Positions 1 to 64,000 of a stretch of 64,000 nucleotides of DNA are shown in pieces. Each line of letters starts with the position of its first letter. Within the stretch, counting starts at the first letter, position 1. The notes beneath the pieces were generated by a model. The model was not told the DNA's origin and ran no database searches. It worked only from the letters and a program-made list of their open reading frames with translations. Origin of the DNA: Hyunsoonleella pacifica (lineage in GTDB: Bacteria; Bacteroidota; Bacteroidia; Flavobacteriales; Flavobacteriaceae); assembly GCF_004310335.1 (NCBI RefSeq), contig NZ_SIRS01000004.1, forward strand, positions 289,856-353,855, in the 5' to 3' direction. The translations under genes and the position numbers were made by a program.

Positions 1-3000
1 TACAATCTTGTACGGCTACCCCAGTAGCTGCTGTTGTGCCCGCATTGCTCAATGTAATGGTAAACGTGACTACGTCTCCTACATTTGGTGTTGCGTCGCT
101 TACTGCTTTGCTTATGCTTAGGTCGGCCGTTTGTGGGGTAACTGTAAAGTTATCTTCATCGTCCTCACTCTGGTCGCCATCGTCATTATCTGGTGTACTG
201 GTTGGATCGAACTGATCGCTGCCTGTTACTTCGGCCATATTGGTATACTCGCCTACTGCTCCTGTTGGGGCATTGACCGTAACCTCGTAACTCAACGTTA
301 CTGATGTGCCGTTTGCTATTGATAAGCTTGACCAATCTATCTGATTGCCTGTGGCTATACCTCCATTATCTATTGTGCCACCTGTGATTGTATATCCTAC
401 TGGAACAACATCACTTGCACTTACGCCTGTAGCGTCATCTGGACCATCGTTGGTTATCGTTACCTCAAAGGTTACCGTATCGCCTACGTTTGGTGTTGCA
501 CTGCTTGTGGCTGCTATTCCTTTTGTTAATACTAGGTCTGCTTGGGCTGGGGTTACTTCTTCTGTATCTTCATCGTCTTCACTTTGATCCCCATCATCAT
601 TATCTGGCGTACTGGTGGGATCGAACTGGTCACTTGCTGTAATCTCTGCGACGTTTCTATACTCGCCTGCTGCGCCCGTTGGGGCGTTTACCGTGACTTG
701 GTAGCTTAATGTTAAGCCTGCTAATGGTACGGTAAGTCCATCCCAATCTATCGTCGTTGCTCCTGCATTATAAACCCCTCCGTTATCGATGCTACCAGCT
801 ACTAAACTGTAACCTATTGGCAATACATCGTCTAGACTTACGCCTGTGGCTGTTGTTGTGCCTCCGTTGCTGATGGCTATGCTGAACGTCAGCACATCGC
901 CTACGTTTACTGGTGCGCCGTTGTTGTCTACTACGGTTTTATCTATTGATAAATCTGCTGTTTGTGGTACTACTTCAAAGGTATCTTCATCATCGTCATC
1001 GCCTCCTGTTGTTGGATCGTTGTCGCCATCGGCATTATCCTCATCTACGGTATTGTCCGTAGTCGGGTCACTGTCGGGATCGAACTGGTCGCTGCCCGTG
1101 ATCTGTACACTGTTAAGGTACTCGTCCGCTGCTCCTGTTGGTGCGTTTACTGTGGCTTCATAGGTTACCGTGATACTGCCGTTGGATGGTACACTTAGTC
1201 CTGTCCATGTGGCGGTGTTACTTGATCCTACGCCTGCATCGTTTACCGTGCCTAAAGCATAACCTGTTGGCAATACGTCTTCTACACTTACCCCTGTGGC
1301 TGCGTCTGGACCATCATTTGTAATTACTATTTCAAACACTAAGGTGTCGCCTACGTTTGGTGTTGCACTACCTGAGGCTAAGCCTTTGGTAATGCTTAAA
1401 TCTGCCTGTGCTGGTGCTATGGTCAGTTCGTCTTCATCGTCATCGTCGCCATTACCATCGCCGTCTTCGTCTACCGTATTGTCTGTGGTCGGGTCACTGT
1501 CGGGATCGTACTGATCGCTTGCCGTGATCTGTGCGACATTGGTGTACTCGCCTGCTACGCCTGTTGGGGCGTTTACCGTGGCCTCGTACGTCACTACCGT
1601 TGTGCCATTATTGGCTGCTACGGTCAACCCTGTCCATGTGGCGGTGTTCAATGTTGCTGTTCCGCCATCGTTTACCGTGGTTAGCGTGTAACCTGTTGGT
1701 AAGATGTCTTCTAACGCTACGCCTGTCGCTATATCTGGGCCTGCGTTGGTTACCGTTAACGTGAACGTTACTGTATCTCCTACGTTTGGACTGGTGTTAC
1801 TGATCGTCTTAGCTATGCTTAAATCTGATTGTTGGATCGTTACGCCTACTTCGGCTTCATCATCGTCTGGGATGCCATCGCCATTGTCGTCTGTATCTGC
1901 ATCGCTGCTTGGGTCACTGTCTGGATCGAACTGGTCGCTTGCCGTGATCTCTACACCATTGATATACTCGTTCGCTGCTCCCGTTGGCGCGTCTACAGTG
2001 GCATCAAAGCTTAGCGTTACTGTATCGGTACCTACGGGTACTGTTAACCCTGTCCAGTCTACTTGGTTGGTCACGGTCTCGGTTCCTGTTCCACTGATGC
2101 TCGCAATGTTGCTGTATCCTACCGGTACTACATCTTGTACGGCTACCCCAGTAGCTGCTGTTGTGCCCGCATTGCTCAATGTAATGGTAAACGTGACTAC
2201 GTCTCCTACATTTGGTGTTGCGTCGCTTACTGCTTTGCTTATGCTTAGGTCGGAGGTATCAAGTGTAAGTTCTGCATTATCCTCGTCATCTTCACTCTGA
2301 TCACCATCATCATTATTAACATCACTATCGGGATCTGCTTGATCGCTGGCTGTGATTTCGGCTATATTATTGTACTCTCCCGCTGCTCCTGTTGGGGCAT
2401 TAACGGTAGCTGTAATATTTAAAGTCGCTGAACTACCATTAACAATAGTAGCTATACTCCAAACCCCTGTAGCTTCATCATAATTACCTGAGGCATCATC
2501 ACTTACATAGGTAAAACCTACTGGTAATTGATCTACAACTTCTACATTGGTTGCATCATTACCACCATCATTATCAACAATTATAGTAAATGTTACTGTG
2601 TCTCCAACGGTTGCATTAGAAGGCGCTACAGTTTTAACCAAATTCAAATCGGCTTCTTCAATTACAAAAGTTGCTGTATCTTCATCATCATCATCTCCGC
2701 CTGTAGTTGGATCTCCATCACCATCCGCATTATCTTCATCAACCGTATTATCTGTATTAGGATCACTATCAGGGTCATCTAAATCGCTCGCTGTAATTTG
2801 TACACTGTTGGTATAATTTCCTGTATCATTTACTACGGCATCGTAAGTTAACGTTCTTGACAAACCATTTCCTACATCTAAATCGCTCCAAACTATAGAA
2901 TTGTTACCAACTATATAAACTCCAGAATTTGAAATTGTTCCTGGCACTAAATCAAAACCAGATGGTAATACATCTTCAATAGCAACACCTGTGGCATCTC

Positions 3001-6000
3001 CTGGTCCAAAATTCTCTAAAAATATTGAGAATGTAACCGTATCTCCCACTGAACCTGATACCGGCAAGACTGATTTTGTTATTTGTAAATCAGCTAATTC
3101 TAATGTGATTTCTGCATTATCTTCATCATCTTCACTTTGGTCTCCATCATCATTATTTGGTGCACTATCAGGATCAGCTTGATCGCTGGCTGTAATTTCC
3201 GCAATATTTAGATATTCATTTGTTGTACCTGTTGGTGTATTAACAGTAGCCACGATATTAAGAGTTGCTGAGTTTCCTGAGGTAATACTGGCTATTGTCC
3301 AAACGCCTGTACCAGAAATATAAGCTCCACTTGCATCATCACTTTGATAGGTATAACCCGATGGTAATTGATCTAGAACTTCAATATTTGTTGCATCATC
3401 AGGCCCATCATTTGAAACCTCTATTGTAAATGTTACAGTATCACCAATACTAACATCGGTTGGAACAACTGTTTTAGCTAATGATAAATCTGCTGATTGT
3501 ATGGTAACTTCAGCTGTATCCTCATCATCATCGTCTCCTCCAGTTGTTGGATCATTATCATCATCTTCATTATCTTCATCTACATCTGGACCTGTACTAG
3601 GATCACTATCAGGATCTATACTTCCACTTTCAGCAACCTGAGCAGAATTTACATAAGGTCCGGATGCATTAACGGTAGCATTGAATGTTAAGTTTAAAGT
3701 AGCTCCATTTGCTATACTTAAATTTGTCCAAGTAATTGTTTGCGTACCTAAATCAAAAGATCCGCTATTTGATACTGTACCGGGCACCAAAGAATAACCT
3801 AAAGGAAGTACATCTTGTACTGTAACGTTATTAGCATCAGAATTCACAGAGCTCTCATCGTTATTAAAAACGGAAACAGTAAAGGTTACCACATCACCCA
3901 CATTTACGTTAGAAGATGATACTGTTTTTGTTAATTCTAAATCTGAAATGGGTAAAATTTGCACTGAAACACGGTCTGAAGCGAAACTACAAGGACCGTT
4001 ATTTACTGACCATTCAAAAACATAATTGCCCTCAGCGATTCCTGATACTTGGGTATTTTCATCATTCTCATCAACAAAGTTAACTGTAGTTGGGCCCGAA
4101 ATTTGTGTCCAAGTACCAACCCCTGCTGTTGGAGCATCAGCGCCCAACATTAGTGTTTCGAATACTGGAATAACTTGATCTGGACCTGCTTCAGCAGTAA
4201 TAGGATCTGCAAATACTACTATTTGAACCGTATCTTCGGAGGTACAACCTCCACCAACAGCAGTCCACGTAAATTCATATGTTCCTGTTGCTAAACCTGT
4301 TATTAAACTATTTGGATTGTTAGGAGCTGTTATAGTTGCTGATGCACCAGCTGTTTGTGTCCATGTTCCTGTACCTTCTACTAAATCTGTGGCACCTAAA
4401 AATGTTGTTGTTTCATCACATAACTCCTGATCTGGACCTGCAACTGCCTCTGAAGGTGGTGTACCTGTAAATGTTAGCGTAACCGTATCCGATTGAGGCG
4501 CACATAACGATGGCGGCTGAAACGGGTCTGTTAATGGGTTTGAAGGATCTGGTGGTGGCGGGTTATTTGCTACTGTCCAAGTTAAAACATATACATCGTC
4601 TAAACCATCATTGCCAACGTCACCAGGTATATTAGATAATGTAGTCAATGGATCATTTGGCCTATCTATAACCACAATTCCACCTGAAGGATCATCTGCT
4701 GGATTTGCGAAAGACCAAGTACCAATACCAATTGTTGGAGTAGTTGCCGCTAATTGTGCATCTTGCTGACAAGCATTAGGTTGATCAGGGCCAGCTTCAA
4801 TTGGTGTTGGTGCTTCAAAAACTTCTACTCTTACAATATCTGATTTATCTGTACATGAATTTGTGGAAAAATTCAACTCAAAAATATATAGACCGGCTAC
4901 AGTAAGACCAGTAACATCTGTTGTGGGGCTATTATTTGCAGCTGTAAAACCTACTGTGGCTCCACCTGGTTGAGACAATAACCTCCACTCGGAAGTCACA
5001 TCACTTGGTATTTCAGGAAATGTATTTGTTGCATCTAAATTACCTGTAGTAAGTGTTGCAGTTGTTGTATCTGCTATACATATATCTTGATCTTCGCCTG
5101 CATCTGGCTCTTCGCTAGGTCCTGCACTAACTGTAATTATTACGTCGTCTGAATTATTACAAATAGCTCCAGAGCCTGTGTAGTCTGTAGTATATCGATA
5201 CACATACTCAAACCCAGGGTCTACGGCAGCATTAGCCGTATTATTATTTGATGGTGATTGAGAAGGCTCAAATCCTGAAGTACCAGCTGGATTGGTTGTT
5301 GAAACAATTGTCCAGGTTCCTGTAGTTCCCTCTGTAGCTTCCAAAAACACACTTGTAACCTCACATAAATCTTGATCATCTCCAGCTGTTGCTGGGGCAT
5401 ATACTTCCACGGTAACATCTGCAAAAGAAGGGTCTGTACATAAAGGTGAATTTCCAACGGTGGTCCATCTGAATACATAAGTACCTGTAACTAGCATTTC
5501 TATATCAACAGTCTCAATACTTCCATCATTATCTGGGTCTTGCGTAATAACTAAGTCTGGAGAATTTGGACCACTTACTAAAGACCAAATACCACTTTCT
5601 GAGTTAGGATTCTGTAAAGGATCTGCTGAAATTCTTGTATTTGTTTGAGCACAAACCACTTGATCTCCTCCTGGAATATTTGCTTCAGTAGGTGGAATAC
5701 CTACCTCAATTTCTACCTGATCTGCAGATCCAGAAGTTGTACAATTGCCATAAGAAATTACCCATTCAAACACATAAGTACCATCTAACAAATCGGTAAA
5801 CGTGGCTGTTGGACTGTTTACATCATCAACTGTGTAACCAGATAACCCCGAAACTAAAGTCCATGTTCCCTCTCCACCTAAAGGCGCTGGATCATCTGCA
5901 TTCATAGTAAAGGAGAGTAAAACAGGATCTAAACACAATGATTGATCTGGACCTGCGCTTACAGTTGTAGCCGTATCTGCTATTACTACTTCTACTTCAT

Positions 6001-8371
6001 CAAAAGTTTCAGGACACGCGTTAGGAGCAGGTGCGGTATACCCTATAGTCCATCTAAATATATAAACGCCATTAACTAAGTTATCAACTGAGGTAGCTGG
6101 ATCGTTATCATCAATAAAGTTGGCAACAGAAGGCCCTGAAATAAAAGTCCAAGTTCCTGTTTCATCTGCTTCAGGGGTATTACCAGCTAAATTAGGTATT
6201 GATGTTGTACCATTAGGCAAACAAAAATCAGTGCCTGCATCAGCTATAGTTGGAGACTCATCTGCCAACGTTGTAATTTCTACTGTATCGGATGCGGCAG
6301 GCGCACAATCCGGAAAACCTGCTTTTTCATCTACTGACCATGTAAGCGTATATACCGTTGATGGTGCAGAAAAACCAGTTGCAATTGTATTAGGGTCTGT
6401 ATCATCTTCAAAACTAATACCTGGATCTGATGCTGTCCATACGCCATCTTGACTATCTAACAAGTCCGCTGCATTTAACTGAACAGGTGCATTAAAACAC
6501 ACGCTTTGATCAGTTCCTGCATCTACAGGTAAATTAGAAAGTGGAGTTATAGTAACTATAGTTGTTGATACCGCTGGTGGCGTACATTCAGGACCAGCTG
6601 AGACTGTGTAACTAAATGTATATACACCAGGAACCATTATTTGCGCTGGAGCAATACCAATTTGAGTTGTACGTAAATATCTATCATTTATTACTGCATT
6701 TGTCATACCATCAGGTCCATCAATCAAAGACCAAATAGATGTTTCGCCTGGATCTATTGCACTACCAGCCAAATTCCCATCTATTTGCCCACAAACAAAC
6801 TCTTGCGGTGAGCCTGCATTAGAGCCAGAAATAGGCGTTGAGATAAAAATACTTATGCTGCTATTTGCCACATCACAACCTTGAAGTAAATTACCAGTTC
6901 TCCTTCTTCTAAAGTTTACAGTATAAGTACCTGCCACATCAAAATCATCAATTGTTGTAGTTCCTGGACTGCCGCCAGGTGCATTTTGATAATTTGTTGG
7001 AAATGTGAGACCCGAATCTGCTGGACCACTTATTATGCTATATTGTGTTTGATTTCCACTTGAAAATGTGTATGGTACATCCACCTCAGTAGCACCACAA
7101 GGCGCTGTAATATTGTTTCCGCCGTTCGCTAGAATACTTATGGGGTTAACGTTGTATCTAACAGTAACCTCAGCGGATGAAGAAGAATCATCACAACTAG
7201 TTGCGTTATTAGTAATTGTATATCTAAATCTATATGTATTTGAGGCTGATAAGCCCGTAACTTGCGTGGTACTATTATCTTCATCTACGATGGTTACTGT
7301 TGGACCACTAATCTGCTCCCATAATACAGTTTCATTAGTAAAATTACCTTGTGAACCAACTAGAGTTGCCTCAGTTGTTGAAGGGTCACAAAATGTAATT
7401 GTTCTATCTTGTACGGTTGCTTCCGAAACCTCTTGAGTGGCTTCAGGCACTGTGATTGTTACCGTATCGCTACCAGTAACACAAGGACCAGATACTTCCC
7501 ATCTAAAAACGTATTCTCCTTCTCTTAGCCCATTAACGCCTGTTGTATTATTATTTGGCGAACTAATACCAGGAGTAGTTGGCCCACTTACGAAAGTCCA
7601 AGTACCTTGTTGCCCATTAATATTTTCACCTCCAAAACTTGCATTAAGGTTTGTACTTTGATCTACAGTATAACAATTTGACAATGTTTGATCGGGACCT
7701 GCATCGACAGGATCAACACCTCCATAATTTGTTATTGTAATTTCATCAAAGGATTCACAAAATCTACCTGGAGCATATTCGGGACCTGTTATTACCCATC
7801 GCACTGTGGTTACACCAGCAGAACCTTCGGGTAATGAAATAGTAGTAACCGGTGCCATCATATCGCCAAATGATACACCTGCAGGGTTTCCACCAACAAA
7901 CTCCCACACCCCAACCTCACCTGGATTGGTAGGTGTATTAGCACTTAACACTAGCGAGCCTGAAGAATCAGGACAAGATTCAATATTCATACCAGCATCT
8001 GCCTGCGTTATAGGTTCAACAGTAATGGTAACTGTTTGAGATGGCTCGCTCCCATTGAAACAAACAGCAAATAACTCAAAAGTATATGTGTTTCCTCCAG
8101 TATGACCAGTGATTATTGGATTATCGATAGAATCATCACTAATTACAACAGCAGGTCCAAAGATTTGTCTCCACGTAGGTCCTTCTGCATAAGTATCTGG
8201 TGTATTCCCATTTAGTTGAAGCGTTTCATTTTCGCAAATCGTTCTATCAACTCCAGCATTTACAGTACAAGATTGTGCTTCAGTTATATTTACTCCAAAA
8301 AACATAAAAACACCAAAACATAGGAGCAATTTTTTGGTATTTGCCTTAGTAATTGAGTAGAAATTATTCAT
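1..8371 (-). CDS. Giant secreted repeat protein, PKD/Ig-like plus DUF11 repeats (3'-truncated by window edge)
   Basis: An open frame runs from the ATG at 8371 to the window edge, about 2790 codons; I checked the frame at several points and found no stop. Residues 1-32 form a signal peptide ending near TEAQ. From about residue 34 to 1475 there are roughly 15 repeats of about 95 residues that begin like AGPDQ...C, as in PKD/Ig-like modules of gliding and adhesin proteins. From residue 1476 there are at least nine DUF11 repeats (ADLSI.K...NVGDTVTF) of about 130 residues, joined by Asp-rich linkers. Such proteins in this phylum are usually exported by the type IX system and surface anchored, but the C-terminus that would show this lies outside the window. 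Likely an adhesin or surface-layer protein (inference). Repeats 5-10 are much more GC-rich than the rest. No close promoter match was seen upstream. Confidence 0.9.
5..126 (-). repeat. 122-bp exact duplicate of 2132-2253 (DUF11 repeat 10)
   Basis: Bases 5-126 match 2132-2253 at every position, an offset of 2127 bp or 709 codons, in frame. The match stops at base 4, four bases from the window end, and at 126 on the other side. Confidence 0.95.
2132..2253 (-). repeat. 122-bp exact duplicate of 5-126 (DUF11 repeat 5)
   Basis: Partner of the copy at 5-126. It covers the start of DUF11 repeat 5 up to the VAVQD segment. Confidence 0.95.
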
Positions 8372-8519
8372 TTATTGTTAGTTATAGTTTATACATTAAT
8401 ATTCTAAAATAGAAATTGATCCTTTTTTGATTTTTTTTATAAAAGATCTTTAATTTAAATCGATTAAAAACATATTAAATCGATATAATTATAAAAATGA
8501 GAGTAAATAAAACAGTTTT

Positions 8520-8774
8520 ATGTGTAAAAACTGTAAAAATAGAAGCAACCACAATTCCAAAGATAGGGAGATAAACGCATCAAAAGTGAGAAAATTATTA
8601 ACAAAATATGTTAATAATATTTTACATATGATAACTCAAAAAGTTAAAACTATTAAGAAACGTTTAGCCATAGGAGAAATTGATACTAAAACTCACAATA
8701 AGTTTTAAGTTAAATACACCATAGAATTGGAAAAATTAGAATCCTATTTAGTAGATTCAACAATTTCGAGTTAA
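8520..8774 (+). pseudogene. Possible decayed gene, perhaps the C-terminal helical tail of a serine recombinase
   Basis: A 62-codon frame (8520-8708) is followed in the same frame, after one stop, by 21 more codons (YTIELEKLESYLVDSTISS) and another stop. The GEIDTKT...ELEKLESYL pattern resembles the charged coiled tail of Bacteroidota large serine recombinases. I see no catalytic domain. This is a weak call based on pattern only; the stretch could be random AT-rich sequence. It lies on the 3' side of a tRNA gene, where mobile elements often integrate. Confidence 0.22.
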
Positions 8775-8996
8775 ACCCTTTAATATCAATGGATAGGTAA
8801 AATAAAAAATGAAGAAGACATCAGTTTAGGTAAATTCTCTATTCAAGTGCCTCCAAAAGTGATTATATACACCTCTAAGATCCACTTTGAAAAAAACAAA
8901 AACTCACTCCTACAAATTCAAGCGAGCTTTATATCCATATATATTAATATTAAGGCTTTGGGATTACATATCCCTCAAGGCTCCGCCTTGAAAAAA

Positions 8997-9049
8997 GAAA
9001 AACTCCGCTTACAAATTCAAGCTAGCTTGATTTGACGCGGAGTTTTTCT
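8997..9049. terminator. Bidirectional intrinsic terminator
   Basis: Arms AAAAACTCCGC (8998-9008) and GCGGAGTTTTT (9037-9047) flank a loop that itself contains a perfect 14-bp palindrome at 9017-9030. A-rich and T-rich flanks allow termination in both directions; on the minus strand it ends transcription coming from tRNA-Arg. Confidence 0.8.
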
Positions 9050-9058
9050 TTTTATTCG

Positions 9059-9132
9059 TGACCCCGGAGGGATTCAAACCCCCAACCCTCAGAGCCGAAA
9101 TCTGATGCGCTATTCAGTTGCGCCACGGGGCC
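9059..9132 (-). tRNA. tRNA-Arg (anticodon TCG)
   Basis: The minus strand reads GGCCCCG at 9132-9126 and closes with CGGGGTC plus discriminator A at 9066-9059, a 7-bp acceptor stem with one G-T pair. The anticodon arm TCAGA-TTTCGGC-TCTGA places TCG at positions 34-36, which decodes CGA arginine codons. CCA is not encoded. It lies 41 bp downstream of yqeY on the same strand and is followed by the terminator at 8997-9049. Confidence 0.93.
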
Positions 9133-9173
9133 GTTTTCTAGTATGCAGTAGCAGTCTACAGCTGCTGAAATTT

Positions 9174-9626
9174 TTAACTAGATAGCTTTGCTTTTACAAT
9201 AGTAGAAATAGTTTTTCCATCTGCTTGCCCCGCTAACTCCTTACTAACTATCCCCATAACTTTTCCCATATCTTTCATACCCTCTGCTCCTACTTGATCA
9301 ATGGTTGCTACAACAACTTTTTCTATTTCTTCTTCACTTAAGGCTTCTGGTAAAAATTGACTTATAATTTCTGCTTCTGCCAACTCAGGAGCAGCCAAAT
9401 CTTCTCTACCTTGCTCAACATATACCGCAGCACTATCCTTACGTTGTTTTACTTGCTTTTGAAGAATTTTTAATTCTTGCTCTTCTGAAAGCTCTTCTCC
9501 CGCTCCACTTTCAGTTTTAGCTAAAAGGATTGCAGACTTTACTGCTCTTAAAGCTGTTAATGCTGTTTGATCTTTAGCTTTCATAGCATCTTTTAAAGCT
9601 GCCATTATATCTTTTTGTAAACTCAT
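9174..9626 (-). CDS. yqeY: GatB/YqeY domain protein
   Basis: 150 residues, the usual length of the stand-alone YqeY family, which resembles the C-terminal domain of GatB of the tRNA amidotransferase. Residues about 1-60 give the helical MKAKD..ALRAVKSAI region; the second half carries the EAEIISQFLPEALSEEE and KTISTIVKAKL segments typical of the family. The family has been linked to tRNA-dependent amidation by homology only, so the role is open. It follows ftsZ on the same strand, but the ftsZ terminator lies between, so it is probably transcribed separately, perhaps with the tRNA. Confidence 0.88.
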   Translation of the reverse strand: MSLQKDIMAALKDAMKAKDQTALTALRAVKSAILLAKTESGAGEELSEEQELKILQKQVKQRKDSAAVYVEQGREDLAAPELAEAEIISQFLPEALSEEEIEKVVVATIDQVGAEGMKDMGKVMGIVSKELAGQADGKTISTIVKAKLSS

Positions 9627-9676
9627 AATTTATGTAAATCGAAAGAGATGCGAAGATAGAAAAAAGGATATAAAAA

Positions 9677-9709
9677 ATCCCGAAAAGATTGAGGGAAACT
9701 CTTCGGGAT
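9677..9709 (-). terminator. Rho-independent terminator after ftsZ
   Basis: Arms ATCCCGAAAAG (9677-9687) and CTCTTCGGGAT (9699-9709) pair in 10 of 11 positions. On the minus strand the hairpin is followed by a T6 run. It closes the dcw cluster 35 bp after the ftsZ stop. Confidence 0.85.
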
Positions 9710-9744
9710 CATAACTTAAGTGAGGTTAAACACAGAAGTGCTTT

Positions 9745-11712
9745 CTAATCTACATTGTCATGTAGAAAAGAATTATTAGTTCTTATTTGTATATCATCAT
9801 TATCATCAAAACCAACGCTTGTTCTAGATATATCAGTTTCAGATGAATGTTTAGTTTCATCTAAATCAACACCTTGTCGCTTATATGCTGGTACTTTTTC
9901 TATATCATCAATTTTAGCATTATTAAATTTATAGTTAAAGTCCTTCATTTTTCTTCTACGTTCTGCGGTGCGTTGTTTCAAAATTTCGGAAATTGGTAAT
10001 TCAGTAGCTTCAACATCATCTTCAATTAGCTCTTCTTGAACTTCTTCTTCAACTACTTTTCTTTCAAAAACGATGTCTTCTTGAACTTCTTCTGCTACTT
10101 TATCAACAACTGGTTGTCCGCTATTCATTGATGATTCTGCTTCAATATAATCATCAAGTGCATAACGTACTTCTTCTCCTTGCTCATTTGTTTCATTAAC
10201 GGTAATAAGCTCAACATAATCATTTACAGGCATATCTTTAACATCCTCTTCTTCATCTAAAGCAAACATCACTTTTTCCTCAACCTTTGCTGTAAACTCT
10301 TCTTTTTCTGGAGATAAAGGTAAATCAAATGTTAATGTAATTTGCTGCTCTTCCTCAGGCTCAACAACTTCAACATCTTTTACTTCCATTATTGTTACAG
10401 GTTTTATGATAAAATCATCTTCTTCAACCGGAGATTTAACTTCTTGATACACTACATCTATATCTTTGATTAATTCAGATGTTGGAATTAGAGTAATGTC
10501 TTTTAATTCTTCAGAAACCTTAGGCTTTTCTAATACTATCTTCTCAGCCGAAATAATCTCATCTTCAACTTCATCCAAATCTAAAGTATGTCTTACAATT
10601 GGATTAGGCTCTTTCTTTTCTAACTCTACTATTGGTGCTATAATTACAGGCTCTTTATCTTTTTCAGAATCATCTTCTAAAGCATGAATTACTTTCTTTG
10701 TTTCTGTATTTGATATTTCATCTTGTTGATCGATATTAAACCCTGTTGCAATTATAGTAACAGAAATTGATTCTTCAAGAGTCTCATCTTCTCCAACACC
10801 CATAATAATATTGGCGCCATGTCCTGCTTCATTTTGAATATGGTCATTAATTTCTCCTATCTCATCAATCGTAATCTCTTGAGAACCTGAAACTATTAGT
10901 AACAGTACATTTTTTGCTCCAGTTATTTTATTATCATTTAATAAAGGAGAATCTAAAGCTTTACGAATGGCATCTTGAGCTCTGTTCTGTCCAGAGGCAA
11001 TAGACGACCCCATAATTGCCGTACCACTGTTACTCAGCACTGTTTTTGCATCTCGTAAATCGATATTTTGTGTGTAGTGATGTGTAATAACTTCAGCTAT
11101 TCCACGAGCAGCTGTGGAAAGTACTTCATCTGCCTTAGAAAACCCTGCTTTAAAACCAAGATTTCCATAAACTTCACGAAGTTTGTTATTATTGATTACA
11201 ATTAAAGAATCTACTACATCTCTTAACCTTTCTATTCCTTTTTGAGATTGTTCCAAACGCATTTTTCCTTCAAACTGAAAAGGCATTGTTACAATCCCAA
11301 CAGTAAGGATATCTTTATCCTTAGCCATTTTTGCTATTATAGGTGCAGCTCCTGTTCCTGTTCCACCACCCATTCCTGCAGTAATGAATACCATTTTTGT
11401 ATTAGAATCTAGCATTTGAGAAATGTCATCAAAACTCTCTACAGCGGATTGCTCTCCTATTTCTGGATTTGCTCCTGCACCTAATCCTTCAGTTAAGTTT
11501 ACACCTAATTGAATTTTATTAGGCACACCACTATTTTGTAATGCTTGTGCATCGGTATTACAGATATAAAAGTCTACACCTTTTATACCTTGTAAGAACA
11601 TGTGGTTTATAGCATTGCTACCGCCACCTCCTACACCGATAACTTTTATCACATTTGATTGATTTTTAGGTAAATCAAATGCAATGCTTTCGAATTCGTT
11701 TTTGCTGCTCAT
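9745..11712 (-). CDS. ftsZ: Cell division protein FtsZ
   Basis: Tubulin-like GTPase that forms the Z ring. GTP-binding glycines GVGGGGSNA are at residues 26-34 and the tubulin signature GGGTGTGA at 115-122. The globular part ends near residue 330. A long acidic linker rich in Glu and Val follows to about 600, then a conserved C-terminal peptide [13 protein letters not shown] and a further tail ending FLHDNVD. At 655 residues it is far longer than the 383 of E. coli, as is usual in flavobacteria. Last gene of the dcw cluster; 103 bp separate it from ftsA and hold a strong hairpin, so its expression may be tuned separately. Confidence 0.97.
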
Positions 11713-11772
11713 AAATTCTAGTTTTCTGGGGTTCTAAATATTATTTTAATCAATGGTTAATTAGCTTTTTGC

Positions 11773-11811
11773 AACGCATTAAAATTGTAAACTTTATAAT
11801 TTTAATGCGTT
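11773..11811. promoter_or_regulatory. Perfect 14-bp inverted repeat between ftsA and ftsZ
   Basis: Arms AACGCATTAAAATT (11773-11786) and AATTTTAATGCGTT (11798-11811) pair without mismatch around an 11-nt loop. It begins 4 nt after the ftsA stop. No T run follows on the minus strand, so it is not a standard terminator; an mRNA-stability hairpin, attenuator or operator is possible. Confidence 0.7.
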
Positions 11812-11815
11812 ATCC

Positions 11816-13135
11816 CTACTCCGCGTTATCTAAAAAATCTTTAACACGTTCGGTTAATTTATCTAAGAACGATTTGCGTTCTCTAACAGGTTTTTCAATT
11901 TGCTCTTCTTCAATATTTTCATCTTTAATTTGTTCCTCATAGTGCTCTTGCTCTTGCTGCTCAACTTTTTTACGTTCTTTTCGTTTTAATCCGTCCAGCA
12001 CCAATCCAACGGCAGTAGCATAAAGCGGACTTGTAACATCTGCATCACTATCTCCTGCTAAATGCTCATTAGGATATCCAATTCTAGTATCCATTCCTGT
12101 AATATATTCTACCAATTGCTTTAAATGCTTTAACTGGCTACCTCCACCTGTTAAAACAATCCCAGCAATTAATTTCTTCTTTTGTTCTTCGTGCCCGTAA
12201 TTTTTAATTTCTGCAAATACTTGCTCTATAATTTCAACTACACGTGCATGAATTATTCTTGATAGGTTTTTAAGCGTAATTTCTTTTGGTTCTCTGCCGC
12301 GTAACCCAGGAATAGATACAATCTCATTATCCTTATTCTCACCAGGCCATGCAGAACCAAATTTTATTTTTAATAACTCTGCTTGTTTTTCAATAATGGA
12401 ACATCCTTCTTTAATATCTTCAGTAATAACATTCCCTCCAAATGGAATTACTGCTGTATGACGAATGATACCATCTCTAAAAATAGCTAAGTCTGTTGTT
12501 CCTCCACCTATATCAATCAATGCAACTCCTGCTTCTTTTTCTTCTTGACTCAATACTGCATTTGCTGACGCTAAAGGTTCTAGAGTAATACCTTCAAGGT
12601 TTAACCCTGAGCTTTGCACACATCTCCCTATATTTCTGATTGATGATACCTGACCTACAACTACATGAAAGTTGGCTTCTAATCTACCGCCATACATCCC
12701 AATAGGTTCTTTTATTTCGGCTTGTCCGTCAACTTTATATTCTTGAGGTAACACATGGATAATTTCTTCGCCAGGAAGCATTACTAATTTATGCACTTGA
12801 TTGATTAATCTATCGATATCTTCCTCATCAATTACAGTTTCAGAATTGGGTCTGGTAATGTAATCACTGTGTTGCAAACTACGTATGTGTTGTCCTGCAA
12901 TACCTACAGTTACTTCCTCAATCTTCAATTCTGCAGTAGCTTCAGATTCTTGAACTGCTTGCTGTATAGACTGAATAGTTTGCGTAATATTATTTACTAC
13001 TCCACGGTGCACTCCTAAACTTTTAGATTTACCAATACCTAAAATCTCTAGTTTGCCGTATTCATTCTTACGACCAATCATTGCCACAATTTTTGTGGTT
13101 CCTATATCTAAACCTACTGATAAATTATGTTCCAT
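11816..13135 (-). CDS. ftsA: Cell division protein FtsA
   Basis: Actin-like ATPase that ties FtsZ to the membrane. The ATPase motifs are DIGTTK near residue 10, DIGGGTTDLA near 207 and LTGGGSQLKHL near 330. The C-terminus after a Glu-rich linker is KSFLDKLTERVKDFLDN, an amphipathic helix of the type that inserts into the membrane. The length of 439 is close to the family norm. It starts 3 nt after ftsQ, in the same operon. Confidence 0.97.
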   Translation of the reverse strand: MEHNLSVGLDIGTTKIVAMIGRKNEYGKLEILGIGKSKSLGVHRGVVNNITQTIQSIQQAVQESEATAELKIEEVTVGIAGQHIRSLQHSDYITRPNSETVIDEEDIDRLINQVHKLVMLPGEEIIHVLPQEYKVDGQAEIKEPIGMYGGRLEANFHVVVGQVSSIRNIGRCVQSSGLNLEGITLEPLASANAVLSQEEKEAGVALIDIGGGTTDLAIFRDGIIRHTAVIPFGGNVITEDIKEGCSIIEKQAELLKIKFGSAWPGENKDNEIVSIPGLRGREPKEITLKNLSRIIHARVVEIIEQVFAEIKNYGHEEQKKKLIAGIVLTGGGSQLKHLKQLVEYITGMDTRIGYPNEHLAGDSDADVTSPLYATAVGLVLDGLKRKERKKVEQQEQEHYEEQIKDENIEEEQIEKPVRERKSFLDKLTERVKDFLDNAE

Positions 13136-13138
13136 ATC

Positions 13139-13858
13139 TTACGTTTTGGTACACACCACTTGACTATCAAATTGCAAATTAACTTTACTATACTTATTAA
13201 GCGTTTTCTCTTTTAAACTCTTTTTGTAAAACGCTTTTAAGTTATTTATCTTCTTATCTAAAAAATCTAGCCTCCCTAGATTCACGGTAAACTTGCATTG
13301 TCTCAATTTAAGAGCGATGTTACCATTTACATTTTGATGAATCTCTACTACATGTCGTTTTAAAAAGTCGTCCGTTTCTACTTTTCGAGCTATTTTAAAA
13401 ACGTTTTTTAAATTATTTTTCTCTACATAACCAGTAACTAATGGCACTCTTGCAGTGAAATTAGATGACAAAGGCATATACTTACCTTCATCGTCTATGT
13501 AATATGACGCGTTTGTGCTTACTCTTGCAACAGGTCGTTTTTGTTTAATTTCAGCGTTAAGTATTCCATTTACAGCAACATATACTTCAGCTGATTTTAT
13601 CATGGGATTAGAATTCAGGGCCTGTTCTAATGTATTCAAATCTAAAGTTTCTTTAGGCACATTTTTAATGTGCTCCTGATTTTGTATTAACAATTTACTA
13701 ACAGTTTCTTGGGTAATAAAAAGGCTATTTTCTCCTGAAAAAGAAATGTTAGTTTTTGATATTTCTCTTACACCATTTTTTACTGAAGCAAAAGCATAAA
13801 GAAGCCCTACCATAACAAATAGCACAAACATTTTTATGTAATTCAAATTAACTCGCAA
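13139..13858 (-). CDS. ftsQ: Cell division protein FtsQ (POTRA domain)
   Basis: Bitopic protein: short N-terminus, one membrane segment at about residues 9-26, then a periplasmic POTRA-like domain (ISFSGENSLFITQE...) and a FtsQ-type beta domain. 239 residues. The frame opens with TTG at 13858, overlapping murC by 11 nt; the first ATG is at 13831 and would start directly at the membrane segment, so TTG is preferred but not certain. Sequence conservation is low, and the call rests on architecture and on its place between murC and ftsA. Confidence 0.88.
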   Translation of the reverse strand: MRVNLNYIKMFVLFVMVGLLYAFASVKNGVREISKTNISFSGENSLFITQETVSKLLIQNQEHIKNVPKETLDLNTLEQALNSNPMIKSAEVYVAVNGILNAEIKQKRPVARVSTNASYYIDDEGKYMPLSSNFTARVPLVTGYVEKNNLKNVFKIARKVETDDFLKRHVVEIHQNVNGNIALKLRQCKFTVNLGRLDFLDKKINNLKAFYKKSLKEKTLNKYSKVNLQFDSQVVCTKT

Positions 13859-15200
13859 CGCTCAATTCTTTTTTTATATGTTTTACTTCTTCTCCAATAT
13901 CTCCAGCTCCAATAGTTAAAATTATTTGAGCTGAACTTTTATGAATTTCTGAAACTAAATTTGTTTTATCTGTTAGCCTTTTATTAGAGTTTTCAATTTT
14001 ATCTAATAACCAATTAGAATCTACCCCTTCTATAGGCAATTCCCTTGCTGGATAAATATCTAAAAGCAAAATTTCATCAAACTGAGATAAACTTTTTGCA
14101 AATTCATCAATAAAATCTCTCGTTCTCGTAAATAGGTGCGGTTGAAATATTGCTAACACCTTCTTATCCGGATACATTTCTCGCACTGCTCCATGTACTG
14201 CATTAATTTCCTCAGGGTGATGCGCATAATCATCTATAAACACCAAATTATCTGTTTTAATTTGATATGTAAACCTACGCTTCACACCTTTGTAAGTAGA
14301 AAGCGCATCGGCAAGCTGCTGGTGAGAGACGCCATATTCAGCAGCCATTGCCATTGCTATTAATGCGTTTGATAAATTGTGTCTTCCGGGAAGATTAAAT
14401 CTCAATCCCTTAACGATAATTTCAGGAGTTTTCATATCAAAAATATAAACCCCATTTTCTATTTTTATGTTTTGAATTGAATAATCTGCATCGTCTTCAA
14501 TCCCATATGTTATACCTTCAATAGGCAAGCCATTTTTCACAAATAACTTCCCATTTGGCTTTATTTTTTTTGAAAAATCTTCAAAAGATGCTGTAAGTTT
14601 TGACGCATCTCCGTAGATATCTAAGTGATCAGCATCCATAGATGTAATACAAGCCAAATTTGGAGACAATGTTAAAAATGATCTATCAAACTCATCTGCT
14701 TCCACCACAGACACTTCACTTCCATTCAAAATTAAATTAGAATTATAGTTCTCACTTATTCCTCCTAAAAATGCTGTTAATTTCACATCACTTTGATATA
14801 ATAAATGCCCTAATATGCTAGTAGTTGTAGTTTTCCCATGCGTTCCTGCTACAGCTAAACAAAATGTATTTTCTGTTATTAACCCTAGAACCTGAGAACG
14901 CTTCATAACTTGATATCCTTTGGACAAGAAAAAGTTTAGCTCTTCATGATTTTTCGGAATAGCCGGCGTATAAACAACCAAAGTACTTTCATGGTGGTTA
15001 AATGGCGCTTCAATAAGACTTACAGTATCTTCAAAATGAATTGAAATACCTAGTTGCTCTAAATCCTCTGTAATCTCAGTTGGGGTTTTATCATATCCAG
15101 AAACATGCTTACCTATGGATTTGAAGTATCTCGCCAAAGCACTCATACCTATACCTCCAATACCTATAAAATAAATGTTATGTAACTTATTTAAATCCAT
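13848..15200 (-). CDS. murC: UDP-N-acetylmuramate--L-alanine ligase
   Basis: Cytoplasmic Mur ligase that adds the first amino acid of the peptidoglycan stem. N-terminal GIGGIGMSALARYF (residues about 13-26) binds the UDP-sugar; the ATP P-loop GTHGKTTTTS lies near residue 119; later motifs include the DDYAHHP segment near 317. 450 residues, normal length. It overlaps murG by 1 nt and ftsQ by 11 nt, indicating tight coupling in the dcw operon. Confidence 0.97.
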   Translation of the reverse strand: MDLNKLHNIYFIGIGGIGMSALARYFKSIGKHVSGYDKTPTEITEDLEQLGISIHFEDTVSLIEAPFNHHESTLVVYTPAIPKNHEELNFFLSKGYQVMKRSQVLGLITENTFCLAVAGTHGKTTTTSILGHLLYQSDVKLTAFLGGISENYNSNLILNGSEVSVVEADEFDRSFLTLSPNLACITSMDADHLDIYGDASKLTASFEDFSKKIKPNGKLFVKNGLPIEGITYGIEDDADYSIQNIKIENGVYIFDMKTPEIIVKGLRFNLPGRHNLSNALIAMAMAAEYGVSHQQLADALSTYKGVKRRFTYQIKTDNLVFIDDYAHHPEEINAVHGAVREMYPDKKVLAIFQPHLFTRTRDFIDEFAKSLSQFDEILLLDIYPARELPIEGVDSNWLLDKIENSNKRLTDKTNLVSEIHKSSAQIILTIGAGDIGEEVKHIKKELSVAS

Positions 15201-16300
15201 TATTTGAGTAATAATTCTATCTCATCAACAATATCTTTAGTTGCATTTACTAAAGCCAACTTCTTAATATTTCCGCCTAGTTCATTCTGTTTTTCTTGAG
15301 AGGCAATTAATTGTGAAAACTTGTTTTCAAAATCCGCATCCAAATCTTCTTCTTTTATCATTATTGCAGCGTCTTGATTAACAATTGCCATCGCATTTTT
15401 GGTTTGATGATCCTCTGCTACATTTGGAGATGGAATAAAAATTACGGGTTTACCAACTATACATAATTCTGAAACCGAACTCGCTCCTGCTCTAGAAATA
15501 ATAATATCTGCAGATGCATAAGCCATATCCATTTCATTCAAAAATTGATATACTTGAACGTCTTTAGAATTACCATACAATTTGTATTGTTGATAATACA
15601 ACTTACCACATTGCCAAATAATCTCTACATTTTGAGTGCTTAAAAAATCAAGTTCCTGCTCAATCAATTGATTAATACGCCTAGACCCTAAACTACCTCC
15701 TAAAACTAACAATGTATATTTACCGTGTTTTAGGTTAAAATGATTTTTTGCTTCAACGGTTTTCCCTTCTATATTTAATAAATCTTGTCGAACAGGATTT
15801 CCTGTAACCTTAATCTTCTCCTTAGGAAAGAATCGCTCTAAACCTTTATAAGCAACACAAATTTTACGAGCTTTTTTTGATAGAATTTTATTGGTAATGC
15901 CAGGATATGAATTTTGTTCTTGTATTAATGTTGGAATATTATTAGAAACCGCCACTTGCAATAATGGACCACTGGCAAAACCCCCTGTCCCAATAGCTAC
16001 ATCAGGTTTAAACGATTTTATAATTTTACGTGCCTTCCAAAGACTACTTAACACTTTAAATGGAAACATCAAATTTTTTAATGTCAACCTTCTTTGTATC
16101 CCCGAAATCCACAACCCTTTGATGTCGTAACCTGCTCTTGGCACTTTTTCCATCTCCATCCTATCTTTTGCTCCAACAAAAAGAAATTCAGATTCAGGAT
16201 ATCTTGATTTCAAGTCATTAGCTATGGCAATAGCTGGATAAATATGACCACCTGTACCACCGCCAGATAAAATGATTCTGTATTTTTTATTATTTGCCAT
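15200..16300 (-). CDS. murG: Undecaprenyldiphospho-muramoylpentapeptide N-acetylglucosaminyltransferase
   Basis: Membrane-associated GT-B glycosyltransferase that adds GlcNAc to lipid I to make lipid II. N-terminal [15 protein letters not shown] (residues about 13-27) and the C-domain [11 protein letters not shown] nucleotide-sugar motif near 270 are both present. 366 residues, standard length. Starts at ATG 6 nt after ftsW. Confidence 0.97.
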
Positions 16301-16306
16301 TAATCA

Positions 16307-17494
16307 CTAAATCGTTTCCGATAAAATCTCTAAAGGATTATCATTATTTATTGCTTGTTCTTTAACTTCTTCTCGCCTTGCACTTACACTTAATATAATA
16401 CCAATAGCGAGACAGGTCATCCAAATAGATGTTCCTCCACTACTAATAAGCGGCAATGTTTGCCCTGTTACAGGAAATAATTCTACTGCTACAGCCATAT
16501 TTATTAGTGCCTGAAAAATTATAGGTAAGCCAACTCCTAAAACCAGTAATTTTCCAAAAACAGTATCTGCTTTTTGCGCCACTATAACCACTCTAAAAAG
16601 CAACCACAAATACAATAACATAATAAGAAATCCTCCTATTAATCCATACTCTTCAATAATTATTGCAAAAATGAAATCTGAAGAAATTTGAGGCAAAAAG
16701 TTTTTTTGAATACTTTTTCCCGGACCAACACCATATATTTCCCCAGATGCTATTGCTATTTTTGCTTTCTCTATTTGATAGTCTGCTTCTGTATCTTCTC
16801 CATTCCAATAGTTTGCTATTCTATTTTCCCAAGTATTAACTTTTACCTTCAAAGGACCTTCTGTCATTCTTGCCACTAAAACAAAAAGCGTTAAAGCTAT
16901 TAATCCTGAACCTAAAATCACAGCCAAATACTTAACAGGATATCCTCCCATAAACACTAGAATTAACACCATTGTAAAAATTATGGCAGCTGTAGAAAAA
17001 TTTGAGGGCAGTATAAGTGCTAATACCAAAAAGACAGGAATCCACAAAGGCAAAATAGAGGTATTCAACTTTATATCTTTATCCTTCATTTTAGATAAAT
17101 ATCTTGCCACATACACCATCAAAACTACTGCGGCAAATGCTGATGTTTGAAATGACACTCCACCAATTTTAATCCATCTACTAGCACTAGCTCCCCCAAC
17201 TGTTGTACCCTGTAACATCGTAATTGTCAGCAACACAAAAACAATAGGAATCATTACTAAAGACAAACCTTTAAAATAACGATAAGGAATCTTATGAGTT
17301 CCATACATAATTAAAAAGCCAGTAAGCAAGAACACAAAATGTTTCACAAAAAAAACAAACGTGTTTGTACCTTCGCCTTTATAGGCCAAATTACTCGCAG
17401 CACTGTAAACCGGCAAAAACGATAGAATAGCCAATAGTGCCACTATTGCCCAAATTAACCGATCTCCTTTTATATTTTTAAAAATTTGCTGCAC
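16307..17494 (-). CDS. ftsW: Peptidoglycan polymerase FtsW (SEDS family)
   Basis: Multi-pass SEDS glycosyltransferase of the division machinery. About ten hydrophobic segments are visible; the conserved extracellular and C-terminal motifs IASGEIYGVGPGKS, DFIFAIIIEE and LPLISSGGTS are present. 395 residues. The start codon is GTG at 17494. It lies 8 nt after murD. Confidence 0.95.
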   Translation of the reverse strand: MQQIFKNIKGDRLIWAIVALLAILSFLPVYSAASNLAYKGEGTNTFVFFVKHFVFLLTGFLIMYGTHKIPYRYFKGLSLVMIPIVFVLLTITMLQGTTVGGASASRWIKIGGVSFQTSAFAAVVLMVYVARYLSKMKDKDIKLNTSILPLWIPVFLVLALILPSNFSTAAIIFTMVLILVFMGGYPVKYLAVILGSGLIALTLFVLVARMTEGPLKVKVNTWENRIANYWNGEDTEADYQIEKAKIAIASGEIYGVGPGKSIQKNFLPQISSDFIFAIIIEEYGLIGGFLIMLLYLWLLFRVVIVAQKADTVFGKLLVLGVGLPIIFQALINMAVAVELFPVTGQTLPLISSGGTSIWMTCLAIGIILSVSARREEVKEQAINNDNPLEILSETI

Positions 17495-17502
17495 AATAAC
17501 TT

Positions 17503-18891
17503 TTATAAATTCCTTACTGAATTTTTGAATTGACGCCCTCTATCTTCATAATTTTCAAACAAATCAAAACTTGCGCATGCAGGAGATAAAAGTACATTGT
17601 CTCCAGATTCAGCAATCTTGTATGCGATTTTAACTGCCTCACTCATAAATTGAGTTTCAACAATAACATCAACCATATTTCCAAACGTATCCATTAGTTT
17701 TTCATTATCAACTCCTAAACAAATAATTGCTTTTACCTTTTCGTTTACAAATGGAAATAATTCACGGTAATCATTACCTTTATCTACTCCTCCAACAATC
17801 CATACTGTAGGCGCATCCATACTTTCCAAAGCAAAATATGTAGCATTTACATTGGTTGCTTTAGAATCGTTGATATATTGTACTCTATTTATTTTAAGCA
17901 CTTGCTCTAGCCTATGCTCTACACCTTGAAAGTTCTCTAAACTTTCACGTATAGTTTGTTTCCTAATTTTTAACAAATGCGCCACGGTGGAGGCTGCCAT
18001 GGCATTTTTAATATTGTGTTTCCCCTCTAAAGTTAAGTTGTTTGTTGGCATAAGTATTTGGTTATTATCTATCGTTATTATTAGTTTATCGTTTTTAAAA
18101 TATGCACCATTTTCAATTTTCCTCTCCAATGAAAATGGCAATAATGTAGATTGAAGCGGATTAGCCTTTAAATAATTTACTATTACTTCATCATCAGCAT
18201 CATAGATCAAGTAATCATCTTTGGTTTGATTCATAGCTATTTTAAATTTTGCTTTCACATAATTCTCAAACTCGTAATCATACCTATCTAAATGGTCTGG
18301 TGTAATGTTAGTTATAACAGCAATTTTTGGTTTAAAATCAACTACATCATCTAATTGAAAACTACTTATCTCTAACACATAGTTTTCAAATTTTTTTTCT
18401 AACAATTGCTTTGCAAAACTATCTCCTATGTTTCCTGCTAAACCCACATTTAAATCATCTTTTAACAAGTGATGTGTTAGCGTTGCTGTTGTAGTTTTAC
18501 CATTACTTCCTGTAATTCCAACAATACAGGCTGATGTATATTTTGATGCAAACTCAATTTCTGAAACCACCTTCACACCTTTACCTCTTATAGCTTTTAC
18601 TAAAGGCACTTTATCTGGAATCCCAGGACTCTTCATTACCACATCTGCTTTTAGAATTTTAGCTTCTGTATGCTGCTCTTCCTCCCACTCAATCTCATTA
18701 TGTATAAGAACTTCTTTGTATTTTGTTTTTATTTTTCCTTTGTCTGAAACAAAAACGCTAAACCCTTTAGCATTTGCTAAAAGTGCTGTACCAACACCAC
18801 TTTCTCCTCCTCCTAAAACCACTAAGAATCCCTTTCCAAGCCCTCCAACGGAAGAGCTTCGCTTATCCTCATGTAATTTTTCCTCCTTCAT
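17503..18891 (-). CDS. murD: UDP-N-acetylmuramoylalanine--D-glutamate ligase with N-terminal palindromic insert
   Basis: Mur ligase that adds D-Glu. It has the VVLGGGESGVGTA motif, the ATP P-loop GITGSNGKTTTA and the INDSKATN segment. The first ATG is at 18891 (462 residues); the frame also has an upstream TTG at 18915 that I do not favour. Relatives normally begin within a few residues of the LGGGESGVG motif. Here about 20 extra residues ending in RSSSVGGLGKG precede it, and the DNA at 18829-18862 is a palindromic element that explains this peptide. The active-site parts are intact, so the enzyme is probably functional. Confidence 0.94.
   Translation of the reverse strand: MKEEKLHEDKRSSSVGGLGKGFLVVLGGGESGVGTALLANAKGFSVFVSDKGKIKTKYKEVLIHNEIEWEEEQHTEAKILKADVVMKSPGIPDKVPLVKAIRGKGVKVVSEIEFASKYTSACIVGITGSNGKTTTATLTHHLLKDDLNVGLAGNIGDSFAKQLLEKKFENYVLEISSFQLDDVVDFKPKIAVITNITPDHLDRYDYEFENYVKAKFKIAMNQTKDDYLIYDADDEVIVNYLKANPLQSTLLPFSLERKIENGAYFKNDKLIITIDNNQILMPTNNLTLEGKHNIKNAMAASTVAHLLKIRKQTIRESLENFQGVEHRLEQVLKINRVQYINDSKATNVNATYFALESMDAPTVWIVGGVDKGNDYRELFPFVNEKVKAIICLGVDNEKLMDTFGNMVDVIVETQFMSEAVKIAYKIAESGDNVLLSPACASFDLFENYEDRGRQFKNSVRNL
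18829..18862 (-). repeat. Palindromic element inserted in frame at the start of murD
   Basis: On the coding strand GCTCTTCC and GGAGGGC form a hairpin (with G-U pairs) followed by CTTGGAAAGGG. This matches the general form of a dispersed flavobacterial palindrome that often yields peptides like S-x-S-x-GG-x-G-x-G. It encodes RSSSVGGLGKG just ahead of the conserved core of MurD. Confidence 0.55.
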
Positions 18892-18922
18892 TTTATGAGA
18901 TTCCTGCTCTCGCAAGAATTTG

Positions 18923-20164
18923 TTATCTAATTTTCAAGGTTACTATTGAAAGAATAGCTAGTAGAATACCCACAATCCAAAATCGCGTTACAATTTTACT
19001 TTCATGATACCCTAGTTTTTGATAATGATGATGTAATGGCGACATCTTAAAAATGCGTCGTCCTTCTCCATATTTTTTCTTTGTATATTTAAACCAGCTT
19101 ACCTGCATTACCACAGACAAATTTTCTGCTAAAAAAATACCGCACATTAATGGTATCAACCATTCTTTTCTTACTGCAATTGCTATAACAGCTATAATCC
19201 CACCTATAGTTAAACTCCCGGTATCTCCCATAAATACTTGTGCGGGAAAGGTATTATACCATAAAAAACCTATTAAAGCACCCACAAATGCAGCTATATA
19301 AATTGTTATTTCTTCAACACTTGGGATATACATAATGTTTAAATAATCAGAAAAAACAATATTACCAGACACCCATGCAAAAATTCCTAAGGTTAACACT
19401 ATAATGGCCGAGGTTCCTGCTGCTAAACCATCAATACCATCTGTAAGATTTGCGCCATTTGACACTGCAGTAATAATAAAGATGGCTACTAACACAAAAA
19501 TTATCCAAGCATAATCTGCTAAATCCTCACTAATCCACGTTATGAGGTTTGCATAATCAAACTCATTATTTTTCACAAAAGGAATTGTGGTTTTAGTGGA
19601 TTGGTGTTCTTCCCCAAATAGTTTACTTATTGGTAAATTGGGATTTTCTTGTAATAATATTTGTTGCTCTTCTATGGGTAGTTGCTCCTTAATTGTTACA
19701 TCTGGATTAAGATATAATGTTAAACCGACGATAAGTCCTAAACCTATCTGACCCAAAACTTTAAAACGCCCTTTTAAACCTTCTTTATCATTTTTAAATT
19801 TTTTAATATAGTCATCAATAAACCCAATAACTCCCATCCAAAGCGTTGTGATGATAAGCAGAATGATATAAACATTCTCTAATTTTGCTAACAAGAACAC
19901 AGGTATAAGTGTTGCTAGTATAATAATGATACCGCCCATAGTTGGTGTTCCTGCTTTTTCTGCTTGACCAGCCAATCCTAAATCCCTGATGGTTTCTCCC
20001 ATTTGTTTCTTTTGAAGGAAACGAATAATACGTTTTCCGTAAATGGTTGAAATTAACAAAGAGAGAATCATTGCTAGAGCACCTCTAAAGGTTAAGAAAC
20101 CAAAAAGTGAAGCACCAGGAAACTGGAATTCTTTCTCTAAATAATCAAATAGGTAGTACAGCAT
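18923..20164 (-). CDS. mraY: Phospho-N-acetylmuramoyl-pentapeptide transferase
   Basis: Polytopic membrane enzyme that makes lipid I from UDP-MurNAc-pentapeptide and undecaprenyl phosphate. The metal and active-site motifs [12 protein letters not shown] and [12 protein letters not shown] and the C-terminal [12 protein letters not shown] are present. At 413 residues it is about 50 longer than E. coli MraY, owing to a hydrophilic loop at about residues 148-210, common in Bacteroidota. It abuts murE with no gap. Confidence 0.97.
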
Positions 20165-21628
20165 TTACTTTTGCAACTGTTTTAAAAATTCTTGAACCGT
20201 TTTATAATCATCAAAATCAAATCGTTCCCCATTTATTTCTTGATAGGTTTCATGACCTTTTCCTGCTATTAGAATGATATCTTTAGCCTCAGCCAATTGA
20301 CAAGCTGTTTTAATAGCTTGCTTTCTATCTATTATTGACATTGTTTTTTTAAAATTCTGAGGTTCCACTCCTTTCTCCATATCCTCAATAATTACCTCTG
20401 GAGTTTCGCTTCTTGGATTATCACTTGTAAAAATCACTTTCGTGCTCAACTCTGATGCGATATGCGCCATTTTAGGACGCTTTTTTTTATCTCTATCTCC
20501 CCCACAACCTACAACCGTTATGAGCGATTCGTTTTTTGTACGAATACTATTAATTGTTTCTAATACATTCTTTAAGGCATCTGGTGTATGTGCATAATCT
20601 ACAATTGCAGTTATTTTTTCATCAGATACTAGATATTGAAATCTTCCACTAACGCTTTGTAAATCGCTTATCAACCTTAAAACCTCAACTTTTTCAAGCC
20701 CCAGCAGCTCTGCTGTTGCATAAATTGCTAAAACATTGTAAGCATTAAAATTTCCTATTAAGCGGGTCCACACTTCACTTCCATCAATAGAAAGTAATAA
20801 CCCACTAAACTCATTCTCTAAAATTTGAGACTTATAATCGGCATACCCTTTTAAAGCATAGGTATATTTTTTAGCTTCTGTATTTTGCAACATCACTAAA
20901 CCATTCTTATCATCCGTATTTGATAAGGCGAATGCATGCTTATCTAACCCATCAAAAAATGCTTTTTTTACATCTCTATATTCTGCAAATGTGTTGTGAT
21001 AATCTAAATGGTCATGAGAGAGGTTAGTAAACACCCCACCTTCAAACTTTAAACCTTCTGTTCTACCTTGATGAATACCATGAGAACTTACCTCCATAAA
21101 GCAAAATTCAACTCCTGCCTCATTCATCAACTTTAGATACTTATTAACAGTTAAAGAATCTGGTGTAGTATGAGTTGACTTGTACTCAGTATCATCTACC
21201 ATAATTTTAACTGTAGATAATAACCCTACCTTGTATCCTGCATTTTTAAATAGCTGATACAGCAATGTGGTTACTGTAGTTTTCCCATTAGTTCCTGTTA
21301 CACCAACCAGCTTCAAATTATCAGATGGGGAATCATAATAATTTGAAGCCATAATCGCCAGTGCTTTGTTTGATTTGTAAACTTCTACATAGGTAATACC
21401 ATCAACCAAATTAGTAGGCAAAGCTTCGCATATAATAACTAATGCTCCTTGTTTTATTGCAACATCTATATAATTATGACCATCAACAAGAGTTCCTTTT
21501 ACAGCAACAAACACATCTTTGTTTACTACTTTTCTGGAATCAAATTGAATTGCATTAATAGCTATATTGGTATTACCAACAACAGCATTAATATTCACTT
21601 TATATAATATGTCCTTTAGAATACTCAC
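20165..21628 (-). CDS. murE: UDP-MurNAc-L-Ala-D-Glu--2,6-diaminopimelate ligase
   Basis: Mur ligase adding the third residue. P-loop GVTGTNGKTTVTT is near residue 108 and the DNPRSE motif, typical of enzymes using meso-diaminopimelate, near residue 405. 487 residues. It overlaps ftsI by 4 nt. Confidence 0.96.
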   Translation of the reverse strand: MSILKDILYKVNINAVVGNTNIAINAIQFDSRKVVNKDVFVAVKGTLVDGHNYIDVAIKQGALVIICEALPTNLVDGITYVEVYKSNKALAIMASNYYDSPSDNLKLVGVTGTNGKTTVTTLLYQLFKNAGYKVGLLSTVKIMVDDTEYKSTHTTPDSLTVNKYLKLMNEAGVEFCFMEVSSHGIHQGRTEGLKFEGGVFTNLSHDHLDYHNTFAEYRDVKKAFFDGLDKHAFALSNTDDKNGLVMLQNTEAKKYTYALKGYADYKSQILENEFSGLLLSIDGSEVWTRLIGNFNAYNVLAIYATAELLGLEKVEVLRLISDLQSVSGRFQYLVSDEKITAIVDYAHTPDALKNVLETINSIRTKNESLITVVGCGGDRDKKKRPKMAHIASELSTKVIFTSDNPRSETPEVIIEDMEKGVEPQNFKKTMSIIDRKQAIKTACQLAEAKDIILIAGKGHETYQEINGERFDFDDYKTVQEFLKQLQK

Positions 21629-23637
21629 GATATTTCTAAAATTACTTTTTGATTCTTTTTTATTTTTTGCCCTTTAGCAACAGACTGCTTTCTTACTATT
21701 CCCGAACCTTTAAAACCCACTTTAAGCCCCATGTTTTCCAATAATGCAACAGCATCCATTGCAGGCAACCCCACCACATTTGGCATTATAGTTTTATAGG
21801 TTTGTGCTGTTTTAAAATATGCTTCAAACTGCTGTTCTACAGAAGCATGTTTTACCTCTAAAGACCCCACCTCTTCAATCACTGGTGTATCAGTAAATAT
21901 TTTTTGAGCTATCGTTTTAAAAACTGGACCAGATACATCCGCACCATAATACCCTACCTTTTTATCTGGCTCATGAATAACCACAATACATGAGTATTTA
22001 GGATTATCAGCAGGAAAAAAACCCGCAAATGACGATATGTAATTCAGTTTTTCTTTATCTCTGTAGTCCTTTTGACAAGTGCCTGTTTTACCTGCCATGG
22101 AGAAGTTTTTAGAATATAATCTATGCCCTGTCCCATGCTTTTTCTCTACTACATTTTTTAATAGTTTTTGAAGCTTTTTTATAGTAGTTTCAGAACATAT
22201 TTGCTTGTTAATTATTTCACGCTCAAAAGGCACTATGGTTTTATCAAATTCCTTAACTTCTTTTAAAAACCTAGGTTTTACCATAACACCATCATTTGCA
22301 ACTGCATTATAGAATGTTAATGTTTGCAACGGTGTAAATGACACGCCATAACCAAAAGCCATCCATGGCAACGCTATACCACTCCAACGTTTGTTTTTTA
22401 TTCTAGGATCAGGAATGATAGCCTTACCTTCTCCAATAATGGGTAAATTAAGTTTACCGTCTAAATTCATTTCATATAACCTATCTACAAACTTTTCAGG
22501 TCTTTCTTTATAGGCATTATATATAGCTTTTACTACTCCGGTATTGGAAGACACTTCAAAGGCTTCTGACAAAGAAATTTTACCATACCCTCCCCATTTT
22601 GAATCCCTTACTTTCTTCCCGTAATAAGTTAAAACACCTTTTTCTGTATCAACAACATCACTTGTATCTATCACTTTATCTTCCAAACCGGCAGCAAGCG
22701 CCATTAATTTAAATGTTGACCCTGGTTCATGAGATTCCCAAACTGCATAGTTCCTTCTTTCGTAATATTTCCCTTCTGGATTCCTACCTAAATTTACTAT
22801 AGCCCTTACTTCTCCAGTTTCCACTTCCATAACTACAGCACACCCATGATCTGCTTTATACTTTTCAAGTTGATTCAACAGTGAATGATGTGCTATATCC
22901 TGAATATTCACATCTATAGTAGTATATACATCCAAACCATCCTGCGGTTCAATTTTATTGTAATCAATTATAGGTTTCCATTGGTTTTTACCAATTTGCT
23001 GTTTGGCGTGCTTTCCATCAGTTCCACGTAGATACTTTACACCAAAAGCTCCATCAATTCCTGGACGTGTTACATTTCCTTTCTCATCAATACGCTCATA
23101 ACCAATGGTACGTTGTGCAATACCACCCATTGGGTGTTCTCGTTTTGTTCTTTGTTCTACAATTAACCCACCTTTAAACGGACTCTTATCCAATAAAGGA
23201 TAGGTAAGCATGCGTATATATTCCGAATAGCCTAAATTTTTGGCTAACAAAAAATATCTATTTTTATTTATCCTTGCTTTACGCAATTGTTGTTGGTATT
23301 GGCTAGACGTTCTCTTTCCTGGGAACTTTGCCAAAGAATCACAAAGTCCTTTGAGATGTTTTTCAAAAATTGATACTTTTGGCGTTAATGCATCAATTCT
23401 TATATCATATTTAGGAATGGAAGTCGCTAGTAAATTTCCGTTAACTGAGTAAACATTACCGCGATTTGCGGGAACTGGAAAATCTTTTACAATACGTTCA
23501 CTAGCTTTGGCGCGATACTCATCCCCTTGCACAAACTGAACATTTGCCAATTTTACCATAACAGCAATTCCAAAGAGGAACATACATCCTGCTATGAAAT
23601 ACAATCGGTTTAATATGTTCTTCTCGTTTACTGCCAA
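21625..23637 (-). CDS. ftsI: Penicillin-binding protein FtsI/PBP3 with C-terminal PASTA domain
   Basis: Division transpeptidase. Residues about 10-30 are a single membrane anchor; the PBP dimerisation domain follows; the catalytic triplets are STFK (Ser307), SSN (363-365) and KTGT (517-520). Residues about 613-670 form one PASTA domain (MPNVVGLPAMDAVALLE). The start is TTG at 23637, fixed by an in-frame stop two codons upstream. It follows ftsL by 9 nt. Confidence 0.95.
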   Translation of the reverse strand: MAVNEKNILNRLYFIAGCMFLFGIAVMVKLANVQFVQGDEYRAKASERIVKDFPVPANRGNVYSVNGNLLATSIPKYDIRIDALTPKVSIFEKHLKGLCDSLAKFPGKRTSSQYQQQLRKARINKNRYFLLAKNLGYSEYIRMLTYPLLDKSPFKGGLIVEQRTKREHPMGGIAQRTIGYERIDEKGNVTRPGIDGAFGVKYLRGTDGKHAKQQIGKNQWKPIIDYNKIEPQDGLDVYTTIDVNIQDIAHHSLLNQLEKYKADHGCAVVMEVETGEVRAIVNLGRNPEGKYYERRNYAVWESHEPGSTFKLMALAAGLEDKVIDTSDVVDTEKGVLTYYGKKVRDSKWGGYGKISLSEAFEVSSNTGVVKAIYNAYKERPEKFVDRLYEMNLDGKLNLPIIGEGKAIIPDPRIKNKRWSGIALPWMAFGYGVSFTPLQTLTFYNAVANDGVMVKPRFLKEVKEFDKTIVPFEREIINKQICSETTIKKLQKLLKNVVEKKHGTGHRLYSKNFSMAGKTGTCQKDYRDKEKLNYISSFAGFFPADNPKYSCIVVIHEPDKKVGYYGADVSGPVFKTIAQKIFTDTPVIEEVGSLEVKHASVEQQFEAYFKTAQTYKTIMPNVVGLPAMDAVALLENMGLKVGFKGSGIVRKQSVAKGQKIKKNQKVILEIS

Positions 23638-23646
23638 GATTTAACT

Positions 23647-23964
23647 TTAATTTTGTGATTTAACTTTTATCTTTTTGGGTGGAATTGCAGAGGGAGTCAA
23701 CCCTTTTTCCTTCATTTTAGCCACAACAGAAGACTCCATCTTTAAACGCATTAATCTTGATCGTCCATCCACAAATGCAGATCGCATTTCTTTTACTTCG
23801 TTTTTCAATTTTGCTATCTCATGCACTTTCTTATCAGCACTGTGAGAGCTTGCAATCATTACAATAGCCAAAGCCGATATAAAGAGTATAATGCGCCAAT
23901 TTTTAAACGAATCGTCACTTACCAAAAATGTCCCTTTTAATATGTTATAGATTTTGTTTTTCAT
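23647..23964 (-). CDS. ftsL: FtsL-like cell division protein
   Basis: 105 residues: cytoplasmic N-terminus, one membrane segment at about 26-44, then a short coiled-coil region (KVHEIAKLKNEVKEMRS). This is the architecture of FtsL, which pairs with FtsQ and a DivIC-like partner. Sequence similarity in the family is weak, and the call leans on its position between rsmH and ftsI. It begins directly after the rsmH stop. Confidence 0.85.
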   Translation of the reverse strand: MKNKIYNILKGTFLVSDDSFKNWRIILFISALAIVMIASSHSADKKVHEIAKLKNEVKEMRSAFVDGRSRLMRLKMESSVVAKMKEKGLTPSAIPPKKIKVKSQN

Positions 23965-24867
23965 CTATATCTTTTCGGCTATTCTAAGTTTTGCACTACG
24001 TGCTCTATTATTTAATTTTATTTCTTCTTGGGTTGGTACTATCAATCCATTTATCTTTTTTAACGGAACTTCAAAATTCCCAAACACATCACGCTCTGGT
24101 TCTCCTTCAAATAATCCGTTTCTAATAAAACGCTTTACCAATCGATCTTCCAAAGAGTGATAAGAAATAAAACTTAACCTACCTCCTATTTTTAAAACTT
24201 CAGGCATTTGCAACAAGAACTCTTTTAAAACCTCAATTTCCTGATTTACCTCTATTCTAATCGCTTGATATATTTGAGCTAAAATTTTATTTTCATGCCT
24301 TGGCGAAAGAAACTTTTTTAACACCTGCTTTAATTGCTGGCTAGTCAATATAGGTTCATTTTGTCTATGCTCCACAATCAATCTCGCCATTGCTGGAGCA
24401 GCCCTCAATTCTCCATATTGAAAAAACACCTGCCTTAATTGCTCCTCTTCATATTCATTAACAACATGATATGCTGATAATTCATTTTGCCGATTCATTC
24501 GCATATCTAACTTCGCTTCAAACCGCGTTGAAAACCCTCGCTCAGCAACATCAAATTGATGAGATGACACTCCAAAGTCTGCCAAAACACCATCTACCTT
24601 CTTAACACCATGAAATCTTAAAAAACGCTTTACGTACCTAAAATTTTCATTTATCAACACAAAGCGATCATCATCAATTGCATTATCTAAAGCATCCAAA
24701 TCCTGATCAAAAGCAAACAGCCTTCCTCCATCTCCAAGCCTATGCAAAATCTCTTTACTATGACCACCCCCACCAAAGGTTACATCTACATAAACACCGT
24801 CTGGCTTTATATTTAAACCATCTACAGTTTCTTTTAATAAAACTGGATTATGATACATCGTCTCCAT
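23965..24867 (-). CDS. rsmH: 16S rRNA (cytosine-1402-N4)-methyltransferase
   Basis: SAM-dependent methyltransferase. N-terminal HNPVLLKETVDGL, the SAM-binding VDVTFGGGGHS, the DFGVSSHQFD motif and the C-terminal SYHSLEDRLVKRF are all family signatures. 300 residues. It overlaps mraZ by 20 nt, as is common in dcw clusters. Confidence 0.97.
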   Translation of the reverse strand: METMYHNPVLLKETVDGLNIKPDGVYVDVTFGGGGHSKEILHRLGDGGRLFAFDQDLDALDNAIDDDRFVLINENFRYVKRFLRFHGVKKVDGVLADFGVSSHQFDVAERGFSTRFEAKLDMRMNRQNELSAYHVVNEYEEEQLRQVFFQYGELRAAPAMARLIVEHRQNEPILTSQQLKQVLKKFLSPRHENKILAQIYQAIRIEVNQEIEVLKEFLLQMPEVLKIGGRLSFISYHSLEDRLVKRFIRNGLFEGEPERDVFGNFEVPLKKINGLIVPTQEEIKLNNRARSAKLRIAEKI

Positions 24868-25315
24868 AATCTTGCCCCATTACTTCTTCAGCTAAATCAG
24901 CAAAATCCAAAGCTGCATCGTCAATAGATTGTTCATACAATTCTTTGTCCCATATCTCGATAATATTTATCGACGGAGAAATCACAATATCTTTAGAGAT
25001 ATCAGCAAAAACAGTTAAATCTTTAGGAATCAACAATCTGCCATTACTATCTACTTCCACAATTCTCGCTCCTGCACTAAACCTCCTGATAAAATCATTA
25101 TTTTTCTTCTTAAACCTGTTCAGCTTATTCATTTTCTGCATTAACAATTGCCATTCTGCCATAGGATACAATTCCAAACATTTTTGGAATACCGAACGAC
25201 GCAACACAAAACCATCTTCCAGAATAGGCATCAACTGCTTTTTCATACCTGAAGGTATCATCATACGCCCTTTAGCGTCGACCTTACAATTGTATGTTCC
25301 TATCAATGAATGCAC
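24848..25315 (-). CDS. mraZ: Transcriptional regulator MraZ
   Basis: 155 residues with two SpoVT/AbrB-like halves, each with a DAKGR or DSNGR-type motif (CKVDAKGRMMIPSG near residue 10; VEVDSNGRLLIPKDL near 88). Known MraZ proteins form ring oligomers and bind short direct repeats upstream of their own operon. The start is GTG at 25315. It is the first gene of the dcw cluster, and the matching operator is visible at 25361-25390. Confidence 0.96.
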   Translation of the reverse strand: MHSLIGTYNCKVDAKGRMMIPSGMKKQLMPILEDGFVLRRSVFQKCLELYPMAEWQLLMQKMNKLNRFKKKNNDFIRRFSAGARIVEVDSNGRLLIPKDLTVFADISKDIVISPSINIIEIWDKELYEQSIDDAALDFADLAEEVMGQDYGDDVS

Positions 25316-25347
25316 TGTAACGATTTCAGTTTTTGGTGTTTAAGTTT

Positions 25348-25355
25348 CAAATATA
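25348..25355 (-). promoter_or_regulatory. Promoter -7 element for the dcw operon
   Basis: The minus strand reads TATATTTG, a full match to the Bacteroidota TAnnTTTG element, leaving a leader of about 26 nt before the mraZ GTG. No clear TTG at -33 is seen; the MraZ repeats occupy that position. Confidence 0.65.
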
Positions 25356-25360
25356 TCAAA

Positions 25361-25390
25361 ATTTACCACCATTTACCACTTTATCCCACT
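25361..25390 (-). promoter_or_regulatory. MraZ operator: three direct repeats in 10-bp register
   Basis: On the minus strand three consecutive 10-mers occur: AGTGGGATAA (25390-25381), AGTGGTAAAT (25380-25371) and GGTGGTAAAT (25370-25361). This gives TGG[G/T]A three times with 5-nt spacers, the form of site described for E. coli MraZ. It ends 5 bp before the -7 element, so bound MraZ would block the promoter. Confidence 0.78.
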
Positions 25391-25554
25391 TTTGTTAATA
25401 ATTTTTCAATTCTTAATGTTTTTAATCTGATTCCCACAGTTAATTCAGCACTCTTACAACTTAATATCAAACACTTATAAAGGAGATAACCACTTATCAA
25501 CTACTGTTAATAATCCTTAATTGCAACACTTAATTTGAAGAAAAAAATAACCCC

Positions 25555-25583
25555 TTGAAATATGAATGATTTAACTATATTTG
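25555..25583 (+). promoter_or_regulatory. Promoter of the alpha/beta hydrolase-engB pair
   Basis: TTG at 25555-25557 and TATATTTG at 25576-25583 are separated by 18 nt, a full match to the flavobacterial consensus. Transcription should start near 25590, which excludes the ATG at 25562 as a start codon. Confidence 0.7.
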
Positions 25584-25612
25584 TTTTTAACGAAATGGAT
25601 GAACCAAGATTA

Positions 25613-26377
25613 ATGGGGGAAAGCTTAAGAAAAGAAAAATGCTACAGTTATATAGAGGTTGGAGAAGGTATACCAATAATTGTGCTTCATGGCTTGATGG
25701 GAGGTTTAAGCAACTTTGATTCTGTTAAAAACTTTTTTAGTGTTAAGGGTTATAAAATCGTAATCCCTGAACTACCAATTTATAGCATGTCGCTCTTAAA
25801 AACCAACGTAAAGAGTTTTGCAAAATATCTTCATGATTTTATTGAATTTAAAGGCTTTAACGAAGTTATTTTATTAGGAAACTCTCTTGGAGGACACATT
25901 GGACTTTATCACACCAAACTATATCCAGAAAAGGTAAAAGCCCTTGTAATTACAGGAAGTTCAGGACTTTATGAAAGCGCAATGGGTAGTGGCTATACAA
26001 AGCGTAGTGATTATGAAGTCATCAAAAAGAAAGCTCAAGATGTATTTTATGATCCTGAAGTTGCTACAAAAGAAATTGTAGATGAAGTTTACGCAACTGT
26101 AAATGACCGCAACAAACTAATAAAAACACTTGCTATAGCTAAAAGTGCTATACGGCATAACATGGCAAAAGATTTACCTAAAATGCATACACCTACCTGT
26201 ATAATTTGGGGAAAAAATGACAATGTTACACCTCCTGAAGTTGCAGAAGAATTCCATGAATTATTACCAGATTCTGATTTATTTTGGATTGATAAATGCG
26301 GCCATGCAGCCATGATGGAACATCCAGACAAATTCAATGAAATTCTGCATTCATGGCTGACTGATAAAAAACTATAA
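25613..26377 (+). CDS. Alpha/beta hydrolase
   Basis: Alpha/beta-hydrolase fold protein: HGLMGG oxyanion loop, nucleophile elbow GNSLGG (Ser), acid in the GKND region and catalytic His in KCGHAAMMEHP. About 254 residues. The frame extends to an ATG at 25562, but a good promoter overlaps that codon; the ATG at 25613, just before GESLRKEKCYSY, fits the promoter and the family better (25595 is also possible). The substrate cannot be told. It is followed 26 nt later by engB and probably co-transcribed. Confidence 0.88.
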   Translation: MGESLRKEKCYSYIEVGEGIPIIVLHGLMGGLSNFDSVKNFFSVKGYKIVIPELPIYSMSLLKTNVKSFAKYLHDFIEFKGFNEVILLGNSLGGHIGLYHTKLYPEKVKALVITGSSGLYESAMGSGYTKRSDYEVIKKKAQDVFYDPEVATKEIVDEVYATVNDRNKLIKTLAIAKSAIRHNMAKDLPKMHTPTCIIWGKNDNVTPPEVAEEFHELLPDSDLFWIDKCGHAAMMEHPDKFNEILHSWLTDKKL

Positions 26378-26403
26378 ATCAGTAACACTCAAATTAAAAT
26401 TTT

Positions 26404-27003
26404 ATGCTGATTAAATCTGCTGAATTTGTAATCAGTAATTCTGATGTAAGTAAATGCCCAAAAAGCAGTTTACCTGAATATGCTTTTATAGGCAGAAGTA
26501 ATGTTGGAAAGTCTTCTTTAATCAACATGCTTACTGGTAGAAAAAGTTTAGCAAAAACTTCTGGAAAACCTGGAAAAACACAATTAATCAACCATTTTTT
26601 AATTAATAAAAACTGGCACTTGGTAGATTTACCTGGTTACGGTTATGCTCGCGTTTCTAAAAGCTCTAAAAAGACCTTTCAAAAATTTATTACTCAGTAT
26701 TTTGCTCATCGTGAACAATTAGTTACTGGTTTTGTATTGGTAGATATTCGCCATAAACCACAACCCATAGATTTAGATTTTATGCAATGGTTAGGGGAGC
26801 ATAACATCCCTTTTTCTATTATTTTCACTAAGGCTGACAAACTAAAACCAAAAGCTATTGAAAGACATGTTAACGACTACAAATCCATAATGCTAGAGTT
26901 TTGGGAAGAGATGCCAAGTTATTTTATAACTTCAAGTTCTAAAAACATTGGAAAGAATGATGTTTTAACGTATATAGAACAACTTAATAATAATTTAGAA
27001 TAA
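26404..27003 (+). CDS. engB: Ribosome biogenesis GTPase EngB/YihA
   Basis: Small TRAFAC GTPase: G1 GRSNVGKSSL near residue 30, G3 DLPGYGYA near 75, G4 TKADK near 140 and G5 SSSK near 177. 199 residues, the normal length. The family is essential and acts in large-subunit assembly. It ends 85 bp before a bidirectional terminator shared with the convergent sugar porter gene. Confidence 0.96.
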   Translation: MLIKSAEFVISNSDVSKCPKSSLPEYAFIGRSNVGKSSLINMLTGRKSLAKTSGKPGKTQLINHFLINKNWHLVDLPGYGYARVSKSSKKTFQKFITQYFAHREQLVTGFVLVDIRHKPQPIDLDFMQWLGEHNIPFSIIFTKADKLKPKAIERHVNDYKSIMLEFWEEMPSYFITSSSKNIGKNDVLTYIEQLNNNLE

Positions 27004-27087
27004 TCGGTCTTCCCAATCATATAATAATTAATTATTAAATCATTCTAATGCAGAATTAAAAAGAATATTAAATTAATAACACAGAAA

Positions 27088-27128
27088 AAAAAACGGTATT
27101 CTAAATATCTAAAAGAATACCGCTTTTG
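27088..27128. terminator. Bidirectional terminator between engB and the xylose genes
   Basis: CGGTATTC (27094-27101) pairs with GAATACCG (27115-27122). An A run precedes and CTTTT follows, so it can serve both convergent units. Confidence 0.85.
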
Positions 27129-27153
27129 TGCAAAATATTATTAGGTAAATAGA

Positions 27154-28575
27154 TTACTTTTTCCAGATATTTTCCATTTTTTCCAGTGTTTTACCTTTAG
27201 TTTCTGGCACATATTTAAGAATAAACAAGGTTGCTAAAACACTCATAATTCCATATACCCAATATGCAAAACCATGATTAAACTGCTCGGTTAGATATGA
27301 ATTATCATTCATCATTGGGAAAGTTAAAGATACTAAATAGTTAGAAATCCACTGAGCTGCAACAGCGATTGCCAAAGCTTTTCCTCTAATTTTATTAGGA
27401 AAAATTTCCGAAAGCAATACCCAAGTTACAGGCCCCCAACTCATTGCAAAACTTGCAACATATAACATCATAGCAAATAATGCAGCGTACCCAGACCCTT
27501 CGGCATAAAACACAAACCCTAAAGAGAACATAGCAACTGCCATTCCTATAGCTCCAATAATCATTAGCGGTTTTCTACCATATTTATCTACAGTTCTGAT
27601 AGCTATAATAGTAAACAAGAAATTTACAATACCTACTATAATAGTCATCAATAAAGCACTATCTGTTCCTGAAGAAATAGTTTTAAAAATTTCAGGAGCA
27701 TAGTACAATACTACATTTATACCAACGAATTGCTGAAATACTGATAATAGAATTCCTATAATGATAACCAACCACCCAAAAGACAACAAACTTCCAGAAG
27801 TAGTTTTTTCATTCATGGATGCTTCAATCTCACTTAATATTTCATTTGCTCGTTCTTTGCCATTAACTTTTTCTAGAACATCTAAAGCCTCTTCTGATTT
27901 GTTTTTCATCATTAAAGAACGAGGTGTATCAGGAACTAAAAACAATAACAAAAGAAATAATCCTGCTGGCACAATCTCTGATGCAAACATCCATCTCCAT
28001 CCTATAGCATTTAGCCATTCATCAGAACCACCACTTCTAGAAATAAAATAGTTTACAAAATACACTACCATAAACCCTCCAACAATAGCTAACTGGTTAA
28101 AAGACACCAGTTTCCCTCTTTTATTTGCAGGAGCAATTTCAGCAATGTATAGCGGAGACAACATTGACGCCAATCCTACACCTATACCACCAATAATTCT
28201 ATACACAATGAATACCGTAGAAAGCGTATGATCTCCTTCTCCAATAGATGTAATTAACATCTCTGGCATAGCAGAACCTAGCGCAGATATTAAAAATAAA
28301 ATAGCAGCTAAAATCAAACCTTTTTTCCTACCTAATTTCTTACTAACTACACCTCCAAAAATTCCACCAATAACACAACCTATCAATGCACTAGAAACTA
28401 TAAATCCTTTAAAAGCACTAGCAGCAGTTTCTGATAATTGTTTTGGAATTACAAAAAACTCATCTAAAGAACCAACGGTTCCTGAGATAACTCCTGTATC
28501 ATATCCAAATAATAGCCCACCTAGTGTGGCAACTAAAGTTAATTTTAATAGATATTTTGAATGTGATGCTTCCAT
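27154..28575 (-). CDS. MFS sugar:H+ symporter, probably for xylose
   Basis: 473 residues with 12 hydrophobic segments. Sugar porter signatures are present: LGGLLFGYDTGVISGT at the N-terminus, RKKG between TM2 and TM3, PDTPR in the central loop, QQFVGINVVLYYAP in TM7 and PETKG at the end. Similar to XylE-type transporters. It is the third gene after xylB and xylA, which supports xylose as substrate. A separate TAnnTTTG motif lies 24 bp upstream. Confidence 0.9.
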   Translation of the reverse strand: MEASHSKYLLKLTLVATLGGLLFGYDTGVISGTVGSLDEFFVIPKQLSETAASAFKGFIVSSALIGCVIGGIFGGVVSKKLGRKKGLILAAILFLISALGSAMPEMLITSIGEGDHTLSTVFIVYRIIGGIGVGLASMLSPLYIAEIAPANKRGKLVSFNQLAIVGGFMVVYFVNYFISRSGGSDEWLNAIGWRWMFASEIVPAGLFLLLLFLVPDTPRSLMMKNKSEEALDVLEKVNGKERANEILSEIEASMNEKTTSGSLLSFGWLVIIIGILLSVFQQFVGINVVLYYAPEIFKTISSGTDSALLMTIIVGIVNFLFTIIAIRTVDKYGRKPLMIIGAIGMAVAMFSLGFVFYAEGSGYAALFAMMLYVASFAMSWGPVTWVLLSEIFPNKIRGKALAIAVAAQWISNYLVSLTFPMMNDNSYLTEQFNHGFAYWVYGIMSVLATLFILKYVPETKGKTLEKMENIWKK

Positions 28576-28598
28576 AAAGTAAATGTGTTAGTTGGTTT

Positions 28599-28606
28599 CA
28601 AATGTA
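28599..28606 (-). promoter_or_regulatory. Possible promoter -7 element for the sugar porter
   Basis: The minus strand reads TACATTTG, a full match to TAnnTTTG, 23 nt before the ATG. No TTG at the right distance upstream, so this is a weak call. Confidence 0.35.
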
Positions 28607-28625
28607 AAGAATATTAATTTATAGC

Positions 28626-29951
28626 CTAAATATACTGGTTAATTATATTTTCAAACAGCTCTTGCTTACCACTTTTTAATGATAGTTCCCCATTTTCTTG
28701 TGCTATTTTGTATAGATCATTAAAATCTAGTGTTCCATTTTCAAAGGCCTTACCGTTTCCTGAGTCAAAAGACGCATAACGCTGCTCTCTTAACTTATCA
28801 TAAGCTGAAGATGATATAATCTTATCAGCAGTAATTAAAGCTCTAGCAAAGGTATCTGCACCACCAATATGCGCTAAAAATACATCTTCTAAATCTGTTG
28901 AGTTTCTTCTAATTTTAGCGTCAAAATTAACACCTCCACCTTGTAAGCCTCCTGCTTTCAAGAATACCAACATCGCTTCTGTAGTTTCTTGAATATTGTT
29001 TGGGAACTGATCCGTATCCCAACCGTTTTGGTAATCACCACGGTTAGCATCAATACTTCCTAACATACCTGCAGCAGCAGAAACCTCTAATTCATGTTGA
29101 AACGTGTGTTGCGCTAAAGTAGCATGGTTTACCTCTATATTCATTTTAAAATCTTTATCCAAACCATATTTTTGAAGAAAACCTATAGCTGTAGCCGCAT
29201 CAAAATCGTACTGATGTTTCATAGGCTCCATAGGCTTAGGCTCAATAAAGAAAGTTCCTTTAAACCCTTGAGATCTAGCATAATCTCTAGCCATTGTTAA
29301 CAATTGTGCCATATGATCCAATTCTCTCCCCATATCTGTGTTTAGCAAAGACATGTAACCTTCTCTACCACCCCAGAACACATAATTTTCTCCATCTAAT
29401 TTTATAGTAGCATCTAAGGCTAACTTTATCTGTGCTCCAGCTCTAGCAACTACATCAAACTCTGGGTTAGTAGCTGCACCATTCATATATCTTGGATTAG
29501 AAAAACAATTCGCTGTCCCCCAAAGTAATTTAATTCCAGAGGCATCTTTTTTAGTTTTCAAATAATCTGTAATATCCGCTAAACGTTTTTCAGATTCTGC
29601 TAGTGTTGCACCTTCAGCCACAAGATCATAATCGTGAAAACAGAAATAATCAAATCCCATTTTACTAATAAATTCAAAAGCTGCATCAGCCTTATCTTTC
29701 GCTGCTTGTATAGGATCGTTAGATTGATCCCATTCAAAATTTTGAGTACCAGGCCCAAATGGATCTGCTCCTTGCCCGCAGAATGTATGCCAATACGCTA
29801 CAGCAAACTTAAAATGCTCACGCATTGTTTTTCCTGCTACTACCTGCTCTGGATTGTAGTATTTAAATGCTAAAGGATTATCAGATTCTTTTCCCTCGAA
29901 TTTAATTTCGCCGATACCTTTAAAATATTCTTTTTCTCCTAAAATTGCCAT
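28626..29951 (-). CDS. xylA: Xylose isomerase
   Basis: Converts D-xylose to D-xylulose. 441 residues, class II length. Visible signatures: FCFHDYD with the catalytic His-Asp pair near residue 103, FIEPKPMEP with metal ligands near 234, [15 protein letters not shown] near 270 and DANRGD near 305. Lies between xylB and the porter on the same strand. Confidence 0.97.
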
Positions 29952-30097
29952 TTTCTATTTATTTATAATGTTATCTATTCTATTTATCGTATTGTTTTTT
30001 CAACCAATGAAACATTTGTATTAGTATAGGCTTGAGGTAAATATAGTATGATTAAACCATTACCTATTAAATCACTCAAGAGAAACCTTACCTAATA

Positions 30098-31579
30098 TTA
30101 TTTATCTAAGATTATATCTAATTGCTTCTTCCAGTTATTATAAGCCTGTTCATAAGGTGCTTTATTCCCCAATGGCTTATAAGTCATTACATGATCATTT
30201 GCCGTAATATTATCGCCAAACTTTTTAAAATCTCCATCAGTCAAACCAGCTGCTCTTGCTGCTCCAACAGCACCGGTAGTATTGTAAATTTCTATATCGT
30301 AACCTATTAAAGTAGCTACAGTATTTGAGAATATCTCAGAACGAAACAAATTATCATTCCCGGCTCTAATTACTTTTATTTCAGCATTATCACGCTTCAA
30401 AATATCCATACCATAAACAAAGGAAAACGCAATACCTTCTAACGCTGCACGACATAAATGTCCTTCGCTATGCGTATTTAAATTTAAATTCAAAATATGT
30501 GTACCAACTATCTTATTATTAAACATACGCTCTGCACCGTTGCCAAAAGGAATAACGCAAACACCTTCCGACCCTATAGAAACAGCCTCAGCTTTTGCAT
30601 TCATATTTTCATAAGAATTTGAAGCCAAGTTATCCTTTAACCACCTGTACTGAATTCCAGCACCATTTATACACAACAGCTTCCCTAAAGTTGGGTTAGT
30701 ATTAGTGTAGTTTACATGTGCAAAGTGATTAATTCTAGATGGCTCTTCAGACTTCAAAATATCAGTTACAGCATATACTACTCCAGATGTTCCACCTGTT
30801 GCTGCCACCTCACCATGATTAAATACATTTAATGACAACGCATTGTTCGGCTGGTCTCCAGCCCTATATGTAATTGGTATACCTTCAGGCAAACCTGTAG
30901 CTTCAGCACCAGCAAAATTAACTTTGCATTGCAGAGTAAAATTCGCTACTATATCTGGCGTTAAATCTATATTTATATTGTAGTGTTTCAACAACCAATC
31001 TGCCACTGTATCTGCCTCATAATCCCAGAGCATACCTTCAGATAAACCATTTTTTGTGGTATTGATTTCTCCAGTTAATTTCATAGCAATAAAATCACCA
31101 GGCAACATGTATTTATGTATTCTATCATAAATATCAGGTTCGTTATCCCTTACCCACTTTAATTTAGAAGCTGTAAAATTCCCGGGAGAATTAAGTAACT
31201 TCTGCATACAAGTATCTTTACCTAAGTCTTCAAACGCAGTATTACCAATATCTACAGCACGACTATCACACCATATAATAGAGTTTCGTAAAGGGTTTCC
31301 TATTTTATCAACTACAACCAAACCATGCATTTGATACGAAATACCAATACCCGTAATTTTTGAAGCATCAATATTCCCTTCTTTTATAGCGCGTTTAGTA
31401 GCCACACACACATAATCCCACCACATATTTGGATCTTGCTCGGCCCAATGTTGTTGGGGTGCTACAATTTCCATTTCATTAGCTGGCTCATTAAGAGTAA
31501 TTATATTTGCACCTGTTTCAGCATTAACAATAGCCACTTTTACCGAAGAACTCCCTAAATCATATCCAATATAATACAC
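30098..31579 (-). CDS. xylB: Xylulokinase
   Basis: FGGY-family kinase that phosphorylates D-xylulose. N-terminal DLGSSSVKVAIV phosphate-binding motif, a MHG substrate motif near residue 80, and the C-terminal GAVGAARAAGL segment. 493 residues. First gene of the xylose unit, divergent from the arsenosugar cluster. The 203-bp upstream gap carries a perfect TACACT/AGTGTA inverted repeat. The 146-bp gap to xylA has no clear promoter. Confidence 0.95.
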   Translation of the reverse strand: MYYIGYDLGSSSVKVAIVNAETGANIITLNEPANEMEIVAPQQHWAEQDPNMWWDYVCVATKRAIKEGNIDASKITGIGISYQMHGLVVVDKIGNPLRNSIIWCDSRAVDIGNTAFEDLGKDTCMQKLLNSPGNFTASKLKWVRDNEPDIYDRIHKYMLPGDFIAMKLTGEINTTKNGLSEGMLWDYEADTVADWLLKHYNINIDLTPDIVANFTLQCKVNFAGAEATGLPEGIPITYRAGDQPNNALSLNVFNHGEVAATGGTSGVVYAVTDILKSEEPSRINHFAHVNYTNTNPTLGKLLCINGAGIQYRWLKDNLASNSYENMNAKAEAVSIGSEGVCVIPFGNGAERMFNNKIVGTHILNLNLNTHSEGHLCRAALEGIAFSFVYGMDILKRDNAEIKVIRAGNDNLFRSEIFSNTVATLIGYDIEIYNTTGAVGAARAAGLTDGDFKKFGDNITANDHVMTYKPLGNKAPYEQAYNNWKKQLDIILDK

Positions 31580-31632
31580 GCTTAAATTTTATTTATTTTG
31601 TAGAAATTTTAATTTGGAAAGTTAAAAAATAG

Positions 31633-31650
31633 TACACTGTTACTAGTGTA
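31633..31650. promoter_or_regulatory. Candidate operator upstream of xylB
   Basis: TACACT (31633-31638) and AGTGTA (31645-31650) form a perfect inverted repeat with a 6-nt spacer, 53 bp upstream of xylB. The size suits a dimeric regulator; no regulator gene is adjacent. Confidence 0.45.
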
Positions 31651-31782
31651 AAGCTCTAAAATATAATAATGGTTTCTACGAAAAATTTAAGTAAGCAAAT
31701 TATCTCAAAATTTTGTTAAGTACTTACCTTTTTTAACGACATAGTATAGCAAGATGTTTATATTTACATTAAAAACCACATA

Positions 31783-32118
31783 ATGCAAAAAACATATTAC
31801 GACCCCGCAGACTTAAGAAAATTTGGGAAAATAACAGAATGGAGCGAAGATTTAGGGAATAAATTTTTCGAATATTATGGTAAAGTTTTTGAAGAAGGAG
31901 CCTTAACCGCACGAGAAAAATCCTTAATTGCTCTGGCTGTTGCTCACACAGAGCAATGCCCATACTGTATAGATGCTTATACCAAAGATGGGCTTCAGCG
32001 CGGAGTAACTAAAGAGGAAATGATGGAAGCGATACATGTAGGTGCTGCCATAAAAAGTGGCGCAACCTTAGTACATGGTGTACAAATGATGAATAAAGTA
32101 AATAAATTAGATGGGTAA
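31783..32118 (+). CDS. Arsenosugar-associated peroxidase-like protein (CMD/AhpD fold)
   Basis: 111 residues, carboxymuconolactone decarboxylase/AhpD-like. The redox motif EQCPYC is at residues 57-62, followed by the helical EEMMEAIHVGAAIKSGATLVHG. Annotated relatives next to arsS are called arsenosugar biosynthesis-associated peroxidase-like proteins; their role is unproven, perhaps thiol-peroxide chemistry or keeping arsenic thiols reduced (inference). First gene of the cluster; 156 bp separate it from arsS and are filled by a REP-like element. Confidence 0.85.
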   Translation: MQKTYYDPADLRKFGKITEWSEDLGNKFFEYYGKVFEEGALTAREKSLIALAVAHTEQCPYCIDAYTKDGLQRGVTKEEMMEAIHVGAAIKSGATLVHGVQMMNKVNKLDG

Positions 32119-32121
32119 AAA

Positions 32122-32235
32122 CCTCTTGGGTATTATCCACAAGGGGGCGGATCTGCCTGCAAACAGGCTTTCTGTTAATAGTTTTGGGTTCTGGCAATGG
32201 CGGGACCAAAAGCAGCCACTTCAATTCCTAACGCA
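32122..32235 (-). repeat. REP-like dispersed element, copy C
   Basis: Read on the minus strand it starts GCGTTAGGAATTGAAGTGG, continues with GCTTTTGG...CCAAAACT stem arms and GAAAGCC, and has an extra GCCTG/CAGGC hairpin near 32155-32169. The order of motifs matches the copies at 43359-43460 and 53265-53351, but it is the most divergent of the three. Confidence 0.65.
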
Positions 32236-32274
32236 AAATAGAACAACAAAGATTAATAGCTTTTTAGAAAGAAT

Positions 32275-33339
32275 ATGACAAAGATAAAGACACAATCGCT
32301 ACATAAACGAGAAAGTGCGTTAGCTAAAAGCAAAAAGCAATTAGAAATTCTATCTAATGGTATCTTTCAAAATGGAGAATTACCAACGTTTGCAAAAAAA
32401 ATAGCAGAAACCAATCAATTTCCACTTAAAGCAAAAAAACTAGAAATCCTCCAAATCAACGTTGGTTACATGTGTAATCAAGTTTGCGAACATTGTCATG
32501 TAGACGCTGGCCCAGATCGAAAAGAAATAATGACTAGAGAAACTATGCAACAATGCTTAGAAGTCATTAAAAATACTGGCGCTCATACCTTAGACTTAAC
32601 GGGAGGAGCCCCTGAGATGAACCCAAATTTCAGATGGTTTGTAGAAGAAGCCTCAAAAGCAGGAATAAAAGATTTCATTGTGCGTTCTAACCTTACAATT
32701 ATTCGTGCCAACAAAAAATATTACGATTTACCAGAGTTCTTTAAAAAACACAATGTACATGTGGTAAGTTCTATGCCACACTGGACACGTGGAAAAACCG
32801 ACAAACAACGTGGAGACGGTGTTTTTGACGCATCCATTGAAGCATTAAAAATGCTAAATGCAATTGGTTATGGTATGCCAGAAAGCAGTTTACGTCTAGA
32901 TCTTGTTTATAATCCATCTGGAGCATTTTTACCTGGAGACCAAATGGCTATGGAAAAAGATTTCAAAAAAGCACTTATGGAAGATTTTAATATTCAATTT
33001 CATAATTTATTTGCTATTACTAATTTACCTATTTCAAGATTTTTAGATTACCTCATAGCTTCAGAAAATTACGAAGATTATATGTATCAATTAGTAGAAG
33101 CCTACAATCCCTCAGCAGTTGTAAATGTTATGTGTACAAATACCCTCTCAGTAAGTTGGGATGGTTATTTGTATGATTGCGATTTTAATCAAATGCTAGA
33201 GCTACCTGTAAATAGTAAAGTAAAACATATTTCAGATTATAATGAAGCGCTTCTAGAAGGCAGAAATATTGTAATTTCACAACATTGCTATGGTTGTACC
33301 GCAGGAGCAGGAAGTAGCTGTCAAGGTTCTGTAGCTTAA
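32275..33339 (+). CDS. arsS: Arsenosugar biosynthesis radical SAM protein ArsS
   Basis: 354 residues. Radical SAM cluster ligands are Cys67, Cys71 and Cys74 in CNQVCEHCHV; a DLTGGAPEMN motif follows. The C-terminus is Cys-rich (CDFNQM, then HCYGCTAGAGSSC), the hallmark of the family once called rSAM/selenodomain proteins. ArsS is known to join the 5'-deoxyadenosyl group of SAM to dimethylarsenic, giving an arsenic-adenosine precursor of arsenosugars. Here arsM, two associated transferases and a purine nucleoside phosphorylase lie in the same run of genes, supporting the call. Confidence 0.92.
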   Translation: MTKIKTQSLHKRESALAKSKKQLEILSNGIFQNGELPTFAKKIAETNQFPLKAKKLEILQINVGYMCNQVCEHCHVDAGPDRKEIMTRETMQQCLEVIKNTGAHTLDLTGGAPEMNPNFRWFVEEASKAGIKDFIVRSNLTIIRANKKYYDLPEFFKKHNVHVVSSMPHWTRGKTDKQRGDGVFDASIEALKMLNAIGYGMPESSLRLDLVYNPSGAFLPGDQMAMEKDFKKALMEDFNIQFHNLFAITNLPISRFLDYLIASENYEDYMYQLVEAYNPSAVVNVMCTNTLSVSWDGYLYDCDFNQMLELPVNSKVKHISDYNEALLEGRNIVISQHCYGCTAGAGSSCQGSVA

Positions 33340-33365
33340 AAAGCCCTTTAATTTTCTACCAAAAT

Positions 33366-33995
33366 ATGTCGAAAGAACTCATAATAGTCTTTGTTAAAAA
33401 CATAAAACTTGGCACTGTAAAAACCAGACTTGCCAAAACAATCGGTAATCATGCTGCATTTGAAGTTTACAAAGAATTAGTTGATATAACCGAAAAAGCA
33501 ACTTCAGATATTGAAGTAAACAAACGTATTTATTTTTCAGATGTTATCATTGATAGTAAGTGGAAAAGCTTTGACAAGTTTGTCCAGGAAGGAGAAGATT
33601 TGGGTATTAGAATGAAAAATGCTTTTACCAAAGGCTTTGAAGATGGTTATGAACGGATCGTTTTAATAGGGTCTGATCTTCCAGATATAAATGCAACACA
33701 TATTAAAAATGGCTTAAAGGCTCTAAATGATAGTGATGTTGTTTTTGGTCCTGCAGTTGATGGTGGCTATTATCTTATTGGGCTTTCAAAATTACATAAT
33801 TGTGTTTTTGATGATAAACCTTGGAGTCAATCTAACTTATTAGAGGATACTATTAAAGAATTACAATCCAAAAGCATCAATTACGATATATTAGAGACTT
33901 TAAACGATATTGATACTTTTGAAGATTTAGTTGCTTCAGAGTTTTACAAAACTAATCTTGAATTACAAGAAAAAATAAAACAGTTAAATAACTAA
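33366..33995 (+). CDS. TIGR04282-type arsenosugar biosynthesis glycosyltransferase
   Basis: 209 residues with a CofC/GT-A-like nucleotidyl or glycosyl transferase fold: FVKNIKLGTVKTRLAK at the N-terminus, GSDLPDIN with a metal-type Asp near residue 98 and DGGYYLIGL near 124. The family was named transferase 1 of the rSAM/selenodomain systems. A plausible role is to build or transfer the sugar aglycone part of arsenosugars (inference). It starts 26 nt after arsS. Confidence 0.88.
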   Translation: MSKELIIVFVKNIKLGTVKTRLAKTIGNHAAFEVYKELVDITEKATSDIEVNKRIYFSDVIIDSKWKSFDKFVQEGEDLGIRMKNAFTKGFEDGYERIVLIGSDLPDINATHIKNGLKALNDSDVVFGPAVDGGYYLIGLSKLHNCVFDDKPWSQSNLLEDTIKELQSKSINYDILETLNDIDTFEDLVASEFYKTNLELQEKIKQLNN

Positions 33996-34051
33996 ATAAG
34001 GGAACTAAGTGATGACTCAGGTTCTTATTTTTTAGTTTAAAAAATCAAATC

Positions 34052-34864
34052 ATGCTAAAATTTATAACAGAAACCGTTGATTTCCTTAAAGAAAAGGGAT
34101 TTGAAAATCCCGAAGTTGGCATCATCTTAGGTACAGGTTTAGGCCAACTTATTAATGAAGTTGATATTATAAAGGAGGTAAGCTATAATCATATCCCTAA
34201 CTTTCCAACAGCCACTGTCGAATTTCATAAAGGAAAACTCATTTTTGGGGAACTTGCAGGTAAAAAAGTTGTTGTTATGCAAGGGCGCTTTCACTTATAC
34301 GAAGGTTATACGTTGCAAGACGTAACCTACCCAGTGCGTATCATGGAAAAATTAGGTATTCACACCTTGTTAGTTTCTAATGCTGCTGGAGCTATAAACC
34401 TCAATTTCAAAAAAGGAGAGCTAATGCTTATTGAAGATCATATTAATCTTCAAGGTAGTTCCCCTTTAGCTTTTAAAGGTGTGGAACTTCTAGGAGAACG
34501 ATTCACTGATATGAGTGCACCCTATAATGACACTATAAATTCTACTTTTAAAAGTATTGCAAAAACAAATAATATAACACTACATGAAGGCGTTTATGTA
34601 AGTGTTGTAGGACCTCAATTAGAAACTAGAGCAGAATACCGAATGCTTAAAATAATTGGAGCAGACGCTGTAGGTATGAGTACCGTTCCTGAAATTATTG
34701 TTGCTAACCATTTAAATTTAAAAGTGGCTGCAGTGTCAGTTTTAACAGATGAATGCGACCCAGATAACTTAGAACCTGTAAATATTGAAGAAATCATAGC
34801 TATGGCGGCAAAAGCTGAACCAGATATGGTCACTCTATTTAAAGAATTAATTAAAACACTATAA
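34052..34864 (+). CDS. Purine nucleoside phosphorylase, family 2
   Basis: 270 residues, trimeric PNP/MTAP-type: GTGLGQL near residue 27, the EFHKGKL and MQGRFHLYEGY phosphate/ribose segments, SNAAGAIN near 114 and VGPQLETRAEYRM near 185. It cleaves purine nucleosides with phosphate. In this context it may remove adenine from the ArsS product rather than act only in salvage (inference). 56 bp after the first transferase; a weak hairpin and T-rich run lie in that gap, so partial termination is possible. Confidence 0.92.
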   Translation: MLKFITETVDFLKEKGFENPEVGIILGTGLGQLINEVDIIKEVSYNHIPNFPTATVEFHKGKLIFGELAGKKVVVMQGRFHLYEGYTLQDVTYPVRIMEKLGIHTLLVSNAAGAINLNFKKGELMLIEDHINLQGSSPLAFKGVELLGERFTDMSAPYNDTINSTFKSIAKTNNITLHEGVYVSVVGPQLETRAEYRMLKIIGADAVGMSTVPEIIVANHLNLKVAAVSVLTDECDPDNLEPVNIEEIIAMAAKAEPDMVTLFKELIKTL

Positions 34865-34953
34865 TTAAGCAGTACACAAGTCATCAGTATGCAGCAAAGT
34901 CATAGCTGCTACTTAAACTGCGTACTTCTTACTGCAAACTGAACACTGAAGAA

Positions 34954-35925
34954 ATGAGCACATATTTAGACACCACCCACGATGTATATAAAGAAGCAGC
35001 CTTAACACCAGATGTTGGCTTATGCTGTACAACAAACCCCATTTGGGAACTACCTGGATTAAAAATCCCAAAGATTATGCAAGAAATGAACTATGGTTGT
35101 GGTTCTACTGTACACGCAAGGGATTTAACCAACAATCCTAAGATGCTTTATGTAGGTGTTGGAGGAGGTATGGAATTATTACAATTTTCCTATTTTAATA
35201 GACAAAAAGGAGGTGTAGTAGGTGTAGATGTAGTTGATGAAATGTTAGAAGCATCAAGAAAAAACTTTAAAGAAGCAGAAGCACAAAACGATTGGTTTAA
35301 AAGCGAATTTGTTGAACTTAAAAAAGGAGACGCTTTAAACTTACCTGTTGAAGATAACTGTATAGACGTAGCGGCACAAAATTGTTTATTCAACATATTT
35401 AAAGCTGATGATTTAAAGAAAGCTATTGCCGAAATGTATCGTGTATTAAAACCTCATGGACGGTTAGTTATGAGTGATCCTACTTGCGAGCAACCTATGA
35501 ATGATACTTTACGAAATGATGAACGTTTAAGAGCTTTATGTCTAAGTGGTAGTTTGCCTATAGCTGATTATGTAAAAGCATTAACTGATGCTGGTTTTGG
35601 AACCATAGAAATAAGAGCAAGAAAGCCATATCGCATTTTAGACCCTAAACACTACCCTACCGATGAGCTGATTTACATAGAGTCTATTGAAGTAGCAGCT
35701 ATAAAGGATCCTATGCCTGAAGATGGCCCATGTATTTTTACAGGAAAAGCAGCGATTTATTATGGCGAAGATGATTATTTTGATGATAAAAAAGGGCACG
35801 TTTTACTAAAAAACCAACCTTTAGCTATTTGTGACAAAACCGCTGGTGCCTTGGCTGATTTAAATCGGCATGATATTTTCATTAGTGAATCTACCTATCA
35901 CTATGATGGTGGTGGCTGTTGTTAA
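34954..35925 (+). CDS. arsM: Arsenosugar-type arsenite methyltransferase ArsM
   Basis: 323 residues, Rossmann SAM methyltransferase with LYVGVGGGMELLQF near residue 65. Candidate arsenic-binding cysteines are Cys24-Cys25 (GLCCTTNP), Cys49, Cys144 (AQNCLFNIF) and Cys196 (LCLSGSLP); the last two sit where known ArsM proteins keep essential Cys. The protein ends GGGCC, as many ArsM do. It methylates As(III) stepwise to dimethylarsenic, the substrate of ArsS. Next gene follows after 18 nt. Confidence 0.92.
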   Translation: MSTYLDTTHDVYKEAALTPDVGLCCTTNPIWELPGLKIPKIMQEMNYGCGSTVHARDLTNNPKMLYVGVGGGMELLQFSYFNRQKGGVVGVDVVDEMLEASRKNFKEAEAQNDWFKSEFVELKKGDALNLPVEDNCIDVAAQNCLFNIFKADDLKKAIAEMYRVLKPHGRLVMSDPTCEQPMNDTLRNDERLRALCLSGSLPIADYVKALTDAGFGTIEIRARKPYRILDPKHYPTDELIYIESIEVAAIKDPMPEDGPCIFTGKAAIYYGEDDYFDDKKGHVLLKNQPLAICDKTAGALADLNRHDIFISESTYHYDGGGCC

Positions 35926-35943
35926 TTTAAAACCCAAATTGCC

Positions 35944-36825
35944 GTGAAATCGTTTTATCTCTATATACTAATACCTCTAGCGCTTTTTTCTTGTAAAAGT
36001 GCTAAAAAGGTTATTAACGAAACCTCAATATCTAAACAAGAAAAAAAAGTCATTGATACTATTACAACCACAAAAGAGGTTATTAAAATGACCGATTCAT
36101 TGATGGTACCTCCTGATAAAAAAGATATTGAAATTATAGAGAAACCCATTATCAAGGAAATACCTCAAGCACCTCTTAAAGTAGTTTTTGGTCACGAAAC
36201 GTTTCAAACGTTGCTTAAAAAGCATGTATCAGACAGAGGCGATGTTAATTATAAAGGCTTAAAAACAGATTGGAAAACTCTTAGAAAATACATAGACCAA
36301 CTAGGTAAGAATTTACCAGACAGTAATTGGACTAAAAACGAGAAATTAGCATATTGGATTAACGCTTACAATGCTATGACTGTTGATTTAATTTTACGTC
36401 ATTACCCAATAAAAAGTATTAAGGACATTAAAAATCCATGGAAACAACGTTATTGGCAACTTGGGGAAAAATGGTATAATTTAGACGAAATAGAACATCA
36501 AATTTTACGTAAAATGGATGAACCACGTATCCATTTTGCTATTGTTTGTGCTTCTTATTCTTGTCCGAAATTACAAAATGAAGCGTTTACGCCTTCAAAT
36601 TTAGAACAACAACTAACTAGAGCTACCAAGGAGTTTTTAAATGATCCTGAAAGAAATTCTATTTCAAAAAACAATTTAGAACTTTCTAAAATATTTCAAT
36701 GGTTTGCTAAAGATTTTAAGCAAAACGGTTCTCTTATTGATTTTTTAAATGCATACACCGAAACAGAGATTTCTCAAAGTGCTAAAAAACAATTTAAAGA
36801 TTACAGCTGGGATTTAAATGAATAA
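35944..36825 (+). CDS. DUF547 lipoprotein
   Basis: 293 residues. The start is GTG at 35944, giving a lipoprotein signal with Cys17 in LALFSC. A charged linker to about residue 75 precedes a DUF547 domain (AYWINAYNAMTVDLILRHYP, HFAIVCASYSCPKL with the conserved Cys). DUF547 has a cysteine-protease-like fold but no settled function. It overlaps the next gene by 8 nt, so it is coupled to the arsenosugar transferase. A paralogue lies at 42395-43108. Confidence 0.88.
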   Translation: MKSFYLYILIPLALFSCKSAKKVINETSISKQEKKVIDTITTTKEVIKMTDSLMVPPDKKDIEIIEKPIIKEIPQAPLKVVFGHETFQTLLKKHVSDRGDVNYKGLKTDWKTLRKYIDQLGKNLPDSNWTKNEKLAYWINAYNAMTVDLILRHYPIKSIKDIKNPWKQRYWQLGEKWYNLDEIEHQILRKMDEPRIHFAIVCASYSCPKLQNEAFTPSNLEQQLTRATKEFLNDPERNSISKNNLELSKIFQWFAKDFKQNGSLIDFLNAYTETEISQSAKKQFKDYSWDLNE

Positions 36826-37540
36826 AATCTCAATTATAATACCAGTTTTTAATGAGGCAGAATACATTACAAACCTGCTTAATCATCTTATAAAAAACGC
36901 TTCAGAAACCCATATTAAAGAAATAATAGTAGTTGATGGAGGAAGTAGTGATGATACACAAAAGGTAGTTCTCAATACATTTCCAGTGTTTGAAAAACTC
37001 AAAACTAATATTCAATTAGTAATTTCTAAAAAAGGACGTGCTAAGCAAATGAATAAAGGTGCAAAAGAAGCTACAGGTGGTGTTCTTTATTTTTTACATG
37101 CAGACTCTTTTCCTCCTAAAAATTTTGACAAATATATTATTACTGAAGTAACAAAAGGTAACAATGCGGGGTGTTTTAGAATGCAATTTGATAGTAGCCA
37201 TTGGTGGTTAAAATTAGCAGGATGGTTAACTGCTTTACCTTTTAAAGCGAGTCGTGGCGGGGATCAAAGTCAATTTATTACAAAAAAGCTTTTTGATGAT
37301 ATAGGCGGTTATGATGAGCGTTTTGAAATTTATGAAGACAACGATTTAATTAAAAAACTATATGCTAGAAAAGAGTATGTAGTTATTCCTGAATGGTTAA
37401 CTACATCTGCTAGATGCTACCAAAAAAATGGCGTTTGGAAAACTCAATTTCACTTTTGGTGTATTCACTTAAAAAGTCGTCTAGGTGCCTCTCCCAGTGA
37501 GCTTAAATCCTACTATAAACAGAATTTAGTAAAAACTTAA
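36818..37540 (+). CDS. TIGR04283-type arsenosugar biosynthesis glycosyltransferase
   Basis: 240 residues, GT2 fold: IIIPVFNEAEYI at the N-terminus, VVDGGSSDDT with the first Asp pair near residue 38, FLHADSFPP as the DxD-like motif near 93 and GGYDERFEIYEDNDL near 165. Once called transferase 2 of the rSAM/selenodomain systems. Probably transfers the arsenoribosyl or a related sugar unit (inference). Last gene of the tight arsM-DUF547-GT run; it overlaps the convergent phosphoesterase by 4 nt. Confidence 0.9.
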   Translation: MNKISIIIPVFNEAEYITNLLNHLIKNASETHIKEIIVVDGGSSDDTQKVVLNTFPVFEKLKTNIQLVISKKGRAKQMNKGAKEATGGVLYFLHADSFPPKNFDKYIITEVTKGNNAGCFRMQFDSSHWWLKLAGWLTALPFKASRGGDQSQFITKKLFDDIGGYDERFEIYEDNDLIKKLYARKEYVVIPEWLTTSARCYQKNGVWKTQFHFWCIHLKSRLGASPSELKSYYKQNLVKT

Positions 37541-38268
37541 TTCTTATTTCTTCCTTTTTCATTAGGATATAAATCCTTAACTACACCACTTTGAAACACT
37601 TCTTTAGTATCTATATTTATTGCTGATAACTTTCCAAAAAAAGCAGCTCCAGTATCTATATTCCAAACGTTTATAGCGTTCATAGGCTCATATCGTTTAT
37701 AATTTATAGTTGGTGTATGGCCTATATAAATTTCTTTATAGTGCTTTAACCGTTTTGGATATAATTCAGAGTTTTTCTCAATACGTTTATCCATTGTAAG
37801 AGCCATTTCCCAAAGTGTTCTATCAAAATATAGTGTTGTTTGAAATACTTCTTTTTCTACGCCATGCATAGATGTAAATCCCGCATGTAAAAACAATCTA
37901 TTATCAGCATCTAAATGGTACATACTTAAGTTTTTAAAAAATTCAAGATGTTTCCTTTTTTCTTCATCTGAAAATCCTTCATAACTTTCCATGGTCTCCT
38001 TACCTCCATGCATATACCAAGTAGGATTTACATCTCCATTTCTCAACCACTCTTCAGCCCAAACATCATGATTCCCTTTTATAAAAACACAATTAAAGGT
38101 ATTTGAAAGCTCTATTAAGAACTGAATAACTTGCGCAGATTCGCTCCAACCATCTACGTAATCTCCCATAAATATTAGATTATCTTCCTCTTTAAGTTTT
38201 AGCGTATTCAATAATTCGATAAGCGCTTTTAAGCCTCCGTGAATATCTCCAATAGCAAAAGTTCTCAT
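37537..38268 (-). CDS. Calcineurin-like metallophosphoesterase
   Basis: 243 residues. Metal motifs GDIHG (residues 7-11), GDYVDGW near 45, GNHD near 80 and IGHTP near 205 mark a PPP-type serine/threonine phosphatase or Ap4A hydrolase-like enzyme. The substrate is unknown. It faces the arsenosugar unit and ends within its last gene, so a functional link is only positional. Confidence 0.88.
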   Translation of the reverse strand: MRTFAIGDIHGGLKALIELLNTLKLKEEDNLIFMGDYVDGWSESAQVIQFLIELSNTFNCVFIKGNHDVWAEEWLRNGDVNPTWYMHGGKETMESYEGFSDEEKRKHLEFFKNLSMYHLDADNRLFLHAGFTSMHGVEKEVFQTTLYFDRTLWEMALTMDKRIEKNSELYPKRLKHYKEIYIGHTPTINYKRYEPMNAINVWNIDTGAAFFGKLSAINIDTKEVFQSGVVKDLYPNEKGRNKN

Positions 38269-38378
38269 ACTCCAGTAGTTTTCGGCAAAACTATAGATTT
38301 TAAGTAAAAAGCAAAATGAATAAAGTTAAGTTTTGATTAATAATACTCCCGTACAATGGATAGGGTTAGTTAGTCTCA

Positions 38379-39638
38379 CTAAAAATACTGCCCTATACCA
38401 AATACAAAACCTCTTGTAGAATCTTCGGTTATACCGTGCCCATAATCTATTCTAAAAATGGCATTAAATATTTTTTTATGAATAAAGCGCACCCCTAACC
38501 CAGGATAAACTCTTAAGTTTTGGGTTTCTCCAAAATCCCCAAAATCTCCTCCTGGATTACGCCATGTTCCTGCATCAATAAAAGCATTCCCTTGAATACA
38601 AAACCAGTTTTTCTCATATAACACATGCCTGTATTCCGTATTTAAAACTATAACACCTGTACCTCGATCTATGGTATTACCTACACCTCTAATGTTTAAA
38701 TTATTATCTACAGAGAAAGGTGCAAACGGTGTATCATCGTTAGACGATAACCCCAAACGCAACCTGTTTGCCCAATTACCATGCTTGCCAATTCTGGTGT
38801 AATAGAAAAAATCATTCCATGCAATGTGGAAATCTGGTAAGGTATCATCTGTAGAAGTTACATACTGAAAGTTAAAAAGACTCCTAAAGCCTGATACATA
38901 TTGATAAAAATAGTTAAGATTATTATATTCATAAATAAACTTAGTTAACCATTTTTTTACGTTTAACTCTGGCCTATTGTTGATATTTTCCCCTCTAAAT
39001 GTATAGTCTTCTGTAAAATAATTAAAACCTGCCTCTACTCTATTTCTAAAATTAAATCTAAACAACCCCAACAATTCATAACTTTTATTGTTATAACGAT
39101 ATTGGGCAGTCTCATTATCAAAAAACACTGGCTCTAAAGTTGTTAAATCCTGATAGGTTGCTGCCAATCCTAAGTTTCGTGAAAATAAAAACGGGGCTCG
39201 AATATTAAGAGCATAAGAATCATAAATATCCTTTTGGTAAAAACCACCTACTATAATATTTCTACCTAATGCATTAAACTCATAAAGACCTAACCTATAT
39301 GCAAACTCATCCTCGTCTGTGGTATAAAAATTTACTGAAGGAATTAGAGTAAAATTTTCTTCAATATTATAAAATACGTTATAGTAATTATCATGCGAAT
39401 GAAATACTTGATAATAAGCATGAGAAATAGAAGGCATGCGCTTTAACAATTTCATATCCTCTTCTATACGTAGGGAATCTAAAACATCTCCAGGTTTAAG
39501 AGCGGCTATTTTTTTTACAAATGAAGTTTTCAGCCTTTCATTACCTTGAATTTTCACATCAGCCACAAGATTTTTTTGAGCGAATGAAATACAACCTATA
39601 CATAGAAACGTTACGTAGATTAAATAGTGTTTCATCAT
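38379..39638 (-). CDS. Outer-membrane protein with POTRA domain and BamA/TamA-like barrel
   Basis: 419 residues: signal peptide (cleavage after CISFA-Q), one POTRA-like domain at about 25-90 (ADVKIQGNERLKTSFVKKI), then a beta-barrel of the D15 surface-antigen type ending in aromatic F (FGIGQYF). Single-POTRA relatives occur in Bacteroidota with unknown cargo. It overlaps the lipoprotein gene upstream by 4 nt, so the two may work together. Confidence 0.85.
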   Translation of the reverse strand: MMKHYLIYVTFLCIGCISFAQKNLVADVKIQGNERLKTSFVKKIAALKPGDVLDSLRIEEDMKLLKRMPSISHAYYQVFHSHDNYYNVFYNIEENFTLIPSVNFYTTDEDEFAYRLGLYEFNALGRNIIVGGFYQKDIYDSYALNIRAPFLFSRNLGLAATYQDLTTLEPVFFDNETAQYRYNNKSYELLGLFRFNFRNRVEAGFNYFTEDYTFRGENINNRPELNVKKWLTKFIYEYNNLNYFYQYVSGFRSLFNFQYVTSTDDTLPDFHIAWNDFFYYTRIGKHGNWANRLRLGLSSNDDTPFAPFSVDNNLNIRGVGNTIDRGTGVIVLNTEYRHVLYEKNWFCIQGNAFIDAGTWRNPGGDFGDFGETQNLRVYPGLGVRFIHKKIFNAIFRIDYGHGITEDSTRGFVFGIGQYF

Positions 39639-40366
39639 TGGGCTGTAAAAGACTTAGTAATTACCAAATTTACCCAATTATCTAGACTTACATCCATTAA
39701 AGTGAAATTATATTGATTTCCAGAGGTTAAATTTGGTGGCGGTAATTGTGTGGTAACATTTAGGACTACATTACTAGTATTGTAATATTGAAATGTACTT
39801 TCGATAGTGTAAGTTCCAGACAATAAATTATCTTGATCATCTGAAACGACTTGAAAATAAATAGCATTATCTCCTGCCACATTATGTTCCCATGAAAATG
39901 CTGGCATTCCAGATTGTGATTGATTTATTATAACTGCATCAGTCCAAACTGAGGGTTTTGACAAGTGTTTTATTCTTATTGGGTTTGAAATTTTCAACTC
40001 TCCATCTAACTCAAATGTAACGATTACCCATTTTTCTTGCAATGAAACTTGTGTGAACATCCCTAAGTGACCATTAAAAAATGGTTCGCTTTGTATAAAT
40101 ATTTGTTTGTAATTGGAATAATCCTCATGATTTACTTGTACATCATCAGTTTCATAAAATCTGATGTTTGTTGCACCAACTTCTGGATAGTAAAATGTTA
40201 ATACCTCTCCTGTAGTTTCATCACTCGCTGCACAAGCAATTACTGCACCTGTTTCCACAATATTAGTTGAAGCGTATGTTGCTAAAGTTTGTGTAACAGT
40301 ATCGTCATTATCTGAGCAAGATAATAGGGTTACAATAAGGAATAGTAGAACGCACAGCTTTTGCAT
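39635..40366 (-). CDS. Lipoprotein of unknown function
   Basis: 243 residues with a lipobox at LLSC (Cys17), then a soluble, beta-rich sequence with no motif I recognise. It overlaps the GH113-like gene by 1 nt and the POTRA barrel gene by 4 nt, so it belongs to the same transcript. Confidence 0.8.
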   Translation of the reverse strand: MQKLCVLLFLIVTLLSCSDNDDTVTQTLATYASTNIVETGAVIACAASDETTGEVLTFYYPEVGATNIRFYETDDVQVNHEDYSNYKQIFIQSEPFFNGHLGMFTQVSLQEKWVIVTFELDGELKISNPIRIKHLSKPSVWTDAVIINQSQSGMPAFSWEHNVAGDNAIYFQVVSDDQDNLLSGTYTIESTFQYYNTSNVVLNVTTQLPPPNLTSGNQYNFTLMDVSLDNWVNLVITKSFTAQ

Positions 40367-41373
40367 TACATCTTAGTTTTGTAATAGTTACGAAGTAAAA
40401 CCTCTACTGGTTTGTTTTGTGGTGTGAACATTGGATTATCTTGTCCGCCAGAAAGATCATGATTAATAAACCATTTCCAAATAAACCCTCCTGCAAACCA
40501 CTCTTCTTTCCAAAACGTTTCAAACAATGCTTTTGTTGTATTTACTTGTGCTTGTAAATTTACTTGATTCATACTTCTATCACTTTTCCATGGTTCTTTT
40601 CCTGCATAATCAACACTTCTATAACCAAATTCTGTAAACAGTATTGGTTTATCAAATTTAACAGAGACTTCTTTTACTATTTTTTTATGTTCTTCCCATC
40701 CTTTTACACATTCTTCAAAAGATGGTGTCTTGCTATCACTTACTGGGAAATATGCATCTACTCCTACATAATCCAAATCTTCCCAAAAAGGTGTACGTTT
40801 AAATTCATCCCAGTTGGCTGCGTATGTTAATTTGCCTTTATAAACTGCTTTTATCTTCTTTATTAAATCCGTCCAATACTTTGGTCTGTTTTCAATAAAA
40901 CGCTCCAATTCGGTTCCAATACAAAATATGTCGACATTTAGTTCTTCCCCTAACATGGCATACTCCAAAATAAATTTAGAATAGGTATTTTCTAGTACTT
41001 GCCAATCTGCTTCACTTTCCATTTCAATATACCCAGTAAATTCTCCATGCCAAACCCAAATTTGTGGTTTCAACATGATATTAATATTCTTTTTTCTGAG
41101 TTCTTGAATGTATTGTTTTGCGCCATCAACAGTTTCTCCAAACCATTGCCTAGGTGTGTTGTACACAATTTCTGGATGCTTTAAATCTTTAATAAACCCA
41201 AAAGGCATAACTGCAGCATAATTTGCATTTACGCTAACAACAGGATTGACATGTTTATCTGAAACTTCTGTATTTGCAGCTACAAAGCTAACACCATTAA
41301 TTTTTTTGGATTGAGTTTCACATGATTGTATTACAAATAAAAGAACAAAAAAAAGAAGCTTAAAAGGTTTCAT
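40366..41373 (-). CDS. GH113-like glycoside hydrolase, lipoprotein
   Basis: 335 residues. Lipobox VIQSC (Cys18) places it on a membrane surface. The TIM-barrel has CIGTELE with the probable acid/base Glu155 and ILFTEFGYRS with the probable nucleophile Glu248, as in GH113 beta-mannanase-like enzymes. The substrate is not proven. First of three overlapping genes read toward 38379. Confidence 0.82.
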   Translation of the reverse strand: MKPFKLLFFVLLFVIQSCETQSKKINGVSFVAANTEVSDKHVNPVVSVNANYAAVMPFGFIKDLKHPEIVYNTPRQWFGETVDGAKQYIQELRKKNINIMLKPQIWVWHGEFTGYIEMESEADWQVLENTYSKFILEYAMLGEELNVDIFCIGTELERFIENRPKYWTDLIKKIKAVYKGKLTYAANWDEFKRTPFWEDLDYVGVDAYFPVSDSKTPSFEECVKGWEEHKKIVKEVSVKFDKPILFTEFGYRSVDYAGKEPWKSDRSMNQVNLQAQVNTTKALFETFWKEEWFAGGFIWKWFINHDLSGGQDNPMFTPQNKPVEVLLRNYYKTKM

Positions 41374-41419
41374 ATAACACGCTTTAAGCTCCTAATTTAC
41401 TATTATATTCTGATTTTGT

Positions 41420-42325
41420 TTAGAACAATGCTCTTAATCCAATGTTAAATGTTTGTCCTAAACCAGAGTTTTTACCAAAAAGAAAATTAGAGTATAAAAA
41501 TTCTGCATTTAATGTTTTTGTTAGTTGGTATTTTGCACCACCGCCAAGTATAGTTACACTTTGACTAAAATCGTTCTCTCCTGCATCGTTAGCACCAAAA
41601 GATATTAATTCTATATGTTGGGCTAATCCTAATACGGTAAATTTTGAACTTGGAAAGTAACTTAAAAACACACCTGGTGTTAAACGCAAACTATTGTAAG
41701 CAAAACTGTTTTGTTCTCCAAAATTATACTCTGTATTTAGCTCTGTAAATAATTGCCAATCACCTCCTGCAAAACTATAATCGTAAAAAAATCTGTTTTG
41801 AAAAATGAATCCATCTTGATCTAAAAATACACCATTCTCTGTTTCATTATCTATTAATGGAATATGAAATGCAGTTTGTATTGTAAAATTACCAACACTC
41901 TTTATAGGATTAAATTTAATAGCTGGTGCAAAAGAAGTTAAACCAGAACGTGCTGTCCCTCTTTCCCCATCAAAAGAAAATACATCTAAAGCATCTCTTC
42001 CACCTATTGCGTTTGAGCGCACTTCAAATAACAAACCTAAATTAAATCTATTGCTATCTGATACACCTGTAAAAATATCTACGCTTGATGTAAAAAATGA
42101 GTTTCTTGGAATATCGCGTTTTTGTGTTCCCTCTGAGTTTCCAAATAAGTCTTTAGTCTCTGTATATAAGTTATTAAACCACTTGATATCCCATTGTCCT
42201 TTTTTTAGAAGAATTGATGGTGTATAGGTTTGAATTACACTGCGTTCTTCTTGATCATCTTCTTGCGAAAATCCGTTAAATGATATCGCTACTAATGCTA
42301 CTGCTATTGCTATTATTTTTTTCAT
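41420..42325 (-). CDS. Outer-membrane beta-barrel protein of unknown function
   Basis: 301 residues: signal peptide (ISFNGFSQ), then alternating aromatic and polar strands and a C-terminal ...NIGLRALF, typical of an outer-membrane barrel. A transporter-like barrel is likely, but I cannot name the family. 46 nt upstream of the GH113-like gene on the same strand. Confidence 0.75.
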   Translation of the reverse strand: MKKIIAIAVALVAISFNGFSQEDDQEERSVIQTYTPSILLKKGQWDIKWFNNLYTETKDLFGNSEGTQKRDIPRNSFFTSSVDIFTGVSDSNRFNLGLLFEVRSNAIGGRDALDVFSFDGERGTARSGLTSFAPAIKFNPIKSVGNFTIQTAFHIPLIDNETENGVFLDQDGFIFQNRFFYDYSFAGGDWQLFTELNTEYNFGEQNSFAYNSLRLTPGVFLSYFPSSKFTVLGLAQHIELISFGANDAGENDFSQSVTILGGGAKYQLTKTLNAEFLYSNFLFGKNSGLGQTFNIGLRALF

Positions 42326-42394
42326 TATTTTGATTTTTGGTTATTTAACATCATTTTTTTTTACAGAATGATGTATGTGTTGTTTTTAATTGAT

Positions 42395-43108
42395 TTATTG
42401 TTTGTTAATTGTCCAATCGTAAGGAAAATAACTTAGTTTCCATTTTCCTTCCAATTTTTCGTTTCTGTACTTATTTATAAAATCGATCTCATCAGTACCT
42501 TTCATGGTAAAATCACCTTTATACCATTCCATTATTTGAGATACTTGTACTCTATTTTTCTTTGTATTTACTTGTATAAAACTACCATTAATTGCCTTCT
42601 TTGTTTGCGCTTCCAACTGTGCATCTAAAGTGTTTGGCAAATATGCTTTATTTATTAAAGGAGGGCATCCCACTGCACCGCACACTAACACAAAGTGAAA
42701 ACGGGCATCGTTAAATTGCGCTCTTAATAGTTTGTGCTCAATATCATTCAAGGTAATATTCTTACCTCCTAAATTATGTTTGGTTTTATCGAAAAAACCA
42801 GCATGATCTAAAGGTGATTTTGTTGGGTACTTGTCAATTAGTCCTTTTATTACTGATAGATTATAAGCATTAATCCAAAATGCTTGGTAATTTTTCGCAT
42901 CGCTTTTAGATACTGAAATACCTTCGGCTATTTTTAAAATTTCATTAAGCTTTGCAGGATCGCTATGTATGTTATCATAGGCCACCTTTCCGTTTGAAAC
43001 ATTTGCTTTAAAAAACACATCTGCCTTAGTGAAAAACATATTTAGGTCTTGCGCTTTTACAGAAAGTCCCACTAATGTTAAAGTTAGTATTATTATGATT
43101 TTTTTCAT
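42395..43108 (-). CDS. DUF547 protein, secreted
   Basis: 237 residues with a cleavable signal peptide (LSVKAQ). DUF547 motifs AFWINAYNLSVIKGL and HFVLVCGAVGCPPLIN are present. It is a paralogue of the DUF547 lipoprotein at 35944-36825 but lacks the lipobox and linker. First gene of a minus-strand run that continues into the barrel and hydrolase genes. Confidence 0.87.
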   Translation of the reverse strand: MKKIIIILTLTLVGLSVKAQDLNMFFTKADVFFKANVSNGKVAYDNIHSDPAKLNEILKIAEGISVSKSDAKNYQAFWINAYNLSVIKGLIDKYPTKSPLDHAGFFDKTKHNLGGKNITLNDIEHKLLRAQFNDARFHFVLVCGAVGCPPLINKAYLPNTLDAQLEAQTKKAINGSFIQVNTKKNRVQVSQIMEWYKGDFTMKGTDEIDFINKYRNEKLEGKWKLSYFPYDWTINKQ

Positions 43109-43484
43109 TTTATTAAATATTTGATTTTTTAATTTTCTCTCATCTAAGTCTATTTAATTTCCACAAACTTTCAAAAAAAGTTAAAGTTTTTTCGCGTCTT
43201 TGGATAATACAAATCCTTACAAAGAATATTCAATTTAAATTAGTTCTAAATTAAATAGTTGTGTTAAGTTATTATCTTTAGATGCGACCTAAAAGCGTGT
43301 TACCACAACTTTATTAAACACAAAATTAGTTTAGTAAAAGTCACTCCTTAACAAGGAAGCCCGCGTTAGGGATTGTAGCGGTAGCTTTTGGCGAGGCGAG
43401 CATCGAGCCAAAACTTTTAGTGGAAAGCCCGACCCGACCTAAGGAGGGTAACGCTCAATTAAAAATTACACTAACAACCAAATT
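43109..43484. other. Divergent intergenic region with REP-like element
   Basis: 376 bp between the divergent DUF547 and FAD oxidoreductase genes. 43109-43355 is AT-rich with no perfect TAnnTTTG; a near match TATCTTTA is at about 43271. The rest is the REP-like element copy A, which ends 24 bp before the oxidoreductase ATG and so probably lies in its leader. Confidence 0.55.
43359..43460 (+). repeat. REP-like dispersed element, copy A
   Basis: Starts CGCGTTAGGGATTG and ends GGGTAACGC; the GCGTTA and TAACGC ends are inverted repeats. An internal stem TTTTGGC (43386-43392) pairs with GCCAAAA (43407-43413). GGAAAGCCCGACCC follows. Related copies lie at 32122-32235 and 53265-53351, both inverted. 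Confidence 0.8.
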
Positions 43485-44786
43485 ATGGAAGAACATATCG
43501 TTATTATAGGCAATGGCATTTCTGGCGTAACTGCTGCGAGACACATTAGAAAATTGTCTGACAAAAAAATTACTATTGTCTCTGCTGAGACAGATTATTT
43601 CTTTTCCCGTACTGCACTAATGTATGTTTATATGGGACATATGAAGTTTGAACATACACAACCTTACGAGAATTGGTTTTGGGAAAAGAACCGAATTGCG
43701 CTTAAAAAAGGGTTTGTAAACCAAGTGGATACCGCTGCTAAAACTTTGCATTTTGCTGAGGGCGACACATTACAATATGATAAATTAATTATTGCTACTG
43801 GTAGTAAGCCTAACAAATTTGGATGGCCAGGGCAAGATTTAGATGGCGTTATGGGCATGTACCATAAGCAGGATTTAGAAAATCTTGAAAAATATGCGCC
43901 TAATAAGGAGGTTTGTAAACGCGCTGTAATAGTTGGTGGAGGTTTAATTGGTATTGAACTAGCAGAAATGCTAAATTCTAGAAGTATTCCTGTTACTTTT
44001 TTAGTACGAGAAAATAGTTTTTGGAATGGCGTGCTACCCGATGGAGAAAGCGAAATGATTAATCGCCACATAAAAAATCATCATATCGATTTACGCTTAG
44101 GTATGAATCTGAAAGAGATTAAATCTGATGAAAACGGAAAAGTAAAATCCATCATTATTCAAGAAACAGGAGAAGAGATTGAATGTAATGTAGTTGGCTT
44201 AACCGCTGGTGTATCTCCTAATATTGATTTCATAAAAGATTCTAATATTGAAACAGGTAGAGGTGTAAAAGTAAATCGTTATTTAGAAACTAACATTCCT
44301 GATGTTTACGCTATTGGTGATTGTGCAGAACAACACGAGGGCATAAATGGGCGCAGGCCTATTGAAGCGGTGTGGTACACAGGACGAATGATGGGTGAAA
44401 CTCTAGCACAAACCATTTGCGGAAATAGAATACAATATAATCCGGGGCATTGGTTTAATTCTGCTAAATTTATGGATATTGAATACCAAACTTATGGTTG
44501 GGTATTTGCAAAACCTAGAGAAAACGAAGCGCATTTTCATTGGAAACATGAGGACGATACAAAGTGTATAACCGTTTGTTATGACACTACTACAAATGCT
44601 TTTTTAGGCATTAACACTTTTGGGATTAGAATGCGTCATGAAACTTTTGATACGTGGCTTACTGAAAAACGTGATGTAGACTATGTGATGCAACATCTCT
44701 CTGAAGCCAATTTTGACCCTGAATTTTACAGCCACTACGAGGCTGATATATTATTAGCCTACAATAAACAACTACAAACCGTATAA
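43485..44786 (+). CDS. NAD(P)/FAD-dependent oxidoreductase
   Basis: 433 residues. FAD Rossmann motif VIIGNGISGVTAARH at residue 5, NAD(P) motif VIVGGGLIGIELAEM near 150 and the second FAD motif VYAIGDCAE near 280: pyridine nucleotide-disulfide reductase/rubredoxin reductase-like. No CxxC redox pair next to the FAD motif. It ends 2 nt before the Fe-S membrane protein, so the pair may pass electrons between NAD(P)H and that protein (inference). Confidence 0.88.
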   Translation: MEEHIVIIGNGISGVTAARHIRKLSDKKITIVSAETDYFFSRTALMYVYMGHMKFEHTQPYENWFWEKNRIALKKGFVNQVDTAAKTLHFAEGDTLQYDKLIIATGSKPNKFGWPGQDLDGVMGMYHKQDLENLEKYAPNKEVCKRAVIVGGGLIGIELAEMLNSRSIPVTFLVRENSFWNGVLPDGESEMINRHIKNHHIDLRLGMNLKEIKSDENGKVKSIIIQETGEEIECNVVGLTAGVSPNIDFIKDSNIETGRGVKVNRYLETNIPDVYAIGDCAEQHEGINGRRPIEAVWYTGRMMGETLAQTICGNRIQYNPGHWFNSAKFMDIEYQTYGWVFAKPRENEAHFHWKHEDDTKCITVCYDTTTNAFLGINTFGIRMRHETFDTWLTEKRDVDYVMQHLSEANFDPEFYSHYEADILLAYNKQLQTV

Positions 44787-44788
44787 CC

Positions 44789-46378
44789 ATGAGTAATAAA
44801 ATAAACCACAGCATGTCTTTAGCAAAACCAGATGCAATTGACATTACGAACAAACAAAAAATAGCGCTTGCAATAGGTATTATTGGGCTATTAATTTTAA
44901 CATTAGCATTATTTAATACTAATTTTCCAAATAAAGGTATATTCTTAACACTAGCGTTAGTATTAACATCTGGTGGAATAGTAGTGTATTCTAGGGAAGC
45001 TTATTTAACAAAATTAGAGGGTATAAAAAATGATGGTGTTTGGTTTAAATCTATCTCCTCTCGAGGTACTTGGGGCTGGATTGTAGGTGTTATACTCACT
45101 GCTTTTTATATCATATTATATTTCTTTCCTAAATATTTAGGTTTAGGAGCAGACGGTGCGGAAAACACAGGATTAATTGCATTATTTGACCCTTTAAGTA
45201 AACTTTTAAGCGGAAGACCTGCAAGCCAGTGGTTTGTATATGGTGCTCTATACACTGTTGCTATTTTAGCTTTTGGATATAAGTTTATTTTAAAATATAG
45301 ACACAACCGTTACCAACAAATACGAACAGTATCGGTTATGTTCTTTCAATTAGGTTTTGCATTTTTAATTCCGGAGTTCATGTATGTTATGAACAACGAT
45401 TTGCCTTATTATGATTTAAAAAGTGTGTGGCCGCTTAACTATTACATTTTTGATGAATGGTCTGTAAATGGTTTTCTTTCAAACGGTAATATTGGTTTAG
45501 CTCTAATTTTATTTGGTATTATTTCAATATTTGTAATTACACCTATTTTAACTTATAAATTTGGTAAACGCTGGTATTGTTCATGGGTTTGTGGTTGTGG
45601 CGGTTTAGCTGAAACTGCTGGAGATTCTTTTAGACAGTTATCTTCTAAAAAAATGTCTGCTTGGAAACTAGAACGTTGGTTAATACATACTGTTTTAGTG
45701 TTTTCTGTAGTAATGACGGTAGCTATGGTATATACCTATTTGGGTTATGATAAAAATAATTTTTGGTTAACCCGAGGTGTTTTTATTGCATTAGTGATTG
45801 CCTTCTTAACTTTAGTATTTGCTGGTGTTATGTTTTTTAAAAGACAAGAATTAGGCAAAGATGCCAAATATGGCGCTATTGGTTTCTTTGTAGTTATTAC
45901 ACTATTACTTGTTATGCATTTTACAGGTACTACAAATGAAATTTTCTACATTAAAGCTGGCGCATTACGATCTGCTTATGGTTTATATATAGGATCTATA
46001 TTTTCAGGAGTTATTGGTACAGGGTTTTACCCTATTTTAGGAAGTCGTTCTTGGTGTAGATTTGGGTGTCCAATGGCTGCAATTTTAGGATTTCAACAAC
46101 GTTTATTCTCTAAATTTAGAATTACAACTAACGGCGGACAATGTATTTCTTGCGGAAACTGCTCAAACAGTTGTGAAATGGGAATTGATGTTCGTGCCTA
46201 TGCACAAAAAGGCGAAAACATAGTTCGCTCAAGTTGTGTTGGCTGTGGTATTTGTTCTGCAGTTTGCCCAAGAGGAGTTTTAAAGCTTGAAAACGACAGT
46301 ATGGAAGGGCGTATTAACCCAACAGAAATTCTTTTAGGAAATGATGTAGATTTAATGGATTTAGTAAATCAAAAATAA
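44789..46378 (+). CDS. Membrane 4Fe-4S protein (NapH/CcoG/NosR-like)
   Basis: 529 residues. Several hydrophobic segments in the first 420 residues, with CSWVCGCGG and CRFGCP motifs as in NapH/NosR polyferredoxins; the C-terminus holds two [4Fe-4S] motifs, CISCGNCSNSC and CVGCGICSAVCP. The N-terminus (about 35 residues) is cytoplasmic. Likely a quinone-linked electron-transfer unit for the preceding FAD enzyme (inference). The next gene begins at the base after its stop. Confidence 0.87.
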   Translation: MSNKINHSMSLAKPDAIDITNKQKIALAIGIIGLLILTLALFNTNFPNKGIFLTLALVLTSGGIVVYSREAYLTKLEGIKNDGVWFKSISSRGTWGWIVGVILTAFYIILYFFPKYLGLGADGAENTGLIALFDPLSKLLSGRPASQWFVYGALYTVAILAFGYKFILKYRHNRYQQIRTVSVMFFQLGFAFLIPEFMYVMNNDLPYYDLKSVWPLNYYIFDEWSVNGFLSNGNIGLALILFGIISIFVITPILTYKFGKRWYCSWVCGCGGLAETAGDSFRQLSSKKMSAWKLERWLIHTVLVFSVVMTVAMVYTYLGYDKNNFWLTRGVFIALVIAFLTLVFAGVMFFKRQELGKDAKYGAIGFFVVITLLLVMHFTGTTNEIFYIKAGALRSAYGLYIGSIFSGVIGTGFYPILGSRSWCRFGCPMAAILGFQQRLFSKFRITTNGGQCISCGNCSNSCEMGIDVRAYAQKGENIVRSSCVGCGICSAVCPRGVLKLENDSMEGRINPTEILLGNDVDLMDLVNQK

Positions 46379-47281
46379 ATGCGCTTTATTATTGTCTTTG
46401 TTCTACTAAGTACTTTTGGGTATGCTCAAAAAACATATCACAAAACCTATTTTGATAATGGAACTATAAAGAACGAAGGCTGGATAGAAAATAATTTAAA
46501 AACTGGCTTTTGGAAATTCTATTTTGAATCTGGAAAATTAAAAAAACAAGGTTATTTTAAATATGGCTTAGCGTCAGAATATTGGGAGTTTTTTTTCGAA
46601 AACGGAAACCGTGAAAGTGAAGGTCATTTTCTAAATAATGAAAAGGAAAAATTCTGGAAATACTATTATATAAATGGTAGTATAAAAAAAGAGGGGAGCT
46701 ATAAGCATTATTTTAAAACAGGCCGCTGGAGAACATACTTTGCTTCTGGAAAACTTAATTCTGAAGGAGATTATTTCAATAATAAGAAAGTGAATTATTG
46801 GAAGTTCTATTATGAAAATGGTAACAAGGAAAGTGAAGGTAGGTTTGACAATGACATCAAAAATAAATATTGGAAGTTTTACTATCCTAATAAAACCATA
46901 AAAAAAGAGGGCAACTATATCAACAAAAAAGCCTCAGGTTATTGGCAATTCTTTTTTAATAATGGTCAACTAGAAAAAAAAGGTGTGTTTAAAAATGGTA
47001 AGTATAATGGGTATTGGTCTTTCTTTAGAAAAAATGGTACAAAAGAAAAGGAAGGTCACTTTATAGACGGCAAGAAGAATAAATGGTGGCTGTTCTATGA
47101 TGATATGGATAAAATAAATCATAAATGCCAGCTAGAAAATGGTGTAAAAAATGGCTATTGCTTAATGTACACCAACGAAAAGTTAATATCTGCGAGAAAA
47201 TACCAATCAGGAAAAAAAATCAAAGAGTGGACTGATTTAGAATCCTTTAAAAAAGAAAACAAATTGAGTGATTTAAGATAA
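46379..47281 (+). CDS. MORN/YwqK-like repeat protein, secreted
   Basis: 300 residues: signal peptide (STFGYAQ), then about ten copies of a 22-24-residue repeat of the form NGxxKxEGxxxNxxKxGxWKFYY. These are MORN-2 type repeats found in many Bacteroidota proteins, often labelled antitoxin YwqK without evidence. No partner toxin is nearby. It starts immediately after the Fe-S gene, suggesting translational coupling. Confidence 0.82.
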   Translation: MRFIIVFVLLSTFGYAQKTYHKTYFDNGTIKNEGWIENNLKTGFWKFYFESGKLKKQGYFKYGLASEYWEFFFENGNRESEGHFLNNEKEKFWKYYYINGSIKKEGSYKHYFKTGRWRTYFASGKLNSEGDYFNNKKVNYWKFYYENGNKESEGRFDNDIKNKYWKFYYPNKTIKKEGNYINKKASGYWQFFFNNGQLEKKGVFKNGKYNGYWSFFRKNGTKEKEGHFIDGKKNKWWLFYDDMDKINHKCQLENGVKNGYCLMYTNEKLISARKYQSGKKIKEWTDLESFKKENKLSDLR

Positions 47282-47372
47282 ATGCTATTAAAGTTCATTT
47301 TTAATTTCATCTCATTTTACTTGAAATTATTAATTTAGTACTCACTTTTTAAACTCTAACTCTTTTATTCTG

Positions 47373-49142
47373 ATGTCCGTCAAAAACAGGAATATTACTA
47401 TTGCCGTTTTACCATTTCAAGTAACTAGCAATGATGATAGGATAGCTACTCTGTTTCTTGGTTTTACAGAAGACCTTATTACTAATTTTTCAAAATTCAT
47501 TGGACTTTCAGTTATTTCCTCATTCTCTACAAGTAGAATAAAAGACATTTCCAATCAGAAGGAGATCGATAAGTTGGGAGCAGATTATTTTATTTTTGGT
47601 AGTGTTCGTGAACATCAAACCAAACTAAGAATTTCTATTCAACTTATAAAAAGTGAAGATCAAAGCCTAGTTTTTGGCAATCAGTATGATAAATCGTTAG
47701 ATGCACTATTAGAAACACAAGATGCTATAGTACATCAAATAACTACCGTACTAGAAGAAAAAATAAATTATAACCTCTTATCGCATTCCTACAAAAAAAA
47801 CTCTGTTGATCTAGCAGCGTACGAGAATTACTTAATGGGTATGCATACTTTAAAAAAGGGATCTGGAGATAATGATGAAAAGTCTAGAACTTACTTTAAC
47901 GCCGCTTTAAAAATTAACCCAAATTATTCTTTAGCCTATACAGGACTATCTCTAAGCTATTTTAACTTTTGGTCTTGTTTATTATGGGACAGGTGGGACG
48001 AAAACATGAAAGGTGCTCATGAATATGCACTTAAAGCTATTGAACTAGATGAGAATGATTATACTGCTTTAGGAATTTTGGGTAGAACTTTTGTGTATTC
48101 TGGAGCATACGAAAAAGCAGAACATTACTTAAGAAAGTCGTTAAGAATGAACTCCAATGACTGCTCTCACTTGCTAAGAGTAGCATTCTCCTTTATGTTT
48201 TTAGGATACCTTGGCGAAGCGTTAAAATTATATCATAAAGCTATTGATTTAAATCCCTTTCACTCTAATCATTATTTTGCTCATGGCGCTATTTACTATT
48301 TAGAAAAAGGCGATTTTACAAAAAGTATTGAACTTGCAAAAAAAGCACCAGTAGATCATTGGACAGATTTCCCTGCATTCATAGCTTCTGCATATTTGCA
48401 AACTGAACAATACGATTTAATGTGGCAACATTGGGATATTTATTTAGACCTTTTTAAAAGAGAAGTATATTCAGGAGAAAAAAACATGGAAGAAGAAGCC
48501 TTAAAATGGCTTTTAGTAGTAAATCCATTTAAGAACAAATCTTGCTTAAATATACTTATAGATTACATTAAAACTGAAAAACGAATTTCTAAAACTGAGG
48601 AATCTAGCATAAAAATTGGCAATTCATTTAGCCTTGTTGGAAATGTTTGGGAGATTTCTTTTAAAGATACTTCAGTAATTTTCAAAGATGCCAAAGGACT
48701 ACATGACATTTACAAGCTTTTAAAACAGCCCAATGAAGAATTGCATTGCCTTGATCTTATGCAGTCTGTAGTAGACGAAACACACAGCGAATCTACAATA
48801 GACCATAAAGCTAAGACAAGCTATCATGCTCGTATAAAAGCCCTTCAAGAAGAAATTGAAGAAGCTGAAAGTCTTAACCAAATTGGACGTATTTCTGTAT
48901 TAAGAGAAGAATACGATAGTATTTTAAACCATCTATCCCAATCTCTTGGGTTAGCAGGAAAAACAAGAAAAGTAAATTCTACATTAGAAAAAGCACGTTC
49001 TGCAGTAACATGGCGTATCCGAAATAGTATAAAAAAAATGGAAGCCATGCATCCAGATTTAGCCAACCACCTATCAAAATCCATTAAAACAGGAACTTAT
49101 TGTTCTTATAAGCCAGAGGTTGAGGCAAACTGGACTTTATAA
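47373..49142 (+). CDS. TolB-like/TPR protein with an unusual C-terminal signalling domain
   Basis: 589 residues, no signal peptide. Residues about 5-125 resemble the TolB-like domain of adenylate-cyclase-associated and FlgO proteins (IAVLPFQVTSND..., YFIFGSVREHQTKLRISIQLI). Residues about 145-340 are TPR repeats (SLAYTGLSLSYFNFW, DYTALGILGRTFVYSGAYEKAEHYL). The last 185 residues (GNVWEISFKDTSVIFKDAKG... RIRNSIKKMEAMHP...GTYCSYKPE) look like a C-terminal domain I know from actinobacterial AAA/TPR regulators. Role unknown, perhaps regulatory. 91 bp after the MORN gene. Confidence 0.75.
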   Translation: MSVKNRNITIAVLPFQVTSNDDRIATLFLGFTEDLITNFSKFIGLSVISSFSTSRIKDISNQKEIDKLGADYFIFGSVREHQTKLRISIQLIKSEDQSLVFGNQYDKSLDALLETQDAIVHQITTVLEEKINYNLLSHSYKKNSVDLAAYENYLMGMHTLKKGSGDNDEKSRTYFNAALKINPNYSLAYTGLSLSYFNFWSCLLWDRWDENMKGAHEYALKAIELDENDYTALGILGRTFVYSGAYEKAEHYLRKSLRMNSNDCSHLLRVAFSFMFLGYLGEALKLYHKAIDLNPFHSNHYFAHGAIYYLEKGDFTKSIELAKKAPVDHWTDFPAFIASAYLQTEQYDLMWQHWDIYLDLFKREVYSGEKNMEEEALKWLLVVNPFKNKSCLNILIDYIKTEKRISKTEESSIKIGNSFSLVGNVWEISFKDTSVIFKDAKGLHDIYKLLKQPNEELHCLDLMQSVVDETHSESTIDHKAKTSYHARIKALQEEIEEAESLNQIGRISVLREEYDSILNHLSQSLGLAGKTRKVNSTLEKARSAVTWRIRNSIKKMEAMHPDLANHLSKSIKTGTYCSYKPEVEANWTL

Positions 49143-49249
49143 TTAAACCAAAACTCACATTTTATTTTTTTAAAACTTACATCGTAAGGTAAAAACTTAC
49201 GCCTTAAAGGTTGAATGCAAAAATTATTAATCAAAAAATCAACGTAATT

Positions 49250-50005
49250 ATGCCAACACCTTTAGAAATTTTATTAGACCCCATCTCATTAACAGCACTA
49301 GGAATGTATGCCCTTTTAATTATTTGGGAAGCCTTATTCCCTGCACAAGAACTTCCTAAAGTAAAAAACTGGAAACTTAAAGGAATGACTTCCTTTACTG
49401 TATTTTTCTTTTTATCATCTTACTTACCATTATTAACCGATCCTTTTTTGTCACAATATCAATTATTTGATTTAACAAGTTTAGGAAATATTAGAGGTGG
49501 AATTGTAGCTATTATAATTTACGAATTAGCCGTTTTTGTATGGCACCGCGCTATGCATAAATCTAACTTTTTATGGAGAACATTCCATCAAATGCATCAT
49601 AGTGCAGAACGAATGGATACTTATGGCGCTTTTTATTTTAGTCTTTTTGATATGATAGGATTTACCTTTTTAGGTAGTGTTTGTTTGGCTTTATTAATTG
49701 GTGTAACACCACAAGCAGTAACTATTATGCTTCTAGGTACAATGTTTTTAGGCATTTTTCAGCATACTAATATTAAAACTCCATACTGGCTAGGTTATGT
49801 TATTCAACGTCCAGAAAGCCATACAGTACATCATGCTAAGGGCATTCATAAGCACAACTATTCTGATTTACCAATATTTGATATCATTTTCGGTTCATTT
49901 AAAAATCCAAAAGACTATGAGCATGAAACTGGGTTTTATCATGGTGCTTCATCTAAAGTAGTGGAGATGCTAACATTTCAAGATATTAATAAACAAAAGC
50001 AATAA
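49250..50005 (+). CDS. Fatty acid hydroxylase/sterol desaturase family protein
   Basis: About 252 residues. Multi-pass membrane di-iron enzyme with histidine clusters HRAMH, HQMHH and HTVHH. The frame opens at a TTG (49211), but the ATG at 49250 precedes the first membrane segment and is preferred. The hydroxylated or desaturated lipid is unknown. It is followed 2 nt later by the homocysteine methyltransferase gene. Confidence 0.87.
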   Translation: MPTPLEILLDPISLTALGMYALLIIWEALFPAQELPKVKNWKLKGMTSFTVFFFLSSYLPLLTDPFLSQYQLFDLTSLGNIRGGIVAIIIYELAVFVWHRAMHKSNFLWRTFHQMHHSAERMDTYGAFYFSLFDMIGFTFLGSVCLALLIGVTPQAVTIMLLGTMFLGIFQHTNIKTPYWLGYVIQRPESHTVHHAKGIHKHNYSDLPIFDIIFGSFKNPKDYEHETGFYHGASSKVVEMLTFQDINKQKQ

Positions 50006-50007
50006 CC

Positions 50008-50937
50008 ATGTGTTTAATTAATAGCAATACATCCACCATCTACTTAACCGATGGTGGATTAGAAACCGATTTAATATTTAATAAACATATCGATTTACCA
50101 CATTTTGCAGCTTTTCCTCTTTTAGAAAATCCACATCAAAAAGAAATTCTAAAAAGCTACTATATAGAGTATTTGCAATTAGCTAAAACTTATAAAACTG
50201 GCTTTATTTTAGAAAGTCCAACATGGAGAGCTAATACAGACTGGGGATATACCTTAGGGTATTCCAAAGAAGACTTAATACGAATAAACAAACTAGCTAT
50301 TAAAGAACTTAAAACATTAAAAGCGCACTTTTCTAACCACATTCATTCAATTTTAATTAGTGGACAAATAGGCCCTCGAGGCGATGCATATAACATTAAC
50401 GAAGTAATGACTTCTGAAGCAGCAGCAGAATATCATTTATTACAAGTAAAAGCATTTAAAGAAGTAAAAACAGATATGGTTACAGCAATAACTATGAATA
50501 ATGTTGATGAAGCCTTAGGAATTGTATATGCTGCCAAAACGCAGTATATACCAGTAGTTATATCTTTTACTGTTGAGACAGATGGTAATCTACCTAGTGG
50601 AGAAAGCCTTGCAGAGGCAATTAACACCATAGATAATGGCACCAATACATATCCAAAATATTATATGATTAACTGTGCACATCCAACACATTTTTTAAAT
50701 AAAATAACATCAAATTCAACATGGAAATCAAGAATTAAAGGGATTCGAGCAAATGCCTCTTGTAAAAGTCATGCAGAGTTAGATCAATATACAACATTAG
50801 ATAAAGGCAATAAGGAAGAACTAGGGCAATGGTACATTTCATTAAAAAAGTATCTTCCAAATCTAAAAATCTTTGGAGGTTGTTGTGGTACAGATGCATC
50901 TCATGTAAAATCAATTTGCACGCAAATACTATCATAA
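50008..50937 (+). CDS. Homocysteine S-methyltransferase family protein
   Basis: 309 residues. Zinc-type cysteines appear in MINCAHPTHF and in GGCCGTDASH near the C-terminus; the N-terminal TDGGLETDLIF is typical. It probably moves a methyl group from S-methylmethionine or a similar donor to homocysteine. Terminated by the hairpin at 50965-50990. Confidence 0.88.
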   Translation: MCLINSNTSTIYLTDGGLETDLIFNKHIDLPHFAAFPLLENPHQKEILKSYYIEYLQLAKTYKTGFILESPTWRANTDWGYTLGYSKEDLIRINKLAIKELKTLKAHFSNHIHSILISGQIGPRGDAYNINEVMTSEAAAEYHLLQVKAFKEVKTDMVTAITMNNVDEALGIVYAAKTQYIPVVISFTVETDGNLPSGESLAEAINTIDNGTNTYPKYYMINCAHPTHFLNKITSNSTWKSRIKGIRANASCKSHAELDQYTTLDKGNKEELGQWYISLKKYLPNLKIFGGCCGTDASHVKSICTQILS

Positions 50938-50964
50938 TCTCAAAAAAACTACGTTCACAACTAG

Positions 50965-50990
50965 GGAGTATATATAATACTCCTTTTTTT
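50965..50990 (+). terminator. Rho-independent terminator
   Basis: GGAGTAT (50965-50971) and ATACTCC (50977-50983) form a stem with a 5-nt loop, followed by a T7 run. 28 bp after the methyltransferase stop. Confidence 0.9.
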
Positions 50991-51074
50991 ATTAGAATTC
51001 TTTAAACAATCTTGTTAGTAAAGAATTTGATGAACGACAGAGCTTATTGTATTTTTACAACTTAACACTAATCA

Positions 51075-51764
51075 ATGACCAAAATAAACGTCATAATCCC
51101 TGCATATAACGAAGCAGATTCAATAGCCAATGTTATAGCAGATATTCCTTCTATAGTTGATGAAGTTGTTGTAGTAAGTAATAATTCTACTGATGCAACA
51201 GAGGAAAATGCAAAAAATGCCGGAGCTACAGTTTTAAAAGAACACAGAAAAGGTTACGGCTATGCTTGCTTAAAAGGAATGGACTATATCTCCAAAAAAG
51301 CCCAAAAACCAGATATTATAGTATTTTTAGATGGCGATTACAGTGATTACCCAGAAGAACTCACTAAAATAGTAACACCAATTATTAAAGATAATATAGA
51401 TTTTGTAATTGGAGCAAGGGTAAAACGACTTAGAGAAGAAGGCTCTATGACGTTTCCTCAAATTTTTGGAAATTGGTTAGCAACCACTTTAATGAAACTC
51501 TTTTTTGGAGCAAAATTCTCAGATTTAGGCCCTTTTAGAGCCATAAAATATAATAAGTTATTGTCACTAAACATGGAAGACAAAACGTATGGTTGGACGG
51601 TAGAAATGCAATTAAAAGCTATAAAACAAAATCTAAGTTATACTGAAATACCTGTGAACTACAGAAATAGAATTGGAGTATCAAAAGTTTCAGGAACCGT
51701 AAAAGGTGCTATATTTGCAGGCATAAAAATACTAGGGTGGATTTTTAAATACAGTTTAAAATAA
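51075..51764 (+). CDS. GT2 glycosyltransferase, polyprenyl-phosphate sugar synthase-like
   Basis: 229 residues with GT-A motifs IIPAYNEADSI, VVVSNNSTDAT and FLDGDYSDYPEE (DxD). Like DPM1/GtrB-type synthases that load a sugar on a polyprenyl phosphate, but without their C-terminal membrane pair; the end (GAIFAGIKILGWIFKY) has one weak hydrophobic stretch. It overlaps the next GT gene by 1 nt (TAATG). Confidence 0.85.
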   Translation: MTKINVIIPAYNEADSIANVIADIPSIVDEVVVVSNNSTDATEENAKNAGATVLKEHRKGYGYACLKGMDYISKKAQKPDIIVFLDGDYSDYPEELTKIVTPIIKDNIDFVIGARVKRLREEGSMTFPQIFGNWLATTLMKLFFGAKFSDLGPFRAIKYNKLLSLNMEDKTYGWTVEMQLKAIKQNLSYTEIPVNYRNRIGVSKVSGTVKGAIFAGIKILGWIFKYSLK

Positions 51765-53254
51765 TGTATATAGAAACCGTAATTATTATAATTTATACCA
51801 TTGCATTGCTGCTCATTTTCATGTATGCGCTGGCACAACTTAACTTATTATTTAATTATCTATCCGCACAAAAAAAGGATACTACTTGCGAAACTTTCGA
51901 TTTATCTAACGCCAAAGAAGTTCCCTATGTAACCATACAACTTCCTGTATACAACGAAATGTATGTAATGGAACGTTTACTAGATAATATTGCTCAAATA
52001 GACTATCCAAAAGATAAATTAGAAATTCAAGTTTTAGACGATTCTACTGATGAAACAGTAAAAAGTACTAAAGCACATGTAGAGCAACTCCAAAAAACAG
52101 GATTAGACATACAACATATCACAAGAAAAATAAGAACAGGCTTTAAAGCTGGTGCACTAAAAGAAGGTTTAGAAATCGCAAAAGGCGAATTTATTGCCAT
52201 TTTCGATTCTGATTTTCTTCCAACATCAGATTGGTTAAAGCGTACAGTACCTTATTTTAAAAATGATGATATTGGTGTTGTACAAACCCGGTGGGGACAT
52301 ATAAATCGTGATTTTTCAGTACTAACCAAAATTCAAGCCTTTGCCCTAGATGCGCATTTTACATTAGAACAAGTTGGGCGTAACAGTAAAGGGCACTTTA
52401 TAAATTTTAATGGCACTGCAGGAATTTGGCGTAAAGAGTGTATAATTGATGCAGGTAATTGGGAAGGCGACACACTTACAGAAGATTTAGATTTAAGTTA
52501 TCGTGCCCAATTAAAAAACTGGAAATTTAAATACTTAGAAGACGTAGAAACCCCAGCAGAATTACCCATAGTAATAAGCGCAGCACGTTCGCAACAATTT
52601 AGGTGGAATAAAGGAGGTGCAGAGAACTTTAGAAAAATGCTTTGGCGTGTATTAAAAAACAAAAATATCTCTGCCAAAACAAAGGTACATGGTTTACTAC
52701 ATTTACTTAATAGCACCATGTTTTTAAGCATTTTGGTAGTGGCCGTTTTAAGTATACCAATGCTATATATTAAAAATGAGTATGCACACCTTAAGCCATA
52801 CTTTATTATAATGAGTTTCTTTGTAATTAGCACAGCCATTTTCTTTATTTGTTATTGGATTATGTATCGAAAAATATATGGAGGAGGCATCAAAAACTTC
52901 ATGGGATATATAGGTATGTTTTTCGTGTTTTTCTCAATAGCAATGGGCTTCTCCCTGCATAATTCTATAGCCGTTTTAGAAGGGCACTTAGGAAAGAAAA
53001 GTGAGTTTGTAAGAACTCCAAAATTCAACATCAGTAAGTTTAAAGATAACTGGAAACATAACAAATACATAAAAAAAACAGTTTCAGCACATGTCATCCT
53101 AGAAGGCATCCTAATGGCATATTTTGGTTTTGGTATGTATAGTGCATTTGTAGTTGGAGATCAAGGCGGCGATTTTGGACTTTTCCCATTCCACCTAATG
53201 CTATTCGTAGGCTTTGGCTACGTATTTTTTAAATCGTTAACCTCTAAAGTTTAA
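51764..53254 (+). CDS. Processive GT2 glycosyltransferase (CelA/BcsA-like)
   Basis: 496 residues. One N-terminal and four or five C-terminal membrane segments surround a GT-A domain with the D,D,D,QxxRW set: LDDSTD, DSDFLP, TEDLDLSYR and QQFRW. Glucomannan or mannan synthase-like activity is possible. Translationally coupled to the preceding GT2 gene. Confidence 0.88.
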   Translation: MYIETVIIIIYTIALLLIFMYALAQLNLLFNYLSAQKKDTTCETFDLSNAKEVPYVTIQLPVYNEMYVMERLLDNIAQIDYPKDKLEIQVLDDSTDETVKSTKAHVEQLQKTGLDIQHITRKIRTGFKAGALKEGLEIAKGEFIAIFDSDFLPTSDWLKRTVPYFKNDDIGVVQTRWGHINRDFSVLTKIQAFALDAHFTLEQVGRNSKGHFINFNGTAGIWRKECIIDAGNWEGDTLTEDLDLSYRAQLKNWKFKYLEDVETPAELPIVISAARSQQFRWNKGGAENFRKMLWRVLKNKNISAKTKVHGLLHLLNSTMFLSILVVAVLSIPMLYIKNEYAHLKPYFIIMSFFVISTAIFFICYWIMYRKIYGGGIKNFMGYIGMFFVFFSIAMGFSLHNSIAVLEGHLGKKSEFVRTPKFNISKFKDNWKHNKYIKKTVSAHVILEGILMAYFGFGMYSAFVVGDQGGDFGLFPFHLMLFVGFGYVFFKSLTSKV

Positions 53255-53264
53255 TTTTTATTTT

Positions 53265-53351
53265 GGGCGTTACCCTAAAGGGTCGGGCTTTCCGTTACAA
53301 GTCCTCACTCCTACGTCGCTGTGGGCTTTCCACTGCAATCCCTAACGCGGA
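53265..53351 (-). repeat. REP-like dispersed element, copy B
   Basis: On the minus strand it starts CCGCGTTAGGGATTG (53351 down), contains GGAAAGCCCACAG and GGAAAGCCCGACCC, and ends GGGTAACGCCC near 53265. The ends carry the same GCGTTA/TAACGC inverted repeat as copy A, but the internal stem is different. Confidence 0.8.
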
Positions 53352-53404
53352 TTTATTTACTAACTAAGTTTTAAATCGGAAAATAAAAGGCGTTTTTAGA
53401 GAGG

Positions 53405-53465
53405 TTCGTTTAATGTGTTTACGGATATGCGTCGTTTCAATGACGTATATCCGACGTTAAACGAA
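53405..53465. ncRNA. Strong 61-bp hairpin element, function unknown
   Basis: Outer arms TTCGTTTAA (53405-53413) and TTAAACGAA (53457-53465) pair perfectly. Inner arms CGGATATGCGTC (53422-53433) and GACGTATATCCG (53442-53453) pair in 11 of 12 positions, the exception being a G-T pair, around an 8-nt loop. A T8 run lies 11 nt downstream on the plus strand. It could be a structured RNA, a terminator-like unit or a palindromic element; I call it ncRNA only tentatively. Confidence 0.45.
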
Positions 53466-53530
53466 GGTAGCAGATTTTTTTTACAAAATCAAGTAAGCTT
53501 CTTTTATAAAAAGCAACAAACAAATAGTAT

Positions 53531-53538
53531 TATATTTG
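53531..53538 (+). promoter_or_regulatory. TATATTTG -7 motif just before the mannosyltransferase ATG
   Basis: A full match to TAnnTTTG ends 4 bp before the ATG at 53543, so transcription would start at or next to the start codon. No TTG is seen at the expected -33 position. Confidence 0.35.
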
Positions 53539-53542
53539 GTTC

Positions 53543-55024
53543 ATGCTTTTAAATCCAACGTTTTTAAAACTTAATAGAATACCGTTACTAATGGTATTAA
53601 CTAGTGCATTACTCTATTGGGTTTTTGCATACAATTTAGTACGAACAGATTACATAAAACTCATAACGCTATACAGCGCCTTGTTTTTTCTGTTTTACAA
53701 ACTCGTGCAACATTTTAAAAGTAATATCCCTTTTTTAACCTACCTAGCATTCGCATTAAGAGCAATTTTTATTCTAGCTACCCCCAATTTATCTCAAGAT
53801 TTTTACCGTTTTATTTGGGACGGACGTATGATTTTTGAAGGGTTTAACCCATATCTATACACCGTAGAATCCTTTATAAATCAAGGCACATTTCCTGTAG
53901 CCCAAGCCCAAGAACTTAGAGAAGGTATGGGTCCATTAAATGCTGGCCACTATACTAATTACCCACCTGTAAATCAATTATGCTTTGTAATAGCTGGACT
54001 ATTTGCTGGTAAAAATATTTTGGGTTCTGCCATAGTATTACGACTATTAATAATTGCTGCAGACTTTGGCACATTACATTTTGGTAAAAAACTACTAGAA
54101 CAACTAAACATCCCCAAACACCAAATCTTTTGGTATATCTTAAACCCATTTATCATTATAGAACTTACAGGAAATCTACATTTTGAAGGTGTTATGATTT
54201 TCTTTCTCGTTTGGAGTTTGTATTTACTGTATAGTGGTAAATGGCTATGGAGCGCTGTAGTTCTCGCACTCTCTATCTCCGTAAAGCTAATTCCTTTAAT
54301 ATTCTTACCACTGTTTTTTCAGTGGTTTATTAATAATAAATCAAAGACTTCTAAAGGAACACCCTTAAAGTCCCCTCAAGATAACAATACTAATATCCAC
54401 CCGAGCAATGCATTACATAAAAAAACTTCAAAATGGATTCCTGCCTTCGCAGAAATGACAAGGTTGATTGGATTTTACAGCATAGTTTTAATAACTACTA
54501 TTGTGTTATTCCTTCCATTTTACAGTTCAGAATTCATAAACAATTATTCGCAAACCGTAGCCCTTTGGTTTCAAAATTTTGAATTTAATGCCAGTATCTA
54601 TTACGTCGCCAGAGAGATAGGATATCTTTTTAGAGGTTATAACGAAATTGCTATCATCGGAAAAATCATTCCAATAGTAGTAGTACTAGTGACACTAATT
54701 ATTACATTCTTTAGAAAAAACAAAACCATGGTAGCACTAATAACAGCAATGCTATTTGTACTCTCATTCTATTACTTTACAACCACCACAGTACATCCAT
54801 GGTATGTTGCCACACTATTAATCCTTTCAGTATTTACAAAGTACAAATTCCCTTTGGTTTGGAGCTTTGTAATTATCTTAAGCTATCTCGCTTACGTAAA
54901 TCTTAACAAAGCAGATAAATCTGAAAACCTATGGATAATAGCTGTAGAGTACATTATAGTGTATGGCGTATTTATCTGGGAAATTTTCTTCAAAAAACCT
55001 AATGTTAGGCTAAAGCAATTTTAA
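53543..55024 (+). CDS. Polyprenol-phosphate-mannose-type mannosyltransferase with palindromic insert
   Basis: 493 residues, multi-pass membrane protein of the GT87/PIG-M-like group: QDFYRFIWDGRM near residue 87 (acidic-aromatic first loop motif), PPVNQL near 142, HFEGVMIFFLVW near 214. It probably uses lipid-linked mannose, perhaps made by the GT2 at 51075. A hydrophilic loop at about residues 265-306 contains WIPAFAEMT (298-306), the translation of a palindromic DNA element. The ATG at 53543 sits 5 nt after a -7 motif; an internal ATG at 53591 is an alternative. Confidence 0.84.
   Translation: MLLNPTFLKLNRIPLLMVLTSALLYWVFAYNLVRTDYIKLITLYSALFFLFYKLVQHFKSNIPFLTYLAFALRAIFILATPNLSQDFYRFIWDGRMIFEGFNPYLYTVESFINQGTFPVAQAQELREGMGPLNAGHYTNYPPVNQLCFVIAGLFAGKNILGSAIVLRLLIIAADFGTLHFGKKLLEQLNIPKHQIFWYILNPFIIIELTGNLHFEGVMIFFLVWSLYLLYSGKWLWSAVVLALSISVKLIPLIFLPLFFQWFINNKSKTSKGTPLKSPQDNNTNIHPSNALHKKTSKWIPAFAEMTRLIGFYSIVLITTIVLFLPFYSSEFINNYSQTVALWFQNFEFNASIYYVAREIGYLFRGYNEIAIIGKIIPIVVVLVTLIITFFRKNKTMVALITAMLFVLSFYYFTTTTVHPWYVATLLILSVFTKYKFPLVWSFVIILSYLAYVNLNKADKSENLWIIAVEYIIVYGVFIWEIFFKKPNVRLKQF
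54434..54460 (+). repeat. Palindromic element inserted in frame in the mannosyltransferase gene
   Basis: TGG, then ATTCCTGC (54437-54444), loop CTTC, then GCAGAAAT (54449-54456) and GACA. Seven of eight stem pairs are complementary. This is the widely dispersed GGATTCCTGCCTTCGCAGGAAT type of palindrome with point changes, and it encodes WIPAFAEMT. Confidence 0.65.
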
Positions 55025-55231
55025 GCTCTGCACACGATAAATTTCGTCCTCTCCATCTAAATCTTCAACAAAGGTTATCCTAAAATCTTTATCAATTAAG
55101 TCTTTGTCATTCTTTAAATCAAATTGTTTTAAAACGCGAGGGTGCACCTCTTCAAAAGCCAATTCTTCACCATTTTCAAACCAAAAGGTAAAGTAACCGT
55201 TTTTATAAGACTTAAAAACAGCTGTTCTCAT
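55010..55231 (-). CDS. Small conserved-looking protein, function unknown
   Basis: 73 residues, acidic, cytoplasmic (MRTAVFKSYKNGYFTFWFENGEEL). Starts at ATG, and its 3' end overlaps the convergent mannosyltransferase by 15 nt. No domain recognised. It lies 20 nt after the next small gene, so they may be co-transcribed. Confidence 0.7.
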   Translation of the reverse strand: MRTAVFKSYKNGYFTFWFENGEELAFEEVHPRVLKQFDLKNDKDLIDKDFRITFVEDLDGEDEIYRVQSLKLL

Positions 55232-55251
55232 AATATATAAAGTAAAAAGTA

Positions 55252-55578
55252 TTAATCATTAGTAGTACCCAAAGCCTGCTCATCCATTTTAGGAGATCGC
55301 ACAGCATTAGGATTGTTATTATCAAAATCTTCGTAATCATCTTCATCATAATTTTGCATAGTAACCGCAAGTTTAGAACTAACTTTTACCAAATATTTGG
55401 TATCATTAGTGGTAACCTCAACAGCTTCTATAATATCATTATGTTGATTTCTAAAAGAAATTATATGGTCATCATCATATCCATCAGGATATTTTTCAAC
55501 TAATAAGGAGAGAATCTCTGGGGTTAATTTTTTGAAATCTACAATAACCCGCTTTAAGTTATCATTTTTTTGTTTCAT
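55252..55578 (-). CDS. Small acidic protein, function unknown
   Basis: 108 residues. N-terminal half KRVIVDFKKLTPEILSLLVEKYP, then a short beta-like core and a very acidic tail (EDDYEDFDNNNP). No signal peptide. I do not recognise the family. Pairs with the 73-residue protein downstream. Confidence 0.7.
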   Translation of the reverse strand: MKQKNDNLKRVIVDFKKLTPEILSLLVEKYPDGYDDDHIISFRNQHNDIIEAVEVTTNDTKYLVKVSSKLAVTMQNYDEDDYEDFDNNNPNAVRSPKMDEQALGTTND

Positions 55579-55796
55579 GGTTGGTTACTTTTTTTGATTT
55601 GGTCAATTTTATTAGTAAAAAGATACGGAAAAAATAAAAATGCAACAACTGCAGAGTTATTTCACAGTAACTTTTTTTATTCTAAATTAAATATTTTTTA
55701 AAAAAATAAAACTATACCTCTAAGATTAATTCTATGTTATCAGAACAAAAAATTAATACTATTAATAGCAAACAGAAGTAACATCAAAAAACTAAA

Positions 55797-55820
55797 AAAG
55801 CCACCTAAAAAGGTGGCTTT
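55797..55820 (-). terminator. Rho-independent terminator
   Basis: AAAGCCACC (55797-55805) and GGTGGCTTT (55812-55820) pair perfectly; on the minus strand a T run follows. It lies 24 bp after the stop of the secreted protein gene at 55844. Nothing else is evident between 55579 and 55796. Confidence 0.88.
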
Positions 55821-55843
55821 AAGTATATACTTAATTTTATTGT

Positions 55844-56191
55844 TTACAGCTTTTCTAACTCTGTAATAGTTTTAATTTCATTACCGTTATCGTCTATTTT
55901 TGTGGTATAGGTAACTTTAAAATTAACACCGATAAACGTTTCAGAGTGTAAATCAAAAACGCTTAATACGGGTTCATCTACTTGCTGAAACACCATGGTA
56001 AACGACTCGCCATTCTCTTCAACTTCAAAATTATAACCATCGCCATCACTGCCTTTATATATGGCATTTACTTCCCCAGAATCTTGAATTATTAACGATA
56101 ATTCATCTGAAGGCACTTCATTTGTAAAACTTGATAATGTAAAAAACAGCATCAAGAAACTACATAACATAAACAAAAATTTTGTTCTCAT
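55844..56191 (-). CDS. Small secreted protein, function unknown
   Basis: 115 residues: signal peptide to about residue 24 (TLSSFTNE), then an acidic beta-rich domain (GDGYNFEVEENGESFTMVFQ). No motif recognised. Single-gene unit with its own terminator. Confidence 0.75.
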   Translation of the reverse strand: MRTKFLFMLCSFLMLFFTLSSFTNEVPSDELSLIIQDSGEVNAIYKGSDGDGYNFEVEENGESFTMVFQQVDEPVLSVFDLHSETFIGVNFKVTYTTKIDDNGNEIKTITELEKL

Positions 56192-56375
56192 TTTGATAAA
56201 ATTTATAGATTAAAATAAAATAATTTACAGGAATTCTCCTGTTAGGTTAAGTTCATATCACACATCATTTCGACGTCAAAAAACAATATGCAATTATAAT
56301 AAATACGCTAGCATGTAATCTTTAGATTTCACAAAAACGTTTTTACCAAATATTTAACACTATCTATAAATTATT

Positions 56376-57209
56376 TTACAACATTCTTAATGTATTCAAC
56401 TCTTGTTCAGTTAAATGTTTCCAATGTCCTCGAGGAATATCTTTTTTTGTTAAATGCCCAATAGCCACGCAATCTAAACTTAAAATATCGTAGCTAAAAT
56501 GCTCAAAAATAGTTCGTATAATGGTATTACCTGTATTCTTTATTTTTAAGCCCACTTCTTTCTTACTGGCGCCGTCTATATAACTTATTTCTTCTACCTC
56601 AATAAGTTTGCCTTCAAACTTAAAACCATTTTGTATCTTTTTTAAGTCCTCTAGCTTCAAGTTTTTATCGAGTTCTATATGAAATAAACGCGCTACTCCG
56701 TTTTTAGAATTAGTGAATTTTTTATGAATAGTCTCATCATTCGTAAACAGCAATAAACCTTTAGAATTCCTACCTAGCCGACCAATTGGTTTTATTCTGG
56801 CACTAGTTGCATTAGCCACCAAATCCATAACCGTTCTACCTTTTCCTTCACTTGTTGTTGTTGCAAAACCTTTAGGCTTATTTAACAACACATAAGCCTT
56901 TTTCTCTGGGTTTATTCTAGCCCCATCATAACGCACTTCATCTGCTGGCTTTACTTTATAACCCATTTCGGTAATTACCTTACCATTTACAGAAACTAAA
57001 CCTGTTGCAATATGTACATCAGCTTCACGACGAGAACAAACACCTGTATTTGCAACATATTTATTTAGTCTTATTTCATCAGAATGCTTTTGACTTTTAT
57101 TCGGTTTTTTTGAAGACGTATTTTCTTTTGCGTAATTAGAAAAACTTTTTTTTCTATTACCCTTTCTATTAGATTTCCCTTTACTTCTATCGCCTTGGTG
57201 CCTATTCAT
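56376..57209 (-). CDS. RsuA/RluB-family pseudouridine synthase homologue lacking the catalytic Asp
   Basis: 277 residues: basic Lys/Arg/Ser-rich tail to residue 45, S4 RNA-binding domain (RLNKYVANTGVCSRREAD) at about 47-95, then the synthase domain. The family motif is GRLD-x-x-[S/T]-x-GLLL; here residues 143-154 read GRLGRNSKGLLL, with the nucleophile Asp replaced by Gly146 (codon GGT, 56774-56772). The rest is well kept (LLNKPKGF, IIRTIFEHFSYDILSLDCVAIG). So it may be inactive as an enzyme, or bind rRNA only. A TATCTTTG promoter lies 17 bp upstream of the ATG. Confidence 0.88.
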   Translation of the reverse strand: MNRHQGDRSKGKSNRKGNRKKSFSNYAKENTSSKKPNKSQKHSDEIRLNKYVANTGVCSRREADVHIATGLVSVNGKVITEMGYKVKPADEVRYDGARINPEKKAYVLLNKPKGFATTTSEGKGRTVMDLVANATSARIKPIGRLGRNSKGLLLFTNDETIHKKFTNSKNGVARLFHIELDKNLKLEDLKKIQNGFKFEGKLIEVEEISYIDGASKKEVGLKIKNTGNTIIRTIFEHFSYDILSLDCVAIGHLTKKDIPRGHWKHLTEQELNTLRML

Positions 57210-57225
57210 TACAAATAATTTTCCG

Positions 57226-57233
57226 CAAAGATA
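57226..57233 (-). promoter_or_regulatory. Promoter -7 element for the pseudouridine synthase homologue
   Basis: The minus strand reads TATCTTTG, a full match to TAnnTTTG, leaving a leader of about 10 nt. No clear -33 TTG. Confidence 0.4.
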
Positions 57234-57276
57234 TATCTAATAATTAACGATTAAAGGTTTTAAATTGATGATTTAT

Positions 57277-58227
57277 CTATTTGTTAAATTTCACAGTGGA
57301 TTGTCGCTCTCTATTCACATGTAACTGTGTAACATCGGGTCTGGAATAATGCCCAACAGGATCAAAATTCTGACGCTCTTCATACACCCTATTAAAATCA
57401 ATAGTCTCTATAACTAATCCATGTTTGTGTAAAACAGGTGCTACAATCCACTCCCCATCAGGTCCAGCAATACAGCTTCCACCATTAGCTAATATCTCTG
57501 GTGTATTATTCAATATTTCATTCAGATGTGGCGTGTCTTTTGGAAAATCGTTTTTCGTCATCAAACTACTTACCGAAATCACAAAAGAGCGGGATTCTCT
57601 TGCAATAAATCGTGTTATATCTTTGGTATTATGATCACTCCCTGGCCATACTGCGATATGTAAATTTTCGCCTAAACCATATAATGCTGCTCTAGGTAAA
57701 GGCATCCAATTTTCCCAACAATTTAATCCTCCTACAGTAAAATCTTTTAATGGGTGTACTTGTAAGCCATTGCCATCTCCAGGAGCCCACGTTAAGCGCT
57801 CATCATAAGTGGGCTGTAATTTGCGATGTGTAGATTTAATTTCGCCTTTTTCATTGATATAAACTAACGACGCATAAATACTATGCCCTCCTCTATCAAG
57901 TGGACGTTCAATAATCCCCAAATACACAGCGATTTTATTTGCTTTGGCAAGTTCACAAATGGTCTGTAAGTCGCCATCTTCAATAGTTACAGAATTCCTT
58001 ACATAATGTGCATGCAATTCTTTATTTACATTAGTGTTCCATTCTGCTCCCCCTGTTAATGCTAACCAAAAAGGATATCCAGGTACTAAACCTTCTCCAA
58101 AAATAATTAATTCACAATCCTCTTTAGCAGCATCAATAATTGATTGTTCTACTTTTTTTAAGGTCTCTGCTTTATTTAACCAAACTGGCGAAATTTGCGC
58201 TAAAGCTACTTTTAATAAATTCTGCAT
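57277..58227 (-). CDS. Nitrilase/carbon-nitrogen hydrolase
   Basis: 316 residues. Catalytic Glu45 (FGEGLVPGYP), Lys136 (HRKLQPTYDE) and Cys170 (GLNCWENW) form the nitrilase triad; the CWENW motif is that of true nitrilases (aliphatic nitrile to acid and ammonia) rather than amidases. It abuts the UbiA gene (58228), whose ATG lies upstream in the same transcript. Confidence 0.92.
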   Translation of the reverse strand: MQNLLKVALAQISPVWLNKAETLKKVEQSIIDAAKEDCELIIFGEGLVPGYPFWLALTGGAEWNTNVNKELHAHYVRNSVTIEDGDLQTICELAKANKIAVYLGIIERPLDRGGHSIYASLVYINEKGEIKSTHRKLQPTYDERLTWAPGDGNGLQVHPLKDFTVGGLNCWENWMPLPRAALYGLGENLHIAVWPGSDHNTKDITRFIARESRSFVISVSSLMTKNDFPKDTPHLNEILNNTPEILANGGSCIAGPDGEWIVAPVLHKHGLVIETIDFNRVYEERQNFDPVGHYSRPDVTQLHVNRERQSTVKFNK

Positions 58228-59130
58228 TTAAATTCGATTTAAAATAACACTTACATCTAATAGTAAAATACTAAATACACCTGCAAGAATTATAAATTTT
58301 AAAATATTGTGCAATATTAAATATTGCACTTTAGTCGAAGATTTCCATAGTAATAACAAAAACACGACCAATAAAAATAGACTTAAATAAAAGAACAGGT
58401 ACATATACCCCACTTCAAAGTGAAATAAAAGTAGGTATGTTGGAATTAGCGTTATAGTAGTTAAAACTGTCAACATAATTTTGGATACCTTTTCGCCATA
58501 AGCTACAGGAATCGTTACATAGTTTTGCGCAATATCTCCTTTAATATTTTCCAAATCTTTGGTAAGCTCACGCATTGAAATCATGATAAATAAGAATACA
58601 GCATGTACAAAAATTACTGTTTCAAAATTCTTATAATACATAAAGATGGCGAAGAATGGTGTTATAGTTAATATAGCAGAAGTGAGGTTTCCAATAAATG
58701 GTAGCCGTTTTAGTTTGTGCGAATAAAACCAAATACCAAAAATGTAAATTGAAAAGAACAATACAGCTTTAAAAGACACATAACTCGCCATTATTACAGC
58801 AAGAAAGTTCAATACAAAATAAAAAGACAACTTTGTATTTTGACTAACTAGTCTATCAAGTCTTGACTTAATAGGACGATTTATTAAATCTTTTTCAGAA
58901 TCGTAAAAGCTATTGATAATATAACCACCCGCTATGGTTGCTGCAGATGCTAAAACCAGCATTAACAAATTTAAATCAAATAAGACTTCTTTTAATGGTT
59001 TGTTATACGCCAAAATATAAATAGCCGTAAGATATTGTGCAATAACTACAATAAGAATATTGTAGCCACGTACAACAGAAAACATACTGAAAAATTTGAG
59101 TAAGATATGTTTCTGTCTTCTGGAAAGCAT
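58228..59130 (-). CDS. UbiA-family prenyltransferase
   Basis: 300 residues with about eight membrane segments. The two Asp-rich motifs are NSFYDSEKDLINRP near residue 68 and RELTKDLENIKGD near 186. The sequence is most like geranylgeranylglycerol-phosphate geranylgeranyltransferase-type proteins common beside mevalonate genes in this phylum, but the aromatic or lipid acceptor cannot be read from sequence. Confidence 0.88.
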   Translation of the reverse strand: MLSRRQKHILLKFFSMFSVVRGYNILIVVIAQYLTAIYILAYNKPLKEVLFDLNLLMLVLASAATIAGGYIINSFYDSEKDLINRPIKSRLDRLVSQNTKLSFYFVLNFLAVIMASYVSFKAVLFFSIYIFGIWFYSHKLKRLPFIGNLTSAILTITPFFAIFMYYKNFETVIFVHAVFLFIMISMRELTKDLENIKGDIAQNYVTIPVAYGEKVSKIMLTVLTTITLIPTYLLLFHFEVGYMYLFFYLSLFLLVVFLLLLWKSSTKVQYLILHNILKFIILAGVFSILLLDVSVILNRI

Positions 59131-59148
59131 CTAGTAGGAATTGATGAA

Positions 59149-59169
59149 ATCCTGAAACAAGCTCAGGAT
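59149..59169. repeat. Intergenic palindromic element
   Basis: ATCCTGA (59149-59155) and TCAGGAT (59163-59169) form a perfect 7-bp stem with a 7-nt loop, followed by AACA. It matches the general form of a common dispersed palindrome (ATCCTGAAxxAAxTTCAGGATGACA). No T run, so it is not a terminator. Confidence 0.6.
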
Positions 59170-59201
59170 AACAAAAAATTTTTAATAAAGATACTAAGAA
59201 C

Positions 59202-60131
59202 TTAGAAGTTATAAACTACTTCTAATTTATAATCTGCAAGTGATTGTTTTGCTTTTTCAATATCCTCTGTAAATCCAAGGATATAGCCTCCACCACCAGA
59301 ACCGCAAAGTTTTAGATAATAATCATTTGTTTCTATACCTTTCTTCCAAAGTTCATGAAACTGTTGCGGAATCATTGGTTTAAAATGATTTAAAACAATT
59401 TTAGAAAGCTGTTTTGTATTTCTAAACAACGACTTTATATCTCCTTTTAAGAAATCATCAACACAAGCGTCTGTATGCTTAATAAACTGATTTTTCAACA
59501 TACTACGAAAACCTTCTTGCTTCATTTTTTCCATAAACAGTCCTACCATTGGTGCTGTTTCTCCTATAATACCACTGTCTAATAAAAATACACCGCCTTT
59601 GCCTTCGCTTTGTTGAGCAGGAATACCAGTGGCCTCAATGTTATCTTTTGAATTGATAAGAATTGGAATACTTAAATAACTATTTAATGGATCTAAACCT
59701 GAAGAATTTCCATGAAAGAAAGATTCCATAGCTGAAAATATAGATTTTAACTTCAGAAGTTTTTCTCTAGTTAAATTTTCTAGAACAGTAATTTTATCAA
59801 ACGCATACTTATCATAAATAGCTGCTACTAAAGCACCACTACTCCCCACACCATAGCCTTGTGGGATAGATGAATCAAAATACATTCCTGAATTTACATC
59901 TTCTAATAGTTTGCCTATATCAAACCTTACCACAGCATCATCAATACCTTTGATATATCCAGTGAACTTTCTTAAACTTTCGTTAGATGTTTTTGCTTCT
60001 TGTGAAGTATTATCATCTTTTTTTAAAGCTCCATTGTAAAAGCTGTAAGGAATAGATAATCCCTTAGAATCCTTGATGATTCCGTATTCTCCAAAGAGTA
60101 GGATTTTTGAGTAAAAAAGAGGTCCTTTCAT
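59202..60131 (-). CDS. mvk: GHMP kinase, probable mevalonate kinase
   Basis: 309 residues. Glycine/serine-rich ATP loop GYGVGSSGALVAA near residue 92, N-terminal YSKILLFGEYGIIKDS, and C-terminal KLCGSGGGGYILGF are GHMP signatures. Next to mevalonate diphosphate decarboxylase, so mevalonate kinase is most likely; a phosphomevalonate kinase cannot be ruled out. 70 bp after mvaD. Confidence 0.86.
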   Translation of the reverse strand: MKGPLFYSKILLFGEYGIIKDSKGLSIPYSFYNGALKKDDNTSQEAKTSNESLRKFTGYIKGIDDAVVRFDIGKLLEDVNSGMYFDSSIPQGYGVGSSGALVAAIYDKYAFDKITVLENLTREKLLKLKSIFSAMESFFHGNSSGLDPLNSYLSIPILINSKDNIEATGIPAQQSEGKGGVFLLDSGIIGETAPMVGLFMEKMKQEGFRSMLKNQFIKHTDACVDDFLKGDIKSLFRNTKQLSKIVLNHFKPMIPQQFHELWKKGIETNDYYLKLCGSGGGGYILGFTEDIEKAKQSLADYKLEVVYNF

Positions 60132-60163
60132 AATAGCTATCTTGTTTGGGAAAACTTGTTTAA

Positions 60164-60171
60164 CAAATATA
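60164..60171 (-). promoter_or_regulatory. Possible -7 element upstream of the mevalonate kinase gene
   Basis: The minus strand reads TATATTTG, 33 bp before the ATG and just after mvaD. The nearest TTG is 13 bp upstream of it, shorter than usual, so this is weak. Confidence 0.3.
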
Positions 60172-60201
60172 ATGTTTTTTTAAACAAAATTATTACCGTT
60201 C

Positions 60202-61311
60202 TTATAATTTATTAGCCCCCAAACCAATAACATCGCAAATATACTGCCCATTTTGACAATATGCAACTAATTCATTCTGAATGAATTCCAAAACCGATTT
60301 GGATTCTTGCTCAGGATACAAAACATGCACGTTTGCACCTGCATCTAACGTGAAACAAACTTTGGAATTTGTTTCTTTTCTGAATGTCCAAATTTTATTG
60401 ATAATTTCCAAGGTATTTGGTTTCATTAGAATAAAATACGGCATACTGGTCATCATCATCGCATGTAGTGTTAATGCTTCGCTTTCAACTAGAGCTATGA
60501 ATTTATCTAAGTCTCCATCTTTTAATATTGAAATAATAGCCGACATGTTAGTATTAGCTTGATTAAAACGTTCTTGAGCAAACGGATGCCCATGCATTAA
60601 ATTATGACCAACCGTACTACTTACCTGCTTCTCTCCCTTATCTACTAAAAGAATAGTATCCTGATAATTTTTGAAGTTTTGATGCACATCATAAGGATAT
60701 TTTACACCGAATACATCCGAACTCCCCTCAATATCTTTATGCGTTCCCCAAACCACTAAATCGCCTTCTAAACTTCTACAGGCACTACCAGAACCTAATC
60801 GTGCTAAAAAAGAGGCTTTTTGAATGAAATCTTCATCAATTAATGACCTTTCGACTGAGCTCAAGGTGACACCCAATTCGATTAATTCTTTTTCAATACT
60901 CATCAAACACAATGCTAAAGCACTCATACCTGAAGCAGATGAGGCTATTCCAGAACTGTGTGGAAATGTATTGGAAGTCTCTATCTTAAAGTGATAGTCT
61001 TTTAAAAATGGTAAATATGCTTCTACCCTTTTAAAAAACGTTTCAATTTTTGGCTTAAAATCGTCCTTTTTTTGTCCATCTAAAAACACATCAAAAGAGA
61101 AATTATTGGTGTTTTCTTTCTTTGAAAAACTTAAAGATGTAATGGTTTTACAATTACTAAGCGTAAAACTAATAGAAGGGTTTTCGGGTATTTGATGTTC
61201 CTTTTTACCCCAATATTTTATTAAAGCAATATTACTTGGAGAAGACCAACTAAAACTTCCTTTTTCTATGGTATTAGAATAGGGCTGAGGAATAAATTCT
61301 TTATCTGTCAT
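60202..61311 (-). CDS. mvaD: Diphosphomevalonate decarboxylase with palindromic insert
   Basis: 369 residues. Family motifs: SNIALIKYWGKK near residue 26, HSSGIASSASGMSALAL near 118, RLGSGSACRS near 168 and FTLDAGANVHVLYP near 330. Makes isopentenyl diphosphate from mevalonate diphosphate. Between the IEKEL helix and DEDFIQKASFLARLGSGSACRS there is an extra stretch containing GVTLSSVERS, encoded by a palindromic element (60844-60873). The active-site segments are intact. A TATCTTTG motif lies 19 bp upstream of the ATG. Confidence 0.92.
   Translation of the reverse strand: MTDKEFIPQPYSNTIEKGSFSWSSPSNIALIKYWGKKEHQIPENPSISFTLSNCKTITSLSFSKKENTNNFSFDVFLDGQKKDDFKPKIETFFKRVEAYLPFLKDYHFKIETSNTFPHSSGIASSASGMSALALCLMSIEKELIELGVTLSSVERSLIDEDFIQKASFLARLGSGSACRSLEGDLVVWGTHKDIEGSSDVFGVKYPYDVHQNFKNYQDTILLVDKGEKQVSSTVGHNLMHGHPFAQERFNQANTNMSAIISILKDGDLDKFIALVESEALTLHAMMMTSMPYFILMKPNTLEIINKIWTFRKETNSKVCFTLDAGANVHVLYPEQESKSVLEFIQNELVAYCQNGQYICDVIGLGANKL
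60844..60873 (-). repeat. Palindromic element inserted in frame in mvaD
   Basis: On the coding strand ACCTT and AAGGT (60867-60863 and 60850-60846) enclose GAGCTCAGTCGA, with a perfect 8-bp TGAGCTCA core at 60856-60863. This is the CTTTCGACT-x-x-GCTCAA-x-GTGACA type of dispersed palindrome. It encodes GVTLSSVERS. Confidence 0.62.
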
Positions 61312-61329
61312 CTATCTTTTTTAACTGGG

Positions 61330-61337
61330 CAAAGATA
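61330..61337 (-). promoter_or_regulatory. Promoter -7 element for mvaD
   Basis: The minus strand reads TATCTTTG, a full match to TAnnTTTG, with a leader of about 13 nt. No clear -33 TTG. Confidence 0.4.
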
Positions 61338-61384
61338 AGATTTCAATTGGTTAGAATGTTTAAGAAATTACATAAAACGAATCC

Positions 61385-61442
61385 TATCGTTTTTTTATAT
61401 AGATCCCGTTATAAAAACGGGATTAGTTCAACTATCGTTTTT
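61385..61442. repeat. Hairpin flanked by 10-bp direct repeats
   Basis: CTATCGTTTT occurs at 61385-61394 and 61433-61442. Between them ATCCCGT (61404-61410) pairs with ACGGGAT (61418-61424). No T run follows the stem on either strand. The layout suggests a small inserted element with a target duplication, or a chance repeat. Confidence 0.4.
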
Positions 61443-61473
61443 AATACGTCTGTTGCACAGACTTCTAAAAATC

Positions 61474-61995
61474 TTATTTCACTAACTTTACCATTGTTTT
61501 ATAATTTCTGGCTGTTGCCGTAATTTTTAATTTCCGTTCAAAGAAATTGTTACTAAATTTTGCAGTCCCATACCCTGTGGAGCAATAAAAATATACTGCC
61601 CTATCTGTTATTTTAAATTCTTCATTGGGATAGGATAACTGAGACACATTATCTACTAACACCTTATCTGCTTTAGAATATAGCATCATAAAATAACTGT
61701 TCTCTTTCTTTTCTTGAGGAAACGGGCAAGCATCAAAAATTTGTTGTAATGCTTCTGGTTTCATTACTAAAACAGGGACTTCAAAGCCAAAATAAGATTT
61801 AATAGCTTCATGAATTATACGCTCTAATTCTACTTTATCTTTTTCTAAAGATTTAAAGATTACATTCCCACTTTGTATATATGTTTGCACATCTTCTAAA
61901 CCAGATTTAGTAAGTAATTCGCGTAAGTCTGCCATGGGAATCTTTTTTTGCCCACTTACATTTATACCCCTTAAAAGTGCAATATATTTAGTCAT
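61474..61995 (-). CDS. DUF1697 protein
   Basis: 173 residues with the typical start YIALLRGINVSGQKKIPMADLRELL and the IQSGNVIFKS segment. Widespread cytoplasmic family with no known function. It overlaps the upstream DUF4174 gene by 8 nt. Confidence 0.9.
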   Translation of the reverse strand: MTKYIALLRGINVSGQKKIPMADLRELLTKSGLEDVQTYIQSGNVIFKSLEKDKVELERIIHEAIKSYFGFEVPVLVMKPEALQQIFDACPFPQEKKENSYFMMLYSKADKVLVDNVSQLSYPNEEFKITDRAVYFYCSTGYGTAKFSNNFFERKLKITATARNYKTMVKLVK

Positions 61996-62395
61996 TCTTT
62001 TTGTTTCTGAGTTCTTGTCTCCTCATTGGCATTTTGTCAATGAGATTAAAAAAGACATTTGCATTTTCTACTTTATTCGAATTAAACTTTTTACCACCAT
62101 CTAATCCTAGTAACACAACATTAAATCCCGTTAGTTTTTTGTCTACTAAAACTACTTTAGCATCTTTCTTAAAATCATAGTATTTACATATATCGCCTAT
62201 ACATTTGTAAACCACCAACCTTCTATCCGTAAGTCTATCTTTTTCTGTTTTCAGAATATTAAATTGTTCTGTAGCACGTGTTTCATTCTTTTTATCTGCT
62301 GAAATTACAATCACACGATTTTCCCATAGATGCTTATCTAAATTTTGAGACCACATTATATGTGATAAGAAAAACACCAAAACTAGATACTTCAT
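61988..62395 (-). CDS. DUF4174 protein, secreted
   Basis: 135 residues: signal peptide (SHIMWSQ), then HLWENRVIVISADKKNE and the conserved DKKLTGFNVVLLGLDGGKKF ending, as in DUF4174. Thioredoxin-like fold is suggested for the family; no CxxC here. 4 nt after the flavoprotein gene, in one transcript. Confidence 0.82.
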   Translation of the reverse strand: MKYLVLVFFLSHIMWSQNLDKHLWENRVIVISADKKNETRATEQFNILKTEKDRLTDRRLVVYKCIGDICKYYDFKKDAKVVLVDKKLTGFNVVLLGLDGGKKFNSNKVENANVFFNLIDKMPMRRQELRNKKND

Positions 62396-62399
62396 AATA

Positions 62400-63614
62400 T
62401 CATGAATTTACTATAGCCTTTGCTGCAATATAAGCTCCGGTCCATGCATTTTGAAAATTAAATCCTCCTGTTACTGCATCAATATTTAGTACTTCGCCTG
62501 CAAAATAGAGACCGTTTATATATTTACTTCCAAAGGTTTTAAAATTGACTTCTTTAAGGTTTACACCACCAGCGGTAACAAATTCTTCTTTAAAAGTGCT
62601 TTTACCCTTCACATTAAAAACGGCTTGGGTTAATTGACTCGCCAAGTTTTCTAATTTTATTTTATTTAAATCTGCCCAACGGGTCTCTTCCGTAATTTTT
62701 GAAGCTAAGACTAATTTATGCCACAACCGTTTTGGAATATCAAACTGAGTAGATTTAAAAACTATTTTTTTAGCTAAATCTTGTTTTAATTCTTTTAAGA
62801 CATCTAAACATCCATCAAAAGATTGCTTTATAAAATTTACTTCTATTTGAAACTTATACTCTCGTTTTGCCAACTCCAATGCCCCAAAAGCAGATAATTT
62901 TAAAATGGATGGTGCACTCATTCCCCAATGGGTTATTAAAAGTGGACCTTCACTCCACAAATCTGTTTCTAAAACGTTTACTTCTACATGTTTTGCAACT
63001 ACACCAGGAATGGTTTTGATACGCTCGTCTTCAATATTAAATGTAAATAATGAAGGTACTGGCTGTGAAATAGTATGTCCTAAATCTTCTAACAAATTCC
63101 AGATTTTTGGATTACTACCTGTAGCCATTAAAACCTTTTGAGCTGAAAATAAACCCTGTGTAGTCTCTATTTTAAAATCATTTTCTTCTTTATGAATCGA
63201 CCTAACAGCATGATTGTAAAGCACATTAACTCCCAATTTTTCTGCTTCGTTTAAAAAGCAATCGATAATTGTTTGTGAAGAGTTAGACACAGGAAACATT
63301 CTGCCATCATCTTCAATTTTTAATGGCACACCTCTTTTTTCAAACCACTCAATAGTATCCCCAGTCATAAATTGATGAAAAGGTCCAAGCAATTCTTTTT
63401 CTCCTCTAGGGTAATTTAAAATTAATTCTTGTGGAATAAACTCAGCATGTGTAACGTTACATCGTCCGCCGCCAGAAACCTTAACTTTTGTTAAGCCCTC
63501 TTTACCTCTTTCCAGAATGGTAACTTTTAAATTAGGATTTAGTTCTGCGATATTAATGGCTGCAAAAAAACCTGCTGCACCACCACCTACAACAATCACA
63601 TCACTTTTTATCAT
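62400..63614 (-). CDS. HI0933/BaiN-family flavoprotein
   Basis: 404 residues. N-terminal FAD motif IVVGGGAAGFFAAINIAE, GGGRCNVTHAEF near residue 50 and the C-terminal GGFNFQNAWTGAYIAAKAI are family signatures. Predicted NAD(P)/FAD-dependent oxidoreductase; substrate unknown. It overlaps the phosphodiesterase gene by 4 nt. Confidence 0.92.
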   Translation of the reverse strand: MIKSDVIVVGGGAAGFFAAINIAELNPNLKVTILERGKEGLTKVKVSGGGRCNVTHAEFIPQELILNYPRGEKELLGPFHQFMTGDTIEWFEKRGVPLKIEDDGRMFPVSNSSQTIIDCFLNEAEKLGVNVLYNHAVRSIHKEENDFKIETTQGLFSAQKVLMATGSNPKIWNLLEDLGHTISQPVPSLFTFNIEDERIKTIPGVVAKHVEVNVLETDLWSEGPLLITHWGMSAPSILKLSAFGALELAKREYKFQIEVNFIKQSFDGCLDVLKELKQDLAKKIVFKSTQFDIPKRLWHKLVLASKITEETRWADLNKIKLENLASQLTQAVFNVKGKSTFKEEFVTAGGVNLKEVNFKTFGSKYINGLYFAGEVLNIDAVTGGFNFQNAWTGAYIAAKAIVNS

Positions 63615-64000
63615 ATTCTGTCTGGGTAGTCTGAGATTATACCATCTACACCATAAGATTTAATTCGTTTTAATGGGTTTAAGTTATTTACAGTATAAGC
63701 AAACACCTTAAAATCTTCTTTTAGTTCCGTAACAATCTCTTCAGTTAGCATGGTATAGTCAATATGGATTGAAACTGCATTTATAGTTTTAGCTAATGCA
63801 ACAGAGCGTTCTATACTGGTATCTGTTAGCACGCCTAAGGGAATGCTTTTATTTGCATCAAACACTGTTTTCAATAAGTCTTCTTGAAAACTAGATACTA
63901 TAAAATTACTGTAATCCCATCCTTTCTTTTCAACATAAAAGGTAATAATCCTAGCAGCTTCCTTAGCTGTATCAGGTCCTTTCAGCTCAATATTCAAAAG
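63611..64000 (-). CDS. Glycerophosphodiester phosphodiesterase, C-terminal part (5'-truncated by window edge)
   Basis: The frame is open to the right edge. The visible 130 residues start LLNIELKGPDT, the internal metal-binding strand of GDPD enzymes (NIELK), and end with the C-terminal GVDGIISDYPDRI, also diagnostic. The N-terminal HRG half lies outside the window. First gene known of the run leading to BaiN, DUF4174 and DUF1697. Confidence 0.88.
   Translation of the reverse strand, partial: LLNIELKGPDTAKEAARIITFYVEKKGWDYSNFIVSSFQEDLLKTVFDANKSIPLGVLTDTSIERSVALAKTINAVSIHIDYTMLTEEIVTELKEDFKVFAYTVNNLNPLKRIKSYGVDGIISDYPDRI

Follow-up and report, generated by a model that had tools for sequence, protein, structure and literature searches.

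In arsenosugar synthesis, the dimethylarsenic formed by ArsM receives a 5'-deoxyadenosyl group through the action of ArsS, the key ArsS papers reportedly being Xue 2019 and Cheng 2021. At the level of gene families, the closest described system is the arsenosugar set of NCBIfam (TIGR04167, NF038099, TIGR04169, TIGR04282, and TIGR04283), in which TIGR04282 is named a glycosyltransferase and the purine nucleoside phosphorylase (PNP) models matched in this study carry no arsenosugar name. For the later steps, the only proposal we found is a nucleosidase for AsSugPhytol in the alga Dunaliella, given in the accessible text of PMC10456119. No late-pathway paper pairing arsenosugars with PNP was found in the open literature, where the matches, as far as their accessible text goes, dealt with arsenic genetics, toxicology, or arsenate reduction; nor was any paper linking arsenosugars with MTAP found there, subscription papers being mostly outside the search.

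Here, we analyzed a 64,000-nucleotide stretch of the Hyunsoonleella pacifica genome (hereafter the window), in which the initial annotation had described seven same-strand genes of named families. This description was confirmed, as all seven lie on the + strand, six of them scoring above the curated NCBIfam cut-offs that were used for family calls and the DUF547 protein being recognized by Pfam, which served as a complement (Table 1). ArsS and the arsenosugar-type ArsM share this one locus with TIGR04169, TIGR04282, and TIGR04283, so that all five models of the NCBIfam set are matched above cut-off, and the ArsS match is the only one above the TIGR04167 cut-off in the genome. By these matches the gene set is an arsenosugar cluster, and arsenosugar production by the strain is putative. 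The cluster is not new, since five of its genes already carry arsenosugar titles at NCBI; the PNP is the member without such a title. The DUF547 protein has a structural core predicted with high confidence. Intergenic gaps along the cluster are, in order, 156, 26, 56, 89, and 18 bases, followed by an 8-base overlap (from ORF coordinates), and a terminator-like site (32155-32168) inside the 156-base gap between the TIGR04169 gene and arsS makes a single transcript for all seven genes putative. The arrangement is not a matter of chance, because it was found again across Flavobacteriaceae.

Table 1. Genes of the arsenosugar cluster, in window coordinates, with the family matches that identify them
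Feature	Positions	Strand	Family match
TIGR04169 peroxidase-like (AhpD-like, arsenosugar-associated) protein	31783..32118	+	NCBIfam 193.8 bits, cut-off 120; Pfam CMD
ArsS (radical SAM enzyme)	32275..33339	+	TIGR04167 443.7 bits, cut-off 300
TIGR04282 protein; proposed nucleotidyltransferase giving NDP-(5-dimethylarsinoyl)ribose	33366..33995	+	TIGR04282 189.1 bits, cut-off 134; Pfam DUF2064/CofC
PNP; proposed to cut 5'-deoxy-5'-dimethylarsinoyl-adenosine with phosphate	34052..34864	+	NF006054 344.3 bits, cut-off 218
ArsM, arsenosugar-type arsenite methyltransferase	34954..35925	+	NF038099 580.7 bits, cut-off 400
DUF547 protein	35944..36825	+	Pfam PF04784 107.3 bits; no NCBIfam match
TIGR04283 GT2-family glycosyltransferase; proposed to put arsenoribose on the aglycone	36818..37540	+	TIGR04283 227.3 bits, cut-off 182; PF00535

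We propose that the PNP would use phosphate to split 5'-deoxy-5'-dimethylarsinoyl-adenosine into adenine and 5-deoxy-5-dimethylarsinoyl-alpha-ribose 1-phosphate, that the TIGR04282 protein, acting as a CofC-like nucleotidyltransferase, would convert this arsenoribose 1-phosphate to an NDP-sugar, and that the TIGR04283 protein, which is GT2-type and therefore presumably inverting, would transfer the sugar to glycerol or a lipid head group to yield the natural beta-riboside. In most of Flavobacteriaceae, the one PNP would also do ordinary purine salvage. Judged from genes and residues, the PNP probably carries out the adenine-removal step, the chances that all three late steps run as proposed are about even, and an arsenosugar operon in which the PNP removes adenine is, by a modest balance, our best overall explanation. 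The Dunaliella proposal, in the accessible text of PMC10456119, is like this route in that the adenine part of the arsenic nucleoside is removed before glycosidation, but differs in using a nucleosidase, which gives the ribose derivative, and a phytyl diphosphate, whereas the route proposed here runs through phosphorolysis and an NDP-sugar. For the replacement of adenine by an aglycone in the ArsS product, the gene evidence points to three enzymes in a given order and to an intermediate that can be tested. The gene set is widespread: arsS is present in 215 of the 299 Flavobacteriaceae genomes sampled and in 156 of the 395 sampled from the phylum. If the proposal is true, the late pathway of a common organic form of arsenic would be closed.

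The TIGR04282 protein is CofC-like both by sequence and by predicted fold, the latter being closest to NTP-using transferases and resembling NTP-using guanylyltransferases. It differs from CofC/FbiD and the 3-phosphoglycerate guanylyltransferases in falling below the curated CofC cut-off (TIGR03552, 35.8 bits against 105). The protein thus looks like a CofC-type nucleotidyltransferase rather than a glycosyltransferase; the predicted fold leans against glycosyl transfer and suggests that the NCBI name is misleading. The name "fbiD" used for TIGR04282 in the accessible text of PMC8801600 is consistent with a CofC relation. The order of steps in the initial annotation, in which either transferase would use the ribose 1-phosphate directly, therefore stands only in part: linkage of the phosphorylase to arsS holds in Flavobacteriaceae and an MTAP takes the same post elsewhere (see below), but direct use by either transferase is not supported, since the likeness of TIGR04282 to NTP-using guanylyltransferases inserts an activation step after ribose 1-phosphate.

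The window PNP matches the trimeric PNP family over its full length (TIGR01697, 297.3 bits, cut-off 197.1; TIGR01700, 294.3 bits, cut-off 293.35; NF006054, Table 1), its closest solved sequence is PNP 4lna, and it is the sole TIGR01697 match in its genome (E 1e-25). It differs from trimeric PNPs at two aligned sites, with Ile in place of the classical 5'-OH-binding His, which we take to be human H257, and Asp in place of an Asn that is presumably a base-site contact. Proteins of its type have I, V, L, or M at the first site, and those of the other two types have His. In its aliphatic 5' pocket residue and base-site Asp, as in the genomic post that it shares with MTAPs in three plasmid loci, the window PNP is like MTAP (the three MTAPs have Val, Val, and Ala at the His site and Asp at the Asn site), but it lies far below the MTAP cut-off (TIGR01694, 95.4 vs 274.85 bits) and is not an MTAP. 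It retains the Glu typical of 6-oxopurine PNPs, which would not favor adenine nucleosides. Because this Glu is retained, and because the same Ile/Asp-type pattern also occurs in PNPs of other families without arsS linkage, the pocket allows the proposed arsenic nucleoside and is no proof of it. A careful tree of 73 PNPs, from which long-branch rows were left out and in which near relatives were thinned, placed the cluster-linked PNPs together with their relatives from arsS-lacking genomes in a single 54-row clade (support 99/97), apart from the PNPs of other families, and a quicker 105-row tree agreed (clade of 77 rows, support 98). Fulvivirga and three more loci (L359-L361) also fall in the clade of cluster-type PNPs.

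The location of the PNP was surveyed in the top 80 of the 215 arsS-carrying Flavobacteriaceae genomes by score ranking, a non-random set that includes the window's own genome. A PNP of the window's kind is present in all 80, and in 60 of them it lies no more than 5 kb downstream of arsS on the same strand. In the remaining 20, checked singly, the PNP sits in an arsenosugar gene block. In 18 of these it directly adjoins TIGR04282, usually accompanied in the block by ArsM, DUF547, or TIGR04283, and it is separated from TIGR04282 by one ORF in G071 and by four in G291. Among 80 named genome loci fetched by arsS, the window-type PNP was found in 58; 15 of the other 22 have full 10-kb flanks, so the PNP there is not near arsS. 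Searched whole, 20 of these named genomes (10 of the 22 among them) contained a PNP in 19 cases, with no match in G830, the genome of locus L313. Genomes lacking arsS can carry a PNP as well: one was found in 49 of 80 (drawn from the 84 arsS-lacking Flavobacteriaceae genomes) and, when only the better genomes are counted, in 42 of 58.

An alternative explanation, which we regard as unlikely, is that the window PNP is an ordinary purine salvage enzyme standing in the operon by chance, with no arsenosugar role. Only one TIGR01697-type PNP is present in 78 of the 80 arsS genomes, so that purine salvage alone could retain the gene, and the PNP family is spread across the phylum. Moreover, PNPs of the same clade were seen in seven inspected arsS-lacking genomes with neither TIGR04282 nor TIGR04283 close by, and three of these PNPs share 76-81% identity with the window PNP. 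Being the only one of its type in its genome, the window PNP probably serves purine salvage too, and the earlier description of it as "built-in" was too strong.

Against salvage as the whole explanation stands the genus Flavobacterium, in which 10 of 140 genomes have arsS. The window's PNP type occurs in all 10 of these and in none of the 130 that lack arsS (Fisher p 1.7e-15, kinship ignored), although these 10 fall into two separate groups in the tree and may thus represent only two independent events. The cluster-type PNP lies 0.3 to 8.3 kb from arsS, and in 8 of the 10 genomes it is a second PNP, an ordinary one being present elsewhere. Of the arsS-lacking genomes, 92 had a PNP match. The individual residues were inspected in 28 of them (loci L194-L222, with L211 left out). 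For another ten, comprising the six lowest-scoring full matches and four partial ones, the ordinary type was the best match, and the His was visible in nine. The rest were typed by score alone, exceeding 320 bits, whereas the cluster type in Flavobacterium scores no higher than 305.8. TIGR04282 is present in the same 10 arsS genomes and in 4 of the 130 others, and three of these four hold a TIGR04282-DUF547-TIGR04283 block without PNP; in this genus, therefore, the PNP tracks arsS and not the transferase block. In two of the arsS genomes (G703 and G713), TIGR04282 and TIGR04283 are located away from arsS.

The expected linkage of PNP to arsS in other genomes, upheld within Flavobacteriaceae, failed in other families. 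In 73 arsS genomes belonging to families other than Flavobacteriaceae, no PNP was found within 15 kb of arsS. Of the 156 arsS genomes sampled from the phylum, 79 were hand-picked for spread and searched for a PNP, and one of these, G655 (99% complete), had no match. The His-less PNP type is widespread in the phylum without linkage to arsS. A tblastn search of plasmids with ArsS returned 52 records, 47 of them from Burkholderia, which count as one locus of which one record was examined, and Pseudomonadota were covered through plasmid records only. The arsS plasmid loci of Acinetobacter portensis and Burkholderia glumae contain an annotated MTAP together with TIGR04282 and TIGR04283, and an unannotated Cupriavidus locus has TIGR04283, TIGR04282, and MTAP in succession (MTAP 276.2 bits, cut-off 274.85); in the Ca. 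Thiodictyon, Pseudanabaena, and Hymenobacter plasmid loci, neither annotation nor tblastn revealed a phosphorylase within 9 kb. Thus, arsS loci have recruited phosphorylases of two different subfamilies, and the three MTAP loci may share descent. The MTAP in the same post fits phosphorolysis of a 5'-substituted adenosine, and that a different subfamily occupies this place also counts against salvage alone.

Rather doubtful, in our view, is the explanation that the PNP removes 5'-deoxyadenosine or methylthioadenosine arising from radical SAM turnover of ArsS, protecting ArsS and recovering adenine. The aliphatic residue at the 5' site would suit any 5'-deoxy nucleoside, and the MTAP of the Pseudomonadota loci acts, by its name, on such a substrate; however, the steady neighbor of the PNP is TIGR04282 and not ArsS, even in genomes whose ArsS is located elsewhere, and such salvage would need no nucleotidyltransferase. 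In a few Flavobacterium loci (L263 and L266), the PNP adjoins ArsS instead of TIGR04282. It is very improbable that the PNP aids the reduction of arsenate to arsenite by arsenolysis and so supplies ArsM, since PNP does reduce arsenate in vitro but its doing so in vivo is not known, according to the accessible text of a review (PMC12608789), and this role leaves both the TIGR04282 neighborhood and the MTAP in the same place without explanation.

Adenine removal by the PNP within an arsenosugar operon, our preferred reading, also has to be set beside blocks that lack arsS. Coordinates place a PNP within 1 kb of TIGR04283 in 12 of the 80 arsS-lacking Flavobacteriaceae genomes, and TIGR04282-PNP-(DUF547)-TIGR04283 blocks occur without arsS in the genome at L167, L170, L173, L271-L273, L276-L278, and L282. 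None of the 80 arsS-lacking genomes yielded an arsenosugar-type ArsM, in a search that gave no match in any control. The arsS-less blocks mostly keep the residues (up to 13) that are invariant among the compared arsS genomes, with L173 the clearest exception, and the TIGR04283 proteins of L167 and L170 each have four changes at such residues. In the PNP tree these blocks are scattered, requiring seven changes, of which strongly supported branches force two. This pattern suggests either an arsenic-free use or recent loss, the block outliving its purpose. Under a broader and, we think, improbable extension, PNP, TIGR04282, and TIGR04283 would form a general device that converts 5'-modified nucleosides made by radical SAM enzymes first to an activated 5-modified ribose and from there to beta-ribosides, with ArsS and ArsM supplying arsenic in many genomes and another, arsenic-free nucleoside serving where arsS is absent.

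Several further features of arsS loci were observed. In Lacinutrix neustonica (L357), two adjacent ORFs each match ArsS, indicating a broken or duplicated gene. Many relatives have a gene of ~160-190 aa just before TIGR04282 (e.g., L182:4407-4901), rhodanese-like where scanned (L295), which is missing from the window's cluster. At L295:11890-18734 and similar loci (L292, L298, and L304), a block between ArsS and TIGR04282 comprises a second, diverged TIGR04282-like gene, a TonB receptor, a SusD-like protein, a further protein, and a metallophosphoesterase, for which arsenosugar uptake or export is possible. Loci with arsS in both Bacteroidota and Pseudomonadota repeatedly include a fatty acid hydroxylase/sterol desaturase gene (L284:14058-14939, L286:14130-15242, L365, and L366), which hints at a lipid product, and a phosphate transporter gene is present at L286 and L365. 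Finally, the cluster is bordered on the - strand (window 27154-31579) by genes that by eye resemble a xylose transporter, xylose isomerase, and xylulokinase, and xylA and an FGGY kinase gene lie beside arsS on a Hymenobacter plasmid (L367:12636-15517), a shared neighborhood that is probably coincidental.
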